Source of the DNA: Thermotoga petrophila RKU-1
GTDB lineage: Bacteria; Thermotogota; Thermotogae; Thermotogales; Thermotogaceae
Length of the DNA: 64,000 nucleotides
Reading direction: 5' to 3'
Assembly: GCF_000016785.1 (NCBI RefSeq)
Contig: NC_009486.1
Location: forward strand, 1,116,001 to 1,180,000
How positions within the stretch are numbered: position 1 is the stretch's first letter; every line of letters starts with the position of its first letter. Under the pieces are notes generated by a model. That model searched no databases. It had not been told where the DNA came from and saw nothing but the letters and a program-made list of their open reading frames with translations. The translations under genes and the position numbers were made by a program. Positions 1-64,000 of the stretch are shown one piece after another.

Positions 1-99
1 CTTCTTCAAAGATTGAACGTTGTTTGCTATATTTTCATCTCTATTCACAGCGCAGGCCTCAAAAACCACTGTAGCGGTTATTGCCTTCACCTCATTCAT
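1..99 (-). CDS. cas7: Cas7 (Cst2/DevR type), N-terminal part only
   Basis: This is the start of a reverse-strand gene that runs off the left edge; 33 codons are visible. The start ATG (97-99) overlaps the stop of cas8b in an ATGAATGA arrangement, so the two are translationally coupled. The visible residues (MNEVKAITATVVFEACAVNR, then DEN...NNVQSLKK) match the conserved opening of type I-B Cas7: a beta strand followed by an NRDE-like loop. Cas7 forms the crRNA-binding backbone of the Cascade effector complex. Order cas6-cas8b-cas7 supports the call. The rest of the operon (cas5, cas3, adaptation genes) would lie to the left, outside the window. Confidence 0.8.
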   Translation of the reverse strand, partial: MNEVKAITATVVFEACAVNRDENIANNVQSLKK

Positions 100-1633
100 T
101 CTCTTCACCTCCACTTATTATTCCACTCACGTAAGCAAACATCAAATTTTTGAAGTTCTCGTCGTTTTCTGAGAAAACCCTATTCAGCTCTTCGGGGAAT
201 GGTTTCTTGTTCGCCATATAAGTTTTCAAGAGCAAATGATATACCTCATCCTTTTTTGCAAGCCTTATTAACTCTAAAAGTCTGTATCTGGTGCGCTCAA
301 AAAGCTGGGAAACTTCTCTTCCAAGCTCTCTCATTTTCCAGACAGGAACCACCGTTTCCACCCCCAAAGTATTTCGTACTTCCTGAAAAAGTTCAGGTAT
401 CATCCAAGCATAATATCTCTTTTTCTTGGGATCGAATACTTCTATGTACTCTTTTATTTTGGAATCGTCCCCTGGATTGAGGAAGTACTTTAGCAGGAAA
501 TACTCAACTTCGATTAGTTTGTTTAGTCTTTCTGGATAGATGACTGTTTCAAAAATCTTGATGCTGTTTATGGAGTTCAGGATAGAAGATATCCTTGTGT
601 TCAGCAGAAGATCTACGGTCCTTTGAGGTACATAGTATACACTATAAGATTTACCATCGTAGTTCACAATTTCTATGTTTTGTCTCTCCCAAACACCTAA
701 AAGTCTCTGAAGTTTCATATGAACTTCTGCTACCGCTCTGGAAACTGAAAGTTCTATATTCAGATCCTTGTAAGCTTTTATTGCCTCGTTCAAGTACCAT
801 ATGGCTTTAAAAGAAGGAACATTTACAAAGATTTCTTTCTTACTATTTTTTGGAAAGACAAAGTGTCTAAACAAAGCAAATTGAGAACATAGATCACATA
901 AGTGGTATTCATTGTTTATATTCCAAAATGAATTTGGGAACTCTCCTTCTGAGGATGAAAATTCTTTGAAAAGAATTCTTGAAAATTGTTTCCTTTGACG
1001 AATAGATGTGTTCTCGCTTAATCTCAAAGGATTTCCGCAAAGGAAGCATCTTTCTGAGCCAGACAAATCTGGTTTTCTGAATATGGAACGAATAATTTCT
1101 GATAGATAAACTCTGAATTTTTCTTTTTCAGACTGTAGTAAGAAGTTCCTAAGCTCCTCAAGATCTCTATCATCAAACTTCGACAGAAGTTCCTTGGATT
1201 TCTTTTTGATCTGTGGTATCTTAATTTTTTTCTCTTTAACTTGTAATAAAATCTCTCTTTGTTGTTCATTGCTAACTAGTGGCAAAAGCTCGTCAATCTC
1301 CTTATTTGTAAGGCTAACATTTGCTATATAATTTTCATAATATCCGATATTACCTTTAAAGTAATTGTATGCTTTTTCTATACTTCCCTCTCTCTTTACT
1401 ATTTCTTCCATCATAAAAACAAACAGCCGAGGGAAAGTTACTCCTTCAAGATTGTCATTTTCGTACATCTCATCCAACATTTCATCCAACAAGATAACCG
1501 TTCCATCATCCTTGAGAATGTCCATAACTCCGAAAGAAATCTTTCCCTCTTTTGATTTTTCGTTTATAACTTTCAAAAAACCATAGACATTGGCGTTGTG
1601 AAGCCAACTCTGTGGATATATGACTATCGCCAC
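92..1633 (-). CDS. cas8b: Cas8b large subunit (Cst1, CXXC-CXXC type) of type I-B Cascade
   Basis: A 513-residue protein, the usual size for the Cst1/TM1802-like large subunit of type I-B effector complexes, which recognises the PAM and helps recruit Cas3. A zinc-binding pair is visible in the middle: CFLCG near residue 196 and CDLC near residue 248, the CXXC...CXXC signature that gives the family its name. The rest is mostly alpha-helical and lysine-rich. It starts 10 bp inside the end of cas6 and its own stop overlaps the cas7 start, so all three genes form one tightly packed operon. Family assignment rests on the zinc motif, length and gene order; the rest of the family is too diverse to check by eye. 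Confidence 0.82.
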   Translation of the reverse strand: MAIVIYPQSWLHNANVYGFLKVINEKSKEGKISFGVMDILKDDGTVILLDEMLDEMYENDNLEGVTFPRLFVFMMEEIVKREGSIEKAYNYFKGNIGYYENYIANVSLTNKEIDELLPLVSNEQQREILLQVKEKKIKIPQIKKKSKELLSKFDDRDLEELRNFLLQSEKEKFRVYLSEIIRSIFRKPDLSGSERCFLCGNPLRLSENTSIRQRKQFSRILFKEFSSSEGEFPNSFWNINNEYHLCDLCSQFALFRHFVFPKNSKKEIFVNVPSFKAIWYLNEAIKAYKDLNIELSVSRAVAEVHMKLQRLLGVWERQNIEIVNYDGKSYSVYYVPQRTVDLLLNTRISSILNSINSIKIFETVIYPERLNKLIEVEYFLLKYFLNPGDDSKIKEYIEVFDPKKKRYYAWMIPELFQEVRNTLGVETVVPVWKMRELGREVSQLFERTRYRLLELIRLAKKDEVYHLLLKTYMANKKPFPEELNRVFSENDENFKNLMFAYVSGIISGGEENE

Positions 1634-2349
1634 TCTTTCACCACCTTGAGCATTCCAAATCCCTGACCTGTCCTCACTCCTAACCCGTTTTCGTAGAGAA
1701 AATTCAAGATATTAAGGTTTCCAGAGAGCGTTATCGTGCCAGAGAATGCCTCTAGAACTCCTCCATAATGCTTGACAGGAACTTTCTTGAGATCTTTGCT
1801 CACAATGTTCACAGGTTTGAAGCCAGGTGCTTTAACACCAAATTTTTCGAAAATGTCTTTCAAAAGATCAAGACGAACTTTCAGGGAGTGGTTTAAAGCC
1901 TCTTCAAAATCATCATCTTCGGGATTTAAATAGTACCTATCTTTTTCTGATCGGGTTAGAACAGCACTTCCAAGTATCTTAAAATTTACCTTCTCGGAAG
2001 TTATCATCTTGGGTATAGGAAGATCCACTAATATTTCCGTGCCTTTGAAGAATGATTTGATACGATCAATATGGTTGTACAAATAGCCTATCATCTGTGG
2101 AATAGACGAAGAGAAATTAAAAAAAACAGGAGACTCAAACATAATGGAGTCTCCTGAGATTTCCTTTATTCTCCTGAATCCAACGCTGAAAACATACGGC
2201 TTTGGAATTCTATCATGGGACAGCACTATTTCCTCAAACGGAGTTCCTTCATAGACCCGCTTCAACACGGACATGAAAATACGCCTGTAGTCAACCGGAA
2301 AAACCTCTTGGGAGTTATCTTTAAAAAAGATCCTGAAGAATATCCTCAT
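1624..2349 (-). CDS. cas6: Cas6 endoribonuclease of the type I-B operon
   Basis: A 241-residue RAMP protein with the typical Cas6 ending, a glycine-rich loop (GLGVRTGQGFGMLKVV) just before the C-terminus. Cas6 cuts the CRISPR repeat RNA to make crRNAs. I start it at the ATG at 2347-2349, because AGGAGG lies eight bases upstream; a longer frame adds 13 residues but has no such site. It is the first gene of the reverse-strand cas operon and sits just downstream of the decayed array at 2486-2647, reading the same way. It is clearly different in sequence from the second Cas6 at 12498-13250, although both would face the same 30-bp repeat. Confidence 0.85.
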   Translation of the reverse strand: MRIFFRIFFKDNSQEVFPVDYRRIFMSVLKRVYEGTPFEEIVLSHDRIPKPYVFSVGFRRIKEISGDSIMFESPVFFNFSSSIPQMIGYLYNHIDRIKSFFKGTEILVDLPIPKMITSEKVNFKILGSAVLTRSEKDRYYLNPEDDDFEEALNHSLKVRLDLLKDIFEKFGVKAPGFKPVNIVSKDLKKVPVKHYGGVLEAFSGTITLSGNLNILNFLYENGLGVRTGQGFGMLKVVKEWR

Positions 2350-2485
2350 TGTAAAGACCTCCTGATTGAAAGAATCCTGTGAGATCAAAAGTTAGAAAAG
2401 ACGAAAGCGGAGATCTTGCTTTAAATTCAACAAGAGGCAATTCAATATTAAAGAAATAAAAAATTCGACAAACAAATACTCAATG
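2350..2485 (-). other. Intergenic region between decayed array and cas6
   Basis: AT-rich spacer between the decayed array and cas6. On the reverse strand there is a weak promoter-like pair, TTGTCG (2466-2471) and TAATAT (2445-2450), but the 15-bp spacing is short, so I do not claim it. No terminator hairpin is visible, so transcripts that start in the leader could run through the array into cas6. Confidence 0.4.
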
Positions 2486-2647
2486 ATTTCAATACCTCCA
2501 GGGAATCATCGAAGCTGAAGGGAGATTCTTCTCCCGGAAAATATGAAAAACATTTCCATACCTCTAAGGATGTATTGAAACTGGAGAAGTTGTCCAGGGA
2601 ACTTTCTCCCTACATCGGTTTCCATACCTCTAAGGAACTATTGAAAC
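2486..2647 (-). CRISPR. Decayed CRISPR array, 3 repeats and 2 spacers, reverse orientation
   Basis: Three 30-bp repeats at 2486-2515, 2552-2581 and 2618-2647, separated by two 36-bp spacers. Compared with the intact array at 55790, the leader-proximal copy (2618) has one mismatch, the middle copy three and the distal copy about seven. Repeat decay therefore rises away from the leader, as expected for the old end of an array. Orientation is set by the leader at 2648-3180 and by the repeat sequence reading on the reverse strand. The array is very short, and only the leader-proximal repeat looks functional. Confidence 0.93.
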
Positions 2648-3180
2648 CCGTTGAGTTCAAGAGAAATTATACCACAAACACACTCTGAAAGCAAGATGTT
2701 TTTTGACCTTCCATATCCTCCCTTTCCATAAACCATTCTAACACACAAGAGAGCACCTTCAAGTACTGTTTGGAAAAATGGAATAATTGCATAGTCAAAC
2801 AAGAAAAGAACACAAGCAAAAAACAGAAGATAAATTATATCAACCTACGTCGGGGCATTTTGAGGTGTTTTTGGTGAAAATCGATTAGTTCCATGTTTCA
2901 CAAATAGATGAAAGAAGGTATTCCTCAGTGTGTTAGAAGTTAACTACTAATTTCTCGAATTCAAAGCACTTACACGTCATCGATTACCACAAATTCTCTT
3001 CATATTGTCTCTTCATATCATCCATTATTCCCTTTTTAACGCATAGCTTCCGGTACCAGAAAGGCGCATGAAATTTTTCGTTACCGGTAATTGCATACTC
3101 TGTATCGATCTTCCAATGCCAAGTACACACATCACCTACTTTGTGAATGATTGGAACTAACCTGGTTTGTATGCATAAAA
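2648..3180 (-). repeat. CRISPR leader, left arm of a 530-bp inverted repeat
   Basis: The reverse complement of this stretch matches 55255-55789 with about 20 differences by hand alignment. The 230 bases next to the first repeat are almost identical. A promoter is preserved on the reverse strand: TTGCTT (2689-2694), 17-bp spacer, TATAAT (2666-2671), placing the transcript start about 12 bases before the first repeat. The distal part contains an open frame without a start codon (2984-3184) that is shared with the other copy. No gene is called here. Confidence 0.9.
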
Positions 3181-3281
3181 TACATTAAGATTAGACTAAT
3201 AAAGATTTTTCTAACATCACCTTCTGAAATACTTCCAGATGTTAAAATATCAGAGAAGCTTTCGCCGTGGAGGTGATCTTT

Positions 3282-3632
3282 GTGAATCCCTACGAAGTTC
3301 TTGGTGTTCCACCCGGTGCTTCAAAAGAAGAGATAGAGAAAGCTTACAGAGAGCTGGTGAAAAAGTACCATCCAGACCGATACAAGGATCATCCTCTCAG
3401 GGATCTTGCGGAAGAAAAAATGAAGCAGATCAACGAAGCGTACGCTGTATTGATGAGTGGTGAGTTTTCAGAAACGCCCAGGCAGGAAAATGTGTTTAAC
3501 ACGTTCTATTCCATGGGATACAGATACAGAGGGAACGACGACTGCCGTGACATACTTGCATGTCTTGGGTGTGCGTGGTGTACAGATACCTGCTGTGAAG
3601 CGTGCGGGGGGGACTGCATCCCTTGCATGTGA
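3282..3632 (+). CDS. Small J-domain protein with cysteine-rich tail
   Basis: A 116-residue protein. Residues 1-60 are a J-domain with YHPDRY, the HPD motif that stimulates Hsp70 (DnaK) ATPase. There is no Gly/Phe region and no classic DnaJ zinc domain. Instead the last 30 residues hold nine cysteines: C at 'DDCRD', then [20 protein letters not shown], which suggests a metal site. The start is GTG at 3282: GGAGGTG ends seven bases before it, whereas the upstream in-frame GTG at 3267 overlaps that SD. The stop overlaps the next gene (ATGTGA), and a third gene follows at once, so the three form an operon. A guess is a co-chaperone for assembling a particular client; that is inference. Confidence 0.8.
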
Positions 3633-4093
3633 AGAAAGTCGCTTATGGGGGGCTCATTTCCGCTCTCGTTGTTCTTCTACTCTACATTGGAAACTTCACG
3701 AAGAGCAAGATATTCTTTGCCGCTTTGAGCAGTGTTTTCACAGGGGTTCTTGTGGAACTTTTCGGGGTCGGATCTGTTCCAATCATAATCGCTACGAATG
3801 TTCTTGTGTTTCTTCTTGTTCCTAATCCAGGCTATGCTTCGCTCTTTTTCGTGCTTTCTTTTTACGGTTTTCTCAGAAAGAAACCGATTCTCATCAGGTT
3901 TCTCTACTTGAACGCTTCTACACTGCTTTTGGTGCTTTTTGCCTCAAAATTCTTCAATGCTGAACTACCTGATGTTTCCTTTTTTCTCTACGCACTCGGC
4001 TTTCTTGGAGTTCAGGTTGCGTTCTTCGTCTATGACTATCTGTACAACCGGATCCTTCAAGAACTTCTCAGAATCATCAGGGGGAAAAATTGA
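3629..4093 (+). CDS. Small integral membrane protein, function unknown
   Basis: A 154-residue hydrophobic protein with about four or five membrane segments, roughly at residues 5-20, 25-50, 55-75, 85-105 and 115-140, and a basic C-terminus. I do not recognise the family. It probably starts at the GTG at 3629, which overlaps the stop of the J-domain gene by four bases. The SD there is poor, so translation is probably coupled. It lies between a J-domain protein and a DUF5685 protein and may be their membrane anchor or partner, which is inference from position only. Confidence 0.65.
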
Positions 4094-4908
4094 TGTTTGG
4101 ATATATCAAACCCTTGAAGTGCGAACTGAAAGTGAAGGAGTACGAAGAATTTAGAAGGTACTACTGCGGTGTCTGCAAAGCTTTGAAAAAGTATTCAATC
4201 ATTCCGCGTTTCCTCCTCACCTACGAAGCCGCATCACTTGGACTTCTTCTTTCAAGTCTGAACAACAGCGATTTGAAAAGAAAAAGAGAACTCTGCATCT
4301 TCACCCTCAAAAAGGTGGATTTTTACTCCTCGAGTGAAATAGACGAAGTGGCTCGTATCTTCGTTGCTCTCCTCCGTGAAAAGTTGAAAGACAACTACAT
4401 AGACAGAAAAAATCCTGTTTATCTATTTGCGAGCGCTTTTTTGAAGAAAGATCCCGAAATATCCAGACTTTTTGAGAACTTCTACGAAATGGAAAGAAAG
4501 GAACAAGATTTCGAAATCCTCGCAGAAAAACAGGGCAAAATAGTTGGAACAATCCTCAGCAAAATGGTTAAGGAAGAAACCCAGAGAAAAATTCTTTACT
4601 ACCTTGGTCTGTCCCTTGGAAAATGGCTCTACATCATAGACGCACTGGATGACTTTGAAAAGGATAAGAGAAAAAACGTGTTCAACCCGCTCGTCAAGAA
4701 ATACAACGGTGACCTTGAAAAGGCGCGATCCGAACTGAGACCCCAACTGAAGAAATGTATTGATGAAATGTGGAAGGCTTACGACCTTCTCGATATAAAG
4801 AGGAACAAGACTATACTTGATAACATCGTATACCTTGGGATACCATTCATCACAGAAAACGTTTTGATAGGCAAAACCTGTAACTTAAATCACTCAACGA
4901 TCCTGTAG
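4093..4908 (+). CDS. DUF5685 family protein
   Basis: A 271-residue, largely alpha-helical protein that opens with FGYIKPLKCELKVKEY, then YYCGVCKAL near residue 25, which I recognise as the DUF5685 pattern (function unknown). The CxxC motif may bind metal. A later DALDDFEKDKRKN stretch resembles the acidic motif of helical prenyl-transferase-like folds, but I make no functional claim. The start ATG overlaps the previous stop (TGATG) and has AGGGGG nine bases upstream. Members of this family often sit beside J-domain-like genes, as here. The 3' end overlaps the convergent RAMP-like gene by 19 bases, with no visible terminator between them. Confidence 0.7.
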   Translation: MFGYIKPLKCELKVKEYEEFRRYYCGVCKALKKYSIIPRFLLTYEAASLGLLLSSLNNSDLKRKRELCIFTLKKVDFYSSSEIDEVARIFVALLREKLKDNYIDRKNPVYLFASAFLKKDPEISRLFENFYEMERKEQDFEILAEKQGKIVGTILSKMVKEETQRKILYYLGLSLGKWLYIIDALDDFEKDKRKNVFNPLVKKYNGDLEKARSELRPQLKKCIDEMWKAYDLLDIKRNKTILDNIVYLGIPFITENVLIGKTCNLNHSTIL

Positions 4909-5477
4909 ATCTCCACATCTCCATGTCCGTACCTTCTGTTCTCACCGGTACCGCAAAGCCTCGAGAGTTTCACCAGAGCGGTTGTTTCAGGGGTGAGGGT
5001 TTTCAAGGTCATGATAACACCGTTTTTTGTGCTTCTCAGAGAAACCGGCTGGAAGGCAGGTTCAACCTCGACACCGAGGAAGAGTTTCATGTCTTCTTTC
5101 GTCTGCTTCAGTGAGAAACCCTTTGCTCCTTTCACCTTCAAAGTGAACACCCCGGGTGAGTCGAAAAGATCTCTCTTTTCGTATATTTCGACGTAGGCTC
5201 TTCCGGGTTTCACGACTGCGTTCAAAACACGGGGAACGTTGAGAACCAAGAAGTGAAAGAGCGAAGAAAGGGGCGAGGAGATAACAAGAGCGTAACCACT
5301 CCTCGCCCGAAACGGACCGATCACCCTCATTGTTCCATCCGGTGCTTCTTCCACGAAGGAAGCCACCGCTGGATCGATGGACTCGATTTTTGAGAGGACA
5401 AACTCCCACTTCTTTTCATCCGATATGAACTCTTCTTCTACGTAGATTGGGAATCTTCCAACCACAGCGCGCACCAT
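4890..5477 (-). CDS. RAMP-like protein at the end of the csm operon, unnamed
   Basis: A 195-residue protein. Its C-terminus has LCGTGENRRYGHGDVEIYRI, the glycine-rich loop plus final strand typical of RAMP (Cas6/Cas7-like) ferredoxin folds. The preceding strands (VIMTLKTLTPETTALVKLSRL) fit a Cas6-like second domain. It does not look like Csm1-Csm5, which are all present upstream. The frame overlaps the end of csm5 by 40 bases, unusually long for this operon, and no good SD precedes the ATG at 5477, so the true start could be a GTG slightly downstream. It may be an extra Csm subunit, a Cas6 paralogue or a crRNA maturation factor. I cannot tell which; no catalytic residue is obvious. Confidence 0.7.
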   Translation of the reverse strand: MVRAVVGRFPIYVEEEFISDEKKWEFVLSKIESIDPAVASFVEEAPDGTMRVIGPFRARSGYALVISSPLSSLFHFLVLNVPRVLNAVVKPGRAYVEIYEKRDLFDSPGVFTLKVKGAKGFSLKQTKEDMKLFLGVEVEPAFQPVSLRSTKNGVIMTLKTLTPETTALVKLSRLCGTGENRRYGHGDVEIYRIVE

Positions 5478-6577
5478 CCTATCGGAGATATCACTCTGTA
5501 ACTGTTGTTTTCACTCTGAACGAGGTATCTCCTCGTGAGAGGAGCTTCGTCATCTTTATGATCCTTTATAATGTTTCTCACCTGTTTTCTTGTTTCCTCG
5601 TCAAGGAGAATGAAGAGCGAATTTGCCATGAGTCCTCCTCCGTATCCTACGTGTATGAGTACGTACTTCTTGTTTTGAAGCACTTTCTCTATCTTTTGGA
5701 ATCTCTCTTCGATCTTGCTGGTGTCAAGACCTTTAAAATTCTCCTTTGCCTTTTCAAAGCGTTCTCTTTCGAATTTGAAAACTTCAGAGTAGAACTCGTT
5801 CACGATCGAAAAGATCTCTTCAATACTTTTGGGAAGTTCTACTCTGTAGTGTTTTCTCACGTGTGTGAGAAAGTAATCGTATTCTTCTTTCACAAACCTC
5901 ACATCAAAGACGAAATCTCTGTTGATAGGAACAAACTCCAGAGAGAAAGTTTTGGGGTGACTGTTGGGACGAGCTACGTAGAAGATCCCGACATCGTGCA
6001 CAACCACCTGAGTTTTCAGTGTTTGAGAATCAGAAATTCTGAGAAAGCGGAAGTAGTCGGTGTTGATCCCTCTTGGATCGAATCTGAACAATCCATTCAG
6101 AAATTCATTGGTCCCGTAGAATGTTCTTTTATGATTTTTTTTATGATTTTTAATATCTTCCTGTACCCTCTTGCGGAATTCTTCAAGAAGATTCCTGTTG
6201 TTCCTCAAAACGTGCCAGGTGAGTGCAAGTTTTACAGCGCCCTTCAACGAACTTCCTGGGATATAAACGCTTCCGTCGGGATGGTGAACAACTTCAGGAA
6301 TCTCCGGATTTCTTTTTCCACTTGAGAAATCTGAGTAGAGGCTTACTTCATAGAAAACACCATCTTCCACGTTTTCTACTTCCTTCAAAGTGAGAGTTTT
6401 AGAAAGCTCCTTTGTGATTTGAGGACGTTTCCTCAAAACTTCAAGAAATTTTCTTGTATTAAGCCTCACAGCTGTTTTTTTGTTGTCTTCTTCTTTTAGA
6501 ACAACAAGGTTGCATGGAGGATATTTTTCACCGCTTCCTATGTGAAGGGGGGTCAGTGTTTTGAGAGTCACCTTCAT
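5438..6577 (-). CDS. csm5: Csm5, type III-A effector subunit
   Basis: A 379-residue RAMP protein. Conserved features: LTPLHIGSGEKYPP at residues 8-21, IPGSSLKGAVK near residue 107, and HVGYGGGL near residue 322, the glycine-rich loop. Csm5 caps the 3' side of the crRNA in the Csm complex and recruits nucleases for crRNA trimming. The start ATG follows GGTGATAGGAA and overlaps the end of csm4 by four bases. Position after csm4 and the IPGSSLKGA signature make this secure. Confidence 0.9.
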   Translation of the reverse strand: MKVTLKTLTPLHIGSGEKYPPCNLVVLKEEDNKKTAVRLNTRKFLEVLRKRPQITKELSKTLTLKEVENVEDGVFYEVSLYSDFSSGKRNPEIPEVVHHPDGSVYIPGSSLKGAVKLALTWHVLRNNRNLLEEFRKRVQEDIKNHKKNHKRTFYGTNEFLNGLFRFDPRGINTDYFRFLRISDSQTLKTQVVVHDVGIFYVARPNSHPKTFSLEFVPINRDFVFDVRFVKEEYDYFLTHVRKHYRVELPKSIEEIFSIVNEFYSEVFKFERERFEKAKENFKGLDTSKIEERFQKIEKVLQNKKYVLIHVGYGGGLMANSLFILLDEETRKQVRNIIKDHKDDEAPLTRRYLVQSENNSYRVISPIGWCALWLEDSQST

Positions 6578-7452
6578 TTCCTATCACCACCGAAAGCCAC
6601 GCAGAGTGGAGACGTCTGAACAAAATAGTCCTCTATCTTCAACACCCCACGGCCCTCTGGCTTGAAAGGAAACACAGAACCTTCCTGAACATAGAAAAGC
6701 TCTTTCTTCACTTTCATTTCGTCGTGTTTCACGCCACGTCTTTTTATTATCCTGTAGTATCCTTCGTTTATCTTTGCTCTCTCTTCTGTGGAAGGCACAA
6801 ACAGCGACAGGGTGAGATAGTACTCACCCTCTTCCGGGAAATCTGGAGCATTTTCGAACTCAGCATTGAAAAGTCCGTATCCGTAAGTTGAGTCAGCGCC
6901 TATTCCACTATCTCCAAGAGACTTGACAGCTGTTTTGAAAAGATCCTCGTATTCATCGGGAAATTCTGCCAGAAATGCTGGGGTGAACCCCTCTTTTACG
7001 AAAGCAACTTCCACAAAGTAGAGATTGGAGGAACTCGTTATCCTGTCGAGGGAATTTCTTGGAATCCTCACTATCTCCACCGGATTTTCCTTGCAGACAG
7101 CACCGCTTGCTTTCTTTATCGACTGATAATTAGCAAGCTTGTCCAGGAAAACGTAACTTGCTTTCTTCAGCTCCTTTGGACTTTCCTCATCATCTTCTTC
7201 CAACGAATAGGTGTTGTAAAGAAAAGGTTTTGGAACAAGAAGGCGATCACCGCGAACGAACAGAAGAGAAGAGACCTTCAACTTTCTCGCAAAGTCCTCG
7301 GCTTTCTCAGACCACTTGAAAGCGTGGTACACAACAGCACCGTAGATGGTATCGGAATGGATGGTGGGGAGGGTGGAATCGGTCTCGTTCCCCCTACCCA
7401 CCCTGAAACCACTTCTGAAACTCATCTTCACCAGAAGGCGCACTCCTATCAC
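6574..7452 (-). CDS. csm4: Csm4, type III-A effector subunit
   Basis: A 292-residue Cas5-group RAMP that binds the 5' handle of the crRNA and contacts Cas10. Seen: an N-terminal strand followed by SGFRVGRGNE, then IHSDTIYGAVVYHAF near residue 31 (the conserved PSDTL/HSDT-type motif), and GIGADSTYGYGLF near residue 186, a glycine-rich loop. The listed start is the GTG at 7450-7452, overlapping the csm3 stop. A second GTG three codons later (7443) is better spaced from the GGGTGAT sequence and may be the real start. It is coupled to csm3 and csm5 by four-base overlaps. Confidence 0.88.
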   Translation of the reverse strand: MIGVRLLVKMSFRSGFRVGRGNETDSTLPTIHSDTIYGAVVYHAFKWSEKAEDFARKLKVSSLLFVRGDRLLVPKPFLYNTYSLEEDDEESPKELKKASYVFLDKLANYQSIKKASGAVCKENPVEIVRIPRNSLDRITSSSNLYFVEVAFVKEGFTPAFLAEFPDEYEDLFKTAVKSLGDSGIGADSTYGYGLFNAEFENAPDFPEEGEYYLTLSLFVPSTEERAKINEGYYRIIKRRGVKHDEMKVKKELFYVQEGSVFPFKPEGRGVLKIEDYFVQTSPLCVAFGGDRK

Positions 7453-8192
7453 CCTTTCACGATTTCGGGGATGGCTTTCTTAAAGCCCTCAACACCACCT
7501 TTGACCTCTTTTTCTACGGGTGTTCCCTCTCCTTTGTAGTAATCGGCGCTCTTGAAGATCACTTTTTCTATACTGAACTTCACTTTTCCGTATCCTCTGC
7601 TTCCGTTTCCACCGAGATAGTCGTCTTCGAGAAGCTCCAGAGCTGTGGCTATATTTTCGAGGTCTTCCTTTATGTGCTTTTCGTTCTCTGCTGTGTAGAT
7701 GATCTCGAATTCAAATTCCGCACCTGCGGGAATTCTTTCAAAGCTTCTCGGATCGGCTTTACAGGTGACTCTGTCCAGTGCGTTCTCTGTTTTCCATTCC
7801 GTGTATGGAAGGTCGGTTTCCATGCTGAGGAGTTTCGTTTTCGAATCTTCCGTGAGGAACGCATCTCTGACAAGAAGGCGTGAAGGGATGTTATTTCCTT
7901 CTTTCGAGGTCGAACCAAACACCCTGCAGACTTTGCATTCCCTTTCTTCGCATTCGTGTCTTCTTACCTTGTTCCCAGATATATCCAGATTCAACAACCT
8001 TTCCATCAGGCTTCTCATCTTTCCTTTCACAGAGCTTCCGGGGATGTAGGGTTCTCCCGTGAGAGGATTTCTGATAACGGGATTGTCTATACCACCGATG
8101 TTCACACCGAGCTCCTGACCTCCGATCCTAAGACCTGTTTCCAGAATGATCTTTCCCTTTATGATGTACTTTCCGAGTATCGGCCTTTCCAC
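7449..8192 (-). CDS. csm3: Csm3, target-RNA-cleaving backbone subunit
   Basis: A 247-residue Cas7-group RAMP that forms the Csm backbone and cuts target RNA at 6-nt intervals. The expected catalytic aspartate is present: GIDNPVIRNP, D36, equivalent to D33 of characterised Csm3. Also seen are IPGSSVKGKMRSLME near residue 50, a cysteine cluster HECEERECKVC near residue 79 (zinc-binding in this family) and the glycine loop GGNGSRGYGKVKF near residue 195. GTG start with GGAGG eight bases upstream. The initiation region is nearly the same as that of csm2 upstream. Confidence 0.92.
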   Translation of the reverse strand: MERPILGKYIIKGKIILETGLRIGGQELGVNIGGIDNPVIRNPLTGEPYIPGSSVKGKMRSLMERLLNLDISGNKVRRHECEERECKVCRVFGSTSKEGNNIPSRLLVRDAFLTEDSKTKLLSMETDLPYTEWKTENALDRVTCKADPRSFERIPAGAEFEFEIIYTAENEKHIKEDLENIATALELLEDDYLGGNGSRGYGKVKFSIEKVIFKSADYYKGEGTPVEKEVKGGVEGFKKAIPEIVKG

Positions 8193-8205
8193 CGCTCATC
8201 CCTCC

Positions 8206-8628
8206 TTATCTTCTGGCTGTCCTTCTGTTGCTTTTTTCGGATTCAGAATGGAATTTGTGATACGCAAGGATTGCATCGTAGAACTTTTTGAATTTCTCAA
8301 ACTCGTCAGGAGTCTTTATCTCGTCTATGAGAGGTTCAAGTATCTCCTTCAATTCACTGATACCTTCGATATCCCTTCCAACCTGATATGCGAGAAATAT
8401 CTTCATGAAGTGAAGCTCGTTAAGGATCTCTTCGTTGAACTTCTCCGGGTTATCCCTGTAGTCCTTCTTTTTGTAGATGTAGTTGCTCCAGATTTTGGTT
8501 AAGTGACCATGAAACTTTCTGAGCTGGTTTGTCTTCAGCTTTCCAGAAAGTTCCCTTCCGATTTCCTCTGCCTTTCTCACAAGGTCCTTCAAATCTTCTT
8601 TGAGAGAAACACCCTGAGAAACTGCCAC
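8206..8628 (-). CDS. csm2: Csm2, small subunit (Cas11)
   Basis: A 140-residue, almost entirely helical, highly charged protein between cas10 and csm3, the standard place of csm2. It has the family's length and a basic ending (SNRRTARR). Csm2 forms the inner filament of the complex beside the crRNA-target duplex. GTG start with GGAGG eight bases upstream. The 18-base initiation segment (AAGGAGGGATGAGCGGTG) is the same as in front of csm3. Identity rests mainly on gene order and fold type, since Csm2 sequences are poorly conserved. Confidence 0.85.
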   Translation of the reverse strand: MAVSQGVSLKEDLKDLVRKAEEIGRELSGKLKTNQLRKFHGHLTKIWSNYIYKKKDYRDNPEKFNEEILNELHFMKIFLAYQVGRDIEGISELKEILEPLIDEIKTPDEFEKFKKFYDAILAYHKFHSESEKSNRRTARR

Positions 8629-8642
8629 CGCTCATCCCTCCT

Positions 8643-10826
8643 TCAGCTTTTTCTTGAGAGAAGATCCACAAACTGGAGGATTACATTCAAGGCGTTTTCA
8701 CCGAGGTGATCTATGTTCTCTCTCATGAGATTTGCCACTCTTTTGTCTTCGTCTTTGTTCTCCCTTGCTTCTATGTAGGCGAGGAAGGCTTTGTTCAGAG
8801 GAGACTCTTCTCTTGTGAGATTCAAAGCCTTTCTAATGACACTTCTGTCCACTTTGTCTGCTATTTCCTTCAACTCTTGATAAAAGTTGTACATTTCGAA
8901 GAAGGTGTTCCACTTTACCGCATAGTAGTTTCTGTTCGAAAATGCTATGCTGTTCTTTCCGGATCTCTTGGCAGCGCTTTCGGCTCTTTCAGACATTTCT
9001 CTTATGAGGCTCATACTCGTTTTCTCATCGGTGATCACGTATCCCGCGGAGAACGTCATGAAGTCGTTCGCTGTGAATCTTCCAAACGCCTCTCTCAACT
9101 CTTTTGCCACATCCAGAACATCATTCCATCCACCAACCAGATAGAGATCGTCTCCGCCAGAATAGATCACCATAACGTTCTTTCTTTCAACAATGCTCTC
9201 TACTCTTTCTTTGAAGAAAAAGCTCATGAGCCTTGAGAGGGTGCTGTATCTGGAAAGGGTCTTTTTCTTTAAGCCCTTGAGAAAGATCTTTCCAAGGTTG
9301 TCAACGTCAACAAGGAGGCTCGCTATTTTTTTGCCAGGTGCTTTTTCTGCGATTTTCTCGAACTCCTGTTCTTCGAAATACGTCACCACCTGTATTCTTC
9401 TGACGTTCTTTTCTTTTTCCGAGAATTCGTATATCCTTCTCAACTTGTAGCTGAAACCCTCTCCCGGTTCTCTCGAGAAATCGAATTTTCTCTTAAAAAT
9501 CTCGAACTTTCCATTCTTTCTTTCAGCAAGATACACGTGAGATTTTATGAGAAGGTCTTTTCCAAGCTCGTACATTTCCTTGCAAAAATCACAGGCGATT
9601 TCTTCTTCTCCTTCTCGAATGGAAAAGAGCCTGTCCACTCTGTTTCCACAGATTTTGCAGGTGTGGTTTCCCTTCTCCTGGATCAGATTCAAATCATCGG
9701 GGAAGATCGCTTCGAGGTCTTTTTCCGTGTACATTCTGTATTTTCTTTCGTTCAACTTTTCACCGATCTTCTTGAAAACCTCGGACATGTCTTCCACGTC
9801 TTTCACCGAAAATTCAACAGATTCGATCACAAGGTGGAGTGAAAGACCCCTATTTCTGAACCATTCGTTCAGCTCGTTTCTGATCTCTTCGAGGGCTTTC
9901 TTCACCTTCTCTGTGTTGGACAGAACAAGGTGGAAATGTCCTCCTCCTATGAAGTGAACGTTTGTCCTGTAAAAGCCTGTTTTATCAAGAATCTCATCCA
10001 CAACGACTTCCTGGAGAATTTCTATGAAGAAACTCCTTCCTCTGTAGGATCTGAGAGCTCCTTTTGAAGAGACGTTGGCAATAAAATTCTGTATCCCGGA
10101 GACATCTCCCCCAACAAGTAGGAAGGGTTTCACGTTGGAATTCTCAAAGTGTGATTTCATCTCCTGGTAGGATTCAAATTTGAGGTCGTTTTCCTTTGCG
10201 TAGTCATAGAGCGAGAGAGCAAGCATAGCCGTGACCTTCAGATGGTCGTAGAGCGATATATCCATGTCTCCTTCCACTCTTGTTTCCTGAGGAATGAACG
10301 AGAAGTACTTGTAAGTGAGAAAATTCACATCATCTGGTGTGGGAAAAATCTCCTGAACGTCTTCTGGTGTGGGAGAAATCTTCTGAGCGTCTTCGACAAA
10401 TCTCCTGTAGAGATCCTCGTAGGTTTTCTGATCTTCTTTCATGTCCTTTACCGCTTCCACCACTTCGTTGGCTGGTTTCGCAGGAAAGTAAGTGACGTTT
10501 CTGGAAGATTCCCCCTCCGGGATCTTTGAGAGGAGGTTGTCCATTCTTCGAAGTTCTTCAAACTTCTGACCTTCGGTCATTCTTTCTTTGCTCGAGAGGT
10601 TGTCTGCGAAGCACACGTACCAAACCTTTTCGTTTTCCAAACTTTTTTTCAGAAGATCCTTTTCATGATGGTAGTGAATGTAATCCTGAATTACAGCGAA
10701 TTTCTTCACTTTGTTTGTAAAATCGTATCCGGCAATCTGATGTCTTCTGTCATCCCCCGCCCTTCTTACGACCTTTCCTATGTCGTGCAGGAGAGCCCCA
10801 ACAACAAGCTCTTCTCTGTCTTTCAA
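8643..10826 (-). CDS. cas10: Cas10 (Csm1), HD nuclease and cyclic oligoadenylate synthase
   Basis: A 727-residue Csm1. It starts at the TTG at 10824-10826: GGAGGTGA lies seven bases upstream, while an upstream in-frame TTG (10850) has no site. Domains: HD nuclease with ALLHDIGK (H14-D15), the residues that cut single-stranded DNA; a first cyclase-like Palm domain; a four-cysteine zinc site (CKIC at about 390-393, CDFC at about 412-415); and an active second Palm domain with IYSGGDDLYLV (GGDD about 557-560), which makes cyclic oligoadenylates. Both activities look intact. An in-frame 30-bp tandem duplication (10327-10386) gives ISPTPEDVQ/IFPTPDDVN in the linker near residue 150. It should activate the CARF protein encoded just upstream. 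Confidence 0.95.
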   Translation of the reverse strand: MKDREELVVGALLHDIGKVVRRAGDDRRHQIAGYDFTNKVKKFAVIQDYIHYHHEKDLLKKSLENEKVWYVCFADNLSSKERMTEGQKFEELRRMDNLLSKIPEGESSRNVTYFPAKPANEVVEAVKDMKEDQKTYEDLYRRFVEDAQKISPTPEDVQEIFPTPDDVNFLTYKYFSFIPQETRVEGDMDISLYDHLKVTAMLALSLYDYAKENDLKFESYQEMKSHFENSNVKPFLLVGGDVSGIQNFIANVSSKGALRSYRGRSFFIEILQEVVVDEILDKTGFYRTNVHFIGGGHFHLVLSNTEKVKKALEEIRNELNEWFRNRGLSLHLVIESVEFSVKDVEDMSEVFKKIGEKLNERKYRMYTEKDLEAIFPDDLNLIQEKGNHTCKICGNRVDRLFSIREGEEEIACDFCKEMYELGKDLLIKSHVYLAERKNGKFEIFKRKFDFSREPGEGFSYKLRRIYEFSEKEKNVRRIQVVTYFEEQEFEKIAEKAPGKKIASLLVDVDNLGKIFLKGLKKKTLSRYSTLSRLMSFFFKERVESIVERKNVMVIYSGGDDLYLVGGWNDVLDVAKELREAFGRFTANDFMTFSAGYVITDEKTSMSLIREMSERAESAAKRSGKNSIAFSNRNYYAVKWNTFFEMYNFYQELKEIADKVDRSVIRKALNLTREESPLNKAFLAYIEARENKDEDKRVANLMRENIDHLGENALNVILQFVDLLSRKS

Positions 10827-10846
10827 GGAAGATTCACCTCCTTTTC

Positions 10847-12493
10847 TCAATCAAGCTCCAGAATTTCACCCACCACAAAAGGATTCTGCTTTTGTTCTTC
10901 GTAAGTTCTCTTGTCCACAGCCAGGATAGTTTTTACTTTTCTTCCGTATCTAATTTGATTTTTGGCACGCTCGATAACGTACGTAAGAAAAGTGGTTCCA
11001 CCTGTGAGATTGACGATCACTTCATCCACGTCAGAAAGATGTTCTTTGATTTCGGATACTACTCGATCTATTTCACTTACACCCATAAAAGGGTCTTCGA
11101 GAAGGATTACCCTAAATTCACCCTTGAATTCAGCTTTCTCCAGAATTTCTGAAAGAATAGCTTTTCCCTGTTTTGAAGTTATAACCAGGAGTAGATCAGG
11201 TGAAATTTTTTTCAGAACGGTGTATAAAGCACCTTTTGTCGTACCGAGAGGAGTGAGAAGAGCTCTTTTTCTGTTTCGCTGAGTTTTTCTCGCAGACTCC
11301 AGAAGTTGTTCCGGTGGGGTTTGAACAAGCACTTTCAGGTGATCTTCTATCTTTTTCAAGGAGGGAAGCTGGAGTTTGTTGAATCCGAAATGAGCAACAT
11401 GATTTCTTGCCTGAAGGATGGTATCATAACCAAACGTTGAAATGCTCACAGACTCTCTAACATTTCTATCCAAGAAATCACTCTTCTCCCCTCCAGACAT
11501 CAAATAGACATTTATAAGATATTCTCTTGCCAAACGAAGAGCCATACCTAAATCTCCTGTTTGAAGATAGAAATCCAGTAACTCTTTTTCAGATTCCAAT
11601 TCTTTTTCGCTCAGTTCAAAATTCTCCGATTTCACATGTATAACCCTGTATCTTTTTTCGATCCCATCTAAGAGAGCCGCAATCTCTGGAACAAAAACCT
11701 CCGTCTCCTCTCTTATTCTTGCTTTATTTCTATCAATAAAATTGAAGAAATTGGTTAAATTCTTCCTTATGGCTACTATGGATCCAAGACGTATAGAAGA
11801 CGAAAGATCCTGAAGTTTTTGAGACATAGAACCAAGTAGCTTTGGTTTTTTCGAACTTTGACTTCCCCTGTATATTTCTTCATTTCTCTTTTTTATCAAA
11901 TCAGCGAGTTCTTTCGCATATCCATACTCTTTGAACAATCGAACAGCATATATCCATGATGTAGCTTTAGTTAGTGGGGTCAAATCTTCGCACTCTGTTA
12001 CTTTTGTTTCTTTATTGTACTTGCCGTAAACTACACTCACATTAACATCTTTGGCCTCTTTAAGGTACAGGGCTACTACACTTGCCATCAATGGAATACT
12101 TCTGAACGAATGAGTAACATCCAGTATAACTCTGTCCCCTTTTTCCAAATTTTCCACAAGGTTTCTTACAAGGAAATTCATCAAGTTACTTGAAGATTCT
12201 CCTCCCGGTATTTCAAAATCTTTAATATTTGATCTCAAAAATCTTCTACACTCATCCCACGTTTTGCTTTCTTTCACGGTTTTTGTTAGGAAGAATATTG
12301 TTTCAACTTGTTTTCCTATATGATTCAGATATTCAATTAATGCTAGTGGGAAAATCGATTGTCGAACACAAAAAATATCCTGGGAGCCATCATTTTTTAC
12401 ACACCCATCTAAAAGATTCCCATTAATTTTAATTTCGCTTTCTTCATACTTACCCAGGCCAAGAAATGTAACCAGTTTTACAACTTCGCCCAT
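10847..12493 (-). CDS. CARF-HEPN-CARF ancillary effector (Csx1/Csx2, TM1812-type)
   Basis: A 548-residue protein with three visible parts. Residues 1 to about 190 are a Csx2/TM1812-type CARF domain with ILDVTHSFRS (D125, H128), the DxTH ligand-binding motif. Residues about 190-395 are helical and carry RNHVAH (R363-x4-H368), the HEPN ribonuclease motif. Residues about 408-548 form a second, different Rossmann-like domain starting LLTPLGTTKGAL and containing VNLTGGTTF (about 495-501), the pattern of Csm6/Card1-type CARF domains. Most Csx1 proteins have only one CARF domain. Start chosen at the ATG at 12491-12493, which follows AGAGGTGA; an ATG five codons earlier overlaps the cas6 stop. It should be an RNase triggered by the cyclic oligoadenylate made by Cas10. 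The extra domain could sense a second ligand or degrade the signal. Confidence 0.88.
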   Translation of the reverse strand: MGEVVKLVTFLGLGKYEESEIKINGNLLDGCVKNDGSQDIFCVRQSIFPLALIEYLNHIGKQVETIFFLTKTVKESKTWDECRRFLRSNIKDFEIPGGESSSNLMNFLVRNLVENLEKGDRVILDVTHSFRSIPLMASVVALYLKEAKDVNVSVVYGKYNKETKVTECEDLTPLTKATSWIYAVRLFKEYGYAKELADLIKKRNEEIYRGSQSSKKPKLLGSMSQKLQDLSSSIRLGSIVAIRKNLTNFFNFIDRNKARIREETEVFVPEIAALLDGIEKRYRVIHVKSENFELSEKELESEKELLDFYLQTGDLGMALRLAREYLINVYLMSGGEKSDFLDRNVRESVSISTFGYDTILQARNHVAHFGFNKLQLPSLKKIEDHLKVLVQTPPEQLLESARKTQRNRKRALLTPLGTTKGALYTVLKKISPDLLLVITSKQGKAILSEILEKAEFKGEFRVILLEDPFMGVSEIDRVVSEIKEHLSDVDEVIVNLTGGTTFLTYVIERAKNQIRYGRKVKTILAVDKRTYEEQKQNPFVVGEILELD

Positions 12494-12497
12494 CTTT

Positions 12498-13250
12498 TCA
12501 CCTCTCATATTTTTTCAAGGCTACCATTCCGAATCCCATGCTATTTTTCTCTCCAAAACCCGCTTCATAGCCGATCTCTACAAGTTTTTTCTCGCCCCTG
12601 ATTTTGAACGGGAAAACCACAGCTCTGACGAACGCGTTTTTCAATTTGATCCTTTTGGTTATCCGCTGACGTGATTTGATGTAATCCCAATCGGGAATGA
12701 CTTCAACAGTGCCTTCTGGTTCTTTTCCGTAAAAAGCCCTGTACTTCTTCACAAGATTCTTTCTGAAAACTTCGTAGAACTCTTCTTCTTCCGGATGAAG
12801 ATACCTGTGGTAAAGCTTTCCGTTGTTTTCTTCTGGTACACTGACCACAAGTGGTGACAGCATGACAAAGTGGTACTCCGACTGATCAGGAAGAGAATTT
12901 TCGATGTCAATGGATTTCACGATGAACTCTGTTTTTTCCACCCTGATCACGGGATCTTCGGAGAGAGAAGAAAACATGTACCTGACGAACTCAATAACTG
13001 GTGATGAGATGTACCACCACCCCTTTCCTGGAAATATTAATATTTTCTCACCGCTGACTCTGGAATTTTCAAAGAAAAGTTGTGAAAAAGTGAAAAACTT
13101 GAACCTCTTCCCATAACCCTTCTCGTGAAGGAATCTGGCAAAGTTTTCATTCTGTGAAGCCAATCTCTTGTAGATGAAAGAAGAAAGAAAATAGTTGTAA
13201 TTCAACGGAATAGTGCTTTCCATCGCCTGAAAAGAAACTTTCAATCTCAT
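12498..13250 (-). CDS. cas6: Cas6 endoribonuclease heading the type III-A operon
   Basis: A 250-residue Cas6. It has the typical opening (MRLKVSFQAMESTIPLNYNY, followed by FLSSFIYKRL), an HP-containing middle and the glycine-rich C-terminal loop GFGEKNSMGFGMVALKK. It cleaves repeat RNA to make crRNAs for the Csm complex. ATG start with GGGGG eight bases upstream. It is the first gene of the operon. Its sequence is clearly different from the Cas6 at 1624-2349, so two Cas6 types coexist with a single repeat family. Confidence 0.92.
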   Translation of the reverse strand: MRLKVSFQAMESTIPLNYNYFLSSFIYKRLASQNENFARFLHEKGYGKRFKFFTFSQLFFENSRVSGEKILIFPGKGWWYISSPVIEFVRYMFSSLSEDPVIRVEKTEFIVKSIDIENSLPDQSEYHFVMLSPLVVSVPEENNGKLYHRYLHPEEEEFYEVFRKNLVKKYRAFYGKEPEGTVEVIPDWDYIKSRQRITKRIKLKNAFVRAVVFPFKIRGEKKLVEIGYEAGFGEKNSMGFGMVALKKYER

Positions 13251-13275
13251 ACTGTTTCCCCCTTGAATGTCTTTG

Positions 13276-13289
13276 TGATAATTTTATCA
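13276..13289 (-). promoter_or_regulatory. Palindrome in the csm operon promoter region
   Basis: TGATAATTTTATCA is a perfect 6-bp inverted repeat with a 2-base centre, 26 bases upstream of cas6. On the reverse strand it contains TAAAAT, a possible -10 element. I see no convincing -35. It may be an operator or simply AT-rich promoter sequence. Confidence 0.35.
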
Positions 13290-13397
13290 TTAAAATTTTC
13301 TTTGCATACTATCCTTTTTTTTCTTTGAATAGTCATTATCGATGATCTTTCTGATTTAATGGTCAAGAAAAATTCCCCAAACTCTGCAATTTTTTGT

Positions 13398-13427
13398 TTG
13401 ACCAAATATATGCAAAAAGTATATAAT
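13398..13427 (+). promoter_or_regulatory. Promoter for the peptide-ferredoxin-NifX operon
   Basis: TTGACC (13398-13403), 18-bp spacer, TATAAT (13422-13427). Transcription should start near 13434, so the SD of the tiny peptide gene would lie at the very 5' end of the mRNA. The -35 is half of an inverted repeat: TGGTCAA at 13360-13366 and TTGACCA at 13398-13404. Confidence 0.7.
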
Positions 13428-13445
13428 TTCCCTGAGGTGAGAGTC

Positions 13446-13484
13446 GTGAGAAAGGTCTGTCAGTGCTGGTGGTGCGGGTATTGA
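13446..13484 (+). CDS. 12-residue Cys/Trp peptide (possible leader peptide)
   Basis: A GTG-started frame encoding MRKVCQCWWCGY and then a stop. GAGGTGA lies six bases upstream, directly after a strong promoter. Three of 12 residues are cysteine and two are adjacent tryptophans. It ends 48 bases before the ferredoxin gene, and the two share the promoter. It could be a regulatory leader peptide sensing Cys or Trp supply or metal status, a metal- or cluster-binding micropeptide, or a chance frame. The SD and start quality argue against chance; function is unknown. Confidence 0.5.
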   Translation: MRKVCQCWWCGY

Positions 13485-13532
13485 TGTCCCCTTCCCTTAC
13501 CACGAAGAAGAACAAAACGGGGAGGGAAGACT

Positions 13533-13952
13533 ATGGCAGAGGCAAAGAACGCTCCGTTGATTGGAAAGGATGCCCTTGGTCGAGAAGTTCGTGATCTTTC
13601 TAAAGTCCCATGGTGGGGCGTGGACAGGAAAGAAATAGAGTGGTACCCAACCATCGATTACGATAAATGTGTGACATGTGGAATCTGCTTTGTAACCTGC
13701 GGAAGACGAGTGTTCGACTTCGACAAAAAAGAGGGAAAAGTGATAGTGGCGCGTCCTTACAACTGTATGGTCGCGTGTCAGACGTGCATGAACCTTTGTC
13801 CAACAGGAGCGATAAGTTTCCCCGATGCTTCCTATATAAAAAAGCTGGTTGCGCAGAACAAAATTGTGAAGAAAGCCTTTGAGATAATAAAGCCTCTCCT
13901 GGCCGAAGATCATCTGTCACCAAAGGAAACGGAAACCAAACCCGAACCCTGA
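13533..13952 (+). CDS. Ferredoxin-like protein with two [4Fe-4S] motifs
   Basis: A 139-residue protein. After a 40-residue N-terminal extension ([13 protein letters not shown]) come two cysteine clusters: [11 protein letters not shown] near residues 46-56 and [13 protein letters not shown] near residues 78-90, followed by TGAISFPD. The first cluster ends CGRRV where many ferredoxins have CP. It is probably a cytoplasmic electron carrier or the partner of the NifX-like protein encoded 14 bases downstream. SD GGGGAGGG precedes the ATG. It is co-transcribed with the tiny peptide upstream. Confidence 0.85.
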
Positions 13953-13966
13953 GAGGAGGTGAGACA

Positions 13967-14341
13967 ATGATCATAGCCATTCCCGTCTCCGAAAACAGAG
14001 GAAAAGATTCTCCCATATCGGAACACTTCGGTAGGGCACCGTATTTCGCATTCGTGAAGGTGAAGGACAACACGATAGTGGATATCAGTGTTGAAGAAAA
14101 CCCTCTTGCACAGGATCATGTTCACGGTGCTGTCCCAAATTTTGTGAAAGAAAAAGGAGCGGAGCTGGTGATAGTGAGAGGTATCGGAAGAAGAGCCATC
14201 GCTGCCTTCGAAGCCATGGGTGTAAAAGTGATAAGGGGTGCATCTGGAACGGTGAAAGAAGTGGTGAACCAGTATCTCTCAGGACAACTGAAAGATTCAG
14301 ACTACGAAGTTCACGATCATCACCACCACGAACATCACTGA
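13967..14341 (+). CDS. NifX/NifB-C-terminal-like metal cofactor protein (Fe-Mo cofactor family)
   Basis: A 124-residue member of the dinitrogenase iron-molybdenum cofactor family (as T. maritima TM1816, from memory). Family features: IAIPVSEN at the start, [14 protein letters not shown] near residue 18, and [25 protein letters not shown] in the middle. These proteins bind metal clusters. A histidine-rich tail (HDHHHHEHH) adds a likely metal site. No nitrogenase genes are in the window, so a role in nitrogen fixation is unlikely; handling of another Fe-S or metal cofactor is more plausible. AGGAGGTGAGACA precedes the ATG. Transcription ends at the hairpin just downstream. Confidence 0.88.
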
Positions 14342-14348
14342 AAAACAA

Positions 14349-14372
14349 AGAGGGGCTTTGGCCCCTCTTTTT
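14349..14372. terminator. Rho-independent terminator between nifX-like gene and valS
   Basis: Stem AGAGGGGC/GCCCCTCT with a four-base loop, followed by Ts on the forward strand and, reading in reverse, by a T-containing tract. The two genes converge here, so it may serve both. Confidence 0.85.
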
Positions 14373-16969
14373 CATTCTAGATCTCTGAGGATGGATTCGA
14401 GCCTTGCGAGACGTTCCCTGTTGGTGTTGAGTTTTTCTTTCGTTTCTTCGACCACTTCCTCAGGTGCCTTTTCGACAAAGTCTTTGTTTGCGAGTTTCTT
14501 CTCCAGACGATCTATTTCTTTCTGGATCTTCTCCATGATCTGTTTCAATCTCTCTTTTTCCTTTTCGAAATCTATGAGCCCTCCAAGATCCACGTAGGCC
14601 TCTATTTCCTCTTCAACGTAGGCTGTTGCAGTCTTCGGCGGTTTTTCGTTCACGAAACTGACTTCTTCTATGTTTCCGAGAGTCTTGAGAAGGAGCTCTT
14701 CTTCTTCCGTGACTTCGTAGCCCTTGATGTACACCTTCACTCTCTGAGACTGCGGCAGATTCATCTCGGCCCTCACGTTCCTAACACCGCGCACCATGTT
14801 CATGAGTCTGGTGAATTCCTTCTCCGCGGTTTCATCGATGAGTTCTCTTTCGATCTCTGGCCACTTCGCTATCGTTATGGATTCACCAGCCACGGGGAGT
14901 TTCTGCCAGAGCTCTTCTGTGAGGAACGGCATGAACGGGTGAAGGAGTCTCAAGGACGCATCCAGCACCTTCACAAGCACCGTCTGAACAAGGTTCCTCT
15001 CTTCGGTCTTCAACCTCGGCTTTGAAGCCTCTATGTACCAATCACAGAAATCATCCCAGAAGAAGTTGTAAATGGTCCTTGCTGCGATGTTGAAATCGTA
15101 GTTCTCGAGAGCGTTTGTGACCTCTTCCACCGTTTTGTTGAGTCTCGTGAGAATCCATTTGTCAACCGTCTTGAGGTTTTCGAGAGGTACCTCTTTGTAA
15201 TCTTCAAGGTTCATCAAAACAAACCTCGTGGCGTTCCATATCTTGTTCGCGAACTTCTTGTAGGCGTCGAAGTACCTCGGATCGAGCTTTATGTCCCTTC
15301 CCTGAGCGGCGAGTATTGCGAGGGTGAACCTCATCGGATCGGCACCGTACTCGTCTATCACCTCGAGGGGATCGATGCCGTTTCCGAGAGATTTGCTCAT
15401 CTTCCTTCCGTATTTGTCCCTGACGAGCTGGTGAATGTAGACATGGCTGAAAGGTTTGTCGTTCATGAACTCGTATCCCATCATGATCATTCTCGCGACC
15501 CAGAAGAAGATTATGTCAAAGCCTGTGACGAGAAGGTCTGTTGGATAGTACCTCTTTAGGTCTTCGGTTTCTTCGGGCCAACCGAGAGTCGAAAACGGCC
15601 AGAGTGCAGAGGAGAACCAGGTGTCGAGCACGTCTTCGTCCTGTTTCAGATTCGTGGAGCCGCACTTTTCACACTTTTCCACGTCTTCTTCGGAGACGTT
15701 CAGATGGCCGCAGTCCTGACAGTACCAGACGGGAATCCTGTGGCCCCACCAGAGCTGTCTGGAGATACACCAGTCCCTGATTTCGTACATCCAGTTCAGA
15801 TAGACCTTCGTCCATCTCTCCGGGAAGAACCTTATCTCTCCATTTTCTACGGCCTCAATAGCTCTTTTGGCAAGCGGTTTTGTGGAAACGAACCACTGGT
15901 CGGAAAGCTTCGGTTCTATCACCGTGTCACATCTGTAGCAGTGCCCAACAGAATGAGTGTAATCCTCTATCTTGACGAGAAAGCCCTGTTCTTCAAGATC
16001 CTTCACTATTTTCTCTCTCGCCTCGTACCTGTCCAGTCCTTTGTATTTTCCACCGTTTTCGTTTATCCTCGCGTTGTCATCGAAGATTTCTATCATTGGA
16101 AGGTTGTGTCTTTGAGCTATGAGATAGTCGTTCGGGTCGTGCGCAGGGGTTACCTTCACCGCACCCGTTCCGAACTTCGGGTCAACGTACTTGTCCGCGA
16201 CAACGGGTATTTCTCTTCCAACGAGCGGAAGAATGAGCGTCTTACCGACGAAGTTTTTGTACCTTTCATCCTCCGGGTGAACGGCGACGGCCGTGTCACC
16301 GAGCATCGTCTCGGGTCTTGTGGTTGCCACAACGATGTACTCATCGGAATCTTTGACGGGATACTTCACGTAGTAGAGTTTGGACTTGTGTTCCTTGTGT
16401 TCGACTTCCTCGTCCGAGAGCACCGTTTTACACCTTGGACACCAGTTCACTATGTACTTTCCTCTGTATATCAGACCCTTCCTGTAGAGCTCAACAAACA
16501 CCTTCCTTACGGCTCTGCTAAGCCCCTCGTCCAGTGTGAACCTCTCCCTTGTCCAGTCCACCGAGGCTCCAAGAGCCTTTATCTGTTCTCTTATTTCCCT
16601 CCTGTATTTGTTAGCCCACTCCCAGGTGATCTCAAGGAACTTTTCTCTTCCGATTTCCTCCCTCGTCTTTCCCTGTGTTTGAAGAAGGAACTTTTCCACC
16701 GCGTTCTGCGTAGCGATACCCGCGTGGTCTTCTCCGGGTACCCAGAGGACATCGTACCCTTTCATTCTCTTGTATCTGACCACGATATCCTGGAGAGTTA
16801 TGTTCAGAGCGTGCCCCATGTGGATCCTTCCGGTGATGTTTGGAGGCGGTATCACAATGGAGAATTTCTCTCCGACACCTTTCGGTGTGAAGTAGCCTTT
16901 TTCTTCCCAGTATCTGTACCATTTGGTCTCTATCTCAGCTGGATTGTATCTCGTCGAGAGTTCTGCCAC
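14372..16969 (-). CDS. valS: Valyl-tRNA synthetase
   Basis: An 865-residue class I synthetase that charges tRNA-Val and edits mischarged threonine. Seen: PPPNITGRIHMGHALN near residue 45 (HIGH motif), the CP1 editing region with TTRPETMLGDTAVAVHPED, cysteine pairs CPRC, CYRC and CQDC...CEKC for zinc, and KMSKSLGNG near residue 520 (KMSKS motif). A coiled-coil arm forms the last 70 residues (FEKEKERLKQIMEKIQ...). Start is the GTG at 16967-16969, eight bases after AGGAGG; an upstream in-frame GTG overlaps that site. The gene stands alone on the reverse strand. Confidence 0.96.
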   Translation of the reverse strand: MAELSTRYNPAEIETKWYRYWEEKGYFTPKGVGEKFSIVIPPPNITGRIHMGHALNITLQDIVVRYKRMKGYDVLWVPGEDHAGIATQNAVEKFLLQTQGKTREEIGREKFLEITWEWANKYRREIREQIKALGASVDWTRERFTLDEGLSRAVRKVFVELYRKGLIYRGKYIVNWCPRCKTVLSDEEVEHKEHKSKLYYVKYPVKDSDEYIVVATTRPETMLGDTAVAVHPEDERYKNFVGKTLILPLVGREIPVVADKYVDPKFGTGAVKVTPAHDPNDYLIAQRHNLPMIEIFDDNARINENGGKYKGLDRYEAREKIVKDLEEQGFLVKIEDYTHSVGHCYRCDTVIEPKLSDQWFVSTKPLAKRAIEAVENGEIRFFPERWTKVYLNWMYEIRDWCISRQLWWGHRIPVWYCQDCGHLNVSEEDVEKCEKCGSTNLKQDEDVLDTWFSSALWPFSTLGWPEETEDLKRYYPTDLLVTGFDIIFFWVARMIMMGYEFMNDKPFSHVYIHQLVRDKYGRKMSKSLGNGIDPLEVIDEYGADPMRFTLAILAAQGRDIKLDPRYFDAYKKFANKIWNATRFVLMNLEDYKEVPLENLKTVDKWILTRLNKTVEEVTNALENYDFNIAARTIYNFFWDDFCDWYIEASKPRLKTEERNLVQTVLVKVLDASLRLLHPFMPFLTEELWQKLPVAGESITIAKWPEIERELIDETAEKEFTRLMNMVRGVRNVRAEMNLPQSQRVKVYIKGYEVTEEEELLLKTLGNIEEVSFVNEKPPKTATAYVEEEIEAYVDLGGLIDFEKEKERLKQIMEKIQKEIDRLEKKLANKDFVEKAPEEVVEETKEKLNTNRERLARLESILRDLE

Positions 16970-17000
16970 TCTCAGCACCTCCTTTTCCTGTGATATTTTA

Positions 17001-17501
17001 TCAGAAACCGAGGATCGCTCCGATCACTCCACACCCAAAAATGATGAAAAGAGGGTGCACCTTGAAGAAAGAACACACAAAAGCGGCAGCAGAAAGCAGG
17101 ATCAACACAGGATTCTGAACGGAACTGAGAAGCGAAAGGAGCGTCACGATCAAAAGGGTTGTGGTGGCCCCTTCGAGCGCTTTCATCAACCTCACTCTCT
17201 GAAGCTTCACGTATTTTCTGAGGAAAATAGCAGTGGTGATAACCAGAATGGGAGCCCCAAGGAAAGCGAGTGTGTTCAACACAGCACCTATCAGACCAAA
17301 GAATTTGTATCCCGTGTAAGTTGCCAGGTTTATCGCAACGGGACCTGGAGTCATTTGAGCGATCGAAACCGCCTGAGAGAACTCCTCAGGAGAGAGAAAG
17401 CCACCGGTGACGAGTTCGTTCTTGAGTATTCCAACGATCGCCCATCCACCGCCAAAAGAAAGAAAACCGACCTTCAGAAAGATGAAGGCGAGTTTCAGCA
17501 A
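17001..17501 (-). CDS. chrA: Chromate transporter, short-chain subunit 2
   Basis: A 166-residue CHR-family protein, half the size of the fused ChrA. It carries the family motif FGGGWAIVG near residue 17 and PGPVAINLATYTGY near residue 52, and about five membrane segments. Short CHR proteins work as pairs, and the partner lies immediately upstream. TTG start eight bases after AAGGAGG. The substrate may be chromate or another oxyanion; family naming does not settle this. Confidence 0.85.
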   Translation of the reverse strand: MLKLAFIFLKVGFLSFGGGWAIVGILKNELVTGGFLSPEEFSQAVSIAQMTPGPVAINLATYTGYKFFGLIGAVLNTLAFLGAPILVITTAIFLRKYVKLQRVRLMKALEGATTTLLIVTLLSLLSSVQNPVLILLSAAAFVCSFFKVHPLFIIFGCGVIGAILGF

Positions 17502-17504
17502 GGT

Positions 17505-18020
17505 TCATACCTCCTTCAGATACAGAAGCAGAACGAGCAAAATGACCACCGGAATCACGAGGGATCCATTGAGAAGCAGAACGAAAACCGCTACTCCTAT
17601 CATAATGGCTCTGTAGAGATTCCAGCGCTGGTTTTTCACAAGCCGGTACAGAACACTCCCTACAAGTCCGATTATGGAAGCGTAAGCACCTCTCAGAAAA
17701 CTCCGAACGTAGCTGATTCCTGAAAGAGCGCGTATCACTTCTGCAACCGCAACTATGGCGAAAAACGGTGGTAGCACAACGGCCAATCCAGAGGCGATCG
17801 CCCCGGAGATACCAGCAAGTCTCTTCCCCACCAACACCGCAGTGTTGAAGGCGATAGGACCCGGTACCACCTGAGCTGTGCTCACGATACGAAAGAATTC
17901 TTTCTCCGTCAAAAGGCCGGATCTTTCCAGTTCCCATTTCATCACGGGAATCATGGCGTATCCTCCACCTATGGTGAGGGCGGAGATCCTCAAGAAAAGG
18001 AAGAACAGTCTTCCAATCAA
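17505..18020 (-). CDS. chrA: Chromate transporter, short-chain subunit 1
   Basis: A 171-residue CHR-family protein. It has the same repeat pattern as its partner: TIGGGYAMIPVM near residue 16 and VVPGPIAFNTAVLVG near residue 51. It is hydrophobic with about five or six membrane segments. TTG start nine bases after AGGAGG. It is the first gene of a two-gene operon that diverges from guaA. Confidence 0.85.
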   Translation of the reverse strand: MIGRLFFLFLRISALTIGGGYAMIPVMKWELERSGLLTEKEFFRIVSTAQVVPGPIAFNTAVLVGKRLAGISGAIASGLAVVLPPFFAIVAVAEVIRALSGISYVRSFLRGAYASIIGLVGSVLYRLVKNQRWNLYRAIMIGVAVFVLLLNGSLVIPVVILLVLLLYLKEV

Positions 18021-18062
18021 ATTCGATCCCTCCTGAACTTCGATTTTAGAACTTTTTCCTTC

Positions 18063-18104
18063 AACTCAAATTTCCATTGAGTTAAATCTGAATATGATTT
18101 AATA
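18063..18104 (+). promoter_or_regulatory. guaA promoter with overlapping palindrome
   Basis: TTGAGT (18077-18082) and TTAATA (18099-18104) with a 16-bp spacer. The -35 is part of a perfect inverted repeat, AACTCAA (18063-18069) and TTGAGTT (18077-18083), separated by seven bases, which may be an operator. Confidence 0.5.
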
Positions 18105-18132
18105 GTATCAAAAGAAACCGGGAGGGATCGAG

Positions 18133-19638
18133 TTGGTACTCGTCGTGGATTACGGCTCTCAGTACTCCAGACTCATAACGAGAAGGATCAGAGAAAACGA
18201 GGTCTATTCCGAAGTGGTCTTCCCCGATGATAAGGTAGATCTTTCGAAAGTAGACACCGTGATCCTCTCCGGTGGTCCAAGAAGCGTTTATGAAGAGGAC
18301 GCCCCAAAGCTTCCAGAGTGGTTCCAAGAATACAAAGGTCCAGTACTCGCCATATGCTATGGAATGCAGCTGATCGTGAAAGAACTCGGAGGAGAGGTCA
18401 GGAGAGGACGAGGGGAGTACGGAAGAACCCTCGTGGAGCTCTCGAGGGATCCGATATTCGAAGGAATTCCGGAGAAGGTTCACGTCTGGATGAGCCACGG
18501 CGATGAGGTGGTTAGGCTTCCGGAAGGGTTCCATCCGATCGCCGTGTCCGAAACGGGTGTGATCGCCGCTGCCACAGATGGAAAAAGGTTCTGGCTGCTC
18601 CAGTTCCACCCGGAAGTGCACCACACCGAGTACGGTGATCGTATGATTTCCAACTTCCTCTTCAATGTGTGTAAGCTTGAGAAAAACTGGAAGATAGGAG
18701 ACCTCGTGGAAGAGAAAATAAGACACATCAAAGAGACCATAGGGAACAAAAAAGCGATCCTCGCGCTTTCTGGAGGGGTAGATTCTTCCGTTGCAGCGGT
18801 CCTCGTGCACAGAGCGATAGGAAAGAACCTCGTGTGTGTCTTCGTGGACCACGGCCTTCTCAGAAAGAACGAGCGAGAAGAAGTGGAGAGAGTCTTCAAG
18901 GAACACTTCGACATGAATCTGGTTGTTGTGGATGCCAGGAAGAGATTTCTCGAAAAACTCAGAGGAGTCACGGATCCGGAGAAGAAGAGGAAGATCATAG
19001 GAGAAGAATTCATACGAGTGTTCGAAGAGGAAGCGAAAAAACACGATGTGGAATTTCTTGTTCAGGGAACGATCTATTCAGACGTCATAGAAAGCGCCGC
19101 ATCCGGAAAGACGACTGCGAAGATAAAGAGCCACCACAACGTGGGCGGTCTTCCAGAGAAGATGAACCTGAAACTGGTAGAACCCCTCAGAGACCTCTTC
19201 AAAGACGAGGTGAGAAAAGTAGGAAAGTATCTCGGCATACCGGACAGGATCATAAACAGGCATCCGTTCCCTGGCCCTGGACTCGCCGTGAGGGTGCTGG
19301 GAGAGGTCACGGAAGAAAAGCTCGAAATCCTGAGAGAAGCGGACTACATATTCATAGAAACTCTCAGAAAGCATGACTACTACGATAAAGTGTGGCAGGC
19401 GTTTGCGGTTCTTCTTCCTATAAAAAGCGTAGGCGTGAAGGGTGACGCGAGGGCGTATGAGTACGTGGTGGCGCTTCGAGCCGTGAACAGCGTGGAGGGG
19501 ATGACCGCAGACTGGTCCAGAATTCCGCATGATATACTGGACGAGGCAGCAAGAAGGATCACAAGAGAAGTGAAAGGTGTCGGCAGAGTGGTCTACGATA
19601 TAACTTCAAAACCGCCTGCAACCATAGAGTGGGAGTGA
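18133..19638 (+). CDS. guaA: GMP synthase (glutamine-hydrolysing)
   Basis: A 501-residue enzyme that converts XMP to GMP with ATP and glutamine. The N-terminal class I glutamine amidotransferase has LAICYGMQ (nucleophile C75) and LQFHPEVHHTEYG (His/Glu of the triad). The PP-loop ATP pyrophosphatase SGGVDSSVAAVL follows near residue 218, and the C-terminal dimerisation domain carries PFPGPGLAVRVLGEV and ends PPATIEWE, as usual. The start is TTG, preceded by GGGAGGG. It heads an operon with ogg, hflK and hflC. Confidence 0.97.
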   Translation: MVLVVDYGSQYSRLITRRIRENEVYSEVVFPDDKVDLSKVDTVILSGGPRSVYEEDAPKLPEWFQEYKGPVLAICYGMQLIVKELGGEVRRGRGEYGRTLVELSRDPIFEGIPEKVHVWMSHGDEVVRLPEGFHPIAVSETGVIAAATDGKRFWLLQFHPEVHHTEYGDRMISNFLFNVCKLEKNWKIGDLVEEKIRHIKETIGNKKAILALSGGVDSSVAAVLVHRAIGKNLVCVFVDHGLLRKNEREEVERVFKEHFDMNLVVVDARKRFLEKLRGVTDPEKKRKIIGEEFIRVFEEEAKKHDVEFLVQGTIYSDVIESAASGKTTAKIKSHHNVGGLPEKMNLKLVEPLRDLFKDEVRKVGKYLGIPDRIINRHPFPGPGLAVRVLGEVTEEKLEILREADYIFIETLRKHDYYDKVWQAFAVLLPIKSVGVKGDARAYEYVVALRAVNSVEGMTADWSRIPHDILDEAARRITREVKGVGRVVYDITSKPPATIEWE

Positions 19639-19642
19639 GAAC

Positions 19643-20266
19643 TTGGAAGAACTGCTGAAAGAACTCGAAAGGATACGAGAAGAAGCAAAACCGCTCGTTG
19701 AACAGCGGTTCGAAGAGTTCAAAAGATTGGGCGAAGAAGGAACAGAAGAGGATCTCTTCTGTGAACTCTCTTTCTGTGTTCTCACAGCCAACTGGAGTGC
19801 GGAAGGTGGAATTAGAGCGCAGAAAGAAATCGGAAAGGGTTTTGTGCATCTTCCCCTTGAGGAACTCGCGGAAAAACTGAGAGAGGTTGGACACAGGTAT
19901 CCTCAAAAGAGAGCCGAGTTCATAGTAGAAAACAGAAAACTGCTGGGAAAGTTGAAGAACCTTGTGAAGGGTGATCCTTTTCAATCCAGAGAGTTCCTAG
20001 TAAGAAACGCAAAGGGGATCGGCTGGAAAGAGGCGAGCCACTTTCTCAGAAACACCGGTGTGGAAGACCTCGCCATTTTGGATAAACACGTTCTGAGACT
20101 CATGAAAAGACACGGCCTGATTCAGGAGATACCAAAAGGATGGAGTAAGAAAAGATATCTCTACGTGGAAGAGATCCTCAGAAAAGTCGCCGAAGCGTTT
20201 GGAGAATCTCCCGGGAAGTTCGATCTCTACCTGTGGTACCTTGTGAAGGGGAAGGTGGATAAATAG
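19643..20266 (+). CDS. ogg: 8-oxoguanine DNA glycosylase/AP lyase, Ogg2 type
   Basis: A 207-residue helix-hairpin-helix glycosylase of the thermophile Ogg2 class, which removes 8-oxoguanine and nicks the abasic site. The HhH-GPD motif GIGWKEASHFLRNTG provides the catalytic lysine (K129), and LAILDKHVLRLM the aspartate (D147). Length and the short N-terminal domain fit Ogg2, not OGG1. TTG start, four bases after the guaA stop, with GGGAGTGA as SD. Confidence 0.9.
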   Translation: MEELLKELERIREEAKPLVEQRFEEFKRLGEEGTEEDLFCELSFCVLTANWSAEGGIRAQKEIGKGFVHLPLEELAEKLREVGHRYPQKRAEFIVENRKLLGKLKNLVKGDPFQSREFLVRNAKGIGWKEASHFLRNTGVEDLAILDKHVLRLMKRHGLIQEIPKGWSKKRYLYVEEILRKVAEAFGESPGKFDLYLWYLVKGKVDK

Positions 20267-20277
20267 GAGGTGATGGA

Positions 20278-21204
20278 GTGCGAAAATACGTGTGGATAGT
20301 CGTTTTCATCGTGCTGGGAATCTACTTTCTCACCGGTGTGTATCAGGTAGGACCCTCCGAAGTCGCCCTCCTCAAGACTTTTGGAAGATTCACCTCGGTC
20401 GTTCCTTCAGGAATCCACTACCACCTGCCGTATCCGATTCAGTCTCATGTGACCGTCGACGTCACAACTGTGAGAAAGATCGAAATAGGATTCAGAAGCA
20501 TTCAACGAGGGGAGAGGATCTCTTACCAGTCGGTTCCTCAAGAAGCCATAATGATCACAGGAGACAACAACCTCGTGAGTGTGGAAGCGGTGGTTCAGTA
20601 CAGGGTGAAAGACCCCGTCGCTTACGCCTTCAACATCACAGAAGCGGATTCCATCGTGAGATTCACAACAGAATCTGTTCTTCGTGAGAAGGTAGCGATG
20701 AGAAGCATCGACGACGTTCTCACCTCAGGAAGAGATGAAATAGGATTCAAAACTGCCCAAATGCTCCAGGAGATTCTCGATTCCTACAACTGCGGTATAA
20801 AGGTGGAAAACGTTTATCTCCAGGAAGTGGTCCCGCCAGATCCCGTTGTTGACGCCTTCGACGATGTGAACAACGCTCGTCAGGACAAAGAACGTCTCAT
20901 AAACGAGGCAAGAAAATACGCCAACGACGTTGTTCCAAAAGCCCAGGGACAGGCACAAGAGATACTGAGACAGGCAGAGGCCTACGCTCAGGAAGTTTAT
21001 CTGAAAGCACTCGGCGAAGCGAAAAGATTCGAAGAGGTGCTGGAAGAATACTCAAAGGCTCCTGATATCACGAGAAAACGAATGCTCCTCGACGCTCTCC
21101 AATCTTTGCTTGAAAAATCCGAAAACAAGGTTTTCTTCGTGGGAAACGGTGATTCTCTGAACATTCTCAACATTTCCGACCTTCTGAAGGGGATGGGAAA
21201 ATGA
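20278..21204 (+). CDS. hflK: HflK, membrane-anchored SPFH/band-7 protein
   Basis: A 308-residue protein with one N-terminal membrane segment (residues 5-18, VWIVVFIVLGIYFLTG), an SPFH/band-7 domain to about residue 190 and a helical region (NEARKYANDVVPKAQGQAQE). HflK and HflC form a membrane cage that holds and regulates the protease FtsH. Start GTG with AGGAGGTGAT upstream. It overlaps hflC by four bases, which supports co-translation of a heteromer. Confidence 0.93.
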   Translation: MRKYVWIVVFIVLGIYFLTGVYQVGPSEVALLKTFGRFTSVVPSGIHYHLPYPIQSHVTVDVTTVRKIEIGFRSIQRGERISYQSVPQEAIMITGDNNLVSVEAVVQYRVKDPVAYAFNITEADSIVRFTTESVLREKVAMRSIDDVLTSGRDEIGFKTAQMLQEILDSYNCGIKVENVYLQEVVPPDPVVDAFDDVNNARQDKERLINEARKYANDVVPKAQGQAQEILRQAEAYAQEVYLKALGEAKRFEEVLEEYSKAPDITRKRMLLDALQSLLEKSENKVFFVGNGDSLNILNISDLLKGMGK

Positions 21205-22052
21205 AAATCTGGATGATTTCTCTTCTGATCATTCTGATCGTGGTGGGTGCGATCCTTCTTTTCTCTTCTTTCTACGTCCTGGATCAGACACAGCAAGCGG
21301 TGGTTCTGAGGTTCGGAAAGATCGTCGCGGTGGAAACAGAACCTGGGCTTCACTTCAAGCAGCCGTTCGTTGATAATGTGGTGAGATTCGATAAAAGAAT
21401 CCTCCTCTACGATATAGAACCAGAAAAGATCATAGCCGCCGACAAGAAAACGCTCGTGATAGACACGTACGTTCTCTGGAGGATAAAAGATGCGGAAGCG
21501 TTCATAAAATCACTGAAGAGCGTGAAGCTCGCTCTTCCAAGAATCGACGATGTGGTTTACTCACACGTGAGGAACATCTTCGCAAAAGCGAACTTCGACG
21601 AGATCATCTCCGAGAAGAGAGAAGACCTTTTGAGGGAAGTCACGGCTCTTTCAAGAGAAGATCTGAAGGACTTCGGCATAGAAGTGGTCGATGTGAGGGT
21701 GAAGCACGCCGACCTCCCCGCTGAGAACGAAAAGGCCGTGTACGAAAGAATGAAAGCGGAAAGATACAGCATCGCTGCACAGATCAGGGCTGAAGGTGAG
21801 AAAGAGGCAAGAAAGATACGTGCGGAAGCCGACAAAACAGCGAAGGTTCTGATCGCGGAAGCTCAAAGCAAAGCAGAGCAAATCAAGGGAACCGGAGAAG
21901 CAAGCGCGGTGAAGATCTACGCGGAGGTGTTTTCAAAAGACAAGGACTTCTACGAATTCTGGAGAACGATGGAGGTTTACAGATCCATCGAGAAAGGAAT
22001 TCTCATAATTGGAGACGAACTCGATGCACTGAAATACCTCAAAACGAAGTAA
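21201..22052 (+). CDS. hflC: HflC, partner of HflK
   Basis: A 283-residue protein: one membrane segment at residues 5-24, then an SPFH/band-7 domain (LDQTQQAVVLRFGKIVAVET), and a coiled region rich in Ala/Glu (AEGEKEARKIRAEADKTAKV) near residue 195, typical of HflC. The ATG overlaps the hflK stop. It is the last gene of the guaA-ogg-hflK-hflC operon and ends at a hairpin. Confidence 0.93.
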   Translation: MKIWMISLLIILIVVGAILLFSSFYVLDQTQQAVVLRFGKIVAVETEPGLHFKQPFVDNVVRFDKRILLYDIEPEKIIAADKKTLVIDTYVLWRIKDAEAFIKSLKSVKLALPRIDDVVYSHVRNIFAKANFDEIISEKREDLLREVTALSREDLKDFGIEVVDVRVKHADLPAENEKAVYERMKAERYSIAAQIRAEGEKEARKIRAEADKTAKVLIAEAQSKAEQIKGTGEASAVKIYAEVFSKDKDFYEFWRTMEVYRSIEKGILIIGDELDALKYLKTK

Positions 22053-22076
22053 GGGAGAGTTCCCTCACTTCATTTT
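22046..22076. terminator. Hairpin between convergent hflC and glycosyltransferase genes
   Basis: Stem GAAGTAAGGGA/TCCCTCACTTC with one mismatch and a GAGT loop, then ATTTTC. It overlaps the ends of both convergent genes and probably acts in both directions. Confidence 0.65.
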
Positions 22077-22874
22077 CAGAAAGTTACTCACGCTGAAGAG
22101 CATTCTGAACATCCATATGTTGAACTTGTTTACCCTGTTCTTTCCGGGGCCGTAACCGAAATCTTTCACCGGTCTGAGAAATCTGTACCTCCCAGCGTTG
22201 TGAACGATGGGAATGAGCTCACCATTTTCGAGATAGAACTTCGAATCTTTCACGTAGAATTTTTCTCGGGCCGTTGAAGGAATGAAGTTGTACTTCGAAG
22301 GAAGTTCCACATGAGGGTTCTTGTAGATCACGTAGTTTCCAATGACAGTATCTCCACCCCAGACGTTTATGTTTTTCAGACGTCTCTCCATTGTTCTTGC
22401 GAGCTCGAGGAAACCTTCCCTTGGTGCTATTATCACACCCACGTTGAAGAGCTTTTTGTTTGAAAGAAAAGACTTTATCTCCTTTCCATTCACAAGGTCT
22501 TCTTCCTTCACCACGAGATCAATGGGTGGACTCAACTGCTCCACAACCGCTCGAAAAGCATCTCTGTGTTCCTCGAATAGGTGCGAGATGTCACTCTGGA
22601 AGATGATGTCTCCGCCATCACAAAACAGGATCTGATCGTACTCAGGATGATTCTCAAGAAAAATGGCAAGATTGATGAAACGCGTGTTGTTTATGAGTCC
22701 AGAACGCTCCACAGCCGGAAAGTTGATAACCTCTTTAGGAAGTCCTGTGAGACCGTAGTTTATGACGAGAACGTCCGTTTTGCTCAGATCCACATTTTCC
22801 TTCAGAGATCTGTACCAGTCGTTCACAAGAAAGTCCCTTATTCTGTCGTTACCTGCCGTTGCTATCAGATTCAA
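22065..22874 (-). CDS. GT-A-fold glycosyltransferase-like protein
   Basis: A 269-residue protein resembling GT8-like enzymes: QILFCDGGDIIFQSDI near residue 83 looks like a DxD-type nucleotide-sugar site, followed by NVGVIIAPREG and HNAGRYRF, all typical of retaining GT-A transferases. Donor and acceptor cannot be read from sequence. The start is the TTG at 22872-22874, seven bases after AGGAGG; the ATG two codons earlier is too close to that SD. It overlaps the end of ribH by 26 bases and so is the last gene of the riboflavin operon, an unexplained association. Confidence 0.65.
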   Translation of the reverse strand: MNLIATAGNDRIRDFLVNDWYRSLKENVDLSKTDVLVINYGLTGLPKEVINFPAVERSGLINNTRFINLAIFLENHPEYDQILFCDGGDIIFQSDISHLFEEHRDAFRAVVEQLSPPIDLVVKEEDLVNGKEIKSFLSNKKLFNVGVIIAPREGFLELARTMERRLKNINVWGGDTVIGNYVIYKNPHVELPSKYNFIPSTAREKFYVKDSKFYLENGELIPIVHNAGRYRFLRPVKDFGYGPGKNRVNKFNIWMFRMLFSVSNFLKMK

Positions 22875-23346
22875 AAACATCCCTCCTGAGTCTCTTTCTG
22901 AGATTTGCCATTTCGATCGCTACCATCGCTGCTTCAAAACCTTTGTTTCCACTCTTTGCTCCGGCTCTGTTGAGGGCCTGTTCAAGGGTGTCCGTGGTGA
23001 GAACGCCGAAAACAATAGGAATATCAGAGGTCATGTTGAACTGCGCTACAGCCTTACCTATCTCGTTCGCCACCACGTTGAAGTGGTACGTCTCCCCTCT
23101 TATCACAGCACCGAGAACGATTATAGCATCGTGCACGTTGAGGTCGAGGAGTTTCTTGAGCGTGTATATCGCTTCCATACTTCCCGGAATTCTCACAACC
23201 GTTATGTTCTCGTCTGAGACACCGTGTCTTTTCAGCCCGTCGAGCGCCCCCTCGAGGAGTTTCGAAGTGACAAGGTCGTTGAACCTAGGAACGACTACGG
23301 CTATCTTCAACCCTTCTCCTCTGTAGTCTCCCTGGATAACCTTCAT
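22849..23346 (-). CDS. ribH: Lumazine synthase (6,7-dimethyl-8-ribityllumazine synthase)
   Basis: A 165-residue protein that condenses the ribityl-aminopyrimidine with dihydroxybutanone phosphate. Seen: VVVPRFNDLVTSKLLEGAL, VRIPGSMEAIYTLKK, GAVIRGETYHFNVVANE and GVLTTDTLEQALNRAGAKSGNKG, all conserved family blocks. It forms capsid-like or pentameric assemblies. Overlaps ribBA by four bases. Third enzyme of the local rib operon order ribD-ribE-ribBA-ribH. Confidence 0.96.
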   Translation of the reverse strand: MKVIQGDYRGEGLKIAVVVPRFNDLVTSKLLEGALDGLKRHGVSDENITVVRIPGSMEAIYTLKKLLDLNVHDAIIVLGAVIRGETYHFNVVANEIGKAVAQFNMTSDIPIVFGVLTTDTLEQALNRAGAKSGNKGFEAAMVAIEMANLRKRLRRDVFESDSNGR

Positions 23347-24509
23347 GAATTCACCTCCCCAAGGATCTCCTCAAGTTTGTGTCCGAGTTTTCTCATTTTT
23401 GTTGAAAGATAAAACCTGTTGTATGGTGTTACTCTCCCGTACAATCTTTTTGTTTCGATAACTTCGATTCCGTATTTTTCAAGACCAACCGTCTTTCTTT
23501 GGTTGTTGGTGAAGAGAAGAACCCTTTCGATGCCAAGGGCTTTCAAGATCTGCACCGCCGGTGCGTAATCTCTTTCGTCCTCAGAAAAACCAAGAACTCT
23601 GTTTGCCTCCACCGTGTCCAAACCTTTGTCCTGAAGAGAATAGGCTGCAATTTTGTTCGAAAGGCCGATTCCTCTCCCTTCCTGTCTCAAATAGATCAGG
23701 ATACCTCCGTGAGCTGACATGTATCTGAGAAAATTCGCCAGCTGTGAACCGCAGTCACACCTCAAAGAAGAGAGAACATCCCCGGTCACGCATTCGGAGT
23801 GTATTCTCACAGCAACGGGATCTTCGAGGGGTTCCTTAACGATTGCGAAGTGTTCTTTGCCATCGAGGTGGTTTTCGAAAGAAACAACCTTGAAGACACC
23901 GAAATCCGTTGGAAGTGTTGCTTCTGCTTTTTTCTTCATGAGAAGCTTTCTCTTCACAAATTCACGCCAGACATCGTCCATCTCCAGAACGGGGAGGGAA
24001 AACCTCTTCGAAATTTGTAAAACATAATCCAGATTGTGAGAATTTCCCTTCTCATCCAGAATTTCCACGATCACCGCATAACGACTGAAACCTGCGAGTT
24101 CAGAAATTTCCAAAGATGCCTCCGTGTGTCCTTTTCGTCTCTGGAAACCGATTCCTCCGATCACTGTGACGTGGCCTGGGTACCTGAACTCATAGAAATA
24201 TCTGCCCTCTGCCAGTTTTCTGCACGTTTCTGCCCTTTCTGACGCCGAAATCCCGGTGCCAGTGCCCCAGTCCACCGGGACAAAATAGTTCGCTCCGTAG
24301 TTCGAGGAAAGTTTTACGAACCCTCTTTTCAAAAGATCTTCTTCGTCGGCTGTAACACAGAAGAGTCCCTTCCCGTATGTGACGAAAAAATTCACAACGT
24401 CTTCGGTGATCAATTGAGCGGGAAAAACAAAATCCGCTTCGTTCTCTCTGTTTCTGTCGATCAAAACGACAGGTTTTCCTCCCTCAAAAGTCTCTCTCAG
24501 TTCTTCCAC
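23343..24509 (-). CDS. ribBA: RibBA: DHBP synthase / GTP cyclohydrolase II
   Basis: A 388-residue fusion. The N-terminal dihydroxybutanone-4-phosphate synthase domain has RNRENEADFVFPAQ and the HTEAS motif (GHTEASLEISELAG). The C-terminal GTP cyclohydrolase II has the zinc cysteines in CVTGDVLSSLRCDCGSQL and the LRQEGRGIGLSNKI motif. It supplies both precursors of riboflavin. GTG start within the end of ribE (26-base overlap), with GGGGTGAT upstream. The N-terminus is slightly shorter than usual. Confidence 0.95.
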   Translation of the reverse strand: MEELRETFEGGKPVVLIDRNRENEADFVFPAQLITEDVVNFFVTYGKGLFCVTADEEDLLKRGFVKLSSNYGANYFVPVDWGTGTGISASERAETCRKLAEGRYFYEFRYPGHVTVIGGIGFQRRKGHTEASLEISELAGFSRYAVIVEILDEKGNSHNLDYVLQISKRFSLPVLEMDDVWREFVKRKLLMKKKAEATLPTDFGVFKVVSFENHLDGKEHFAIVKEPLEDPVAVRIHSECVTGDVLSSLRCDCGSQLANFLRYMSAHGGILIYLRQEGRGIGLSNKIAAYSLQDKGLDTVEANRVLGFSEDERDYAPAVQILKALGIERVLLFTNNQRKTVGLEKYGIEVIETKRLYGRVTPYNRFYLSTKMRKLGHKLEEILGEVNS

Positions 24510-25056
24510 TGTCTATCACCCCTTTCAAGTAGCGAGCGATGATATCGATCTCGTAGTTAACGGGATCTCCGGGCACCAGATACTGGAGGTTCGTGTTCTC
24601 GAACGTGTGTGGGATCACCTGAACACTGAACGTGTCCAGAGAAGTTTCAACGACGGTGAGGCTGATACCGTTCAACGTGATAGAACCTTTTGGAACGATC
24701 GCCCATCTTTCCGACGGCATCGAAAAGAACATGAAATAGCTGTTTCCGCGCCTTTCCATTCCGACAAACCTGACGGTACCGTCCACATGGCCTGTTACCA
24801 GGTGTCCTTCAACTCTGCTGCCGAGAGCCAGAGATTTTTCAAGATTGTAAAAACGAGAAACGAAAAGATTGGTTCTCCTCCTCGTTTCCTCACCCACATC
24901 GAACCAGTACTCTTCTTCTGAAAGCCCGGAGACAGTCAGACACACACCGTTCACCGCTATACTCTCTCCCAGTTTCACTTCCCACGTTCTTTTGAAGAAG
25001 ATCCTCTCTCCTCTGAGGTGCCCTCTTTCCACCTTCTGAACTATTCCCGTGAACAC
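24484..25056 (-). CDS. ribE: Riboflavin synthase, alpha chain
   Basis: A 190-residue protein with two similar lumazine-binding barrels. Each half has the family motif: MFTGIVQKV with AVNGVCLTV in the first, EGHLVTGHVDGTV with TLNGISLTVVE in the second. It dismutates lumazine to riboflavin. GTG start overlapping the end of ribD by 16 bases. Length is slightly below the common 200-215 residues. Confidence 0.95.
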   Translation of the reverse strand: MFTGIVQKVERGHLRGERIFFKRTWEVKLGESIAVNGVCLTVSGLSEEEYWFDVGEETRRRTNLFVSRFYNLEKSLALGSRVEGHLVTGHVDGTVRFVGMERRGNSYFMFFSMPSERWAIVPKGSITLNGISLTVVETSLDTFSVQVIPHTFENTNLQYLVPGDPVNYEIDIIARYLKGVIDSGRTERDF

Positions 25057-26087
25057 GGTCTCATCTCCACCAGAAACTCCGAATCGGAAAACTCCACGTT
25101 CACCACTTTGAACTTCGGAGGAACCGAAACATCTGACAGATAACCGGAGAAGACATCAAGCCCCTTTCCGAAAATCTTCGTCGAATAAAAACCAAAAACC
25201 ACATCTGCGTGATCCAAAAATTCACTGAACACCTTCGATCCGCCTTCCACCAAGACAGAATCGATATCCCTTTCATACAGATTTCTCAATATACTCTCCA
25301 CAGAACAATCGCTCAGGGCCTTCTCCACGTGTGGTGGATATTCCGCCTCTTCACTTTCTGTGAAAACGATCACCCGAGCGTTTTCTTCGAACACTCTGAA
25401 CACTTTCCCACTCAAAACACCCTTTCTGTCGAGGATCACCCTCACAGGATTTCTGCCTTCTTTCAGTCTGCAGGTTAGCTGAGGATTGTCCTTCAAAACC
25501 GTTCCAGCACCGACGAGAACAGCAGAGTAGATGTTTCTCATCTCGTGAACCTTGAATCTGAGTTTGTCTGTGATCCACTTGGAATCTCCTCTGTGATCAG
25601 CTATTTTCCCATCTAAGGTGGACGCGTACTTCAGCGCAACGAACGGCCTTTTCTTTGTCACATAAGTGATGAAAAACTCACACAGCTTTTTCACCTCTTC
25701 TTCCAAAACACCTTCTATCACTTCAATACCGTGATTTCTGAATTTTTCCACACCGTTTCCCGAAACAGGATTTGGATCCCTTGTTCCAATCACAACGGTT
25801 TTTATTCCACTTTCTATGATCAGATCCGTGCATGGAGGTGTCTTTCCATGATGATCACAGGGTTCAAGGGTAACTATGAGAGTTGCACCTCGTAAATCTT
25901 CTCCTTTCTTTCTTGCACTTTCTATTGCCATCCTTTCAGCGTGCGGACCTCCAAAATAGGGATGAAAACCCTCCGCGATTATCCTGCCGTCTTTCACAAC
26001 GACCGCACCAACTGGTGGGTTGGGATTCACCCTTCCAAGTCCTTTCTTTGCAAGCTCTATCGCTCTTTTCATGAAAGTTTCATACAT
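25041..26087 (-). CDS. ribD: RibD: pyrimidine deaminase/reductase
   Basis: A 348-residue bifunctional enzyme for the second and third steps of riboflavin synthesis. The N-terminal deaminase has PHAERMAIE and TLEPCDHHGKTPPCTD (zinc ligands His/Cys/Cys and catalytic Glu). The C-terminal reductase has KYASTLDGKIA and LVEGGSKVFSEF. The ATG at 26085-26087 has GGGAGGG seven bases upstream; the frame stays open further upstream, but that part lies in the riboswitch. First gene of the operon, controlled by FMN through the riboswitch at 26151-26264. Confidence 0.96.
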   Translation of the reverse strand: MYETFMKRAIELAKKGLGRVNPNPPVGAVVVKDGRIIAEGFHPYFGGPHAERMAIESARKKGEDLRGATLIVTLEPCDHHGKTPPCTDLIIESGIKTVVIGTRDPNPVSGNGVEKFRNHGIEVIEGVLEEEVKKLCEFFITYVTKKRPFVALKYASTLDGKIADHRGDSKWITDKLRFKVHEMRNIYSAVLVGAGTVLKDNPQLTCRLKEGRNPVRVILDRKGVLSGKVFRVFEENARVIVFTESEEAEYPPHVEKALSDCSVESILRNLYERDIDSVLVEGGSKVFSEFLDHADVVFGFYSTKIFGKGLDVFSGYLSDVSVPPKFKVVNVEFSDSEFLVEMRPCSRE

Positions 26088-26109
26088 ACAACACCCTCCC
26101 TGTGTAAAA

Positions 26110-26132
26110 GAAAAGGGACCCTCTCGGGTCCC
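26110..26132 (-). terminator. Intrinsic terminator of the FMN riboswitch
   Basis: On the reverse strand GGGACCC-GAGA-GGGTCCC is followed by TTTTCTTTT. It lies between the riboswitch aptamer and the ribD SD, so FMN binding most likely causes premature termination. Confidence 0.85.
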
Positions 26133-26150
26133 ATATAATCTCCACATCAC

Positions 26151-26264
26151 GCTCTCTCCCATCCGGACTTTCACCGTCGGCCCCGGAATTCCACCGGGTC
26201 AACCCTCCTGAGAGGGCTCGCGGGCTTTCACCGCCGGTCGGGAATTCCACCCTGCCCCGAGAGC
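26151..26264 (-). ncRNA. FMN riboswitch (RFN element)
   Basis: The reverse strand carries the conserved RFN blocks: GGGGCAGGGTGGAATTCCCG at the 5' side, ACCGGCGGTGAAAGCCCGCGAGC, GGTGGAATTCCGG, and GACGGTGAAAGTCCGGATGG at the 3' side, closed by a P1 stem of GCTCTC with GAGAGC. It lies directly upstream of ribD and represses the rib operon when FMN is abundant. Confidence 0.96.
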
Positions 26265-26270
26265 GTTTCT

Positions 26271-26299
26271 TTTGTATTCAGTTTTCTCCATTCTATCAA
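26271..26299 (-). promoter_or_regulatory. Promoter of the riboflavin operon
   Basis: TTGATA (26294-26299) and TACAAA (26271-26276) with a 17-bp spacer on the reverse strand. The predicted start coincides with the 5' end of the riboswitch. Confidence 0.65.
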
Positions 26300-26335
26300 G
26301 GATTTATTTCCAGAAGGTGAACAGATCTTTTAACT

Positions 26336-26590
26336 TCATCTGCCGATCACTCTGTTTTTTCCACGCTGTTTTGCCAGATAGAGGTTATCGTCTGCTTCTT
26401 TGAGAAGATCGTCTATTGTCTCATGATCTTTCATTTCGCAAACACCGATACTCACGGTTACATTCAAGCCGTTTTCAAAGACTTCTTTCTCGATCTTAGT
26501 CCTGATTCTCTCAGCGAGGCTCACCGCTTCGTTCAACTTCGTTTCAGGACAGAGGATCAAAAACTCTTCTCCACCCCACCTCGCAATCAC
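26336..26590 (-). pseudogene. C-terminal half of a GGDEF domain, cut by the IS element
   Basis: The frame encodes VIARWGGEEFLILCPETK near its start (a GGEEF active-site loop), then TVSIGV and ADDNLYLAKQRGKNRVIG, the standard end of a diguanylate cyclase domain. The first half of the domain is missing. Translation upstream of about 26590 runs into the right end of the TnpB element, so the apparent first 20 residues are IS-encoded. It is either a remnant of the gene at 27941-28715 after a deletion, or of another gene. It is probably not functional. Confidence 0.8.
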
Positions 26591-26720
26591 TTGACCTCCT
26601 CCCAATCCCCTGAAGGGGATGGGATTCTTGGTGGCTCTCAGGCCACCTTCCATGGAGCCAAAGATGCTCCATGGCCACAGAGGTGTGGATGAAACCTCAC
26701 ACCTCTGACGGGGGCCAAGC
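26591..26720 (-). ncRNA. Possible omega RNA (guide RNA of TnpB)
   Basis: In characterised elements the guide RNA covers the 3' end of tnpB and the right end of the IS, and its guide is the flanking DNA. Here the last tnpB codons and the right end form stacked hairpins. The guide would begin GTGATTGCGAGGTGGGGTGG on the reverse strand, just beyond 26591. Limits are estimated; no transcript data exist here. Confidence 0.5.
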
Positions 26721-27846
26721 CCGCTACTACCTGGCCTGTGCCAGGATACCTTTTCCAGATGTTGATTGCTCCAACTCCGTCCCTGTGATACTCAAAACCA
26801 CAGGCTTTGCAGTGGTATCTTCTTCCGTTCGGATTGTTCTTTGCACCACAGTTAGGACACGTCTTGCTTGTATTCGCTTCTGAGATGAGTTTCACTTCGA
26901 TTCCGAACTGCTCTGCTTTGTACCTTATCATCTCGATGAGTTTTCTGAACTGCCACTGGTGGATCTTCTGGTTCGCGTTGTCGCTGTAGTCTGCTCTTTC
27001 TCTGATCCCTGTGACGTCTCCTATCACGATGGTTCTGATTTGTTTTCTGAGGCACAGCCCGATGAAACTGCTTGTGATCTTGTGCATGATGTCGTTGATC
27101 TGGTTTCTGAGCCGTCTCAGGGCTCTTTTCTTTGCACTAACAAGCTTGTTGTACCTTCTTGATCCCTTCTTGCACTCTGCTATGGCAGACTGAAAACTTG
27201 CAAGGCGTTTGTTTCGATAGCGAAGAGTGCTGCTGAGGACTCCTCCGTGGTAGCTGATGACTTCTTTTCCATCAAAGCACGTGATGGGACGGAGCACTCC
27301 AAGGTCGGCCGCCATAACACCAGAGCCAGCATTCTTCTCTTCAATCTCCACCTCTATCGCAAGGTGGAGATAGTATCCATCTTCAAAGACAAGTCTTGCC
27401 TGTTTGATGCGAAGGGGAGGTTTGAGAGGTGTTTGTACAACAAATGGTTCTCGTTCTTTGCCCAAAGACAATCTCAGGGTACCGTCTGGCAGAAGTTTTA
27501 CAGCGCTTTCTTTCCATATGAACGGCAGATAGCGTTTTTTCTTGTGGGGAGGTTTTGCATCTTGATTCTTTTTGGCTGCTTTGAAGTACCCTTTGAGGGC
27601 TTGAAAGTAGAGCTGAACAAATGCCTGCTTTGAATGGACGTGGATTTTGATGTTTTCTGCCCAGCGGAGGATGTATTTGTCTGCGGCAGGCCAGGACAGC
27701 CAGAAGCCTTTCTTTTGGTGTATCTTTCGCACAAGAGACATCGTTTTGTTGTAGATTCTTGCTGCTGTGCGGTTGAGTTCTTCGCACATTCGATTCAAAT
27801 GTCCTGGTACGGCGAGTTTGTAGGTTCGTATCACACGTCCGGGCAT
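26638..27846 (-). CDS. tnpB: TnpB, RNA-guided RuvC-like nuclease of an IS605-type element
   Basis: A 402-residue protein of normal full length. The RuvC triad is present: AADLGV (D181), ISEANTSKTC (E323) and HRDGVGAIN (D356). The zinc ribbon has CPNC (330, 333) and CKAC (346, 349). TnpB nucleases cut DNA beside the element's target motif, guided by an RNA from the element's right end; they are ancestors of Cas12. No TnpA is present, so it cannot move without help. The intact active site suggests the nuclease is or recently was functional. ATG start with GGGAG seven bases upstream. Confidence 0.93.
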   Translation of the reverse strand: MPGRVIRTYKLAVPGHLNRMCEELNRTAARIYNKTMSLVRKIHQKKGFWLSWPAADKYILRWAENIKIHVHSKQAFVQLYFQALKGYFKAAKKNQDAKPPHKKKRYLPFIWKESAVKLLPDGTLRLSLGKEREPFVVQTPLKPPLRIKQARLVFEDGYYLHLAIEVEIEEKNAGSGVMAADLGVLRPITCFDGKEVISYHGGVLSSTLRYRNKRLASFQSAIAECKKGSRRYNKLVSAKKRALRRLRNQINDIMHKITSSFIGLCLRKQIRTIVIGDVTGIRERADYSDNANQKIHQWQFRKLIEMIRYKAEQFGIEVKLISEANTSKTCPNCGAKNNPNGRRYHCKACGFEYHRDGVGAINIWKRYPGTGQVVAGLAPVRGVRFHPHLCGHGASLAPWKVA

Positions 27847-27940
27847 TTTCCCACTCCCTGTGCTAATTGTAACACAGTTGAACTACAACAACCGTTTACT
27901 ACCCCCTGAAGGGGGATAGCTTGCGTGGTTGGGGTTCTGT

Positions 27941-28715
27941 CATGGAGTCGGCCTGCTATTCCAAGCTCTTTCAGTTCTTTCTTGTTAAGTCCCAATTTCT
28001 TTCCTAAGAGAACAGCGATTCTCGAAGTGTATTCCGGGTGAAGGGCTGTGTAGTGATCTTTCTTGTCGATAATTTTGATCAGTCTTTCGAGCCCTTCTGT
28101 TTCATAGTGAAACTTCAAAATAGACCTCACAAAAATGGAGCGAATGATGAGTATAATTGCGAGTCCTCCAAGTGAACTCCAGAAAGAAGCTGCAAACCAT
28201 TTATTGCCGGGCTTACTCTTGTACTCTAAACCCCAGAACGTCTTCTTTCCTCCCTTTCGAAACTCCACAGAAGCACCGATTGAGTTCAAAATACTGGCCA
28301 CATCCCATTCTACATACGCTGTCCTGTCAGCTATCATTTCTTCCCCCATGCTGTCGTATATTTTGAACAGTGCCCAGAGTCTTTCCCCATCCGATTCCAC
28401 TCTGTAGTATTCTTCTTCGAAACTCGGGGGTTGATTAAGGATCTTTATTTCTTTGATGTGTGGATCTAAAGACTTTATTTCCTCAAAGGCTTCTTCGTTG
28501 AATTCTTCATCGTTTTTTTCTATCGCTTCTTTCAGTTCTGTCCACTGAAAGTATCCACTCGATACGAGATCTACAGACCGCTGAACGATAGTTTTGAAAA
28601 CCTCGAGTTGATAGTCTTCCAGTTTCTTCTGGTAGTGGATTTGAACAAAAGCCACTCCAAAGAAAATGAGCATTGCGACGACTAAGAAAATCCATTTGTA
28701 ACGTTTCAGATACAA
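27941..28715 (-). pseudogene. Membrane sensor HD-GYP-type protein, truncated by the IS
   Basis: About 258 native residues remain. They show a membrane segment at residues 8-24, an extracytoplasmic sensor region, a second membrane segment near residues 178-195, then the start of an HD-GYP domain: DKKDHYTALHPEYTSRIAVLLGKKLGLNKKE followed by GIAGRLHD. The frame leaves the family immediately after LHD and reads into the IS. The catalytic part that would hydrolyse cyclic-di-GMP is lost. TTG start eight bases after GGGGGG. The intact gene was probably a c-di-GMP phosphodiesterase. Confidence 0.8.
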
Positions 28716-28736
28716 AAATCATCCCCCCGAGTTTTT

Positions 28737-29242
28737 TCAAGCCGCTTCTTCGGATGGTTTTGAGAAAAAGCCAACTATCGCGAGAATATCACCCACGAAC
28801 ATGAGTATGAAACCCACCCCGAAAACAACAAGAAGGATCGCTCCCCATTTGTAGAAAGACGCGGTGGTGTTGAAGACTGAGATTTTCAAACTCTCGGCGA
28901 GCATCCTGTAGGCTTTCACCTTGTAAACGAGGGCTATTATTCCAAGAACAACGATGGTTACGAAGCCGGCTAAGTCACACCACCAGCGAACAGACCGCCC
29001 GCGAAGAGTGAAGCAACGAGTGAAACAGAGAAGATCACAGAAACGATCAACAGCAAAACAGCGGGTATCAAGAGGTAGTTGAAGATTCTTCTTTCCCCCA
29101 CTTGCTGTGAAATGTTGTATATGCCGATGAGAAACAGTATGAGCCCCACAAGAGAAAAGATCCACCCTACCACTGGCACCGCACCGAACAGTTTGAATAT
29201 CATCCCTACCCCCGCTAACGTTTTCGCAGTGGAAAGATTCAT
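28737..29242 (-). pseudogene. DUF996-like membrane protein with a frameshift
   Basis: The N-terminal frame (MNLSTAKTLAGVGMIFKLFG...) starts at an ATG with GGAGGTGATACG upstream and stops at 28970-28972 after LFAGGLFAGGVT. A second frame continues LAGFVTIVVLGIIALVYKVKAYRML and runs to 28737. Adding one base at the junction (GTGACT-TAGCC) gives one continuous protein of 168 residues with four or five membrane segments, as expected for DUF996. It is either a true one-base deletion or a sequencing error. Confidence 0.7.
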
Positions 29243-29246
29243 CGTA

Positions 29247-29960
29247 TCACCTCCACCTGAAATTGTACCAGACAAGACCGATCCACTCGTAGATGGCCCG
29301 TGAATTCAGATAGAAAGAGGTGGCATTCGGAAGGAAATCTACGAACTCCGGATCTCCAAAGTAGAATCCAGCGGGGTACGGTGTTACACTCTGGAAAAAA
29401 CTTTTGAAAGTGGAAACAGCCCTTCTCATGTGAATCGAATCGGTTACCAGAATGATGGGCACATCTCCTATTTTTTCCCTCGTGAAAAAGGCGTTTTCGT
29501 ACGTGTTTCTCGATCTGTCTTCAACGGTGATCTTCTCCTCGGGAACACCCAGCGAAACAAGGTAGTCTTTCATTATCATCGCTTCCGGCCTCAGCCCGGT
29601 TAGGCTACCACCGGTTACGAGTATAGGCATTTTTGTCTTCTGGTAGATCTGTACACCTGTCAGAAGCCTTCTCAGAGTGGCATCGCTGAGGTTGTCACCC
29701 GCTTTCGTGTTTCTTTCCACACCACCACCGAGAACAACGATCACAGCATCGTTTGGAAGCGTTGCAGGAACATCGAGGTTTTTCTCGAGAGACCAGAGAA
29801 AGAGAAACTCCCCCACGTAACTGCTGAAAAGATACGCGGTCACTGCCAAAGCCAAGAGGAACCATCTTGCTTTTTTGAAAAAGAAACTCCCCACGATCAA
29901 CAGGAGTATGAAAAGACCGGGTGTTACCAGAAATGCTCCGATGATTTTTTGAAGGAACAT
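29247..29960 (-). CDS. DUF218 (YdcF/ElyC-like) membrane protein
   Basis: A 237-residue protein with two N-terminal membrane segments (residues 5-27 and 32-55) and a DUF218 domain: AVIVVLGGGVERN, ILVTGGS, EDRSRNTYENAFF and ILVTDSIHMRRA are conserved blocks. Relatives such as ElyC and SanA act in cell-envelope metabolism; the exact reaction is unknown. ATG start with GGAGGTGGAAGG. It is followed by the frameshifted DUF996 gene, four bases away, in the same operon. Confidence 0.85.
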   Translation of the reverse strand: MFLQKIIGAFLVTPGLFILLLIVGSFFFKKARWFLLALAVTAYLFSSYVGEFLFLWSLEKNLDVPATLPNDAVIVVLGGGVERNTKAGDNLSDATLRRLLTGVQIYQKTKMPILVTGGSLTGLRPEAMIMKDYLVSLGVPEEKITVEDRSRNTYENAFFTREKIGDVPIILVTDSIHMRRAVSTFKSFFQSVTPYPAGFYFGDPEFVDFLPNATSFYLNSRAIYEWIGLVWYNFRWR

Positions 29961-30022
29961 CCTTCCACCTCCACGTTTATGATTTTAAACGACTGTCGAT
30001 AATCATAGGGGGAGGATGAAGA

Positions 30023-31180
30023 ATGGACGTCTGGAAAGTCCTGGGAAGATACAGCAACGTACTCGTTCTCTCGAGGAAAAACAGCATCCTCATCCTCGAG
30101 ATAAACGGTAAGGCACCGAAGCCGGGAGAGAGTGTGAGAGTCTGGAACAACAAGGTTATGACCGGAAAGGAGCTCAAAGCGAAGCTCCTGGCGCGCTTCG
30201 ATGAAGAACTCTCCCTCAAGGTTCTCAAAGTGCCGGGTCTTCTGGAGTTCTTGCACGACATTTCCCGCGGGTTTGATAAGAAGTACGTTCACTTCGTGAA
30301 GTTGTTCATGAAGTACCTCGTTCCATCTCGATTCCTCAAGATGAACGATGAAGAAAAGAAGATCATAATGAAATCTCTTCCTGAGGTTTTCGAGTCAGGA
30401 CCTTCCAGCGTTCGAATCACGTTTTCCGTCAAGAGCTTCTTTGAGTACGTTCAAAAGAACTTTCCAATCAATCGGAATATAAATGAAGAGGCTCTCAGAA
30501 GAACATTCACTTTGAAAAGACCCATCTTTTCCACCGAAGAGTACGATGTCTATCAGGTGAATGAACCGCTCTCTAAGGGATTCGTGGGGAAGAACTACAT
30601 GGCACTGCCTCTCTCTGGAAAGTACCTGATTGTTGTTTTCAGAAGGAGAAACTTTCCGTTTGTCGTATTCAAACTCAAAGAGGAGCCGGATCTGACCTTC
30701 TTTGAAGATTTTGTGAACGACAAAGTAGCGGTTGAGAAAAGAGAAAACGGCTGGGTCCTCATCTGGAAAGACAGAGAAATGATGGAGTTTGAACTTTTAG
30801 ACAAAGAACTCCTCCCAAGACCTGAAAAACTGGTGGACGATGACCTCTTAGATGCCGTCTTTCTTTTGAACAGCCTTCTGGAAGAAAACGTCAGGTTCGC
30901 TTCAATGCCTTCTTTCGGCATTCAGGAAATGTGGTGGGAGAAAGACAACAATAGAGTGATCCTTGTTGTTAACTCTGTGCGGTTCGGCAGGGTCGTTGCC
31001 GACGTGATTTTGGAAGGCAGATCCCTTTCGGTGAAATTCTACGCTGAAAAGAATTCGGAGGAATTGTCTGCTCACAGCGAAGAGCTTCAGAAGGAATTCG
31101 AAAGATTGGGATTGATCGCGCACGTCTTCTTTTTGAGAAAGGATCCCATGAACTGGGAGGGATTCAATGCATACGGATGA
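30023..31180 (+). CDS. Conserved protein, possibly FliK/YlqG-like partner of FlhX
   Basis: A 385-residue protein with no transmembrane segment. It is rich in beta-strand-like stretches, and the last 60 residues (SVKFYAEKNSEELSAHSEELQ, then FERLGL) resemble the C-terminal domain of flagellar hook-length proteins. It overlaps by 14 bases a FlhB-C-terminal-like gene, the same pairing as Bacillus ylqG-ylqH. That pairing is the main reason for the call. ATG start with GGGGGAGGATG upstream. Function is unknown. Confidence 0.55.
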   Translation: MDVWKVLGRYSNVLVLSRKNSILILEINGKAPKPGESVRVWNNKVMTGKELKAKLLARFDEELSLKVLKVPGLLEFLHDISRGFDKKYVHFVKLFMKYLVPSRFLKMNDEEKKIIMKSLPEVFESGPSSVRITFSVKSFFEYVQKNFPINRNINEEALRRTFTLKRPIFSTEEYDVYQVNEPLSKGFVGKNYMALPLSGKYLIVVFRRRNFPFVVFKLKEEPDLTFFEDFVNDKVAVEKRENGWVLIWKDREMMEFELLDKELLPRPEKLVDDDLLDAVFLLNSLLEENVRFASMPSFGIQEMWWEKDNNRVILVVNSVRFGRVVADVILEGRSLSVKFYAEKNSEELSAHSEELQKEFERLGLIAHVFFLRKDPMNWEGFNAYG

Positions 31181-31427
31181 GATAAAAAAAGCAGTGGCTT
31201 TGAAATACGATCCCTCCAGAACGAGTGCACCTGAGGTTGTGGCAAAGGGTGTGGGTGAAGTTGCAGAAAGGATAATCGAGGTGGCCAAAAGGTATGGCAT
31301 ACCAATAGAAGAAAGGCCGGATATCATAGACGATCTTTTGAGACTTGATCTTTTCTCAGAGATTCCTGAAGAGATGTACCTTGTAATCGCTGAGATATAC
31401 GCCTTTCTGAAAAGATACGACAAATGA
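31167..31427 (+). CDS. FlhX: free-standing FlhB C-terminal domain homologue
   Basis: An 86-residue protein matching the cytoplasmic domain of the flagellar export switch FlhB without its membrane part: KKAVALKYDPSRTSAPEVVAKG, AERIIEVAKRYGIPIEE and IPEEMYLVIAEIYAFL. The autocleavage NPTH site is replaced by DPSR, so it is not self-cleaving. Such FlhX/YlqH proteins can partly stand in for the FlhB domain. ATG start with GGGAGG upstream, within the end of the previous gene. Confidence 0.85.
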   Translation: MHTDEIKKAVALKYDPSRTSAPEVVAKGVGEVAERIIEVAKRYGIPIEERPDIIDDLLRLDLFSEIPEEMYLVIAEIYAFLKRYDK

Positions 31428-31430
31428 AAA

Positions 31431-31454
31431 GAGGTCCCCAGAGGTGGGGACCTC
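31431..31454 (-). terminator. Terminator downstream of tRNA-Pro
   Basis: Stem GAGGTCCCC/GGGGACCTC with a six-base loop. On the reverse strand it is followed by TTTT, fitting termination of the tRNA-Pro transcript; the forward side lacks a T-run. Confidence 0.7.
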
Positions 31455-31458
31455 TGTG

Positions 31459-31535
31459 TGGTCGGGGCGACTGGACTTGAACCAGCGACCTCTTGCGCCC
31501 CATGCAAGCGCGCTAGCCACCTGCGCCACGCCCCG
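31459..31535 (-). tRNA. tRNA-Pro (anticodon GGG)
   Basis: A 77-nt cloverleaf on the reverse strand: acceptor CGGGGCG/CGCCCCG, D arm with GGCGCAGGTGGCTAGCGC, anticodon stem CTTGC/GCAAG with loop ATGGGGC (GGG), T arm GGTTCAAGTCC, and encoded CCA. The CACTTGCATGGGG-type anticodon arm is typical of bacterial tRNA-Pro. Confidence 0.93.
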
Positions 31536-31545
31536 CCGTCTTTAT

Positions 31546-31573
31546 ATTTTATCACAGGATATGAAGATTTCAA
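31546..31573 (-). promoter_or_regulatory. Promoter of tRNA-Pro
   Basis: TTGAAA (31568-31573), 16-bp spacer, TAAAAT (31546-31551) on the reverse strand, ten bases before the tRNA. Confidence 0.7.
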
Positions 31574-31577
31574 CTAT

Positions 31578-31624
31578 GGATTTTCAGTCCGGAGATCGGG
31601 ATTCGGTCCTCTGTGGAGTTGTCA
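31578..31624 (+). pseudogene. Degenerate 3' half of a tRNA-Glu
   Basis: GGATTTTCAGTCCGGAGATC and the following bases match the anticodon arm, T arm and acceptor 3' side of the tRNA-Glu at 31701 over 47 bases. All of the roughly ten differences are transitions, and the last four bases beyond the CCA (GATG) also match. The 5' half is absent. It cannot form a tRNA. Confidence 0.8.
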
Positions 31625-31660
31625 GATGTGTTGGTATCTGGGAAAATTTAACTCTCCCAC

Positions 31661-31689
31661 TTGATTTTCTTTCCGATATGGTTTAAAAT
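31661..31689 (+). promoter_or_regulatory. Promoter of tRNA-Glu
   Basis: TTGATT (31661-31666), 17-bp spacer, TAAAAT (31684-31689), twelve bases before the tRNA. Confidence 0.75.
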
Positions 31690-31700
31690 TACCCTTGGAT

Positions 31701-31775
31701 GGCCCCATAGGATAACGGCCAGTCCGCCGGATTCTCAGTCCGGAGGTCGGGGTTCGATTCCCCGTGGGGCTGCCA
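31701..31775 (+). tRNA. tRNA-Glu (anticodon CTC)
   Basis: A 75-nt cloverleaf: acceptor GGCCCCA...TGGGGCT, D arm with GGATAACGGCC, anticodon stem CCGGA/TCCGG with loop TTCTCAG (CTC), T arm GGTTCGATTCC, encoded CCA. It reads GAG codons. Confidence 0.94.
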
Positions 31776-31797
31776 GATGAAATAGCAGAAGTGTAAA

Positions 31798-31823
31798 GGG
31801 ATGCCAAAGGCATCCCTGTTTTT
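31798..31823 (+). terminator. Terminator of tRNA-Glu
   Basis: GGGATGCC-AAA-GGCATCCC followed by TGTTTTTG. Confidence 0.85.
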
Positions 31824-31870
31824 GTTTTAACTGGTATCTTTCTGCTTTCCAGCGATTCTCAAAAAACACC

Positions 31871-31900
31871 TTGCTTTTTCAGACGAAATTTTAATATAAT
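31871..31900 (+). promoter_or_regulatory. Promoter of the secreted-protein gene
   Basis: TTGCTT (31871-31876), 18-bp spacer, TATAAT (31895-31900). Confidence 0.6.
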
Positions 31901-31932
31901 ACAACATTAAAACTTCATTCAATGACAGGGGG

Positions 31933-32537
31933 ATGATCACGGGAAAGAAAGTGTGTTTTCTGGCCTGTTTGATCTTCTCAGCAGTGCTGTTTTTTGCAAT
32001 AGCGGTGGTATTATTGATGGAACTCAGGAAACTGACACGCTTTCAGAAACGGCGAGAGGACTTGTCGATCAGCTTCAAGCAGTGATAAGCAACACATCTT
32101 CGTTTGAAATACCAAATCCCGATGGTTCTCCAATCGAGTACAAGAACTGGGCAATGAGATTTCTGGAAGGCGCCTCTTCTATGATCTATATTCTAAGCGA
32201 TTTTGAACAACTCGTGGAGGCAGAGGGCTGGCAGTATCTCTACTATGTATTTCAGGCAAGTTTCTCCACTCCTGCCCCCGTCACATCGATCGAAGTCGAG
32301 GGAACAACGGAATATACCACAAAGTTCATCCCATTTCTCCTTAACAACAAACCAGACTTTGTTAAGGATACCTATTTCCTTTCTCTGAAGTTCACAACGG
32401 AGGATGGAACGACAACGGCGGTTCAATGGCCGATGATATTGGTGAATGGAAAGTGCTACTTCTTCTCGTTAGAAATCGTACATACGAATGAAGGAACCGA
32501 AGTCAGACTGTACCCGAAACCACAGCCTATATTGTGA
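31933..32537 (+). pseudogene. Predicted secreted protein with a frameshift in a T-run
   Basis: From the ATG at 31933 the frame reads MITGKKVCFLACLIFSAVLFF, a good signal sequence, and then leaves the long downstream frame at a run of six Ts (31990-31995). One more T would join it to CNSGGIIDGTQETDTL and about 180 further residues, giving a 201-residue secreted or lipid-anchored protein. The downstream frame alone can start at a GTG (31953), but it would then lack the signal peptide and an SD. I do not recognise the mature domain. Possible causes: deletion in the homopolymer, slippage-based switching or a sequencing error. Confidence 0.6.
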
Positions 32538-33005
32538 TCATTTCTCTATTAAAACCCTGCTCCTCACACCGAATCCGTGCCTTTCGAAGAAGCCTTTCTT
32601 CACCTCGAGAGCGTATCTGAAAGGACCTGGCGCGTAGTAGATCTTGCAGGGTTCTTCTCTGCACGGCTCCATCTCCTGAATGGAGAATATGACACCGCTT
32701 CTATCTATGAAAGCGATCTCGAGGGGAACGTACGTGTTCTTCATCCAGAAACCCGAGCGAGTGTCCTTTTCAAAAACAAAGAGCATCCCGAAATCGTCCG
32801 GGATGCTCTTTCTGTACATCAAACCAATGGAACGCAGGGTGGGGGTGTTCGCTATCTCCACATCCAGTTTGAGTGATTTTTCTCCATCGGTAATCACTAT
32901 CTTTCCTTTTGGGAACTTCACCCTGTCGCTCTGTCCAGATGCAACGACCACAACAACTGTCCCGATTGTAATCAGAATCGGCAGAAGAAACTTTTGAAAT
33001 TTCAA
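32538..33005 (-). CDS. DUF192 family protein with N-terminal membrane anchor
   Basis: About 155 residues: a signal-anchor (FQKFLLPILITIGTVVVVVA), then a DUF192 domain with GLMYRKSIPDDFGMLFVF, FWMKNTYVPLEIAFID and the final APGPFRYALEVKKGFFERHG. The fold is a small beta barrel of unknown biochemical function, outside the cytoplasmic membrane. Start is uncertain: a TTG at 33005 is nine bases from GAGGTG, while an ATG at 33014 overlaps the xylA stop (TGATG). The gene is coupled to xylA. Confidence 0.85.
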   Translation of the reverse strand: MKFQKFLLPILITIGTVVVVVASGQSDRVKFPKGKIVITDGEKSLKLDVEIANTPTLRSIGLMYRKSIPDDFGMLFVFEKDTRSGFWMKNTYVPLEIAFIDRSGVIFSIQEMEPCREEPCKIYYAPGPFRYALEVKKGFFERHGFGVRSRVLIEK

Positions 33006-33013
33006 CCCCCACA

Positions 33014-34348
33014 TCACCTCAGTTCCGCTATTGTCTTCACTATGTAACTGTTGAGCAGGCTTTCGAGGTACTCCTGCTTTCCGGATGGAAGCTCGATATC
33101 CTCTTTGTCTATTATATACTCTTCGAGTTTTTCGAAGTCGGCTTTTCCTTCTACTATCTCTTTTCCGATACCTTCTTTGAAGCTCCTGTACTTTTCTTCG
33201 ATGAATCTGTCGAGTACTTCATCCTTTACGAGCTTGTACGCTATCTTGAAGCCGAGAGCGAAGGTGTCCATTCCCACGATGTGACCGATGAAGAGATCCT
33301 CCACCTTGTAGGAAGCCCTCCTCACCTTCGCGTCGAAGTTGAGGCCACCTTTTGTGAATCCTCCTGCTTTTATCACTTCGTACATGGCAAGTGTTGTGTC
33401 GTAGATGTTCGTTGGGAACTGGTCGGTGTCCCAGCCGAGCAGGAGATCTCCCTGGTTGGCGTCGATGCTTCCGAGTTTTCCGAGGATCCTTGCCATCCTC
33501 AGTTCGTGCTGGAAGGTGTGGCCGGCAAGCGTCGCGTGGTTCGCTTCGATGTTGAACTTGAAGTACTCATCAAGGCCGTGGTTCTTCAGGAAAGCGTAGG
33601 CCGTTGCCACATCGAAATCGTACTGGTGCTTGGTGGGTTCTTTCGGCTTGGGTTCTATGAGGAACTGTCCGGTGAAGCCGATCTTCTTTGCGTACTCTAC
33701 TGCCATTCTGAGAAATCTCGCGAGATTTTCGAGTTCCAGCCCGAGATCTGTGTTGAGAAGAGTTTCATAGCCTTCTCTTCCACCCCAGAAGACGTAGCCT
33801 TCTCCTCCTAGTTCTTTTGTGATCTCGAGGGCTTTCTTCACCTGGGCTGCCGCGTAGGCAAAGACATCCGCACTGCAGGTCGTCGCGGCGCCGTGCATGT
33901 ACCTCGGATGGGAGAACAGATTCGCCGTTCCCCAGAGGAGTTTCACGTTGCTGTCCTTCATTCTTTCCTTTATTCTTTCCACCACTTTGTCCAGTATCTT
34001 GTTTGTCTCTCTGAGCGTTTTTCCTTCGGGAGCGATGTCTCTGTCGTGGAAACAGAAGTACTCGATGTTGAGCTTTTCGCAGAACTCGAAGAGAGCGTCC
34101 ACCCTCGCAAAAGCTTTGTCCATGGGATCGGAGAACCTGTTCCATGGGCGTTCAGCGGTTGGATCTCCAAACGGATCTCTTCCCTCGTTCACGAAGGTGT
34201 GCCAGAAGGCGACGGAAAACTTCAGGTGATCCTTGAGAGGCTTTCCATCGATCACCTCGTTCGGATCGTAGAACTTGAACGCCAGCGGATTCGTGCTTTC
34301 CTTGCCTTCAAACTGAATCTTTGGGATTTCTGGGAAAAATTCCATCAT
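33014..34348 (-). CDS. xylA: Xylose isomerase, class II
   Basis: A 444-residue enzyme that interconverts D-xylose and D-xylulose (and glucose/fructose at high temperature). Class II features: an N-terminal insert ([18 protein letters not shown]), [21 protein letters not shown] (catalytic His), [29 protein letters not shown] (metal ligands), [14 protein letters not shown] and [12 protein letters not shown]. It is nearly identical to the T. maritima enzyme as I recall it, with a few substitutions (for example MMEFF for MAEFF and VKDEVLDRF near residue 385). ATG start with GGGAGGTG seven bases upstream. Confidence 0.97.
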
Positions 34349-34381
34349 GTAAACACCTCCCTAAATTTTTTCTATCAATCA

Positions 34382-34411
34382 ATTATATACAATCTTGGGG
34401 TATCATTTCAA
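34382..34411 (-). promoter_or_regulatory. xylA promoter
   Basis: On the reverse strand TTGAAA (34406-34411), 18-bp spacer, TATAAT (34382-34387). The 95-bp divergent gap to the M20 peptidase gene also has a forward TATACT (34426-34431). No clear xylose-regulator palindrome was found. Confidence 0.7.
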
Positions 34412-34452
34412 ATATTTTTTTAGGATATACTTGAATCTGGGAGGTGTTTTCA

Positions 34453-35643
34453 ATGGAGATCACAAAAAGAATAGAAGAACTCGGAGAAGAAATGGTGGAG
34501 TCCCTGAAAAAATTCATCTCCATCAATTCGGTGAATCCCGCCTTTGGAGGCCCAGGAGAGAAAGAAAAGGCCGACTGGCTCGAAGAACTCCTCAGGGGTT
34601 TCGGTTTCGAAGTCGATCGCTACGACGTGAAAGACGATAAAGGTATGTGGCGATCGAACGTTGTGGCAAAGATTCCAGGGAAAAACAGAGAGAAAACGCT
34701 CTGGATCGTAACTCACATCGACACCGTACCACCGGGGGATCTTTCTTTGTGGGAAACGGATCCCTTCGTGCCTGTTGTGAAAGATGGAAAGGTGTACGGC
34801 AGAGGTGCCGAGGACAACGGGGGATCCATGATAGCCTCCATATACGCTGGGAAGGTCCTCATCGACCTTGGTATCGTTCCCGAATATAACTTCGGTCTTG
34901 CGCTCGTCGCCGACGAGGAGGCGGGAAGCAGGTACGGGATCCAGTATCTAATAGAAAAGGGGTTGTTCAGATCAGAAGACATGTTCCTGGTTCCGGATGC
35001 AGGAAACGAAAAGGGGAACTTCATAGAGATCGCCGAGAAGAGCATTCTATGGTTCAAAGTGACGGTGAATGGAAAGCAAGGGCATGCTTCAAGGCCGAGG
35101 ACAACGGAGAACGCACTCAGAAAAGGAGCACAGCTCATAACGGAGATAGATGAAACGCTTCACAGGAAATACCCCGATAGAGACGAACTCTTCGATGAAC
35201 CACTCAGCACGTTCGAGCCCACTCGCACTGAAAAAACTGTGGACAACGTGAACACTGTTCCCGGCAGATTCGTCTTTTACTTCGACTGTAGAGTTCTGCC
35301 TCGCTACGATCTCGACGAAATACTATCCACCGTCGAGTCGATTCTCGATGGAAGAGGCGCTGAGCTGGAGGTTGTTGTAAAACAGCCTGCACCCGAGCCA
35401 ACTCCGCCTGATTCAGAACTCGTGGCAAAACTTTCCAGTGCTTTGGGAAGTCTAAGAGGCCTGGAAGCGAAGGTGGGAGGAATAGGTGGGGGCACCTGCG
35501 CCGCGTTCTTCAGAAAGAAAGGTTGGCCCGCTGTCGTCTGGAGCACGATAGATGGGACTGCTCATCAACCCAACGAATACCGAAGGATCTCGCACATGGT
35601 AGAAGACGCAAAGGTGTTCGCATTGCTCGGAATTGAGAGGTGA
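34453..35643 (+). CDS. M20-family zinc peptidase (ArgE/DapE-like)
   Basis: A 396-residue metalloenzyme. Metal ligands and active-site blocks are visible: WIVTHIDTVPPGD (His/Asp), GRGAEDNGGSMIAS, LVADEEAGSRYGIQYL (Glu-Glu pair), and a C-terminal GTAHQPNEYRR (His). The dimerisation lid carries GKQGHASRPRTTENAL. Substrate (peptide, acetyl- or succinyl-amino acid) cannot be set by sequence. Start is the ATG at 34453, eight bases after GGGAGGTG. Divergent from xylA. Confidence 0.85.
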   Translation: MEITKRIEELGEEMVESLKKFISINSVNPAFGGPGEKEKADWLEELLRGFGFEVDRYDVKDDKGMWRSNVVAKIPGKNREKTLWIVTHIDTVPPGDLSLWETDPFVPVVKDGKVYGRGAEDNGGSMIASIYAGKVLIDLGIVPEYNFGLALVADEEAGSRYGIQYLIEKGLFRSEDMFLVPDAGNEKGNFIEIAEKSILWFKVTVNGKQGHASRPRTTENALRKGAQLITEIDETLHRKYPDRDELFDEPLSTFEPTRTEKTVDNVNTVPGRFVFYFDCRVLPRYDLDEILSTVESILDGRGAELEVVVKQPAPEPTPPDSELVAKLSSALGSLRGLEAKVGGIGGGTCAAFFRKKGWPAVVWSTIDGTAHQPNEYRRISHMVEDAKVFALLGIER

Positions 35644-35648
35644 ATCGA

Positions 35649-36200
35649 TTGCTCAGAACGATCGCTGATCACCTCGTGGATGTCGCCCAAAATTCCGTGA
35701 AGGCAGGAGCGAAAAACATAAAAATAGAAATTGAAGAGACCGATGAGTGGTTCTGTTTCATTGTGGAAGACGACGGACCTGGTATAGAGGATCCAGAAAG
35801 GGTGTTCGATCCCTTTTTCACCACAAGGGATCCCAGGCTGAGAAAAGTGGGACTCGGTCTTCCGTTTTTGAAACAGGCCACGGAACAGACAGGTGGATTC
35901 GTTAAATTGCACACAGAAAGAGGAAAGGGAACAAGGGTGGAAGCGCGATTCAACCTGAAGAGTGTGGATTGCCAGCCGGTTGGGGACGTAGCCGGTGCAC
36001 TCGCGAGTCTCGTTCTTTCAGGCCCCGGTGTGAACTGGTACATCATCAGAAAGAAGAATGGAAACGGTTACGAGATAGATACCATCAAATTGAAGGAGAA
36101 AGGGCTCTGGGACCCAGAGAATCCTGGTTTTGCGGCTTTTCTTTTCGAAACTCTGGAAGACCTCGAGAAAGAGCTGAAAGGAGGTGAAAACAATGAGTGA
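35649..36200 (+). CDS. Free-standing HATPase (anti-sigma/kinase-type ATPase)
   Basis: A 183-residue protein with a GHKL ATPase domain and no histidine-kinase dimerisation domain: HLVDVAQNSVKAGA (N box), VEDDGPGIEDPE (G1), FFTTRDPRLRKVGLGLPFLKQA (F and G2 boxes) and GKGTRVEARF. A 70-residue C-terminal extension has no obvious motif. It may act on a protein by phosphorylation, as SpoIIAB-type kinases do, or by ATP-driven binding. Start is the TTG at 35649, seven bases after GAGAGGTG. Second gene of a forward cluster. Confidence 0.7.
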   Translation: MLRTIADHLVDVAQNSVKAGAKNIKIEIEETDEWFCFIVEDDGPGIEDPERVFDPFFTTRDPRLRKVGLGLPFLKQATEQTGGFVKLHTERGKGTRVEARFNLKSVDCQPVGDVAGALASLVLSGPGVNWYIIRKKNGNGYEIDTIKLKEKGLWDPENPGFAAFLFETLEDLEKELKGGENNE

Positions 36201-36825
36201 AAAATTCGAACACTACTACACGGTGGAACCCACATCGAAGCTGAAGGTCAGAAATGCGAAACTCGTCCTGAAGAACGGTCATGAATACATCTTCAAAACA
36301 CCTTCCGGTGTGTATTCTTACGGAAAAATAGACAAAGCCACACAGGTGCTCCTTGAAAACCTGAAAGTCCACGGAAAGAAAGTGCTCGATCTTGGGTGTG
36401 GATACGGTGTGGTAGGAATCGTTTTAAAAAAGGAATATCCAGATCTTGAAGTTTATATGAGCGACATAAACAAGCGCGCGGTGGAATTCGCCAAGATAAA
36501 CGCGAAGGATCACAACGTTGAGGTCGACATAAGGTGGGGAAATCTTTATGAGCCATGGGAAGGTATGAAGTTCGATATGATCGTGTGCAATCCTCCAGTC
36601 GTTGCAGGAAAGAAAGTCTGGATGGAGATAGTGAGAAAGGCTCCCGAGTTTCTTGAAGAAGGTGGCAGCCTTCAGGTCGTCGCTTACCACAACAAAGGGG
36701 GCAGAAGGATCAGAGATTTCATGGAGGAGATTTTCGGGAACGTGGAGGAACTCTGCAAGACCGGTGGAATAAGAGTGTACAGATCCGTGAAGGGATTGAA
36801 AGAGGATGAAGATAACGCTGAATAA
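36193..36825 (+). CDS. RsmC-like class I methyltransferase
   Basis: A 210-residue SAM-dependent enzyme of the MTS (methyltransferase small) family: SYGKIDKATQVLLENL at the front, VLDLGCGYGVVGI (motif I), VYMSDINKRAVEFAKIN, and MIVCNPPV, the NPP(Y/F)-type motif of base N-methyltransferases with V at the fourth place. The likely target is guanine in 16S rRNA, by analogy with RsmC. ATG start with GGAGGTG; overlaps the previous gene by eight bases and the next by 20. Confidence 0.85.
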   Translation: MSEKFEHYYTVEPTSKLKVRNAKLVLKNGHEYIFKTPSGVYSYGKIDKATQVLLENLKVHGKKVLDLGCGYGVVGIVLKKEYPDLEVYMSDINKRAVEFAKINAKDHNVEVDIRWGNLYEPWEGMKFDMIVCNPPVVAGKKVWMEIVRKAPEFLEEGGSLQVVAYHNKGGRRIRDFMEEIFGNVEELCKTGGIRVYRSVKGLKEDEDNAE

Positions 36826-37567
36826 CGTTTCTTTCAGATACAACGGAAACTACGTTTTGAAGGACGTGAACGCCGAGTTCGAAACGGGAAAGATCTACGT
36901 TGTGGTGGGGAGAAACGGCTCCGGGAAGACCACCCTTTTGAAGATCCTCGCGGGACTCCTGGAAGCTGAAGGAGAGATCCTGCTGGATGGTTCACCGGCG
37001 GATCTGTTCCTTTTGAGAAAGAATGTGGGTTACGTTTTCCAGAATCCGTCTTCGCAGATCATAGGTGCCACCGTGGAAGAGGATGTGGCCTTTTCGCTGG
37101 AAATATTGGGACTCGACGAGAGCGAAATGAGAAAAAGAATAAAGAAGGTCTTAGAACTGGTGGGACTCTCCGGTCTCGAAAAGGAAGACCCGCTGAACCT
37201 TTCAGGAGGTCAGAAACAGAGACTCGCGATTGCCTCGATGCTTGCTCGTGACACACATTTCCTCGCTTTAGATGAACCGGTTTCCATGCTGGATCCTCCT
37301 TCTCAGAGGGAAATATTTCAGGTGCTGGAGAGTCTCAAGAATGAAGGAAAGGGAATAATACTGGTAACACACGAACTGGAGTATCTGGATGATATAGACT
37401 TCATACTCCACATCTCGAATGGTACAATCGATTTCTGTGGAAGTTGGAAGGAATTCATGGAAAGGGAGTTCGACGATGTGGAAATTCCTTTTAAGTGGAA
37501 ACTCTGGAAGAAATGTGGGAAGATAAATCTGTGGGAGGATCGATATGAGAATTCTGGTAACCAATGA
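36806..37567 (+). CDS. ecfA: ECF transporter ATPase (EcfA' type)
   Basis: A 253-residue ABC ATPase for vitamin or metal uptake by an energy-coupling-factor transporter. Walker [11 protein letters not shown]-loop [23 protein letters not shown] (the Q-helix pattern is a hallmark of EcfA), signature LSGGQKQR, Walker [14 protein letters not shown] and H-loop THE. From memory this corresponds to T. maritima TM1663, an EcfA' subunit. No EcfT or S component is adjacent, so it must assemble with products encoded elsewhere. Confidence 0.85.
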
Positions 37568-38288
37568 CGACGGGATACAGTCTAAGGGGATCATTATCCT
37601 CGCAGAGCTTCTTTCTGAGGAACACGATGTGTTCGTGGTGGCTCCCGATAAAGAGAGGAGCGCAACAGGTCACAGTATCACCATACATGTTCCGCTCTGG
37701 ATAAAGAAGGTTTTCATCTCAGAGAGGGTGGTTGCGTACTCCACCACGGGAACACCCGCGGACTGTGTAAAGCTCGCTTACAACGTGATCATGGATAAAA
37801 AGGTCGATCTCATCGTGAGTGGTGTGAACAGGGGACCCAACATGGGTATGGATATTCTCTACTCTGGAACGGTCTCAGGTGCGATGGAAGGTGCCATGAT
37901 GAACATTCCATCGATTGCCATATCGAGTGCGAACTACGAGAGTCCTGATTTCGAAGGGGCGGCGCGTTTTCTGATCGACTTTCTGAAAGAATTCGACTTC
38001 TCACTCCTCGATCCCTTCACCATGCTGAACATAAACGTTCCCGCTGGTGAGATAAAGGGATGGAAATTCACAAGACAGAGCAGAAGAAGGTGGAACGATT
38101 ACTTCGAAGAGAGAGTCTCACCTTTTGGGGAGAAGTACTATTGGATGATGGGAGAGGTCATCGAAGACGACGATAGAGATGACGTTGACTACAAAGCTGT
38201 TAGAGAAGGGTACGTCTCCATCACTCCGATACATCCCTTCCTCACGAACGAACGGTGTCTGAAGAAGTTAAGGGAGGTGTACGATTGA
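37545..38288 (+). CDS. surE: SurE, 5'/3'-nucleotidase (survival protein)
   Basis: A 247-residue phosphatase of nucleoside monophosphates. The metal site VTNDDG (D8, D9) and the [28 protein letters not shown] block are fully conserved. ATG start 23 bases inside the end of ecfA and preceded by GGGAGGAT. It overlaps def by one base. Confidence 0.96.
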
Positions 38289-38782
38289 TGTACAGAATAA
38301 GAGTCTTTGGGGATCCTGTTTTGAGAAAGAGGGCAAAACCCGTCACGAAGTTCGACGACAACCTGGAAAAGACCATAGAGAGAATGATAGAGACAATGTA
38401 TCACTACGACGGTGTGGGGCTTGCAGCGCCACAGGTTGGAATATCTCAGAGGTTCTTCGTCATGGACGTTGGAAATGGCCCGGTTGCCGTGATAAACCCT
38501 GAGATCCTTGAAATCGATCCCGAAACCGAAGTGGCAGAGGAAGGATGTCTCAGCTTTCCCGAGATCTTCGTCGAGATAGAAAGGAGCAAAAGAATAAAGG
38601 TCAGATACCAGAACACGAAGGGAGAATACGTGGAAGAGGTGCTGGAAGGTTACGCTGCAAGGGTTTTTCAGCACGAGTTCGATCATCTGAACGGAGTTTT
38701 GATCATCGATCGAATCAGTCCAGCGAAGCGCCTTTTGCTCAGAAAGAAACTCATGGACATAGCAAGAACCGTTAAGAGATGA
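38288..38782 (+). CDS. def: Peptide deformylase
   Basis: A 164-residue metalloenzyme that removes N-formyl from new proteins. All three motifs are present: GVGLAAPQVG (motif 1), EEGCLSFPE (motif 2, metal Cys) and QHEFDHLNGVL (motif 3, HExxH). The ATG at 38288 follows GGGAGGTG by eight bases and overlaps the surE stop (TGATG). Confidence 0.97.
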   Translation: MYRIRVFGDPVLRKRAKPVTKFDDNLEKTIERMIETMYHYDGVGLAAPQVGISQRFFVMDVGNGPVAVINPEILEIDPETEVAEEGCLSFPEIFVEIERSKRIKVRYQNTKGEYVEEVLEGYAARVFQHEFDHLNGVLIIDRISPAKRLLLRKKLMDIARTVKR

Positions 38783-38795
38783 GGAGGGAAGAGAC

Positions 38796-39767
38796 GTGAA
38801 AAGGTGGTTGCTTTTGATTTCCTTGATGGTGTTCTCCGCGGTTGTGTTTTCGTTCTCCGCACCCGTTGATTCTCCAAGGGTTTCGGCAACTTTCGGTGAG
38901 TACAGAGGGAGTGGAAACAGAGGACCTCATTTTCACATGGGAATCGACTTTTCTACGGGATTGAAAGAAGGAGTTCCCATATACGCCTCCGAGAGAGGCT
39001 GGCTCGTCAGAATCGAAATAGACGAGGACGATATATACGGCTACACAGTGGTTCTGGAACACGAGAATGGATACAGAACGCTCTACGCCCATCTGAGCAG
39101 ATTCTCGAAAAAACTGGAAACGGTAGCGAGTTCTTTGAAACAAGAGTTCGGGAATGTGAGGATCGTCGTGAACTTCCCTGAGAAAGAGATCTGGTTCGAA
39201 AAAGGTGAAGTCGTCGGATACTCAGGAACCACAGGAGAGGCACCCATTCCCCACGCACACTTCGAGATAAGAGACAGGAACGAGGAAGTTTCCTACGACC
39301 CTTCGACTTTCTTGAACCTTCCAAAACCCGTGGATGAGGATATTGTTCTGGAAAAAATAAAGATAGGAGACAGTGTGTACGATTTCGTCGAGGGGAGGAC
39401 GTACCCGTTCAGTGGAAATTTCCCGGATCTTGCGATCAAAGCCTATTCGAAAGGGTTCAACAACACGTTAGGACTCAAGAAGATCTCACTCCTTTTGGAA
39501 GGTGAAGAGATCTATCAGATCTCTTTCGATCAGATTCCCTGGTCCGAGTTCACAAACGTCTGGGGAGTGTACGATAGGAAGTCCGTTTCGGCCGCGTACA
39601 GGTTTGAGCTCTGGTACAAATTGTTCCCCGAAACGTTTTCTTCGATGATAAAGGTGAACAAATTTCCCGAATTGGGAAAAGCCCCAGATTTTGCCAAATA
39701 CACAGTCGTTATTGAAGATATCTGGGGCATGAAGAAGGAATTTTCTTTCTACCTGCAGCGGAGGTGA
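38796..39767 (+). CDS. Secreted M23-family (LytM-like) peptidase
   Basis: A 323-residue exported protein. A signal peptide (KRWLLLISLMVFSAVVFSFSA) precedes a peptidase domain containing GPHFHMGIDF (H-x3-D zinc site), VPIYASERGWLVRIE, LYAHLSRF and HAHFEIRD, the four standard M23 blocks. The C-terminal 170 residues form an uncharacterised beta-rich region. It probably acts on peptidoglycan or is a non-catalytic regulator. GTG start with GAGGAGGG upstream. Confidence 0.88.
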   Translation: MKRWLLLISLMVFSAVVFSFSAPVDSPRVSATFGEYRGSGNRGPHFHMGIDFSTGLKEGVPIYASERGWLVRIEIDEDDIYGYTVVLEHENGYRTLYAHLSRFSKKLETVASSLKQEFGNVRIVVNFPEKEIWFEKGEVVGYSGTTGEAPIPHAHFEIRDRNEEVSYDPSTFLNLPKPVDEDIVLEKIKIGDSVYDFVEGRTYPFSGNFPDLAIKAYSKGFNNTLGLKKISLLLEGEEIYQISFDQIPWSEFTNVWGVYDRKSVSAAYRFELWYKLFPETFSSMIKVNKFPELGKAPDFAKYTVVIEDIWGMKKEFSFYLQRR

Positions 39768-39771
39768 AATC

Positions 39772-40098
39772 ATGCTCTTTCTGTTTTTTGGGAAAAAAAA
39801 GAAAGACCTGAACAAAAATCCGTTTTACAGGGAAAAAGGGGCTCTTGTAATTTACATAAAATGTGACAGATGTGGGGAAGTCTTCAGAAGTCATCTGAGA
39901 ACGGGGTACGATTTCATCGTGGATTACGATAACCCGGGCGTTCCTTACAAGATAGACAAGCTCTATGTGGGTTCAAAATGTCCCAACAAGATACATCTTG
40001 TTGCGACCTTCACGTCTTCTTATAAACCGGTGTCTGTTTCTCTGGAGGGTGGAACTTTTATAACCCGAGAAGAATTTGAAGAATCGCAAAAACAATGA
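39772..40098 (+). CDS. Small conserved protein with a CxxC motif
   Basis: A 108-residue protein: a lysine-rich opening (FFGKKKKDLNKNP), then YIKCDRCGEVFRSHLRTGYDF and YVGSKCPNKIH, so three or four cysteines could bind zinc. A LEGGTFITREEFEES stretch ends it. I do not recognise the family beyond Thermotogales-type hypothetical proteins. ATG start with GGAGGTGAAATC. Four bases after the M23 gene, so probably co-transcribed. Confidence 0.7.
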   Translation: MLFLFFGKKKKDLNKNPFYREKGALVIYIKCDRCGEVFRSHLRTGYDFIVDYDNPGVPYKIDKLYVGSKCPNKIHLVATFTSSYKPVSVSLEGGTFITREEFEESQKQ

Positions 40099-40120
40099 TG
40101 TAACCTTTTTTTAAGAAAGA

Positions 40121-40149
40121 TTGTGATAAACTATCAAGGCTGTTATAAG
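40121..40149 (+). promoter_or_regulatory. Promoter of metK
   Basis: TTGTGA (40121-40126), 17-bp spacer, TATAAG (40144-40149). The leader to the metK start is short, and no SAM riboswitch is visible. Confidence 0.6.
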
Positions 40150-40171
40150 ATCAGCGAAAGGAGGATGGGAG

Positions 40172-41359
40172 ATGAGAAGACTTTTCACCAGCGAGAGCGT
40201 AACAGAAGGGCATCCGGACAAAATCGCCGACCAAATTTCCGACGCCATACTCGACGCCATGCTCGAGCAGGATCCAAGGAGCAGGGTTGCCGTTGAAACA
40301 CTCGTAACAACAGGGCTTGTCATCATCGCGGGAGAGGTTACCACCAGAGCTTATGTTGAGATCCCCGATATAGCGAGAAAGACCATTCTGGAGATAGGAT
40401 ACACGAGGGCGAAGTACGGATTCGATGGGGAAACCTGCGGAGTGCTCACCAGCATCCACAGTCAGTCTCCTGACATAGCTCTCGGTGTAGACAAGGCGCT
40501 CGAGGTCAAAACAGGAGAGGAAGTGGCTGACGAGTTCGAGGCGCTCGGAGCTGGCGACCAGGGAATCATGTTCGGCTACGCCACCAACGAAACCCCTGAG
40601 TACATGCCCCTTCCCATAACTCTCGCCCACAAACTCGCCATGAGACTCGCTGAGGTCAGAAAGAACGGGACTCTTCCTTTCCTCAGGCCAGATGGAAAGA
40701 CACAGGTGACCATAGAATACGAGGACGACAAACCAGTCCGTGTCGACACAGTGCTTATTTCAACTCAGCACGATCCGGATATCTCCCAGGCAGATCTGAG
40801 AGAGGCGATAATAGAACACGTCATAAATCCTGTGATTCCAGAACAGTACAGGGACGACAAAATGAAGATACTGGTGAATCCAACGGGAAGATTCGTTCTT
40901 GGAGGTCCCATGGCCGACACGGGGCTCACAGGGAGAAAGATCATCGTTGACACTTACGGTGGTTGGGTACCCCACGGCGGAGGGGCGTTCAGCGGAAAAG
41001 ATCCCACAAAGGTTGACAGATCGGCTCACTATATGGCAAGATATGTAGCGAAGAACGTTGTGGCTGCAGGTCTTGCGGACAAGTTCCTCATACAGCTTTC
41101 TTACGCTATAGGTGTCGCGAAACCCGTTTCCATAATGATCGACACGTATGGAACCGCGAAGGTGGATGAAGACAAACTTCTCAAGGTGATCACTGAACTG
41201 TTCGATTTCAGACCGGGTGCGATCATAAAGAAACTGAATCTTTTGAGACCTATTTACAGGAAAACAGCCGCCTACGGTCACTTTGGAAGGAACGAAGAGG
41301 AATTCACATGGGAGAAACTCGACATGGTAGATGAGTTGAAAAGAGCTTTCAATATGTAA
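40172..41359 (+). CDS. metK: S-adenosylmethionine synthetase
   Basis: A 395-residue enzyme making SAM from methionine and ATP. Conserved blocks: [21 protein letters not shown] at the N-terminus, [42 protein letters not shown] and [22 protein letters not shown]. Full length. ATG start with AAAGGAGG upstream. Confidence 0.97.
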
Positions 41360-41374
41360 GGGAGGGATCAAGTA

Positions 41375-41665
41375 GTGCCGAATATCAAATCTGCAAAGAA
41401 AAGGGTCAGAGTTTCTGAAAAGAGAAGACTCAGAAACAAGGCTTACAAGACTTTCTTCAAGAACAGAATAAAAGAGGTTCTCAAAGCTATCGAGAACAAA
41501 GAACCGAAAGAAGTCGTTCTTGAACTCACCAGGAAAGCGCAGGCTGCCATAGACAAAGCCGTTTCCAAGAGAGTCATCCACAAGAATCAGGGTGCGAGAA
41601 GAAAAGCGAGACTTTTCGAGAAGGTGAACGAATACCTGAGAACTCTCGAAACAACTCAGGAGTGA
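41375..41665 (+). CDS. rpsT: Ribosomal protein S20
   Basis: A 96-residue basic helical protein: [22 protein letters not shown] start, [24 protein letters not shown] ending, the classic S20 pattern. GTG start with GGGAGGGA upstream. Confidence 0.97.
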
Positions 41666-41689
41666 ATTTCTTGCTGTTTTTGAAAGCTG

Positions 41690-41712
41690 GCCCCCTTGCG
41701 GGGCATTTCTGA
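41690..41712 (+). terminator. Weak terminator after rpsT
   Basis: GCCCC-CTTGC-GGGGC stem followed by ATTTCTGATTTT. Confidence 0.4.
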
Positions 41713-41733
41713 TTTTAAAGGGAGGGATTGTGC

Positions 41734-42396
41734 GTGGAGGGGTTGATAGGGGATTTCTTCAGGTTGATTATTAAAAACTGGTATTTTTCCCTACCCGCCG
41801 CTCTTTTTCTCATGTTCGCTGCCAGGTATGTTGAACACATAGCTTTTGCGGTGATCGGTTTTGTAATCGGTATCAACTTCGTGTTTCCTCTTCTTTCGAA
41901 TATCGAATTTCTCAAATCCTATCTCACGAATGAGAATGTGAAGGTTGTTGTACTGGTGGCAACAGGTGTTTTAACCGCAGTTGTGCTTTACGTTCTGTAC
42001 AGATACCTGGTGTTCCTCGCTGCTCTCGTCACCGTGACCTTCGTCGCTTACTACGTTATAAACTTTCTGGTGAGTTCTTTTAACCTTCAAAGTGTTCAGT
42101 ACATGAACTGGATAACGTTTGGACTTTCCGTTTTCATTGGACTTTTAGCTGGATTGACTGCTTACCGCAAGGAAAAAGAATTTGCGAGAATCCTCTCAGT
42201 TGTGGTGGGTGCTGCGATTTTTTCAGTGCTGGTTTTGTTCTACCTTTCCGGACTCTTTGGTGTGGAGTTTAAACCGGAATCTCTCTTTGCGAACAAGATG
42301 ATGATCTTCTTCTACGTGTCTCTTTTTCTGCTCTTTCTGTTTCTTTCTGCATGGTTCACTTTCAGGAAAAGATCCTATCAAAAAACTAGTTCGTAA
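41734..42396 (+). CDS. Polytopic membrane protein (DUF4203/TMEM198-like appearance)
   Basis: A 220-residue protein with about seven hydrophobic segments and short loops, including LMFAARYVEHIAFAVIGFVIG and a conserved-looking ALVTVTFVAYYVINF region. The layout resembles TMEM198/DUF4203-type proteins, but I cannot confirm the family. Start is the GTG at 41734, eight bases after GGGAGG; an upstream TTG is too close to that site. Function unknown. Confidence 0.6.
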   Translation: MEGLIGDFFRLIIKNWYFSLPAALFLMFAARYVEHIAFAVIGFVIGINFVFPLLSNIEFLKSYLTNENVKVVVLVATGVLTAVVLYVLYRYLVFLAALVTVTFVAYYVINFLVSSFNLQSVQYMNWITFGLSVFIGLLAGLTAYRKEKEFARILSVVVGAAIFSVLVLFYLSGLFGVEFKPESLFANKMMIFFYVSLFLLFLFLSAWFTFRKRSYQKTSS

Positions 42397-42456
42397 ATGT
42401 TAAAATAGTATAGAAACCAGATCTGAAAGGAGGTGTACCCCCTCGGGGGATCGAAG

Positions 42457-43176
42457 ATGGCGAAAAAGAAGATTCTGGTGGTTGACGACGACCCGGCAAT
42501 TCTCGAGCTGGTAGGATACAACCTTTCCAAAGAAGGATACGAGGTGCTCAAGGCTTACGATGGAGAAGAAGCACTCAAAATTGCCAACGACGAGGATGTG
42601 GATATGTTCATAGTGGATATCATGCTTCCTGGAATTGACGGTTTCGAGCTGGTCAGGAAGATCAGGGCTATAGAGAAATACAAGAACACCCCCGTGATCT
42701 TCCTGAGCGCGAAGGGAGAAGAATTCGACAAGGTGCTTGGGCTGGAGCTCGGTGCGGACGACTACATCACCAAGCCGTTCAGCGTGAGAGAGCTTCTTGC
42801 GAGGGTGAAGGCTATATTCAGAAGGCTTTCCACCGCTACTCAGAGCAAGGAAGAAAGGCCTAAGAAGATCATAGCCAAGGATCTTGAAATCGATGTGGAA
42901 AAGTACGAAGTGAAAGTGAGAGGGAAAAAAGTGAACCTCACTCCTCTCGAATTTGAACTGCTCCGATTCCTCGCGGAAAACGAAGGAAAAGTTTTCAGCA
43001 GGGATGTTCTCCTTGATAAACTCTGGGGATACGATTATTACGGAGATACGAGAACTGTAGATGTTCACATAAGAAGGCTGAGAACGAAGATAGAAGAAGA
43101 TCCTTCGAATCCGAAATACATAATCACTGTGAGAGGAAAGGGATACAAATTCAGGGATCCCGGAAAGGAAGACTGA
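42457..43176 (+). CDS. OmpR/PhoB-type response regulator
   Basis: A 239-residue regulator: receiver domain with ILVVDDDPAI, phosphoacceptor D54 in IVDIMLPGIDG, FLSAK and DDYITKPFS, then a winged-helix DNA-binding domain (LTPLEFELLRFLAENEGKVFSRD, then TRTVDVHIRRLRTKIE). The SD AAAGGAGG is 22 bases or more from the ATG, with a CCCC-CTCG-GGGG hairpin between; the hairpin's own GGGGG also lies seven bases from the start. Followed four bases later by its histidine kinase. The pair resembles PhoB-PhoR. Confidence 0.92.
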   Translation: MAKKKILVVDDDPAILELVGYNLSKEGYEVLKAYDGEEALKIANDEDVDMFIVDIMLPGIDGFELVRKIRAIEKYKNTPVIFLSAKGEEFDKVLGLELGADDYITKPFSVRELLARVKAIFRRLSTATQSKEERPKKIIAKDLEIDVEKYEVKVRGKKVNLTPLEFELLRFLAENEGKVFSRDVLLDKLWGYDYYGDTRTVDVHIRRLRTKIEEDPSNPKYIITVRGKGYKFRDPGKED

Positions 43177-43179
43177 TCA

Positions 43180-44418
43180 ATGAGTATTTTCCTGTTTGTC
43201 GTAGTAGCTGTTCTATTCGTCCTGCTCTTTTTGGTGTTCAGGAAGCGCCTATCTGAGTACAGAATCTTCATCGAAAAGCTGTCAGATATGCTGGGGGAAA
43301 AGGACGTTCCCCCGCTTTATCTTTTCGAGAGACTGAAAAAGTACGTAGACAATCTGAAAGAAACAATTTCGCGTGTTGAGGTGAGCAGAGACAACTTCCT
43401 CACGATTTTGAACAGCCTCAGTGAACCCATATTCATTCTGGATCGAGAGGGGAAGATCACGTTTTTGAACGAAATTGCCCGTGAACTTGTGCAGGGCAGG
43501 ATCAATCCCGAAGGAAGGCCTTATTACGAAATATTTGAAGATTACTACATAAGCGAAATGGTGGAAGAGACCATTAAGAGTGAAGAGCCACAGGAAGGAA
43601 CTCTTGTTACCTACGTTGGTAACGAGAAGAAATATTTCCACGTGAAGGTAATACCTGTCGAACTGAAAAGTGGTGATAAGATCTTTGTCATTCTCTTCCA
43701 CGATGTTACTAAAGAAAGAAAGCTCGATGAGATGAGAAGGGAATTCATAGCAACAGTTTCACACGAACTTAGAACCCCTCTCACTTCCATCCACGGTTAT
43801 GCGGAGACGCTCCTTGAAGATGATCTGGAGGACAAAGAGCTGGTTAAGAGATTTCTGAAAATCATAGAAGAAGAATCTGCCCGTATGACACGTCTCATCA
43901 ACGATCTTCTCGATCTCGAGAAAATGGAAGAAAGTGAAGTCAATTTTGAAATGAAAGATGTGGATCTGTGTGAAGTGATAGAATACGTTTACAAAATCAT
44001 CCAGCCTATAGCCGAAGAAAATGAAGTGGACCTCGTTGTTGAGTGTGAGGATGTTGTGGTCAGGGGAAACAAAGAAAGGCTGATCCAGATGCTCCTGAAT
44101 CTCGTGGACAACGCTGTCAAGTACACATCTTTGAAGGAAAAGGGAGAGAAAAAGGTCTGGGTGAGGGCCTACGATACACCGGACTGGGTGGTCTTGGAGG
44201 TAGAAGACACGGGACCTGGAATACCCAAAGAAGCCCAGAGTAGAATCTTTGAAAAGTTCTACAGGGTGGATAAAGCGCGTTCCAGAAAGATGGGTGGAAC
44301 AGGCTTGGGTCTCACGATAGTGAAAACGATCGTCGACAAACACGGAGGAAGGATAGAGGTTGAGAGTGAGATCAACCAGGGAACGGTGATGAGAGTTTTC
44401 CTGCCGAAAAGAGGGTGA
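43180..44418 (+). CDS. Sensor histidine kinase (PhoR-like)
   Basis: A 412-residue kinase. One membrane segment (residues 3-20), a short coiled region, a PAS domain (about 72-178, with SEPIFILDREGKITFLNE), the HisKA box FIATVSHELRTPLTS with H195, and a HATPase domain (LLNLVDNAVKYT, VEDTGPGIPKEA, GGTGLGLTIVK). It lacks an extracytoplasmic sensor domain, so it likely reads a cytoplasmic or membrane-linked signal through the PAS domain. Partner of the regulator upstream. Confidence 0.93.
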   Translation: MSIFLFVVVAVLFVLLFLVFRKRLSEYRIFIEKLSDMLGEKDVPPLYLFERLKKYVDNLKETISRVEVSRDNFLTILNSLSEPIFILDREGKITFLNEIARELVQGRINPEGRPYYEIFEDYYISEMVEETIKSEEPQEGTLVTYVGNEKKYFHVKVIPVELKSGDKIFVILFHDVTKERKLDEMRREFIATVSHELRTPLTSIHGYAETLLEDDLEDKELVKRFLKIIEEESARMTRLINDLLDLEKMEESEVNFEMKDVDLCEVIEYVYKIIQPIAEENEVDLVVECEDVVVRGNKERLIQMLLNLVDNAVKYTSLKEKGEKKVWVRAYDTPDWVVLEVEDTGPGIPKEAQSRIFEKFYRVDKARSRKMGGTGLGLTIVKTIVDKHGGRIEVESEINQGTVMRVFLPKRG

Positions 44419-44422
44419 AAAA

Positions 44423-45727
44423 GTGAGAGCTTACGATGTGATACTCAAGAAGAGAAACGGGGAAAAACTTTCGAGAGAAGAGATAGAGTTCATGGTTGGT
44501 GGATATGTAAAAGGAGAGATTCCGGACTACCAGATGGCCGCTTTTTTGATGGCTGTTTATTTTCGCCACCTCGACGAAGAGGAAACTTACTATTTCACGG
44601 AGACGATGATGAGATCAGGAGAGGTGCTCGATCTGTCGGAAATACCGGGACCGAAGGTAGACAAACACTCGACTGGGGGAGTTGGTGACAAAACAACCCT
44701 GGTCGTGGCGCCTCTTGTGGCTTCCGCTGGGGTACCTGTTGCCAAGATGTCTGGAAGGGCCCTGGGTCACACAGGAGGAACCATCGACAAACTGGAGTCG
44801 ATCCCTGGATTTCGAACAGAACTTTCTCTCGAAGAATTCATTGATAACGTTAAAAAGTATGGAATAGCGATCGTGGGTCAAACAGGGAATCTTGTTCCCG
44901 CCGACAAAAAGATATACGCACTTCGTGACGCGACAGCAACCGTCGACGAAATTTCTCTGATCGCCTCCAGTATCATGAGTAAAAAACTCGCCGGTGGGAG
45001 CGATGCTTTTGTTCTGGACGTGAAGTTCGGAACAGGCGCCTTCATGAAAGGGTTCGAAGACGCAAGAAAACTTGCCCTTCTCATGCTTAAAATAGCCCAG
45101 CAACATGGGAAGAAAGCGGCTGCCGTCCTCTCAAATATGGATCAACCCCTGGGAAGCGCTGTTGGAAATTCTTTGGAAGTGATAGAGGCGATAGAAACCT
45201 TGAAAGGAAACGGTCCCGAGGATTTGAAGGATCTGTCGATTACTCTGGGCGCTCTCATGCTGGAACTCGCTGGAGTAGCAGATTTTGACGATGGAAAGAA
45301 GATCTTGCAGACAAAACTCGAGACCGGAGAAGCCTTGGAAAAGTTTCGAATCCTCGTTAAAGCTCAGGGTGGAGACGAAAGAGTGGTGGACGACCCGTGG
45401 AAAGTGCTCCCGGTTGCAGAACAGGTGGTGGAATTCTCTGCAGAGAGAGAAGGCTATGTTTCAAAGATAGACGCGGAGAAAGTAGGTATCGCATCGATGG
45501 TGCTCGGAGCAGGAAGGAAGAAGAAAGAAGATCGAATCGATCACAGAGTTGGAATCATCGTTGAAAAGAAGATAGGCGACTCTGTGAAAAAGGGAGAGAC
45601 GATAGCGAAACTTTTCGTGTCAGACAGAAGTGATGTTGAGAATGCTTTGAAGCTTCTGAAAGAAGCGTATGTGATCTCTGATTCTCCTTCAAAGCCACCC
45701 AGAGTCGTCGAAGAGGTGATCAAATGA
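44423..45727 (+). CDS. pdp: Pyrimidine-nucleoside phosphorylase
   Basis: A 434-residue enzyme that splits thymidine/uridine with phosphate. The signature KMSGRALGHTGGTIDKLESIPG is present (near residue 108), as are KHSTGGVGDKT, the phosphate loop, and DVKFGTGAFMK. Length and ending fit pyrimidine-nucleoside phosphorylase (Pdp) more than DeoA, though the two are hard to tell apart. GTG start with GAGGGTGA upstream. Confidence 0.92.
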   Translation: MRAYDVILKKRNGEKLSREEIEFMVGGYVKGEIPDYQMAAFLMAVYFRHLDEEETYYFTETMMRSGEVLDLSEIPGPKVDKHSTGGVGDKTTLVVAPLVASAGVPVAKMSGRALGHTGGTIDKLESIPGFRTELSLEEFIDNVKKYGIAIVGQTGNLVPADKKIYALRDATATVDEISLIASSIMSKKLAGGSDAFVLDVKFGTGAFMKGFEDARKLALLMLKIAQQHGKKAAAVLSNMDQPLGSAVGNSLEVIEAIETLKGNGPEDLKDLSITLGALMLELAGVADFDDGKKILQTKLETGEALEKFRILVKAQGGDERVVDDPWKVLPVAEQVVEFSAEREGYVSKIDAEKVGIASMVLGAGRKKKEDRIDHRVGIIVEKKIGDSVKKGETIAKLFVSDRSDVENALKLLKEAYVISDSPSKPPRVVEEVIK

Positions 45728-47385
45728 AGCAAATAGTTCTGGTTCTTTTGATCTTCGCAGGTGTCGCTTTCGGTTCCTACCTGATCAGTGGTGGGAAGGC
45801 TTTTCCGTTGAGAACTGTCTTCAATGAAGGGATTTATTATGTGTGCGCTGAGGACCTCGCACCCGCCGGTGTTGGTTACATACATTCGAACGGTTACCAC
45901 TACATCGTCTATGACAATCACGTACTCTTCATAAAAGAGCATGAGACGATTTTTGATTTTGTGGAAAAACTCTCCCCTCCGTTCTTCGTGAATGGTCTTC
46001 TTTTCGTACCCATCGATGCCTTAAAAAAGGTGATGGAGGGTTATCAGGTGTACACGAAAGGTGAAAAGGTTCTGATCTACGATTCCCTTCCGATTGTACT
46101 TTCAGCGACGAAGGAAAAAAATGGAGTTACGATAACATACACGGGAACGATCGTACCGGATATGGTGAGTGTAGAAAAAAGCATGGGAAGAGTCAGGATA
46201 AATCTATCTCCCGTTGTGTTGAGTCTTCCAAATGTTTCTGAAGGCGTAAAGGTTGAACTTGAGAAAAATGGTCTTTCGTTCGTTGTAGATGTGGGAAATT
46301 TTTATCCAGATGTTGAATACTCCATCGAAGGTGGAAAATTGTTTTTCCGGTTTCTCCTCGTCGAAGGTTTCTTTGGAAGACTGGAGGTTGCAGATGGAGT
46401 TGTCTTTGAAAGGAAAATCGAAGATTTCGGCGAAGGTGAGAAGACAGTTGTCAACTATCTCATAATGGACCCAGAGAAGGTAACGATAAAACCGGTTGTG
46501 TCGGGAAACGGTTTTGGGACCATCGAGCGACTCGATGAAATGGTGAAAAGAGTGGAAGGCATCGCCGGAATAAACGGCAACTATTTCGACCCGGTCACAA
46601 AATTTCCCATCGGTCTTGTTGTGATAGATGGGAAGCCGTATTCTGCCATGTTCGGTGGAAGGCCAGTTTTTGCTATCACCGAGGACAACAGAGTGTTCAT
46701 CGGAAGAATAATAGTGGATGTCACACTCATGATGAGGGATGTCCTCTTTCTCGTGAAGGGAATAAACACCCTCGGAGAAGGTGAAGTCCTCGTTTACACG
46801 AGAGAGTTCTCCAAGGAAATACCAGAAAAAGACGACAGAATCTATTTTGTGGTGAAGGACAGTAAAGTATCACAGATCGGATACAAAAGCCGTGCTGAAG
46901 ATTCTGAGTATGTCGTTTCTATCAGCAAGAAATACGAGAAATACCTCTCCGATCTCAAAGAAGGAGATGGAGCGTATCTTTCTCTTCAGCCCAACATTCC
47001 GCTGCGTATAAAGCAGGCTGTTGAAGGAGGACCTCTTCTCATTCAAAACGGTGCTCCGATTCCAGATGCTTGGGAAGAGAAGGCAAGGTATGGTGGGGGA
47101 ATAGCGTACGCGAAGGCTCCAAGGACGGTTATTGCCACAAAAGATGGAAAGCTTTGGTTTCTCGTCTTCGAAGGTTATAATCATATAACGAGGGGATTGA
47201 CTTACGATGAACTCGTGGACTTTCTCATCTCCAGGGGGTTCGAAGACGCCATGTGTGTGGACGGGGGAAGCTCTTCCGTAATGGCAGTGGCTGGCAGTCT
47301 TTTTGGCAGGACGGAGAACAGCACGGCCGCGATACCTGTGGGAATCGTAGTCTGGGAGAAAAAGAAGACGGAGGTGGGTGAGTGA
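45724..47385 (+). CDS. Secreted phosphodiester-glycosidase (NAGPA) domain protein
   Basis: A 553-residue exported protein. A signal peptide (KQIVLVLLIFAGVAFG) is followed by a copper-amine-oxidase-N-like beta region, an AMIN-like middle part, and a C-terminal NAGPA domain with GINGNYFDPVTKFPIGLVV, RTVIATKDGKLWFLVFEG and the ending AMCVDGGSSSVMAV, which is diagnostic. In Gram-positive relatives such proteins act on cell-wall or polysaccharide phosphodiester sugars. ATG overlaps the pdp stop. Confidence 0.88.
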   Translation: MKQIVLVLLIFAGVAFGSYLISGGKAFPLRTVFNEGIYYVCAEDLAPAGVGYIHSNGYHYIVYDNHVLFIKEHETIFDFVEKLSPPFFVNGLLFVPIDALKKVMEGYQVYTKGEKVLIYDSLPIVLSATKEKNGVTITYTGTIVPDMVSVEKSMGRVRINLSPVVLSLPNVSEGVKVELEKNGLSFVVDVGNFYPDVEYSIEGGKLFFRFLLVEGFFGRLEVADGVVFERKIEDFGEGEKTVVNYLIMDPEKVTIKPVVSGNGFGTIERLDEMVKRVEGIAGINGNYFDPVTKFPIGLVVIDGKPYSAMFGGRPVFAITEDNRVFIGRIIVDVTLMMRDVLFLVKGINTLGEGEVLVYTREFSKEIPEKDDRIYFVVKDSKVSQIGYKSRAEDSEYVVSISKKYEKYLSDLKEGDGAYLSLQPNIPLRIKQAVEGGPLLIQNGAPIPDAWEEKARYGGGIAYAKAPRTVIATKDGKLWFLVFEGYNHITRGLTYDELVDFLISRGFEDAMCVDGGSSSVMAVAGSLFGRTENSTAAIPVGIVVWEKKKTEVGE

Positions 47386-49436
47386 TGGGAGGACTTCAGA
47401 ATGTGCGTTCGGTTGCTTTGATAGGGCACAACGGATCAGGTAAATCGCTTCTTCTCGCACAGCTTCTTTACAGATCAGGTTTGCTTGACAGGGCAGACAC
47501 AAAGTACGTGGATTACGATCCTGTTGAGGAGGAGAAAGGGGCCAGTTTCTCCTCACACGTGGCGTCTCTTGAATGGAAAGGTAAAAAGTTGTATTTGATA
47601 GATACCCCTGGATTCTCAGACTTCATATCGGAAGTTATAAACGGAATTTTCGTTTCTGAGAACATCATCTCCGTGGTGAACGCCGTTGCCGGTGTAGAGA
47701 TACAGACCGAAAGGACATGGAACATAGCAGACGAGATGAAAAAACCCATCATGGTTTTCGTCAACCAGATGGATAAAGAGAGGGCCAATTTCGAGAATGT
47801 GATAGCCGAACTGAAAGAGAGGTTCTCCAGGAAGATCGTCCCGGTAGTTGTTCCAATCGGTGCGGCCGAGAATTTTGAGGGTGTCGTGGATCTTCTGAAG
47901 AAAAAGGCCTACAGGTACAATGGAGATAAAGTTCAGGAAGAGGACATGCCGGAGAACTTCAACGATGTGAGATCAGAGATACTCGAAGATATCGTGGAAC
48001 AGGATGAAGAGCTGATGATGAGATACCTCGATGGTGAAGAGATCGGATACGATGAACTCATGCGGGTACTCAGAGAAGGTTACAAAAAAGGAGAAATCGT
48101 GCCTGTGCTTTCTGGATCCGCGTTGAAAGGAATAGGATTGGATGTTCTCCTTGATTATCTGGGAGACATAGGTTCTTCACCCGAGGAAGCACCTTCGTAC
48201 AAGGCACTCCTGGAAGATGGAACGGAGATAGAAATGAAATTCTCCGAAGAAGAGCCGTTCTGCGCTTACATTTTCAAATCCGTGGTTGACCAGTTTGTTG
48301 GAAGGATCACCTTTGCTAAGGTTATCGCAGGAGTTCTCAGATCTGGTGACACCATTGTGAATGTTCAGAAGGATGTCTCGGAGAAATTAGGGCACATTTA
48401 TGTTCCAATTCTCAAACAGCAGAAGGAAGTTGAATCCGCTGGTCCCGGTGAGATCGTCGTTCTTCTGAAACTCAAGGAAGGTGCCGTTGGAGAAACACTT
48501 GCGCACAGAGACAGAAGAGTGAGGGTGGTACCTCCTGCCTTTCCAGAACCCATGTTCTCCAGGTCTGTTCATCCAAAGACGAAGTCCGATATCGACAAGA
48601 TCAGCAATGGACTTTCAAGACTTTCAGATTCCGACCCAACGTTCGTGTGGGAGTACGATCCCGAAACAGGAGAAACCGTCGTTTCTGGTCTTGGTGCGAT
48701 GCACCTTGATGTCATGATAGAGAGATTGAAGAAGATCTTCGGTGTCGATGTGGAGGTTGGAAAACCGAAGATCGCCTACAGAGAGACGATAACAACAACC
48801 GCCGTTGCTGAGCATAAGCACAAGAAACAAACGGGTGGACACGGTCAGTACGGTCATGTGAAGATACAGCTGGAGCCTCTTCCGAGGGGACAAGGATACG
48901 AATTCGTTGACAGGATAGTTGGAGGAGTGATCCCGAGGAATTTCATACCATCCGTTGATAAAGGTATCAGAGAGGCCATGAAGAAAGGAGTTCTGGCAGG
49001 ATATCCTGTAACAGATGTCAGAGTCATACTCTTTGACGGTTCTTACCACGAAGTGGATTCCTCGGACATTTCGTTCCAGATAGCTGCCATTCAGGCCTTC
49101 AAAAAAGGAATGGAAGCGGCAAGACCCGTCATTCTGGAACCAATAATGGAGGTTGATGTCTTCGTCCCGGAAGAGAACGCGGGAGACGTGATGGGAGAAA
49201 TCTCCAGTAGAAGAGGAAGGCCCCTTGGAATGGAACCATCTGGAAAAGGCATGGTGAAGGTGAAAGCAGAGGTTCCACTCGCTGAGATGCTTGACTTCTC
49301 CAGCAAACTTTCTTCCATCACGAGCGGTCGAGGATACTTCACGATGAGGTTCCAGAGGTACGAAATAGTGCCTCCAAACATACAAGAGAAGATCATTGAA
49401 GAGAGAAGAAGAGAGATGCAGGAACAGGAGAAGTGA
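47385..49436 (+). CDS. fusA2: EF-G-like translational GTPase (paralogue)
   Basis: A 683-residue GTPase of the EF-G-like (FusA2/TTHA1498-type) family. G1 GHNGSGKSLL, G3 DTPGFSDF and G4 NQMDKE are present; domains II-V follow. It is not the main EF-G: the G1 loop differs from AHIDAGKT, and the tip regions are divergent. Its role is unclear; some relatives bind GTP but do not translocate. ATG start overlaps the previous stop (TGATG) with GGAGGTGGG upstream. Confidence 0.88.
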   Translation: MGGLQNVRSVALIGHNGSGKSLLLAQLLYRSGLLDRADTKYVDYDPVEEEKGASFSSHVASLEWKGKKLYLIDTPGFSDFISEVINGIFVSENIISVVNAVAGVEIQTERTWNIADEMKKPIMVFVNQMDKERANFENVIAELKERFSRKIVPVVVPIGAAENFEGVVDLLKKKAYRYNGDKVQEEDMPENFNDVRSEILEDIVEQDEELMMRYLDGEEIGYDELMRVLREGYKKGEIVPVLSGSALKGIGLDVLLDYLGDIGSSPEEAPSYKALLEDGTEIEMKFSEEEPFCAYIFKSVVDQFVGRITFAKVIAGVLRSGDTIVNVQKDVSEKLGHIYVPILKQQKEVESAGPGEIVVLLKLKEGAVGETLAHRDRRVRVVPPAFPEPMFSRSVHPKTKSDIDKISNGLSRLSDSDPTFVWEYDPETGETVVSGLGAMHLDVMIERLKKIFGVDVEVGKPKIAYRETITTTAVAEHKHKKQTGGHGQYGHVKIQLEPLPRGQGYEFVDRIVGGVIPRNFIPSVDKGIREAMKKGVLAGYPVTDVRVILFDGSYHEVDSSDISFQIAAIQAFKKGMEAARPVILEPIMEVDVFVPEENAGDVMGEISSRRGRPLGMEPSGKGMVKVKAEVPLAEMLDFSSKLSSITSGRGYFTMRFQRYEIVPPNIQEKIIEERRREMQEQEK

Positions 49437-49437
49437 G

Positions 49438-50706
49438 ATGAACTTCAAAAGACTGATAATATACGAAGCCTTTGCACGTGCTTATCCAGGAGAAAAAGGA
49501 AAGAAGTTCGATTCCCTCATGAAAGATCTTGAAAGACTCAAAGGAATGGGCATCAACACAGTGTGGTTGATGCCCATTCATCCTACTGGAATGGTGGAAA
49601 GAAAAGGTACTCTGGGATCCCCTTACGCCATACGCGATTACTACGAGATAGATCCACTCATAGGAACGAAAGATGGCTTCAAAAGGTTCGTGAAGAGAGC
49701 TCACGAATTGAACATGTACGTTTTGATGGACATGGTCCTGAACCACGCGGCAGCTGACAACGTCTTAGTCAAAGAACACCCTGAGTGGTTTCTCAGGGAT
49801 GAAAATGGAAATCCCACAAGGAAAGTGCCAGACTGGACGGACATAGTCGATTTTGATTATTCGAATGGAGAACTGAGGAAGTACATGATCAACATGATGA
49901 AGTACTGGGTTGAAGAGTTTGACATCGATGGATTCAGGTGCGATGTGGCAGGGCTTGTTCCACTGGACTTCTGGCTGCAGGTAAGGAAAGAACTCGACCC
50001 CCTGAAGAGACTCATATGGCTTTCTGAAACACACGATCCCTACATGTACCAGGCTTTCGATATCACCTACGACTACGATGGCTACTACAAGTTCAGGGAT
50101 TTCATTGAGGGAAAAGGTAGCTTGAGGGAGTACGTGGATTTCTTGAGGATGCAGGATCACATGTATCCCAGAGGTTACATAAAGATGAGATTTCTGGAGA
50201 ATCACGACCAACCGAGGATCGCGAAATTCATCGAAGAAGATTCGTTGATCCAATGGATAGCGTTTCTTTTCACCTTCAAAGGGGTTCCTCTCGTTCACAA
50301 CGGACAGGAGTACGGTCTCAAGGAGGACGTGGACATATTCAACGAATACACGTTACCGTTTCCTATGGAAGAGAACAGGATCTCAATTCTTCACAGAAAA
50401 CTTGCCCATTACAGATACGGAACTGGTGTTTTCACCGAAGGAGAGATGCTTTTTGTGAAAAACGATCAACCAGAGAAGGTGATATCTTATCTCTGGAGAT
50501 ACGAAAACAGGTACATTCTCTGTGTATTGAATCCTCTTCTTGAAAGCACAAAGGTAACTCTGGATTTCTCGGGTATTTGGGAGAGTGCGTGTATCCATTC
50601 GAAGAACGTGTTCAACGATGAGATTGTTCGAGTTCCCGTGAAAAATTCCCGCGCGACTGTTGAGGTAGGGAAAGAACCTCTGATACTCTCTTTCGTGCTC
50701 TACTGA
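49438..50706 (+). CDS. amyB: Cytoplasmic alpha-amylase (AmyB-like, GH13)
   Basis: A 422-residue GH13 enzyme without signal peptide. Conserved regions: VLMDMVLNHAA (I), GFRCDVAGLVP with the nucleophile Asp (II), LIWLSETHDP with the acid/base Glu (III), and FLENHDQPRI (IV). Length matches T. maritima AmyB (422 residues, from memory). It probably degrades maltodextrins inside the cell. ATG one base after the previous stop. Confidence 0.93.
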   Translation: MNFKRLIIYEAFARAYPGEKGKKFDSLMKDLERLKGMGINTVWLMPIHPTGMVERKGTLGSPYAIRDYYEIDPLIGTKDGFKRFVKRAHELNMYVLMDMVLNHAAADNVLVKEHPEWFLRDENGNPTRKVPDWTDIVDFDYSNGELRKYMINMMKYWVEEFDIDGFRCDVAGLVPLDFWLQVRKELDPLKRLIWLSETHDPYMYQAFDITYDYDGYYKFRDFIEGKGSLREYVDFLRMQDHMYPRGYIKMRFLENHDQPRIAKFIEEDSLIQWIAFLFTFKGVPLVHNGQEYGLKEDVDIFNEYTLPFPMEENRISILHRKLAHYRYGTGVFTEGEMLFVKNDQPEKVISYLWRYENRYILCVLNPLLESTKVTLDFSGIWESACIHSKNVFNDEIVRVPVKNSRATVEVGKEPLILSFVLY

Positions 50707-50720
50707 GAGCGGGTGGTAGA

Positions 50721-51002
50721 ATGAGTGTGGGTGTTGTGAGTCTGAGAGTGAGACTCTTCGGTGTGAGATCTTTGAAAGAAAAAAGAGGAATCCTGAAGAG
50801 ACTGATGAACGATTTGAGGAAAAAGTACAACATCTCCATCTCTGAAGTGGGAGCGCACGATTCGAAAAGTTTCTTTGAGATAGGAATCGCCATGGTGAAC
50901 ACTGACAGAGCCGTTATTGAGAGAGTCTTCGATTCGATCATCGATTATCTGGATCTTTATCCGGGAATGGAAGTGGAAGAGATCGAAAGAGAGGTGTGGT
51001 GA
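50721..51002 (+). CDS. DUF503 (YlxP-like) protein
   Basis: A 93-residue ferredoxin-like protein with SLKEKRGILKRLMNDLRKKYNISISEVG, the DUF503 pattern. YlxP is implicated in ribosome assembly. Directly adjacent to the yqeK-like gene. Confidence 0.88.
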   Translation: MSVGVVSLRVRLFGVRSLKEKRGILKRLMNDLRKKYNISISEVGAHDSKSFFEIGIAMVNTDRAVIERVFDSIIDYLDLYPGMEVEEIEREVW

Positions 51003-51599
51003 ATGGTCGTGATAACGAACGAGATTGAGAGCATCATGGAAAGGCTTCTTTCGAGAAAAAGGATCAATCACGTGCGATCGGTGGTGGAATTTTCAAGAAA
51101 ACTGGGAGAAATATACGGTGCGGACTTAAATAAAATAGAACTGGCGGCTCTCTCCCACGATCTCTTCAGAGACGTGCCACCAAGGAAGCTTTTGAAAATG
51201 GCCCGGGCTTATGGTCTGAAGATTTCAGAGCTGGAGAGGACACACCCCGTTCTTCTGCATGGAAAAGTGGCAGCGGAATTCTTGAAAAGGCGTTTCAATG
51301 TAGAAGACGAAGAAGTTCTCAACGCGGTAGCCTATCACACCTCAGGACACGTGAGTTTCGGAACCGTGGGGCAGATTCTGTTCATAGCCGATTCCCTGGA
51401 GTTCACGCGTGACTTTCCAGGGGTGAATGAACTTCGAAGGATCGCTTTCAGGAACCTGGAGGAAGGATTCTTTCAGGTTTTGAAAAACAAGATTTTTTAT
51501 GCGGTTGGGAAGAACTATCTGTTGATCCCGGAGACTGTCGAACTGTGGAACAGCATTCTTATGAAAAGAGGAGGGCTAATCGATGAAGAAGTCGAGTAA
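51003..51599 (+). CDS. HD-domain diadenosine tetraphosphatase (YqeK-like)
   Basis: A 198-residue HD hydrolase: RINHVRSVVEFSRKLGEIYG, LAALSHDLFRDVP (HD pair), HPVLLHGKVAAEFL, and YHTSGHVSFGTVGQILFIADSLE are typical YqeK blocks. YqeK enzymes cleave Ap4A symmetrically to ADP. It is preceded by DUF503 and followed by a membrane-anchored protein. Confidence 0.88.
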   Translation: MVVITNEIESIMERLLSRKRINHVRSVVEFSRKLGEIYGADLNKIELAALSHDLFRDVPPRKLLKMARAYGLKISELERTHPVLLHGKVAAEFLKRRFNVEDEEVLNAVAYHTSGHVSFGTVGQILFIADSLEFTRDFPGVNELRRIAFRNLEEGFFQVLKNKIFYAVGKNYLLIPETVELWNSILMKRGGLIDEEVE

Positions 51600-52239
51600 G
51601 ATCGTACTGGCAGTTGTGCTGATCGCTGTTGCTCTCGCCGCTGTTTTGTTCCTTTACTACAGATCGTTTCTCACCTCTCCAGATTACAAAGCAGCGGAGG
51701 TTCACTATCTTTTCAGAGTGGGAGACAATAGCTACTTTGTGAGAATAGACGATTCGAAGAGGATGGTCTTCGTCGTTTCTTTCCCAAGTGAATCTTTTGA
51801 CCCAGAAAGAAGAGAGGCGATCATCTCTGAAAGGCCTCTGAGCGATCTCGAAAAGATGGAGACCCTCTTGGATATAAAGGCCGAAAGAGCCTTCTACTCC
51901 GTTATGTCCGAGGAGGAATTTCTAAAACTCTGCCAGGATCTTCTTGGAAAGCAGTGTGAGAGTTTTCCAGACTTCGTTAAAGAGTTCTCTAAAAGAAAGC
52001 TGAAGTTCTTCGACTTCATTTTCGTTGGAAGCTGGTTGAAGAAATTCGGTTTCAACAACCTGAACAGGTTCTCTCTCTACAAGTTCTTTGAGAAGATCTC
52101 GAACTACGCCATCGACGTTTTCGAAGCACCAACGGTGACGGAAAAGCCCATTGTGATAGAAGTTCAGGGCAAGAAGTACGAGAGACTGTATCTGGACTCG
52201 GAGAAACTCAAAGCCATCTCCGAGGAGATGAAAAGGTGA
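51583..52239 (+). CDS. Membrane-anchored protein, unknown function
   Basis: A 218-residue protein with one N-terminal membrane segment (KIVLAVVLIAVALAAVLFLYY) and an extracytoplasmic domain containing two cysteines close together (KLCQDLLGKQCESFPDF), possibly a disulfide. In many bacteria a LytR-type gene occupies the place after yqeK; the N-terminal layout here is similar, but no LytR catalytic motif is visible. It overlaps yqeK by 17 bases. Confidence 0.6.
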   Translation: MKKSSKIVLAVVLIAVALAAVLFLYYRSFLTSPDYKAAEVHYLFRVGDNSYFVRIDDSKRMVFVVSFPSESFDPERREAIISERPLSDLEKMETLLDIKAERAFYSVMSEEEFLKLCQDLLGKQCESFPDFVKEFSKRKLKFFDFIFVGSWLKKFGFNNLNRFSLYKFFEKISNYAIDVFEAPTVTEKPIVIEVQGKKYERLYLDSEKLKAISEEMKR

Positions 52240-52694
52240 GGATAGACCCCCTCGGTGGAGAGTCCTTGAAGAATCAGGAAGTGAAGGGGAAAAAATCTGG
52301 AAAGGCTTCTAAAGTTGGTGAATCGAAAAAAAAGGAGTTTTTCGATATCCTGGAAGACGTGAAAGAAGATCACTTCGAAAAACTCCTTGAAGAAGCCGTG
52401 GAAGAAGTGGTCGATTCAGGAAACGAGCTCGTACGTTCTCCCACTCCTTCCAACTTGAAAAGATACAAGAACGCTATAAAGGAGTTCCTGAAACTCATAG
52501 AAAAGAAAATCTACAAACTTGCTGGGAGTTTCGATATGAACAGCGGCCGCGCAAGGCTTCACGTGGTGGTCGAAGAGGTGAACGAAAAACTGGTGGATCT
52601 CACGGAGAAGATCATGAAAAACGAATGGCAGACAATAAATCTGGCTGCCAAAATAGAAGAGATAAACGGACTGATCCTCAACCTCTACCGCTGA
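52236..52694 (+). CDS. DUF327 (YaaR-like) protein
   Basis: A 152-residue helical protein. The YaaR/DUF327 pattern is visible in FFDILEDVKEDHFEKLLEEAV, SPTPSNLKRYKNAIKEFLKLI and MKNEWQTINLAAKIEEINGLILNLYR. Function unknown. GTG start eight bases after GAGGAG. Its last 10 bases overlap the end of the convergent nadC. Confidence 0.85.
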   Translation: MRIDPLGGESLKNQEVKGKKSGKASKVGESKKKEFFDILEDVKEDHFEKLLEEAVEEVVDSGNELVRSPTPSNLKRYKNAIKEFLKLIEKKIYKLAGSFDMNSGRARLHVVVEEVNEKLVDLTEKIMKNEWQTINLAAKIEEINGLILNLYR

Positions 52695-53506
52695 ATCTCG
52701 AGTGAGAGATCCACGAACACCTCCTGAAATGTCAGCCTGCTCGTGGAGATCACATCTACAGTTTCGAAGTCATAGAGAGAAACATTTTCTTCTGTGATGC
52801 CACCTGACACTTCCACGATCGCGTGGGGATTGATCTCTTTTATTCTCCTGGATATCTCTTTCACTTCTTCGGGGGAGAGATTGTCCAGCATGACGATATC
52901 CGCTCCAGCTTCAACCGCTTTCAGTGCATCTTCCAGGTTCTCCACTTCGACTTCTATTTTTGTGGTGAAGGGTATTATCTTTCTGACCTCTTGAACAGCC
53001 CGTTCGATACAACCGTATATCTTCAGGTGGTTGTCTTTTATCATCGCACACCCGCTCAGGTCGAACCTGTGAGGATCTCCTCCACCGTGTACCACAGCGA
53101 TCTTTTGAAGAATTCCCAGACCAAGCAGTGTCTTCCTTGTCGCTGCTATTTTTGCGTGTTTGAGTTTTTCGGTGAATCTTCTGGTTGTTGTGGCCACAGA
53201 AAACATTACAGAGAGAACGTTGAGGAGAGTTCTCTCCGCAACCAAAAGCTTGTAGGTGTTGCCTTCTATCTCTCCTATCACCCCGGTTCTTTCCAAGTAC
53301 TCTCCGTCTTCCACGTGAAATTTAGAAAGCAATCCCATTTTTTCCAAGAATATTTGAGAAACCTCTATACCAGAGGCAACCACGTTTTCTGTTTTCAAAA
53401 GAAGATGAGCGCTGGCAGTTGTGTTTCGAAGCGGAAAGGAAGCGAGGTCAAGTTTTCCTTCATCTTCTTTGACAAAACTCATCAAAAGGTCGAAAATTTT
53501 CTCCAT
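52685..53506 (-). CDS. nadC: Nicotinate-nucleotide pyrophosphorylase (quinolinate PRTase)
   Basis: A 273-residue enzyme that converts quinolinate and PRPP to nicotinate mononucleotide. Seen: RTLLNVLSVMFSVATTTRRF, ATRKTLLGLGILQKIAVVHGGGDPHRF, IKDNHL, and IVMLDNLSPEEV with VEVSGGI, the standard core. Start is the second of two adjacent ATGs (53504-53506), at normal spacing from GGGG; the gene lies five bases after nadA. Third gene of nadX-nadA-nadC. Confidence 0.95.
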   Translation of the reverse strand: MEKIFDLLMSFVKEDEGKLDLASFPLRNTTASAHLLLKTENVVASGIEVSQIFLEKMGLLSKFHVEDGEYLERTGVIGEIEGNTYKLLVAERTLLNVLSVMFSVATTTRRFTEKLKHAKIAATRKTLLGLGILQKIAVVHGGGDPHRFDLSGCAMIKDNHLKIYGCIERAVQEVRKIIPFTTKIEVEVENLEDALKAVEAGADIVMLDNLSPEEVKEISRRIKEINPHAIVEVSGGITEENVSLYDFETVDVISTSRLTFQEVFVDLSLEIQR

Positions 53507-53510
53507 CATA

Positions 53511-54407
53511 TCACCCCATGAGTTCAAACATTCGAAGAATCGGTTTCTTTGCCTTCTCGATCACTTCTTTTGGGAGAATTACCTCGAAAGATTCGGTCTG
53601 TAGAGCGTGGAGAGTGTTCTCCAGTGTGTTTTTCTTCATGTTCACACACACTGCCATTTCGAGCGGCACGAATTCTCTGTCAGGGAACTTTTTCTTCAGT
53701 TTGTGGATCATCCCTATCTCTGTTCCAATCACAAAGATCCTGGAAGGATCTTTCTCTGGGATCTTTTCCATTTGTCCCGTGCTTCCCACGTAATCGGCTT
53801 TGTCTCTCACTGGTTTTGGAGACTCTGGATGAACGATTACTTTGGCATCCGGATATTTCTTCCTCACAGCGTCGATGGATTCAGCGTTGAACTGATGAAC
53901 TGGGCAGTGACCGTTCTCGGGTATCGTGATGACCTTCTTTCCTGTTTTTTCTGCGACGTACTCTCCAAGATTTCTATCCGGACCAAAGATGACCACACTG
54001 GAATCCAGTCTCTTTACAACTTCCACGGCGTTGGCGGACGTACAGATAACGTCGGCGAGCGTTTTGCATTCGGACGTGCTGTTCACGTAGAGAACCACCG
54101 GTGCACCTGGAAATTTTTCTCTGTACTCTCTGATGATCTCCGGTGTCAGACGGTTCGCCATGGGACAGGTCGCGCTTTTGTCGGGGACGATCACTTTTTT
54201 GTCTGGATTCAGTATCTTGACCAGTTCCGCCATGAAATCTACCCCAAGAAAAAGAATTTTCTTTTCTGAGAGCTCCATAGCCTTCCTTGCGAGCTGAAGA
54301 GAATCACCGACGAAATCGGCTATGTCCTGAAGCTCTGGAATTTGATAGTTGTGCGCAAGAATGATGTAGCCTTTTTCTTTTTTCAGTTTGAGAATTTCAT
54401 CCACCAT
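53511..54407 (-). CDS. nadA: Quinolinate synthase A
   Basis: A 298-residue [4Fe-4S] enzyme that condenses iminoaspartate and dihydroxyacetone phosphate. [25 protein letters not shown] opens it. Three cluster cysteines are expected, and candidates are in [16 protein letters not shown]-like ([12 protein letters not shown]) and [13 protein letters not shown] start with GAGGAAA upstream. Its substrate comes from NadX. Confidence 0.95.
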
Positions 54408-54419
54408 GTTTTTTCCTCC

Positions 54420-55145
54420 TCATCCGAATACGATTTTTGATTCGAGGTTTCTCAAGGTTCTGAGAATCGAATAGACTGTTAGCATACTTGTTTTTGGGTT
54501 TTCTGGTGATGGAATGTTCTCTATTTTGAACTCGTAGTTTCCGATGGCGGAGGAGATTCTCACTATATGAACGTTGTGATTCGCGTCAGGATCTGCTACT
54601 ATTGTTACCTTTACCTTTTCAAAGCCCACTACAAGACCGATAGTCGACGCTACGTTGATGTTTCTTGGAAAGAGTTTTGACGCTTCCTCGACACTTCCTT
54701 CGAACACGACTGTTTTGCCTTTCAAATCCAGGCCGAGACTCTTTGGATGTTTTATCGTTTCTATGCGGACGTTTTCGACGAAATCTTTAATGGAAGAGAG
54801 AACATCGAGACCGCCGATGGCACCGGATGGGAAAAAGACCCTGGCTGGTGAATTTTTCAGCTCGTTGAAAAACCTTTCCCTGAAGACTTCGTCTGCGAAA
54901 GCGCTGGTGCTGATTATGATGTAGTTCACAGGACTTTTCAGGATCTGAAACGAGTATTCTTTAACGGCTTCTGGAGAAGCGCATTCGACAACCGTGCTGA
55001 CATCTGGGGGAACCTGAAATTCATTGAGGTAAACAACTCCTGGGATGTCTTTTGAGATCCTGTCGTAAACGTAGATTTTCTCGAAATTTCTCAGTTCTGC
55101 GAGTTTTTTTCCAATATTTCCCATTCCGATGATCAGAACAGTCAT
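54420..55145 (-). CDS. nadX: L-aspartate dehydrogenase
   Basis: A 241-residue NAD(P)-dependent enzyme that makes iminoaspartate, replacing the oxidase NadB in this anaerobe. Rossmann start VLIIGMGNIGKKLAEL, VECASPEAVKEYSF, FPSGAIGGLDVLSS, and VADPDANHNVHIVRI (catalytic His region). Start is the ATG at 55143-55145 after GGGGGTG; length 241 agrees with T. maritima TM1643 from memory. First gene of the operon. Confidence 0.95.
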   Translation of the reverse strand: MTVLIIGMGNIGKKLAELRNFEKIYVYDRISKDIPGVVYLNEFQVPPDVSTVVECASPEAVKEYSFQILKSPVNYIIISTSAFADEVFRERFFNELKNSPARVFFPSGAIGGLDVLSSIKDFVENVRIETIKHPKSLGLDLKGKTVVFEGSVEEASKLFPRNINVASTIGLVVGFEKVKVTIVADPDANHNVHIVRISSAIGNYEFKIENIPSPENPKTSMLTVYSILRTLRNLESKIVFG

Positions 55146-55166
55146 GCTCAACACCCCCAGAAATAA

Positions 55167-55185
55167 GTTTACACCTGCTGTAAAC
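55167..55185 (-). promoter_or_regulatory. Candidate NiaR operator in the nadXAC promoter
   Basis: GTTTACA-CCTGC-TGTAAAC, a perfect 7-bp inverted repeat with 5-base centre, 22 bases upstream of nadX. It lies within a promoter read on the reverse strand: TTGTCT, 17-bp spacer, TAAACT. The niacin-responsive repressor NiaR is known to control NAD genes in Thermotoga, so this is its likely site. Confidence 0.65.
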
Positions 55186-55231
55186 AAAAGACAAGTTGTT
55201 TTGATCAAAAGTCGCTGTAATATTAGTGTGA

Positions 55232-55453
55232 AAAATATTAATATCCAACAAGATTATTTTATGCATCCAAATAGAATTAGTTCCAATCATTCACAAAGTA
55301 GGTGATGTGTGTACTTGGCATTGGAAGAACGATACAGAGTATGCAATTACCGGTAACGAAAAATTTTATGCGGGTTTGTGGTACCGGAAGCTATGCGTTA
55401 AAAAGGGAATAATGGATGATATGAAGAGACAATATGAAGAGAATTTGTGGTAA
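55232..55453 (+). other. Start-less open frame inside the leader repeat (possible fossil gene)
   Basis: An open frame of 73 codons with no ATG/GTG/TTG near its 5' end. It reads ...VGDVCTWHWKNDTEYAITGN, then EKFYAGLWYRKLCVKKG and MDDMKRQYEENLW before a stop at 55451. The inverted copy (2984-3184) keeps the same frame and stop, with a handful of substitutions and no indel. It may be the 3' remnant of a gene captured beside the leader. Confidence 0.4.
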
Positions 55454-55789
55454 TCGATGACGTGTAAGTGCTTTTAATTAGAGAAGTTAACAGTTAACTT
55501 CTAACACACTGAGGAATACCTTCTTTCATCTATTTGTGAAACATGGAACTAATCGATTTTTACCAAAAACATCCCAAAATGCCCTGACGTAGGTTGATAT
55601 AATTTATCATCTGTTTTTTGCTTGTGTTCTTTTCTTGTTTGACTATGCAATTATTCCATTTTTCCAAACAGTACTTGAAGGTGCTCTCTTGTGTGTTAGA
55701 ATGGTTTATGGAAAGGGAGGATATGGAAGGTCAAAAAACATCTTGCTTTCAGAGTGTGTTTGTGGTATAATTTCTCTTGAACTCAACGG
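55255..55789 (+). repeat. CRISPR leader, right arm of the inverted repeat
   Basis: Near-identical reverse complement of 2648-3180. It contains a promoter, TTGCTT (55743-55748), 17-bp spacer, TATAAT (55766-55771), that would start transcription about 12 bases before the first repeat. A perfect palindrome, GAAGTTAAC-A-GTTAACTTC, lies at 55483-55501; it is broken in the left copy. Confidence 0.9.
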
Positions 55790-56649
55790 GTTTCAATAAT
55801 TCCTTAGAGGTATGGAAACAAGCAAAGGAGAAAGCGCCCGTCAGGACCGGAGCATGTTTCAATAATTCCTTAGAGGTATGGAAACCTTCCTGCCTTGCGC
55901 GGGTTGAACCGGAACCTTATGTTTCAATAATTCCTTAGAGGTATGGAAACCCACATTTCATATGCCTTTTTCAGATACCAAGCCCCGTTTCAATAATTCC
56001 TTAGAGGTATGGAAACTAGTCTATAATGTAATTGGACTTAAACATAGGAGTGAGTTTCAATAATTCCTTAGAGGTATGGAAACCTCTTTCTTCATCAACG
56101 AGGATCACCTCCCCATCTCCGTTTCAATAATTCCTTAGAGGTATGGAAACTAACATCCCTCGCACTCGTCTTTTGATTCAAAAATTGTTTCAATAATTCC
56201 TTAGAGGTATGGAAACCCTGGTAAGAGTTCTCTATACAGTTGTAATGCATCTTGTTTCAATAATTCCTTAGAGGTATGGAAACGCTACAGCAACGAGGTC
56301 GCACGCTAGGGCTTTGACGGTTTCAATAATTCCTTAGAGGTATGGAAACTTTTTTCGGGGGCTTTCCCGCTACTCTGGGCTTTCATTGTTTCAATAATTC
56401 CTTAGAGGTATGGAAACAGACCACCCCCACCAAAATTGCAAGAGAAGCGCTTGTTTCAATAATTCCTTAGAGGTATGGAAACCTGCGTGGGAAAAGATAC
56501 CAATCACAACCCGTCTCAGTTTCAATAATTCCTTAGAGGTATGGAAACAAATTTTGTCTTCGTTTTTGTCTTGTAAGGTGATATGTTTCAATAATTCCTT
56601 AGAGGTATGGAAACCCGGCTCTAACGGGCCTGATTTGAGGTATAGAAAC
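55790..56649 (+). CRISPR. CRISPR array, 13 repeats and 12 spacers, truncated last unit
   Basis: Thirteen identical 30-bp repeats (GTTTCAATAATTCCTTAGAG followed by GTATGGAAAC) start at 55790, 55856, 55921, 55987, 56054, 56121, 56187, 56254, 56320, 56388, 56453, 56519 and 56585. Twelve spacers are 35-38 bp long. After the last repeat there are 22 bases and then only the 3' half of a repeat with a mismatch (GAGGTATAGAAAC, 56637-56649), so the distal end is truncated. The leader with promoter lies directly to the left. No cas gene is adjacent on this side. Confidence 0.99.
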
Positions 56650-56695
56650 ATTAACCAAGTTCACATAAGCTTTTAAAGGGTTATAAAATAAAAAG

Positions 56696-56727
56696 AGCAG
56701 GGGAAAATTCCCCTGCTTTCTTTTTCT
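56696..56727. terminator. Bidirectional terminator between array and pyrBI
   Basis: AGCAGGGGAA-AA-TTCCCCTGCT, with T-rich tracts on both sides. It can end both the forward CRISPR transcript and the reverse pyrBI transcript. Confidence 0.85.
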
Positions 56728-56737
56728 TGTAGATTTC

Positions 56738-58321
56738 TCAAATACTCCAGATTTCTTCGAAAGAATGCGGTGTTTCACAGTACTCGCATATAAACTGTCC
56801 TTTTTCGTCTCTCACAAAGGAAGGTGAAGCATTTTCGCCGTGTGCGGGATTGGTGATGCAGTTCTCGTTTTTGCATCGGAGTTCCTCAAATCCATAGATC
56901 GTTGGTGGAAGCTTTATTCTGTATTTTTCAACAACCGTGCTGTTTTTTATGATGTTGACTGTGGTGTTTGGAGAAATCGCCGAGAGTTTTTTTATTTCTC
57001 TCTTGGAGAGATAACGATCCGGCAGGCTGATGTAGCCCTTGAAGTTTCCATCACTCGACCGGAAAATACCATCCGCACTGTCCACATCGTAGAGTCTCAG
57101 AATTTTCCTTATTTTCACAATTGTTGAGTAAATTTCCTCCGGTGTCTTTCCTTTGGCTATGTGGTCTATCACCGTTCCGTTTTCAATGGGTTTTATACCT
57201 CTTTTTCCTTCCTTTTGAACCCCCTTTGATCCGTGTGTGATGGGAGCAGGGATTATGAAGTCTTCTTCTGGCTTTTCTTCTTTCTTCGAGGTATCGAAAG
57301 GTGCTTCCAGCGCTCCACCGAACATGGAAAGAAGCACGATCCTCACCCAGTAACCGTTCCTCGCCTGTGTTTCCCATCCGTTCAGAGGGAGTGTGTCCAG
57401 GAAGTTCGGTATCGTCGGATAAACCTTGTGCCTTGGAAGCGGATGGTAGAACTTCACTCCTTCCGGCAGTGCGTCCAGATACTCTTTTTTGAAAGTGACT
57501 GCTTCTCTCAGAATATGAACCTTCTCGAGAATGTCTTCTCCCATTCTTTCGAGTTGAAGCCGTGTGAAGTACCAGATCTTTGCCACATCTTTCTGGCTGA
57601 GATACTCTCTGATCGAAGAGAAAATCCTGACCTCGAAACCGTTCTTTTTCATCTTTTCTACGTAATGCTCTGGCATCATGAGCTCTTCCGGTGCCACAAG
57701 ATCCACCTTCACATTTTTGAATATCTTCAAGCCGTTCACTTTGGAATGAACCGTTCGGCCGTGAAGCAGGTCACCAACGAGTGCCACATGTATGAACGAG
57801 TTGTCAAAACCATTCTGCTCGAGAAAGGTGTATTCATCCAGAAGTTCCTGTGTTGGATGCTCGTGCTTTCCGTCGCCCGCGTTTATAAAAGAGGGTACTT
57901 CTATACCGTTCCTGCTTGCGAATTCTGATATTCTTCTTTCCAGGAGTCTACAGACTCCTTCGAGTCTTGTTCTCACAACGAATATGGAGTAGTCGCTGTA
58001 GCCTGTGAGCATGGAGAAGGTGTCCGTGTAGCTTTCTTGTTTGTTGAAGGAGGAATGTTCCGAATCGAAAACGTTCACCTTCACGTTTGGACCCGAGTGA
58101 AACTTTGCAGCGTTTATGAAGGATTCTTTCGTCCTCGTGCTTGGTTCAACGAAAACGATGTATATTCCAACGTTTCTCTTCTTTATCCTGAAATCCGATA
58201 CATCCTCTCCGTTGTACCATCTCTGTTTGAGCTCTCTGGTTTTCTCATAGAGGAACATCTGCTCCTCCACGCTCAGATCTTCTATGACTGCGAGGGTTCT
58301 GCCGAGAAAATCCCGTTTCAT
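56738..58321 (-). CDS. pyrBI: PyrBI: aspartate carbamoyltransferase, catalytic-regulatory fusion
   Basis: A 527-residue fusion. Residues 1 to about 330 are the catalytic chain: EPSTRTKESF (carbamoyl phosphate site), GDGKHEHPTQELLDEYT, LVGDLLHGRTVHS and HPLPR. After a charged linker, residues about 375-527 are the regulatory chain: GTVIDHIAKGKTPEEI, then a zinc domain with C483, C488, C512 and C515. It makes carbamoyl aspartate in pyrimidine synthesis, with built-in allosteric control. In enteric bacteria these are two genes; the fusion is known from Thermotoga. ATG start eight bases after GGGGG. Confidence 0.96.
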   Translation of the reverse strand: MKRDFLGRTLAVIEDLSVEEQMFLYEKTRELKQRWYNGEDVSDFRIKKRNVGIYIVFVEPSTRTKESFINAAKFHSGPNVKVNVFDSEHSSFNKQESYTDTFSMLTGYSDYSIFVVRTRLEGVCRLLERRISEFASRNGIEVPSFINAGDGKHEHPTQELLDEYTFLEQNGFDNSFIHVALVGDLLHGRTVHSKVNGLKIFKNVKVDLVAPEELMMPEHYVEKMKKNGFEVRIFSSIREYLSQKDVAKIWYFTRLQLERMGEDILEKVHILREAVTFKKEYLDALPEGVKFYHPLPRHKVYPTIPNFLDTLPLNGWETQARNGYWVRIVLLSMFGGALEAPFDTSKKEEKPEEDFIIPAPITHGSKGVQKEGKRGIKPIENGTVIDHIAKGKTPEEIYSTIVKIRKILRLYDVDSADGIFRSSDGNFKGYISLPDRYLSKREIKKLSAISPNTTVNIIKNSTVVEKYRIKLPPTIYGFEELRCKNENCITNPAHGENASPSFVRDEKGQFICEYCETPHSFEEIWSI

Positions 58322-58349
58322 TCACAATACCCCCTTCAGACAAAAAAAT

Positions 58350-61073
<2,724 letters not shown>

Positions 61074-61090
<17 letters not shown>

Positions 61091-61718
61091 GATTGCTCCC
61101 CCCACTCTCACCGTTGATCACCAGAATTTCGTCGCAGAGTTCTTCGATGTCCTCCCTTATGTGAGAAGATATTATCACCGTGATTCCTTCTTCTTTGAGT
61201 CGTTTCAGTTTACTCCTGACGATGCTGGCCGATTCAACGTCGAGACCGCTGGTCGGCTCGTCGAGGATCAGAAGTTCAGGGTTTCCAAATAGAGCCGCTG
61301 CAAGAGCCGTTCTCTGTTTCACGCCTTTTGAAGCGTTTCGAACAAGGGTTCCCATGAAAGGTTCCAGCATGAACTCAGAGACAATGAAGCTTTCCATCTT
61401 CACCCCTCTGAGTCTGGAAAAGAAAAGAAGGTTCTCACGAACTGTGAGTTCTTCAAGCAGAGCAGGGAACTCGGGAACGAAGGCTATTCTCTTTCGAATG
61501 TACGACAGGTCCTTCAGTGCGTCTTTTTCGAAGAGAAAGAGTCTTCCTTCGTCCGGTTTCAGGATGGTGGCGAGTATCTTCAAAAGAGTGGTCTTCCCCG
61601 CAGAATTCTGTCCAACAATGCCGAGGGATTTTCCTTTCTCGAGAGAAAACGAAACTCCATCCAGAACCTTCTTCTTCCCGTAAGATTTTTTCAAGTTTTC
61701 CGCGACTACAACTATAAT
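61074..61718 (-). CDS. ABC transporter ATP-binding protein, apparent ATT start
   Basis: About 214 residues. Walker A GQNSAGKTT (S in place of the usual G), Q-loop FVPEFPALLEELTVRENL, signature ASKGVKQR (degenerate LSGGQ), Walker B LLILDEPTSGLD and H-loop SSH. It resembles CcmA/ABC-2 exporter ATPases. The natural N-terminus (IIVVVAENLKKSYGKKKVL) has no ATG, GTG or TTG before Leu9; an ATT at 61716-61718 is five bases after AAAGGAG. The first ordinary start, a TTG at 61694, would drop the first beta strand. No permease is adjacent. Confidence 0.8.
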
Positions 61719-62335
61719 CCCAGCTCCTTTCTTTCCTCATCGGTCACATACTTAGAAAGCTCCGGTTTTCTGTACAGAATCATCTCCACTGCCCTTCTAA
61801 AGAACTCCTTCTGGCCTTCCGAAAACTCTTTGTTCTTCAGAGCCTTCAGGAGGATTCTCAGGGATCTCTCCGTTGGAATGTTGGCAAGCACCATCGCCAC
61901 CTGTTCGCAAAGTTCCTTTCTGTAGGCATCCTCGAACATCAGGTATTCCAGTTCCGGCAGGAAGACTTCCCCTTCTCCTATTTTAGCGAGCGCTTCGTAT
62001 ATAATGAGAAGTGCTTCTTCCGAGTCGTACTTTTCCATGAGTTCGTAAAGAACGTTCTTCATTCTTTTTTCACCGAGATCTCCGAGTATATCGATTATGT
62101 AGAGATTCGTGATGTCGTTCTTCTCGAAACCTCTTTCCCTTCTCTTTTGAATTTCGTTGAAGAGAAACTCCCTTGCCCGATCACCGAGTCTGTAGAAGAC
62201 TTCAGAGACGATTTCTTTCACTTCCGGGTCTTCGTCCTCCAGAAGCTCAAGCAGTTTCGGAAACGCTTCCTCTCCCTTTTCACTCACGATTCTCTCTATC
62301 AGTTCTTCTTTCTTTCTCCTTTTTTCGTCACTCAT
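61712..62335 (-). CDS. HEAT-repeat protein
   Basis: A 207-residue all-helical protein with degenerate HEAT repeats: AFPKLLELLEDEDPEVKEIVSEVFYRLGDRA, IIDILGDLGEKRMKNVLYELM, and SLRILLKALKNKEF. It is highly charged, as expected in a hyperthermophile. Likely a protein-binding scaffold; partner unknown. Its start overlaps the Rad50 stop by eight bases. Confidence 0.8.
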   Translation of the reverse strand: MSDEKRRKKEELIERIVSEKGEEAFPKLLELLEDEDPEVKEIVSEVFYRLGDRAREFLFNEIQKRRERGFEKNDITNLYIIDILGDLGEKRMKNVLYELMEKYDSEEALLIIYEALAKIGEGEVFLPELEYLMFEDAYRKELCEQVAMVLANIPTERSLRILLKALKNKEFSEGQKEFFRRAVEMILYRKPELSKYVTDEERKELGL

Positions 62336-64000
62336 TCACCACAACTCCTCCCATTATTCTCAGCTTCCTGTCGAAAGCCTCCGAGAACTCCCTGTCGTGC
62401 GTGATGAAAACGATCACCTTGTTCAATCTTTCGAGTTCCTTCAAAACGGAAGCGATCTTCTCTTTGTTCTCCGTGTCGAGACTGGAAAACCCTTCATCGA
62501 TGAAGAACGCGTCCAGCCTGCCGGAGGCTACCTCTGCAAGGGACATGGCAAGAGATATGGAAATGAGAGCTCTTTCTCCACCGGAAAGTCCCCTCGCTGG
62601 TCTTTCGATGCCCCAATCTTTTATGATGAAACCACCTTTTTCGTCGTCAAAATCTATGTCGAACCTTCCGTTCGTCAGAATGTCGAGATATGCCTTCGTT
62701 CTTTTCAGGACCGCTTCGAGAACTCTCCCTGTGAAGTATCTTGAGAAGTTACTTTTATCGAACAGATATTTCCTCAGAAGATCCAGATTGTTGTATTCAT
62801 CGCTCAGCTCTTTCAGCTTCTTCTCCAGACTCTTCAACTCTCGCTCTCTTCTGAGTGTTTCTTCGATGAGATGATTGAGCCGTCCTTCTTTTCTCTCAAG
62901 ATCCGATATTTCCTGTGAGAGAGCTTCCAGTTGATTTCGAACCCTTTCGTAATCTTCACTCACATCTCGAACATTCTCTGATTCGAGCTCCTTTAGGCTT
63001 CCCTCAAGAAGCCTGATCTCCGTCTCTACAATTCCCAATTCTTTTTCCGCGTCCTTTACTTCCTCTTTGACGAGGATCCTGAACTCTTCAAAGCCGATTC
63101 CTATCTCCCCTAAACGATCGAAGAAATCTCTTTTCAACTGGTCCATCTCTTCGCGCTGTTCTTTCAGAGTTTCCCTTTTGGCTTCGATCTCTCCTTTTAT
63201 TTCTTTCAGCTGGTTTTCGATCTGCGAAATCTGAACGTCGGCCGCTGTGATCTTCTGGGAAATAGAATGCCTCTCTTCTTCTATTTTTCTAAGCTTTTTT
63301 CTTTTTTCATCCAGTTTTTCCTCCAGATCTTCCGAATAACCCAATCTGTGCAGTTCTTCTTCAATTTTTTCAATCTGATTTCGAATGCTCTTCAGATTTT
63401 TCTTCCCCTCTTCGGTTTTCATCAGAAGATCTTCTATGAGGCTGGAAAGGCTTTTCTTTCTCTCTTTCAGAACGTTCAAGGTGTTTTCCAGTTCGCTTCT
63501 TTTTTGATCGAGCTTCTCAAGTTCATCGACATTGAATTCGACGGCTTCCACTTTTCCATGGAACACTCCACCGCATACAGGGCAGGTGTCACCTTCGTTC
63601 AGACTGGAAGCTATCTGATAGGCCAGCCATTTCATGTGGTCTTTCTTCAAAACTGAGAGTTCTTCGAGCAGTTTTTCCAGCTCATCCTTCGTTTCATTCT
63701 CTGTCTTTTCAATCGAAAACAGCTCTTTTTTCCTCTTTTCTTTTTCTCCGACGAGTCTTCTGATCTCTTCCTCGAGCCTTATGAGATTTTCTTTCAATCT
63801 TATTCTTTGCTCAAGAAGCGGCCGAGAGGCCTTCAAGACCTTTTCAAGAAGATCCAGTTCTTCGTTGATCTTTTCTGCCATCTCCTCCAGCTTGGAAAGT
63901 CTTTCCCTGTGAACAGGGATTTCTTTTGAGATCGCTTCCTTTTTCTTTTCGAGTTCTTTGTATCTCTCTTCCCTGCTGTTCAAATCCTGTGAGAGCCTCT
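62328..64000 (-). CDS. rad50: Rad50/SbcC ATPase, C-terminal part (runs off the right edge)
   Basis: About 556 residues are visible and the frame is open to the window edge. A long coiled coil is interrupted by the zinc-hook CPVC (DTCPVCGGVFHG, near the right end), which joins two Rad50 molecules. The C-terminus has the ABC signature LSGGERALISIS, Walker B DAFFIDEGFSSLD and VFITHDRE. With Mre11 it processes DNA double-strand breaks. The N-terminal Walker A part lies outside. It is co-directional and overlapping with the HEAT gene. Confidence 0.93.
   Translation of the reverse strand, partial: RLSQDLNSREERYKELEKKKEAISKEIPVHRERLSKLEEMAEKINEELDLLEKVLKASRPLLEQRIRLKENLIRLEEEIRRLVGEKEKRKKELFSIEKTENETKDELEKLLEELSVLKKDHMKWLAYQIASSLNEGDTCPVCGGVFHGKVEAVEFNVDELEKLDQKRSELENTLNVLKERKKSLSSLIEDLLMKTEEGKKNLKSIRNQIEKIEEELHRLGYSEDLEEKLDEKRKKLRKIEEERHSISQKITAADVQISQIENQLKEIKGEIEAKRETLKEQREEMDQLKRDFFDRLGEIGIGFEEFRILVKEEVKDAEKELGIVETEIRLLEGSLKELESENVRDVSEDYERVRNQLEALSQEISDLERKEGRLNHLIEETLRRERELKSLEKKLKELSDEYNNLDLLRKYLFDKSNFSRYFTGRVLEAVLKRTKAYLDILTNGRFDIDFDDEKGGFIIKDWGIERPARGLSGGERALISISLAMSLAEVASGRLDAFFIDEGFSSLDTENKEKIASVLKELERLNKVIVFITHDREFSEAFDRKLRIMGGVVVNE

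Follow-up and report, generated by a model that had tools for sequence, protein, structure and literature searches.

What is a reading frame of twelve codons doing between a strong promoter and a pair of iron-sulfur genes in Thermotoga petrophila RKU-1? The frame lies in the window analysed here, a stretch of 64,000 nucleotides from a genome of 1.82 Mb, and the initial annotation had offered two readings of it: a leader peptide that couples expression of the operon to Cys or Trp charging or to Fe-S status, or a minimal metal-binding peptide.

Organisation of the locus

The Shine-Dalgarno sequence (SD), GTG start, stop codon and strong promoter of that annotation are all confirmed (Table 1), as is the gap between the leader and the ferredoxin and NifX-like pair, which is exactly 48 bases from the leader TGA to the ferredoxin ATG. 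The transcript is expected to start at about 13434, and the leader is thus predicted to be the first element translated. A promoter of the form TTGACA-17/18-TATAAT occupies the equivalent place in other Thermotoga genomes (L004, L005 and L009). The NifX-like protein matches the solved structures 1t3v and 1o13 over its full length; these we take to be structures of TM1816 of Thermotoga maritima. Neither a terminator nor an antiterminator was found between the leader and the ferredoxin, the only terminator being the one at 14347, and attenuation based on a terminator was therefore dropped.

Table 1. Features of the leader locus, in window coordinates.
Feature	Position	Strand	Basis or remark
Sigma-70-type promoter, TTGACC-18-TATAAT	13398-13427	+	11 of 12 consensus positions
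Leader SD, GAGGTGA	13434-13440	+	Sequence; GAGGTG retained in L004, L005 and L009
Leader ORF MRKVCQCWWCGY, (M)RKVCQCWWCGY, 12 residues	13446-13484	+	GTG start at 13446, TGA at 13482-13484
Conserved leader core, V4-C5-x-C7-W8-W9-x-G11	within 13446-13484	+	Comparison
Codons C5 to G11, CxCWWxG	13458-13478	+	Proposed sensor (CxC) and arrest (WWxG) element
Anti-SD arm	13486-13496	+	Begins 19 nt past the first base of Trp8 (13467)
SD-containing arm GGGGAGGGAAGAC	13519-13531	+	Pairs with 13486-13496; MFE fold, covariation
2[4Fe-4S] ferredoxin (TM1815 type)	13533-13952	+	Predicted controlled gene 1
NifX/NifB-like FeMo-cofactor-binding fold protein	13967-14341	+	Predicted controlled gene 2; PF02579, 2.7e-25
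Terminator closing the operon	14347-14370	+	

Divergent from the leader promoter, the minus strand carries a set of type III-A CRISPR genes (7449-13250) encoding Csm3, Csm2, Cas10/Csm1, a 553-aa CARF-HEPN-CARF effector (Csx1/Csm6-type) and Cas6. Downstream of the ferredoxin/NifX operon and beyond valS, also on the minus strand, is a split pair of chromate (CHR) transporter halves (PF02417, 17001-18020), in a gene order that is shared with other Thermotoga genomes.

Conservation of the peptide upstream of ferredoxin orthologs

The ferredoxin protein, rather than the peptide, served as the query for orthologs in 103 genomes of the class, and the DNA upstream of each was then inspected. The near-identical relatives G091 and G093 retain the leader, and six further Thermotogota genomes carry a version of it in the equivalent position: MRKVCRCWWCGH in G096, MRKVCWCWWCGY in G092 and G094, MRKICHCWWCGH in G002, (TTG)IRKVCFCWWHGD in G101 and MRRVCQCWWRGH in G099. 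The upstream DNA of the orthologs L006 and L011-L015, and of the degenerate L016, holds no leader. L016 is a Thermotoga ortholog (G095) with a stop codon near its start, and here gene and leader seem to have decayed together.

Codons were compared across seven sequences (the window, G096, G092, G094, G002, G101 and G099). The residues V/I, C, C, W, W and G are retained throughout, while the third base of the Val, Cys, Gly and Lys codons varies freely. Compared pairwise with the window, every relative gives a pS of about 0.9-1.3 and a pN of 0.07-0.2; the overall pN/pS is 0.17 with synonymous sites near saturation, which argues that it is the peptide, rather than the RNA, that is under selection. 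On this comparative evidence, the leader at 13446-13484 is a translated peptide under selection, far beyond chance, and its conserved core is [V/I]-C-x-C-W-W-x-G, in which the Val and Gly are conserved as strongly as the Cys. The motif had first been described as CxC-WW-C, with conservation of its Cys and Trp codons in related genomes proposed as the check. The first two Cys and both Trp pass that check, but the third Cys does not: its position holds C, H or R in the seven-sequence set, placing it outside the core, and H, R, D, V or K replaces it in other members.

Recurrence of the core ahead of other genes

Further members were sought with DNA pattern searches for the core, and chance matches were removed by genomic context. 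The leader MKIKRARVCKCWWDGWGISSSENSDREKNNRP of G021 (L037) lies ahead of a TauE/SafE transporter (PF01925, 5.7e-51); it is 32 residues long, with no stop at the usual place, and matches nothing in Pfam or NCBIfam. In G083 (L186), MKKRKVCNCWWVGH is immediately ahead of a SLAC1/TDT gene (1.1e-74), and in G022 (L148) MRNHTHVCKCWWDGWK is followed by a 56-aa ORF and then a SLAC1/TDT gene (PF03595, 1.3e-75). The 56-aa ORF belongs to no Pfam family, and it is this ORF whose SD is hidden by the hairpin described below. The leader (TTG)KFVCHCWWVG of G008 (L194/L218) sits inside an ArsR-ArsC-ACR3 operon, ahead of a ferredoxin. The whole cluster (6183-10233 of L218) reads ArsR-ArsC-ACR3-[leader]-ferredoxin-118-aa protein-Pyr_redox (pyridine-nucleotide-disulfide oxidoreductase), the 118-aa protein having no Pfam match. 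One member, in two copies, falls outside the Thermotogota: in Ca. Tenebribacter davisii, MRRNIKKRNVCYCWWHGK (L149) precedes a rhodanese (1e-8) and TauE (5e-43), and MKKKICHCWWKGK (L150) precedes TauE (2e-46). Among the ferredoxin-linked members, the ferredoxin of G101 adjoins TusA, DsrE, ArsR-TusA and ArsP genes. Separately, distant ferredoxin homologs that lack the leader (L017-L030) often follow ArsR-like regulators, arsenate-reductase-like or ArsP-like genes when their neighbourhoods are read by eye, hinting at a role of these ferredoxin relatives in arsenic or thiol stress.

Most of the members without a ferredoxin were found with a pattern requiring CxCWWxG, and conservation of the core is thus independent evidence for the ferredoxin set only. 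A scan of the whole collection with a pattern containing GGNR, which requires a purine right after the Gly codon and so misses most Thermotoga-type leaders, gave 61 matches; the leaders among them are L054 and L070, and the others are chance matches, mostly within long ORFs. Looser searches of the Thermotogota added L186 and L194, while L187-L192 and other matches were dropped on genomic context. Nothing beyond the Tenebribacter pair was found in 125 genomes of its phylum, and no convincing member in 348 genomes of the phylum of a Lachnospiraceae genome or, with a stricter pattern, in 299 genomes of the Nitrosomonas phylum, where the single match is attributed to chance. With samples of two large phyla empty, the leader family looks rare and patchy within the bounds of the patterns used. 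A known cis-regulatory RNA was dropped as an explanation, as Rfam gave no match above the gathering score and only two sub-threshold chance matches. Literature searches returned no such peptide motif and nothing relevant on the regulation of TM1815/TM1816.

An anti-SD hairpin at a fixed distance

In nine of twelve independent lineages, the window included, the SD of the next gene is paired to an upstream arm that is usually pyrimidine-rich. Counted from the first base of the Trp-Trp codons, this arm begins at about +17 to +24 nt in these nine. The sequences of the two arms vary widely from lineage to lineage while the pairing is retained, as in the helix arms CUCCCUCCCUA/UAGGGAGGGAG of G096, CCCUCCUCU/AGAGGAGGG of G101, AGCUCCUCC/GGAGGAGCU of G021, UGUAUCCCUCC/GGAGGGAUACA of G083 and UUUUUCUC/GAGAAAAA of Tenebribacter. 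Pairing at the arm position has a combined p of 5e-12 against shuffled arms and of 4e-13 when other windows from these loci serve as the control. In the covariation analysis, 10 of 11 helix pairs are altered on both sides and none of 500 shuffles reaches the score; the helices were chosen per sequence, and this result is to be read beside the control in which the helix was re-optimised on each shuffle (combined p 1.2e-8).

Folding the RNA of the region around 13430-13532, as had been suggested, does yield an SD hairpin (13482-13544; MFE -15.8 kcal/mol at 37 °C), but one that is ordinary against whole-sequence shuffles (z -1.0), and the case for the hairpin accordingly rests on the comparison between lineages. 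Thermotoga of this type are expected to live at about 80 °C. In the MFE fold of G022, part of the arm is engaged preferentially in a different, local structure. In the remaining three lineages (G002, G099 and G008) the peptide is present and the anti-SD arm was not found, suggesting that the output there may be a different one, or that the hairpin is not always needed. The leader stops 1-4 nt before the arm in most lineages. The G021 leader is without a stop there and continues for 19 codons through the arm, and its WW-to-arm distance is nevertheless unchanged.

Proposed translation attenuation and its alternatives

That the peptide controls its operon, as the initial annotation had supposed of a leader, is well supported by its conservation, its codon pattern, its fixed geometry to an SD-hiding hairpin and its recurrence ahead of unrelated operons. 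Since the arm base-pairs with the SD at a fixed distance, the default state is predicted to be one in which ribosomes have no access to the next gene. Short translated leaders with an SD of their own lie upstream of the predicted controlled genes, a hairpin sequesters the SD of the next gene in the nine lineages above, and the arm could be covered from a late leader codon, the last being a matter of geometry, with a ribosome footprint of the usual length assumed. This geometry and the unchanged distance in G021, which is expected if the peptide and not the stop codon sets the arrest point, lead us to propose attenuation of the ErmC/Cat type through a putative nascent-chain arrest at WWxG, with the leader peptide as the sensor half of the attenuator (probability about 0.6). 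Under a specific condition the ribosome would arrest once the WWxG end of the nascent chain has reached the catalytic centre, the P site then probably holding codon 11 or 12. The leading edge of a ribosome is usually about 15-16 nt downstream of the P-site codon. That of the arrested ribosome would then fall at about 13491-13495, covering 13486-13494, and the covered arm would free the SD of the ferredoxin-NifX pair. If the attenuator reading is true, it would give a first handle on what this unexplained pair (TM1815/TM1816 type) responds to.

Several other explanations have to be weighed against translation attenuation. The charging mechanism suggested in the initial annotation, in which a shortage of Cys-tRNA (or Trp-tRNA) would stall the ribosome at Cys or Trp codons so that the RNA refolds and the operon switches, could explain two or three Cys and two Trp among 12 codons and the sulfur-linked genes downstream in several relatives, and it has precedents in the Cys-codon leaders of cysS in Rhodobacterales (PMC8632094) and, reportedly, in the mycobacterial polycysteine leaders. 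We nevertheless regard it as unlikely. It finds no terminator or antiterminator between leader and gene, and the conserved Cys and Trp codons end at 13472 and are not placed where it would require them: a ribosome waiting at C5, C7, W8 or W9 would, with a footprint of the usual length, reach only about 13483 and thus halt too early to cover the arm. Moreover, V and G, which are neither Cys nor Trp, are conserved like the Cys, the whole core is kept, and the number of Cys is fixed at two in most lineages rather than expanded. Plain translational coupling, in which ribosomes finishing the leader would transiently open the hairpin and the peptide sequence would be incidental, agrees with the position of the leader end just before the arm in most lineages and with the overlap, in G101, between the leader start and the stop codon of the gene before it. 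Coupling is made decidedly unlikely by the strong purifying selection that the peptide itself is under, and by the G021 leader, which runs past this point with its WW-to-arm distance intact.

A free-standing minimal metal- or Fe-S-binding peptide (or chaperone) acting in trans is very improbable as the main function. Its CxC...C resembles a set of metal ligands and Fe-S genes adjoin it, but the third Cys is not conserved, and the distance to the SD hairpin is constant among entirely different neighbouring genes, a spacing for which a trans product would have no need; an additional role in trans is compatible with the data and leaves the fixed distance to the arm unexplained. Readthrough of the UGA, which would extend the ferredoxin at its N terminus by the peptide, might be read from the window, where no stop interrupts the 16 codons past the TGA and their frame is that of the ferredoxin ATG. 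It is refuted by the relatives, which stop with TAA or TGA and whose WW-to-ATG spacing (66, 71, 74, 64 etc.) does not keep the frame. A chance ORF, for which the length of only 12 codons might speak, is refuted in turn by conservation of the peptide, and not of synonymous codons, in different families within the phylum and outside it.

What the cysteine pair may sense

More tentatively, the arrest proposed for the attenuator might be conditioned by the two invariant CxC thiols, through reaction with, or binding of, a thiophilic ligand in the upper part of the exit tunnel. Reactive sulfur species (sulfide, polysulfide, sulfite) are the favoured ligand, because leaders in the relatives precede TauE/SafE exporters, a rhodanese-TauE operon and SLAC1/TDT channels, and because the BigR sulfide regulon (PMC5823870) likewise pairs a rhodanese-type sulfurtransferase with TauE. 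The main alternative is arsenite or another soft metal or metalloid, a reading favoured by the ars operon of G008 and the ArsP neighbours; the two invariant thiols would suit either. Antibiotics, Trp, arginine or polyamines, and the force of protein export are the signals to which known arrest peptides respond, together with copper in the case of CruR. It is possible, though we give it less than an even chance, that the CxCWWxG leaders make up a new class of arrest peptide. Reactive sulfur (or arsenite or a soft metal) would then be sensed directly by the two cysteines while they sit in the exit tunnel, and genes for sulfur-anion export, sulfurtransferase and Fe-S proteins would be switched on. 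If so, the ribosome itself would be the thiol sensor, and a portable one: 11-13 residues with an invariant CxCWWxG would have passed from operon to operon and from phylum to phylum, and an SD hairpin at constant spacing would have travelled with them. It would also offer a compact system for studying how a tunnel-bound cysteine pair controls peptide-bond formation.

Relation to known systems

The closest architecture is that of the ErmC/ErmB/CatA86-type attenuators (e.g. ermBL, PMC8274638), which have a short leader with its own SD, an SD-hiding hairpin and an arm that can be covered by a late-stalled ribosome. The CxCWWxG leaders differ in carrying another peptide and in having sulfur, metalloid and Fe-S functions downstream rather than an antibiotic-resistance gene. 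For ligand sensing by a Cys pair in a nascent chain, the precedent is CruR (DUF2946, PMC9426467), which is also an upstream ORF. There a thiophilic ligand is sensed by the Cys pair and the operon is controlled through ribosome arrest, as is proposed here. CruR responds to copper, exceeds 140 residues, combines CXXC with a RAPP arrest motif at its C terminus and works through Rho (PMC9426467), whereas the CxCWWxG leaders have 11-32 residues, CxC, no RAPP and an SD hairpin.

Short Cys-containing leaders ahead of sulfur-related genes are also known from the uORFC-8-2 cysS leaders of Rhodobacterales (PMC8632094) and from the mycobacterial polycysteine leaders. The former have tandem Cys codons and an intrinsic terminator, and neither CxCWWxG nor an SD hairpin at a fixed distance; the latter likewise have tandem Cys codons and are not known to have CxCWWxG or such a hairpin. 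At the level of gene content, the rhodanese and TauE set of L149 resembles the genes under the Cys-based sulfide and persulfide sensors BigR and CstR (PMC5823870). Those are DNA-binding repressors, whereas the control proposed for the CxCWWxG leaders would be exerted at translation through the nascent peptide.
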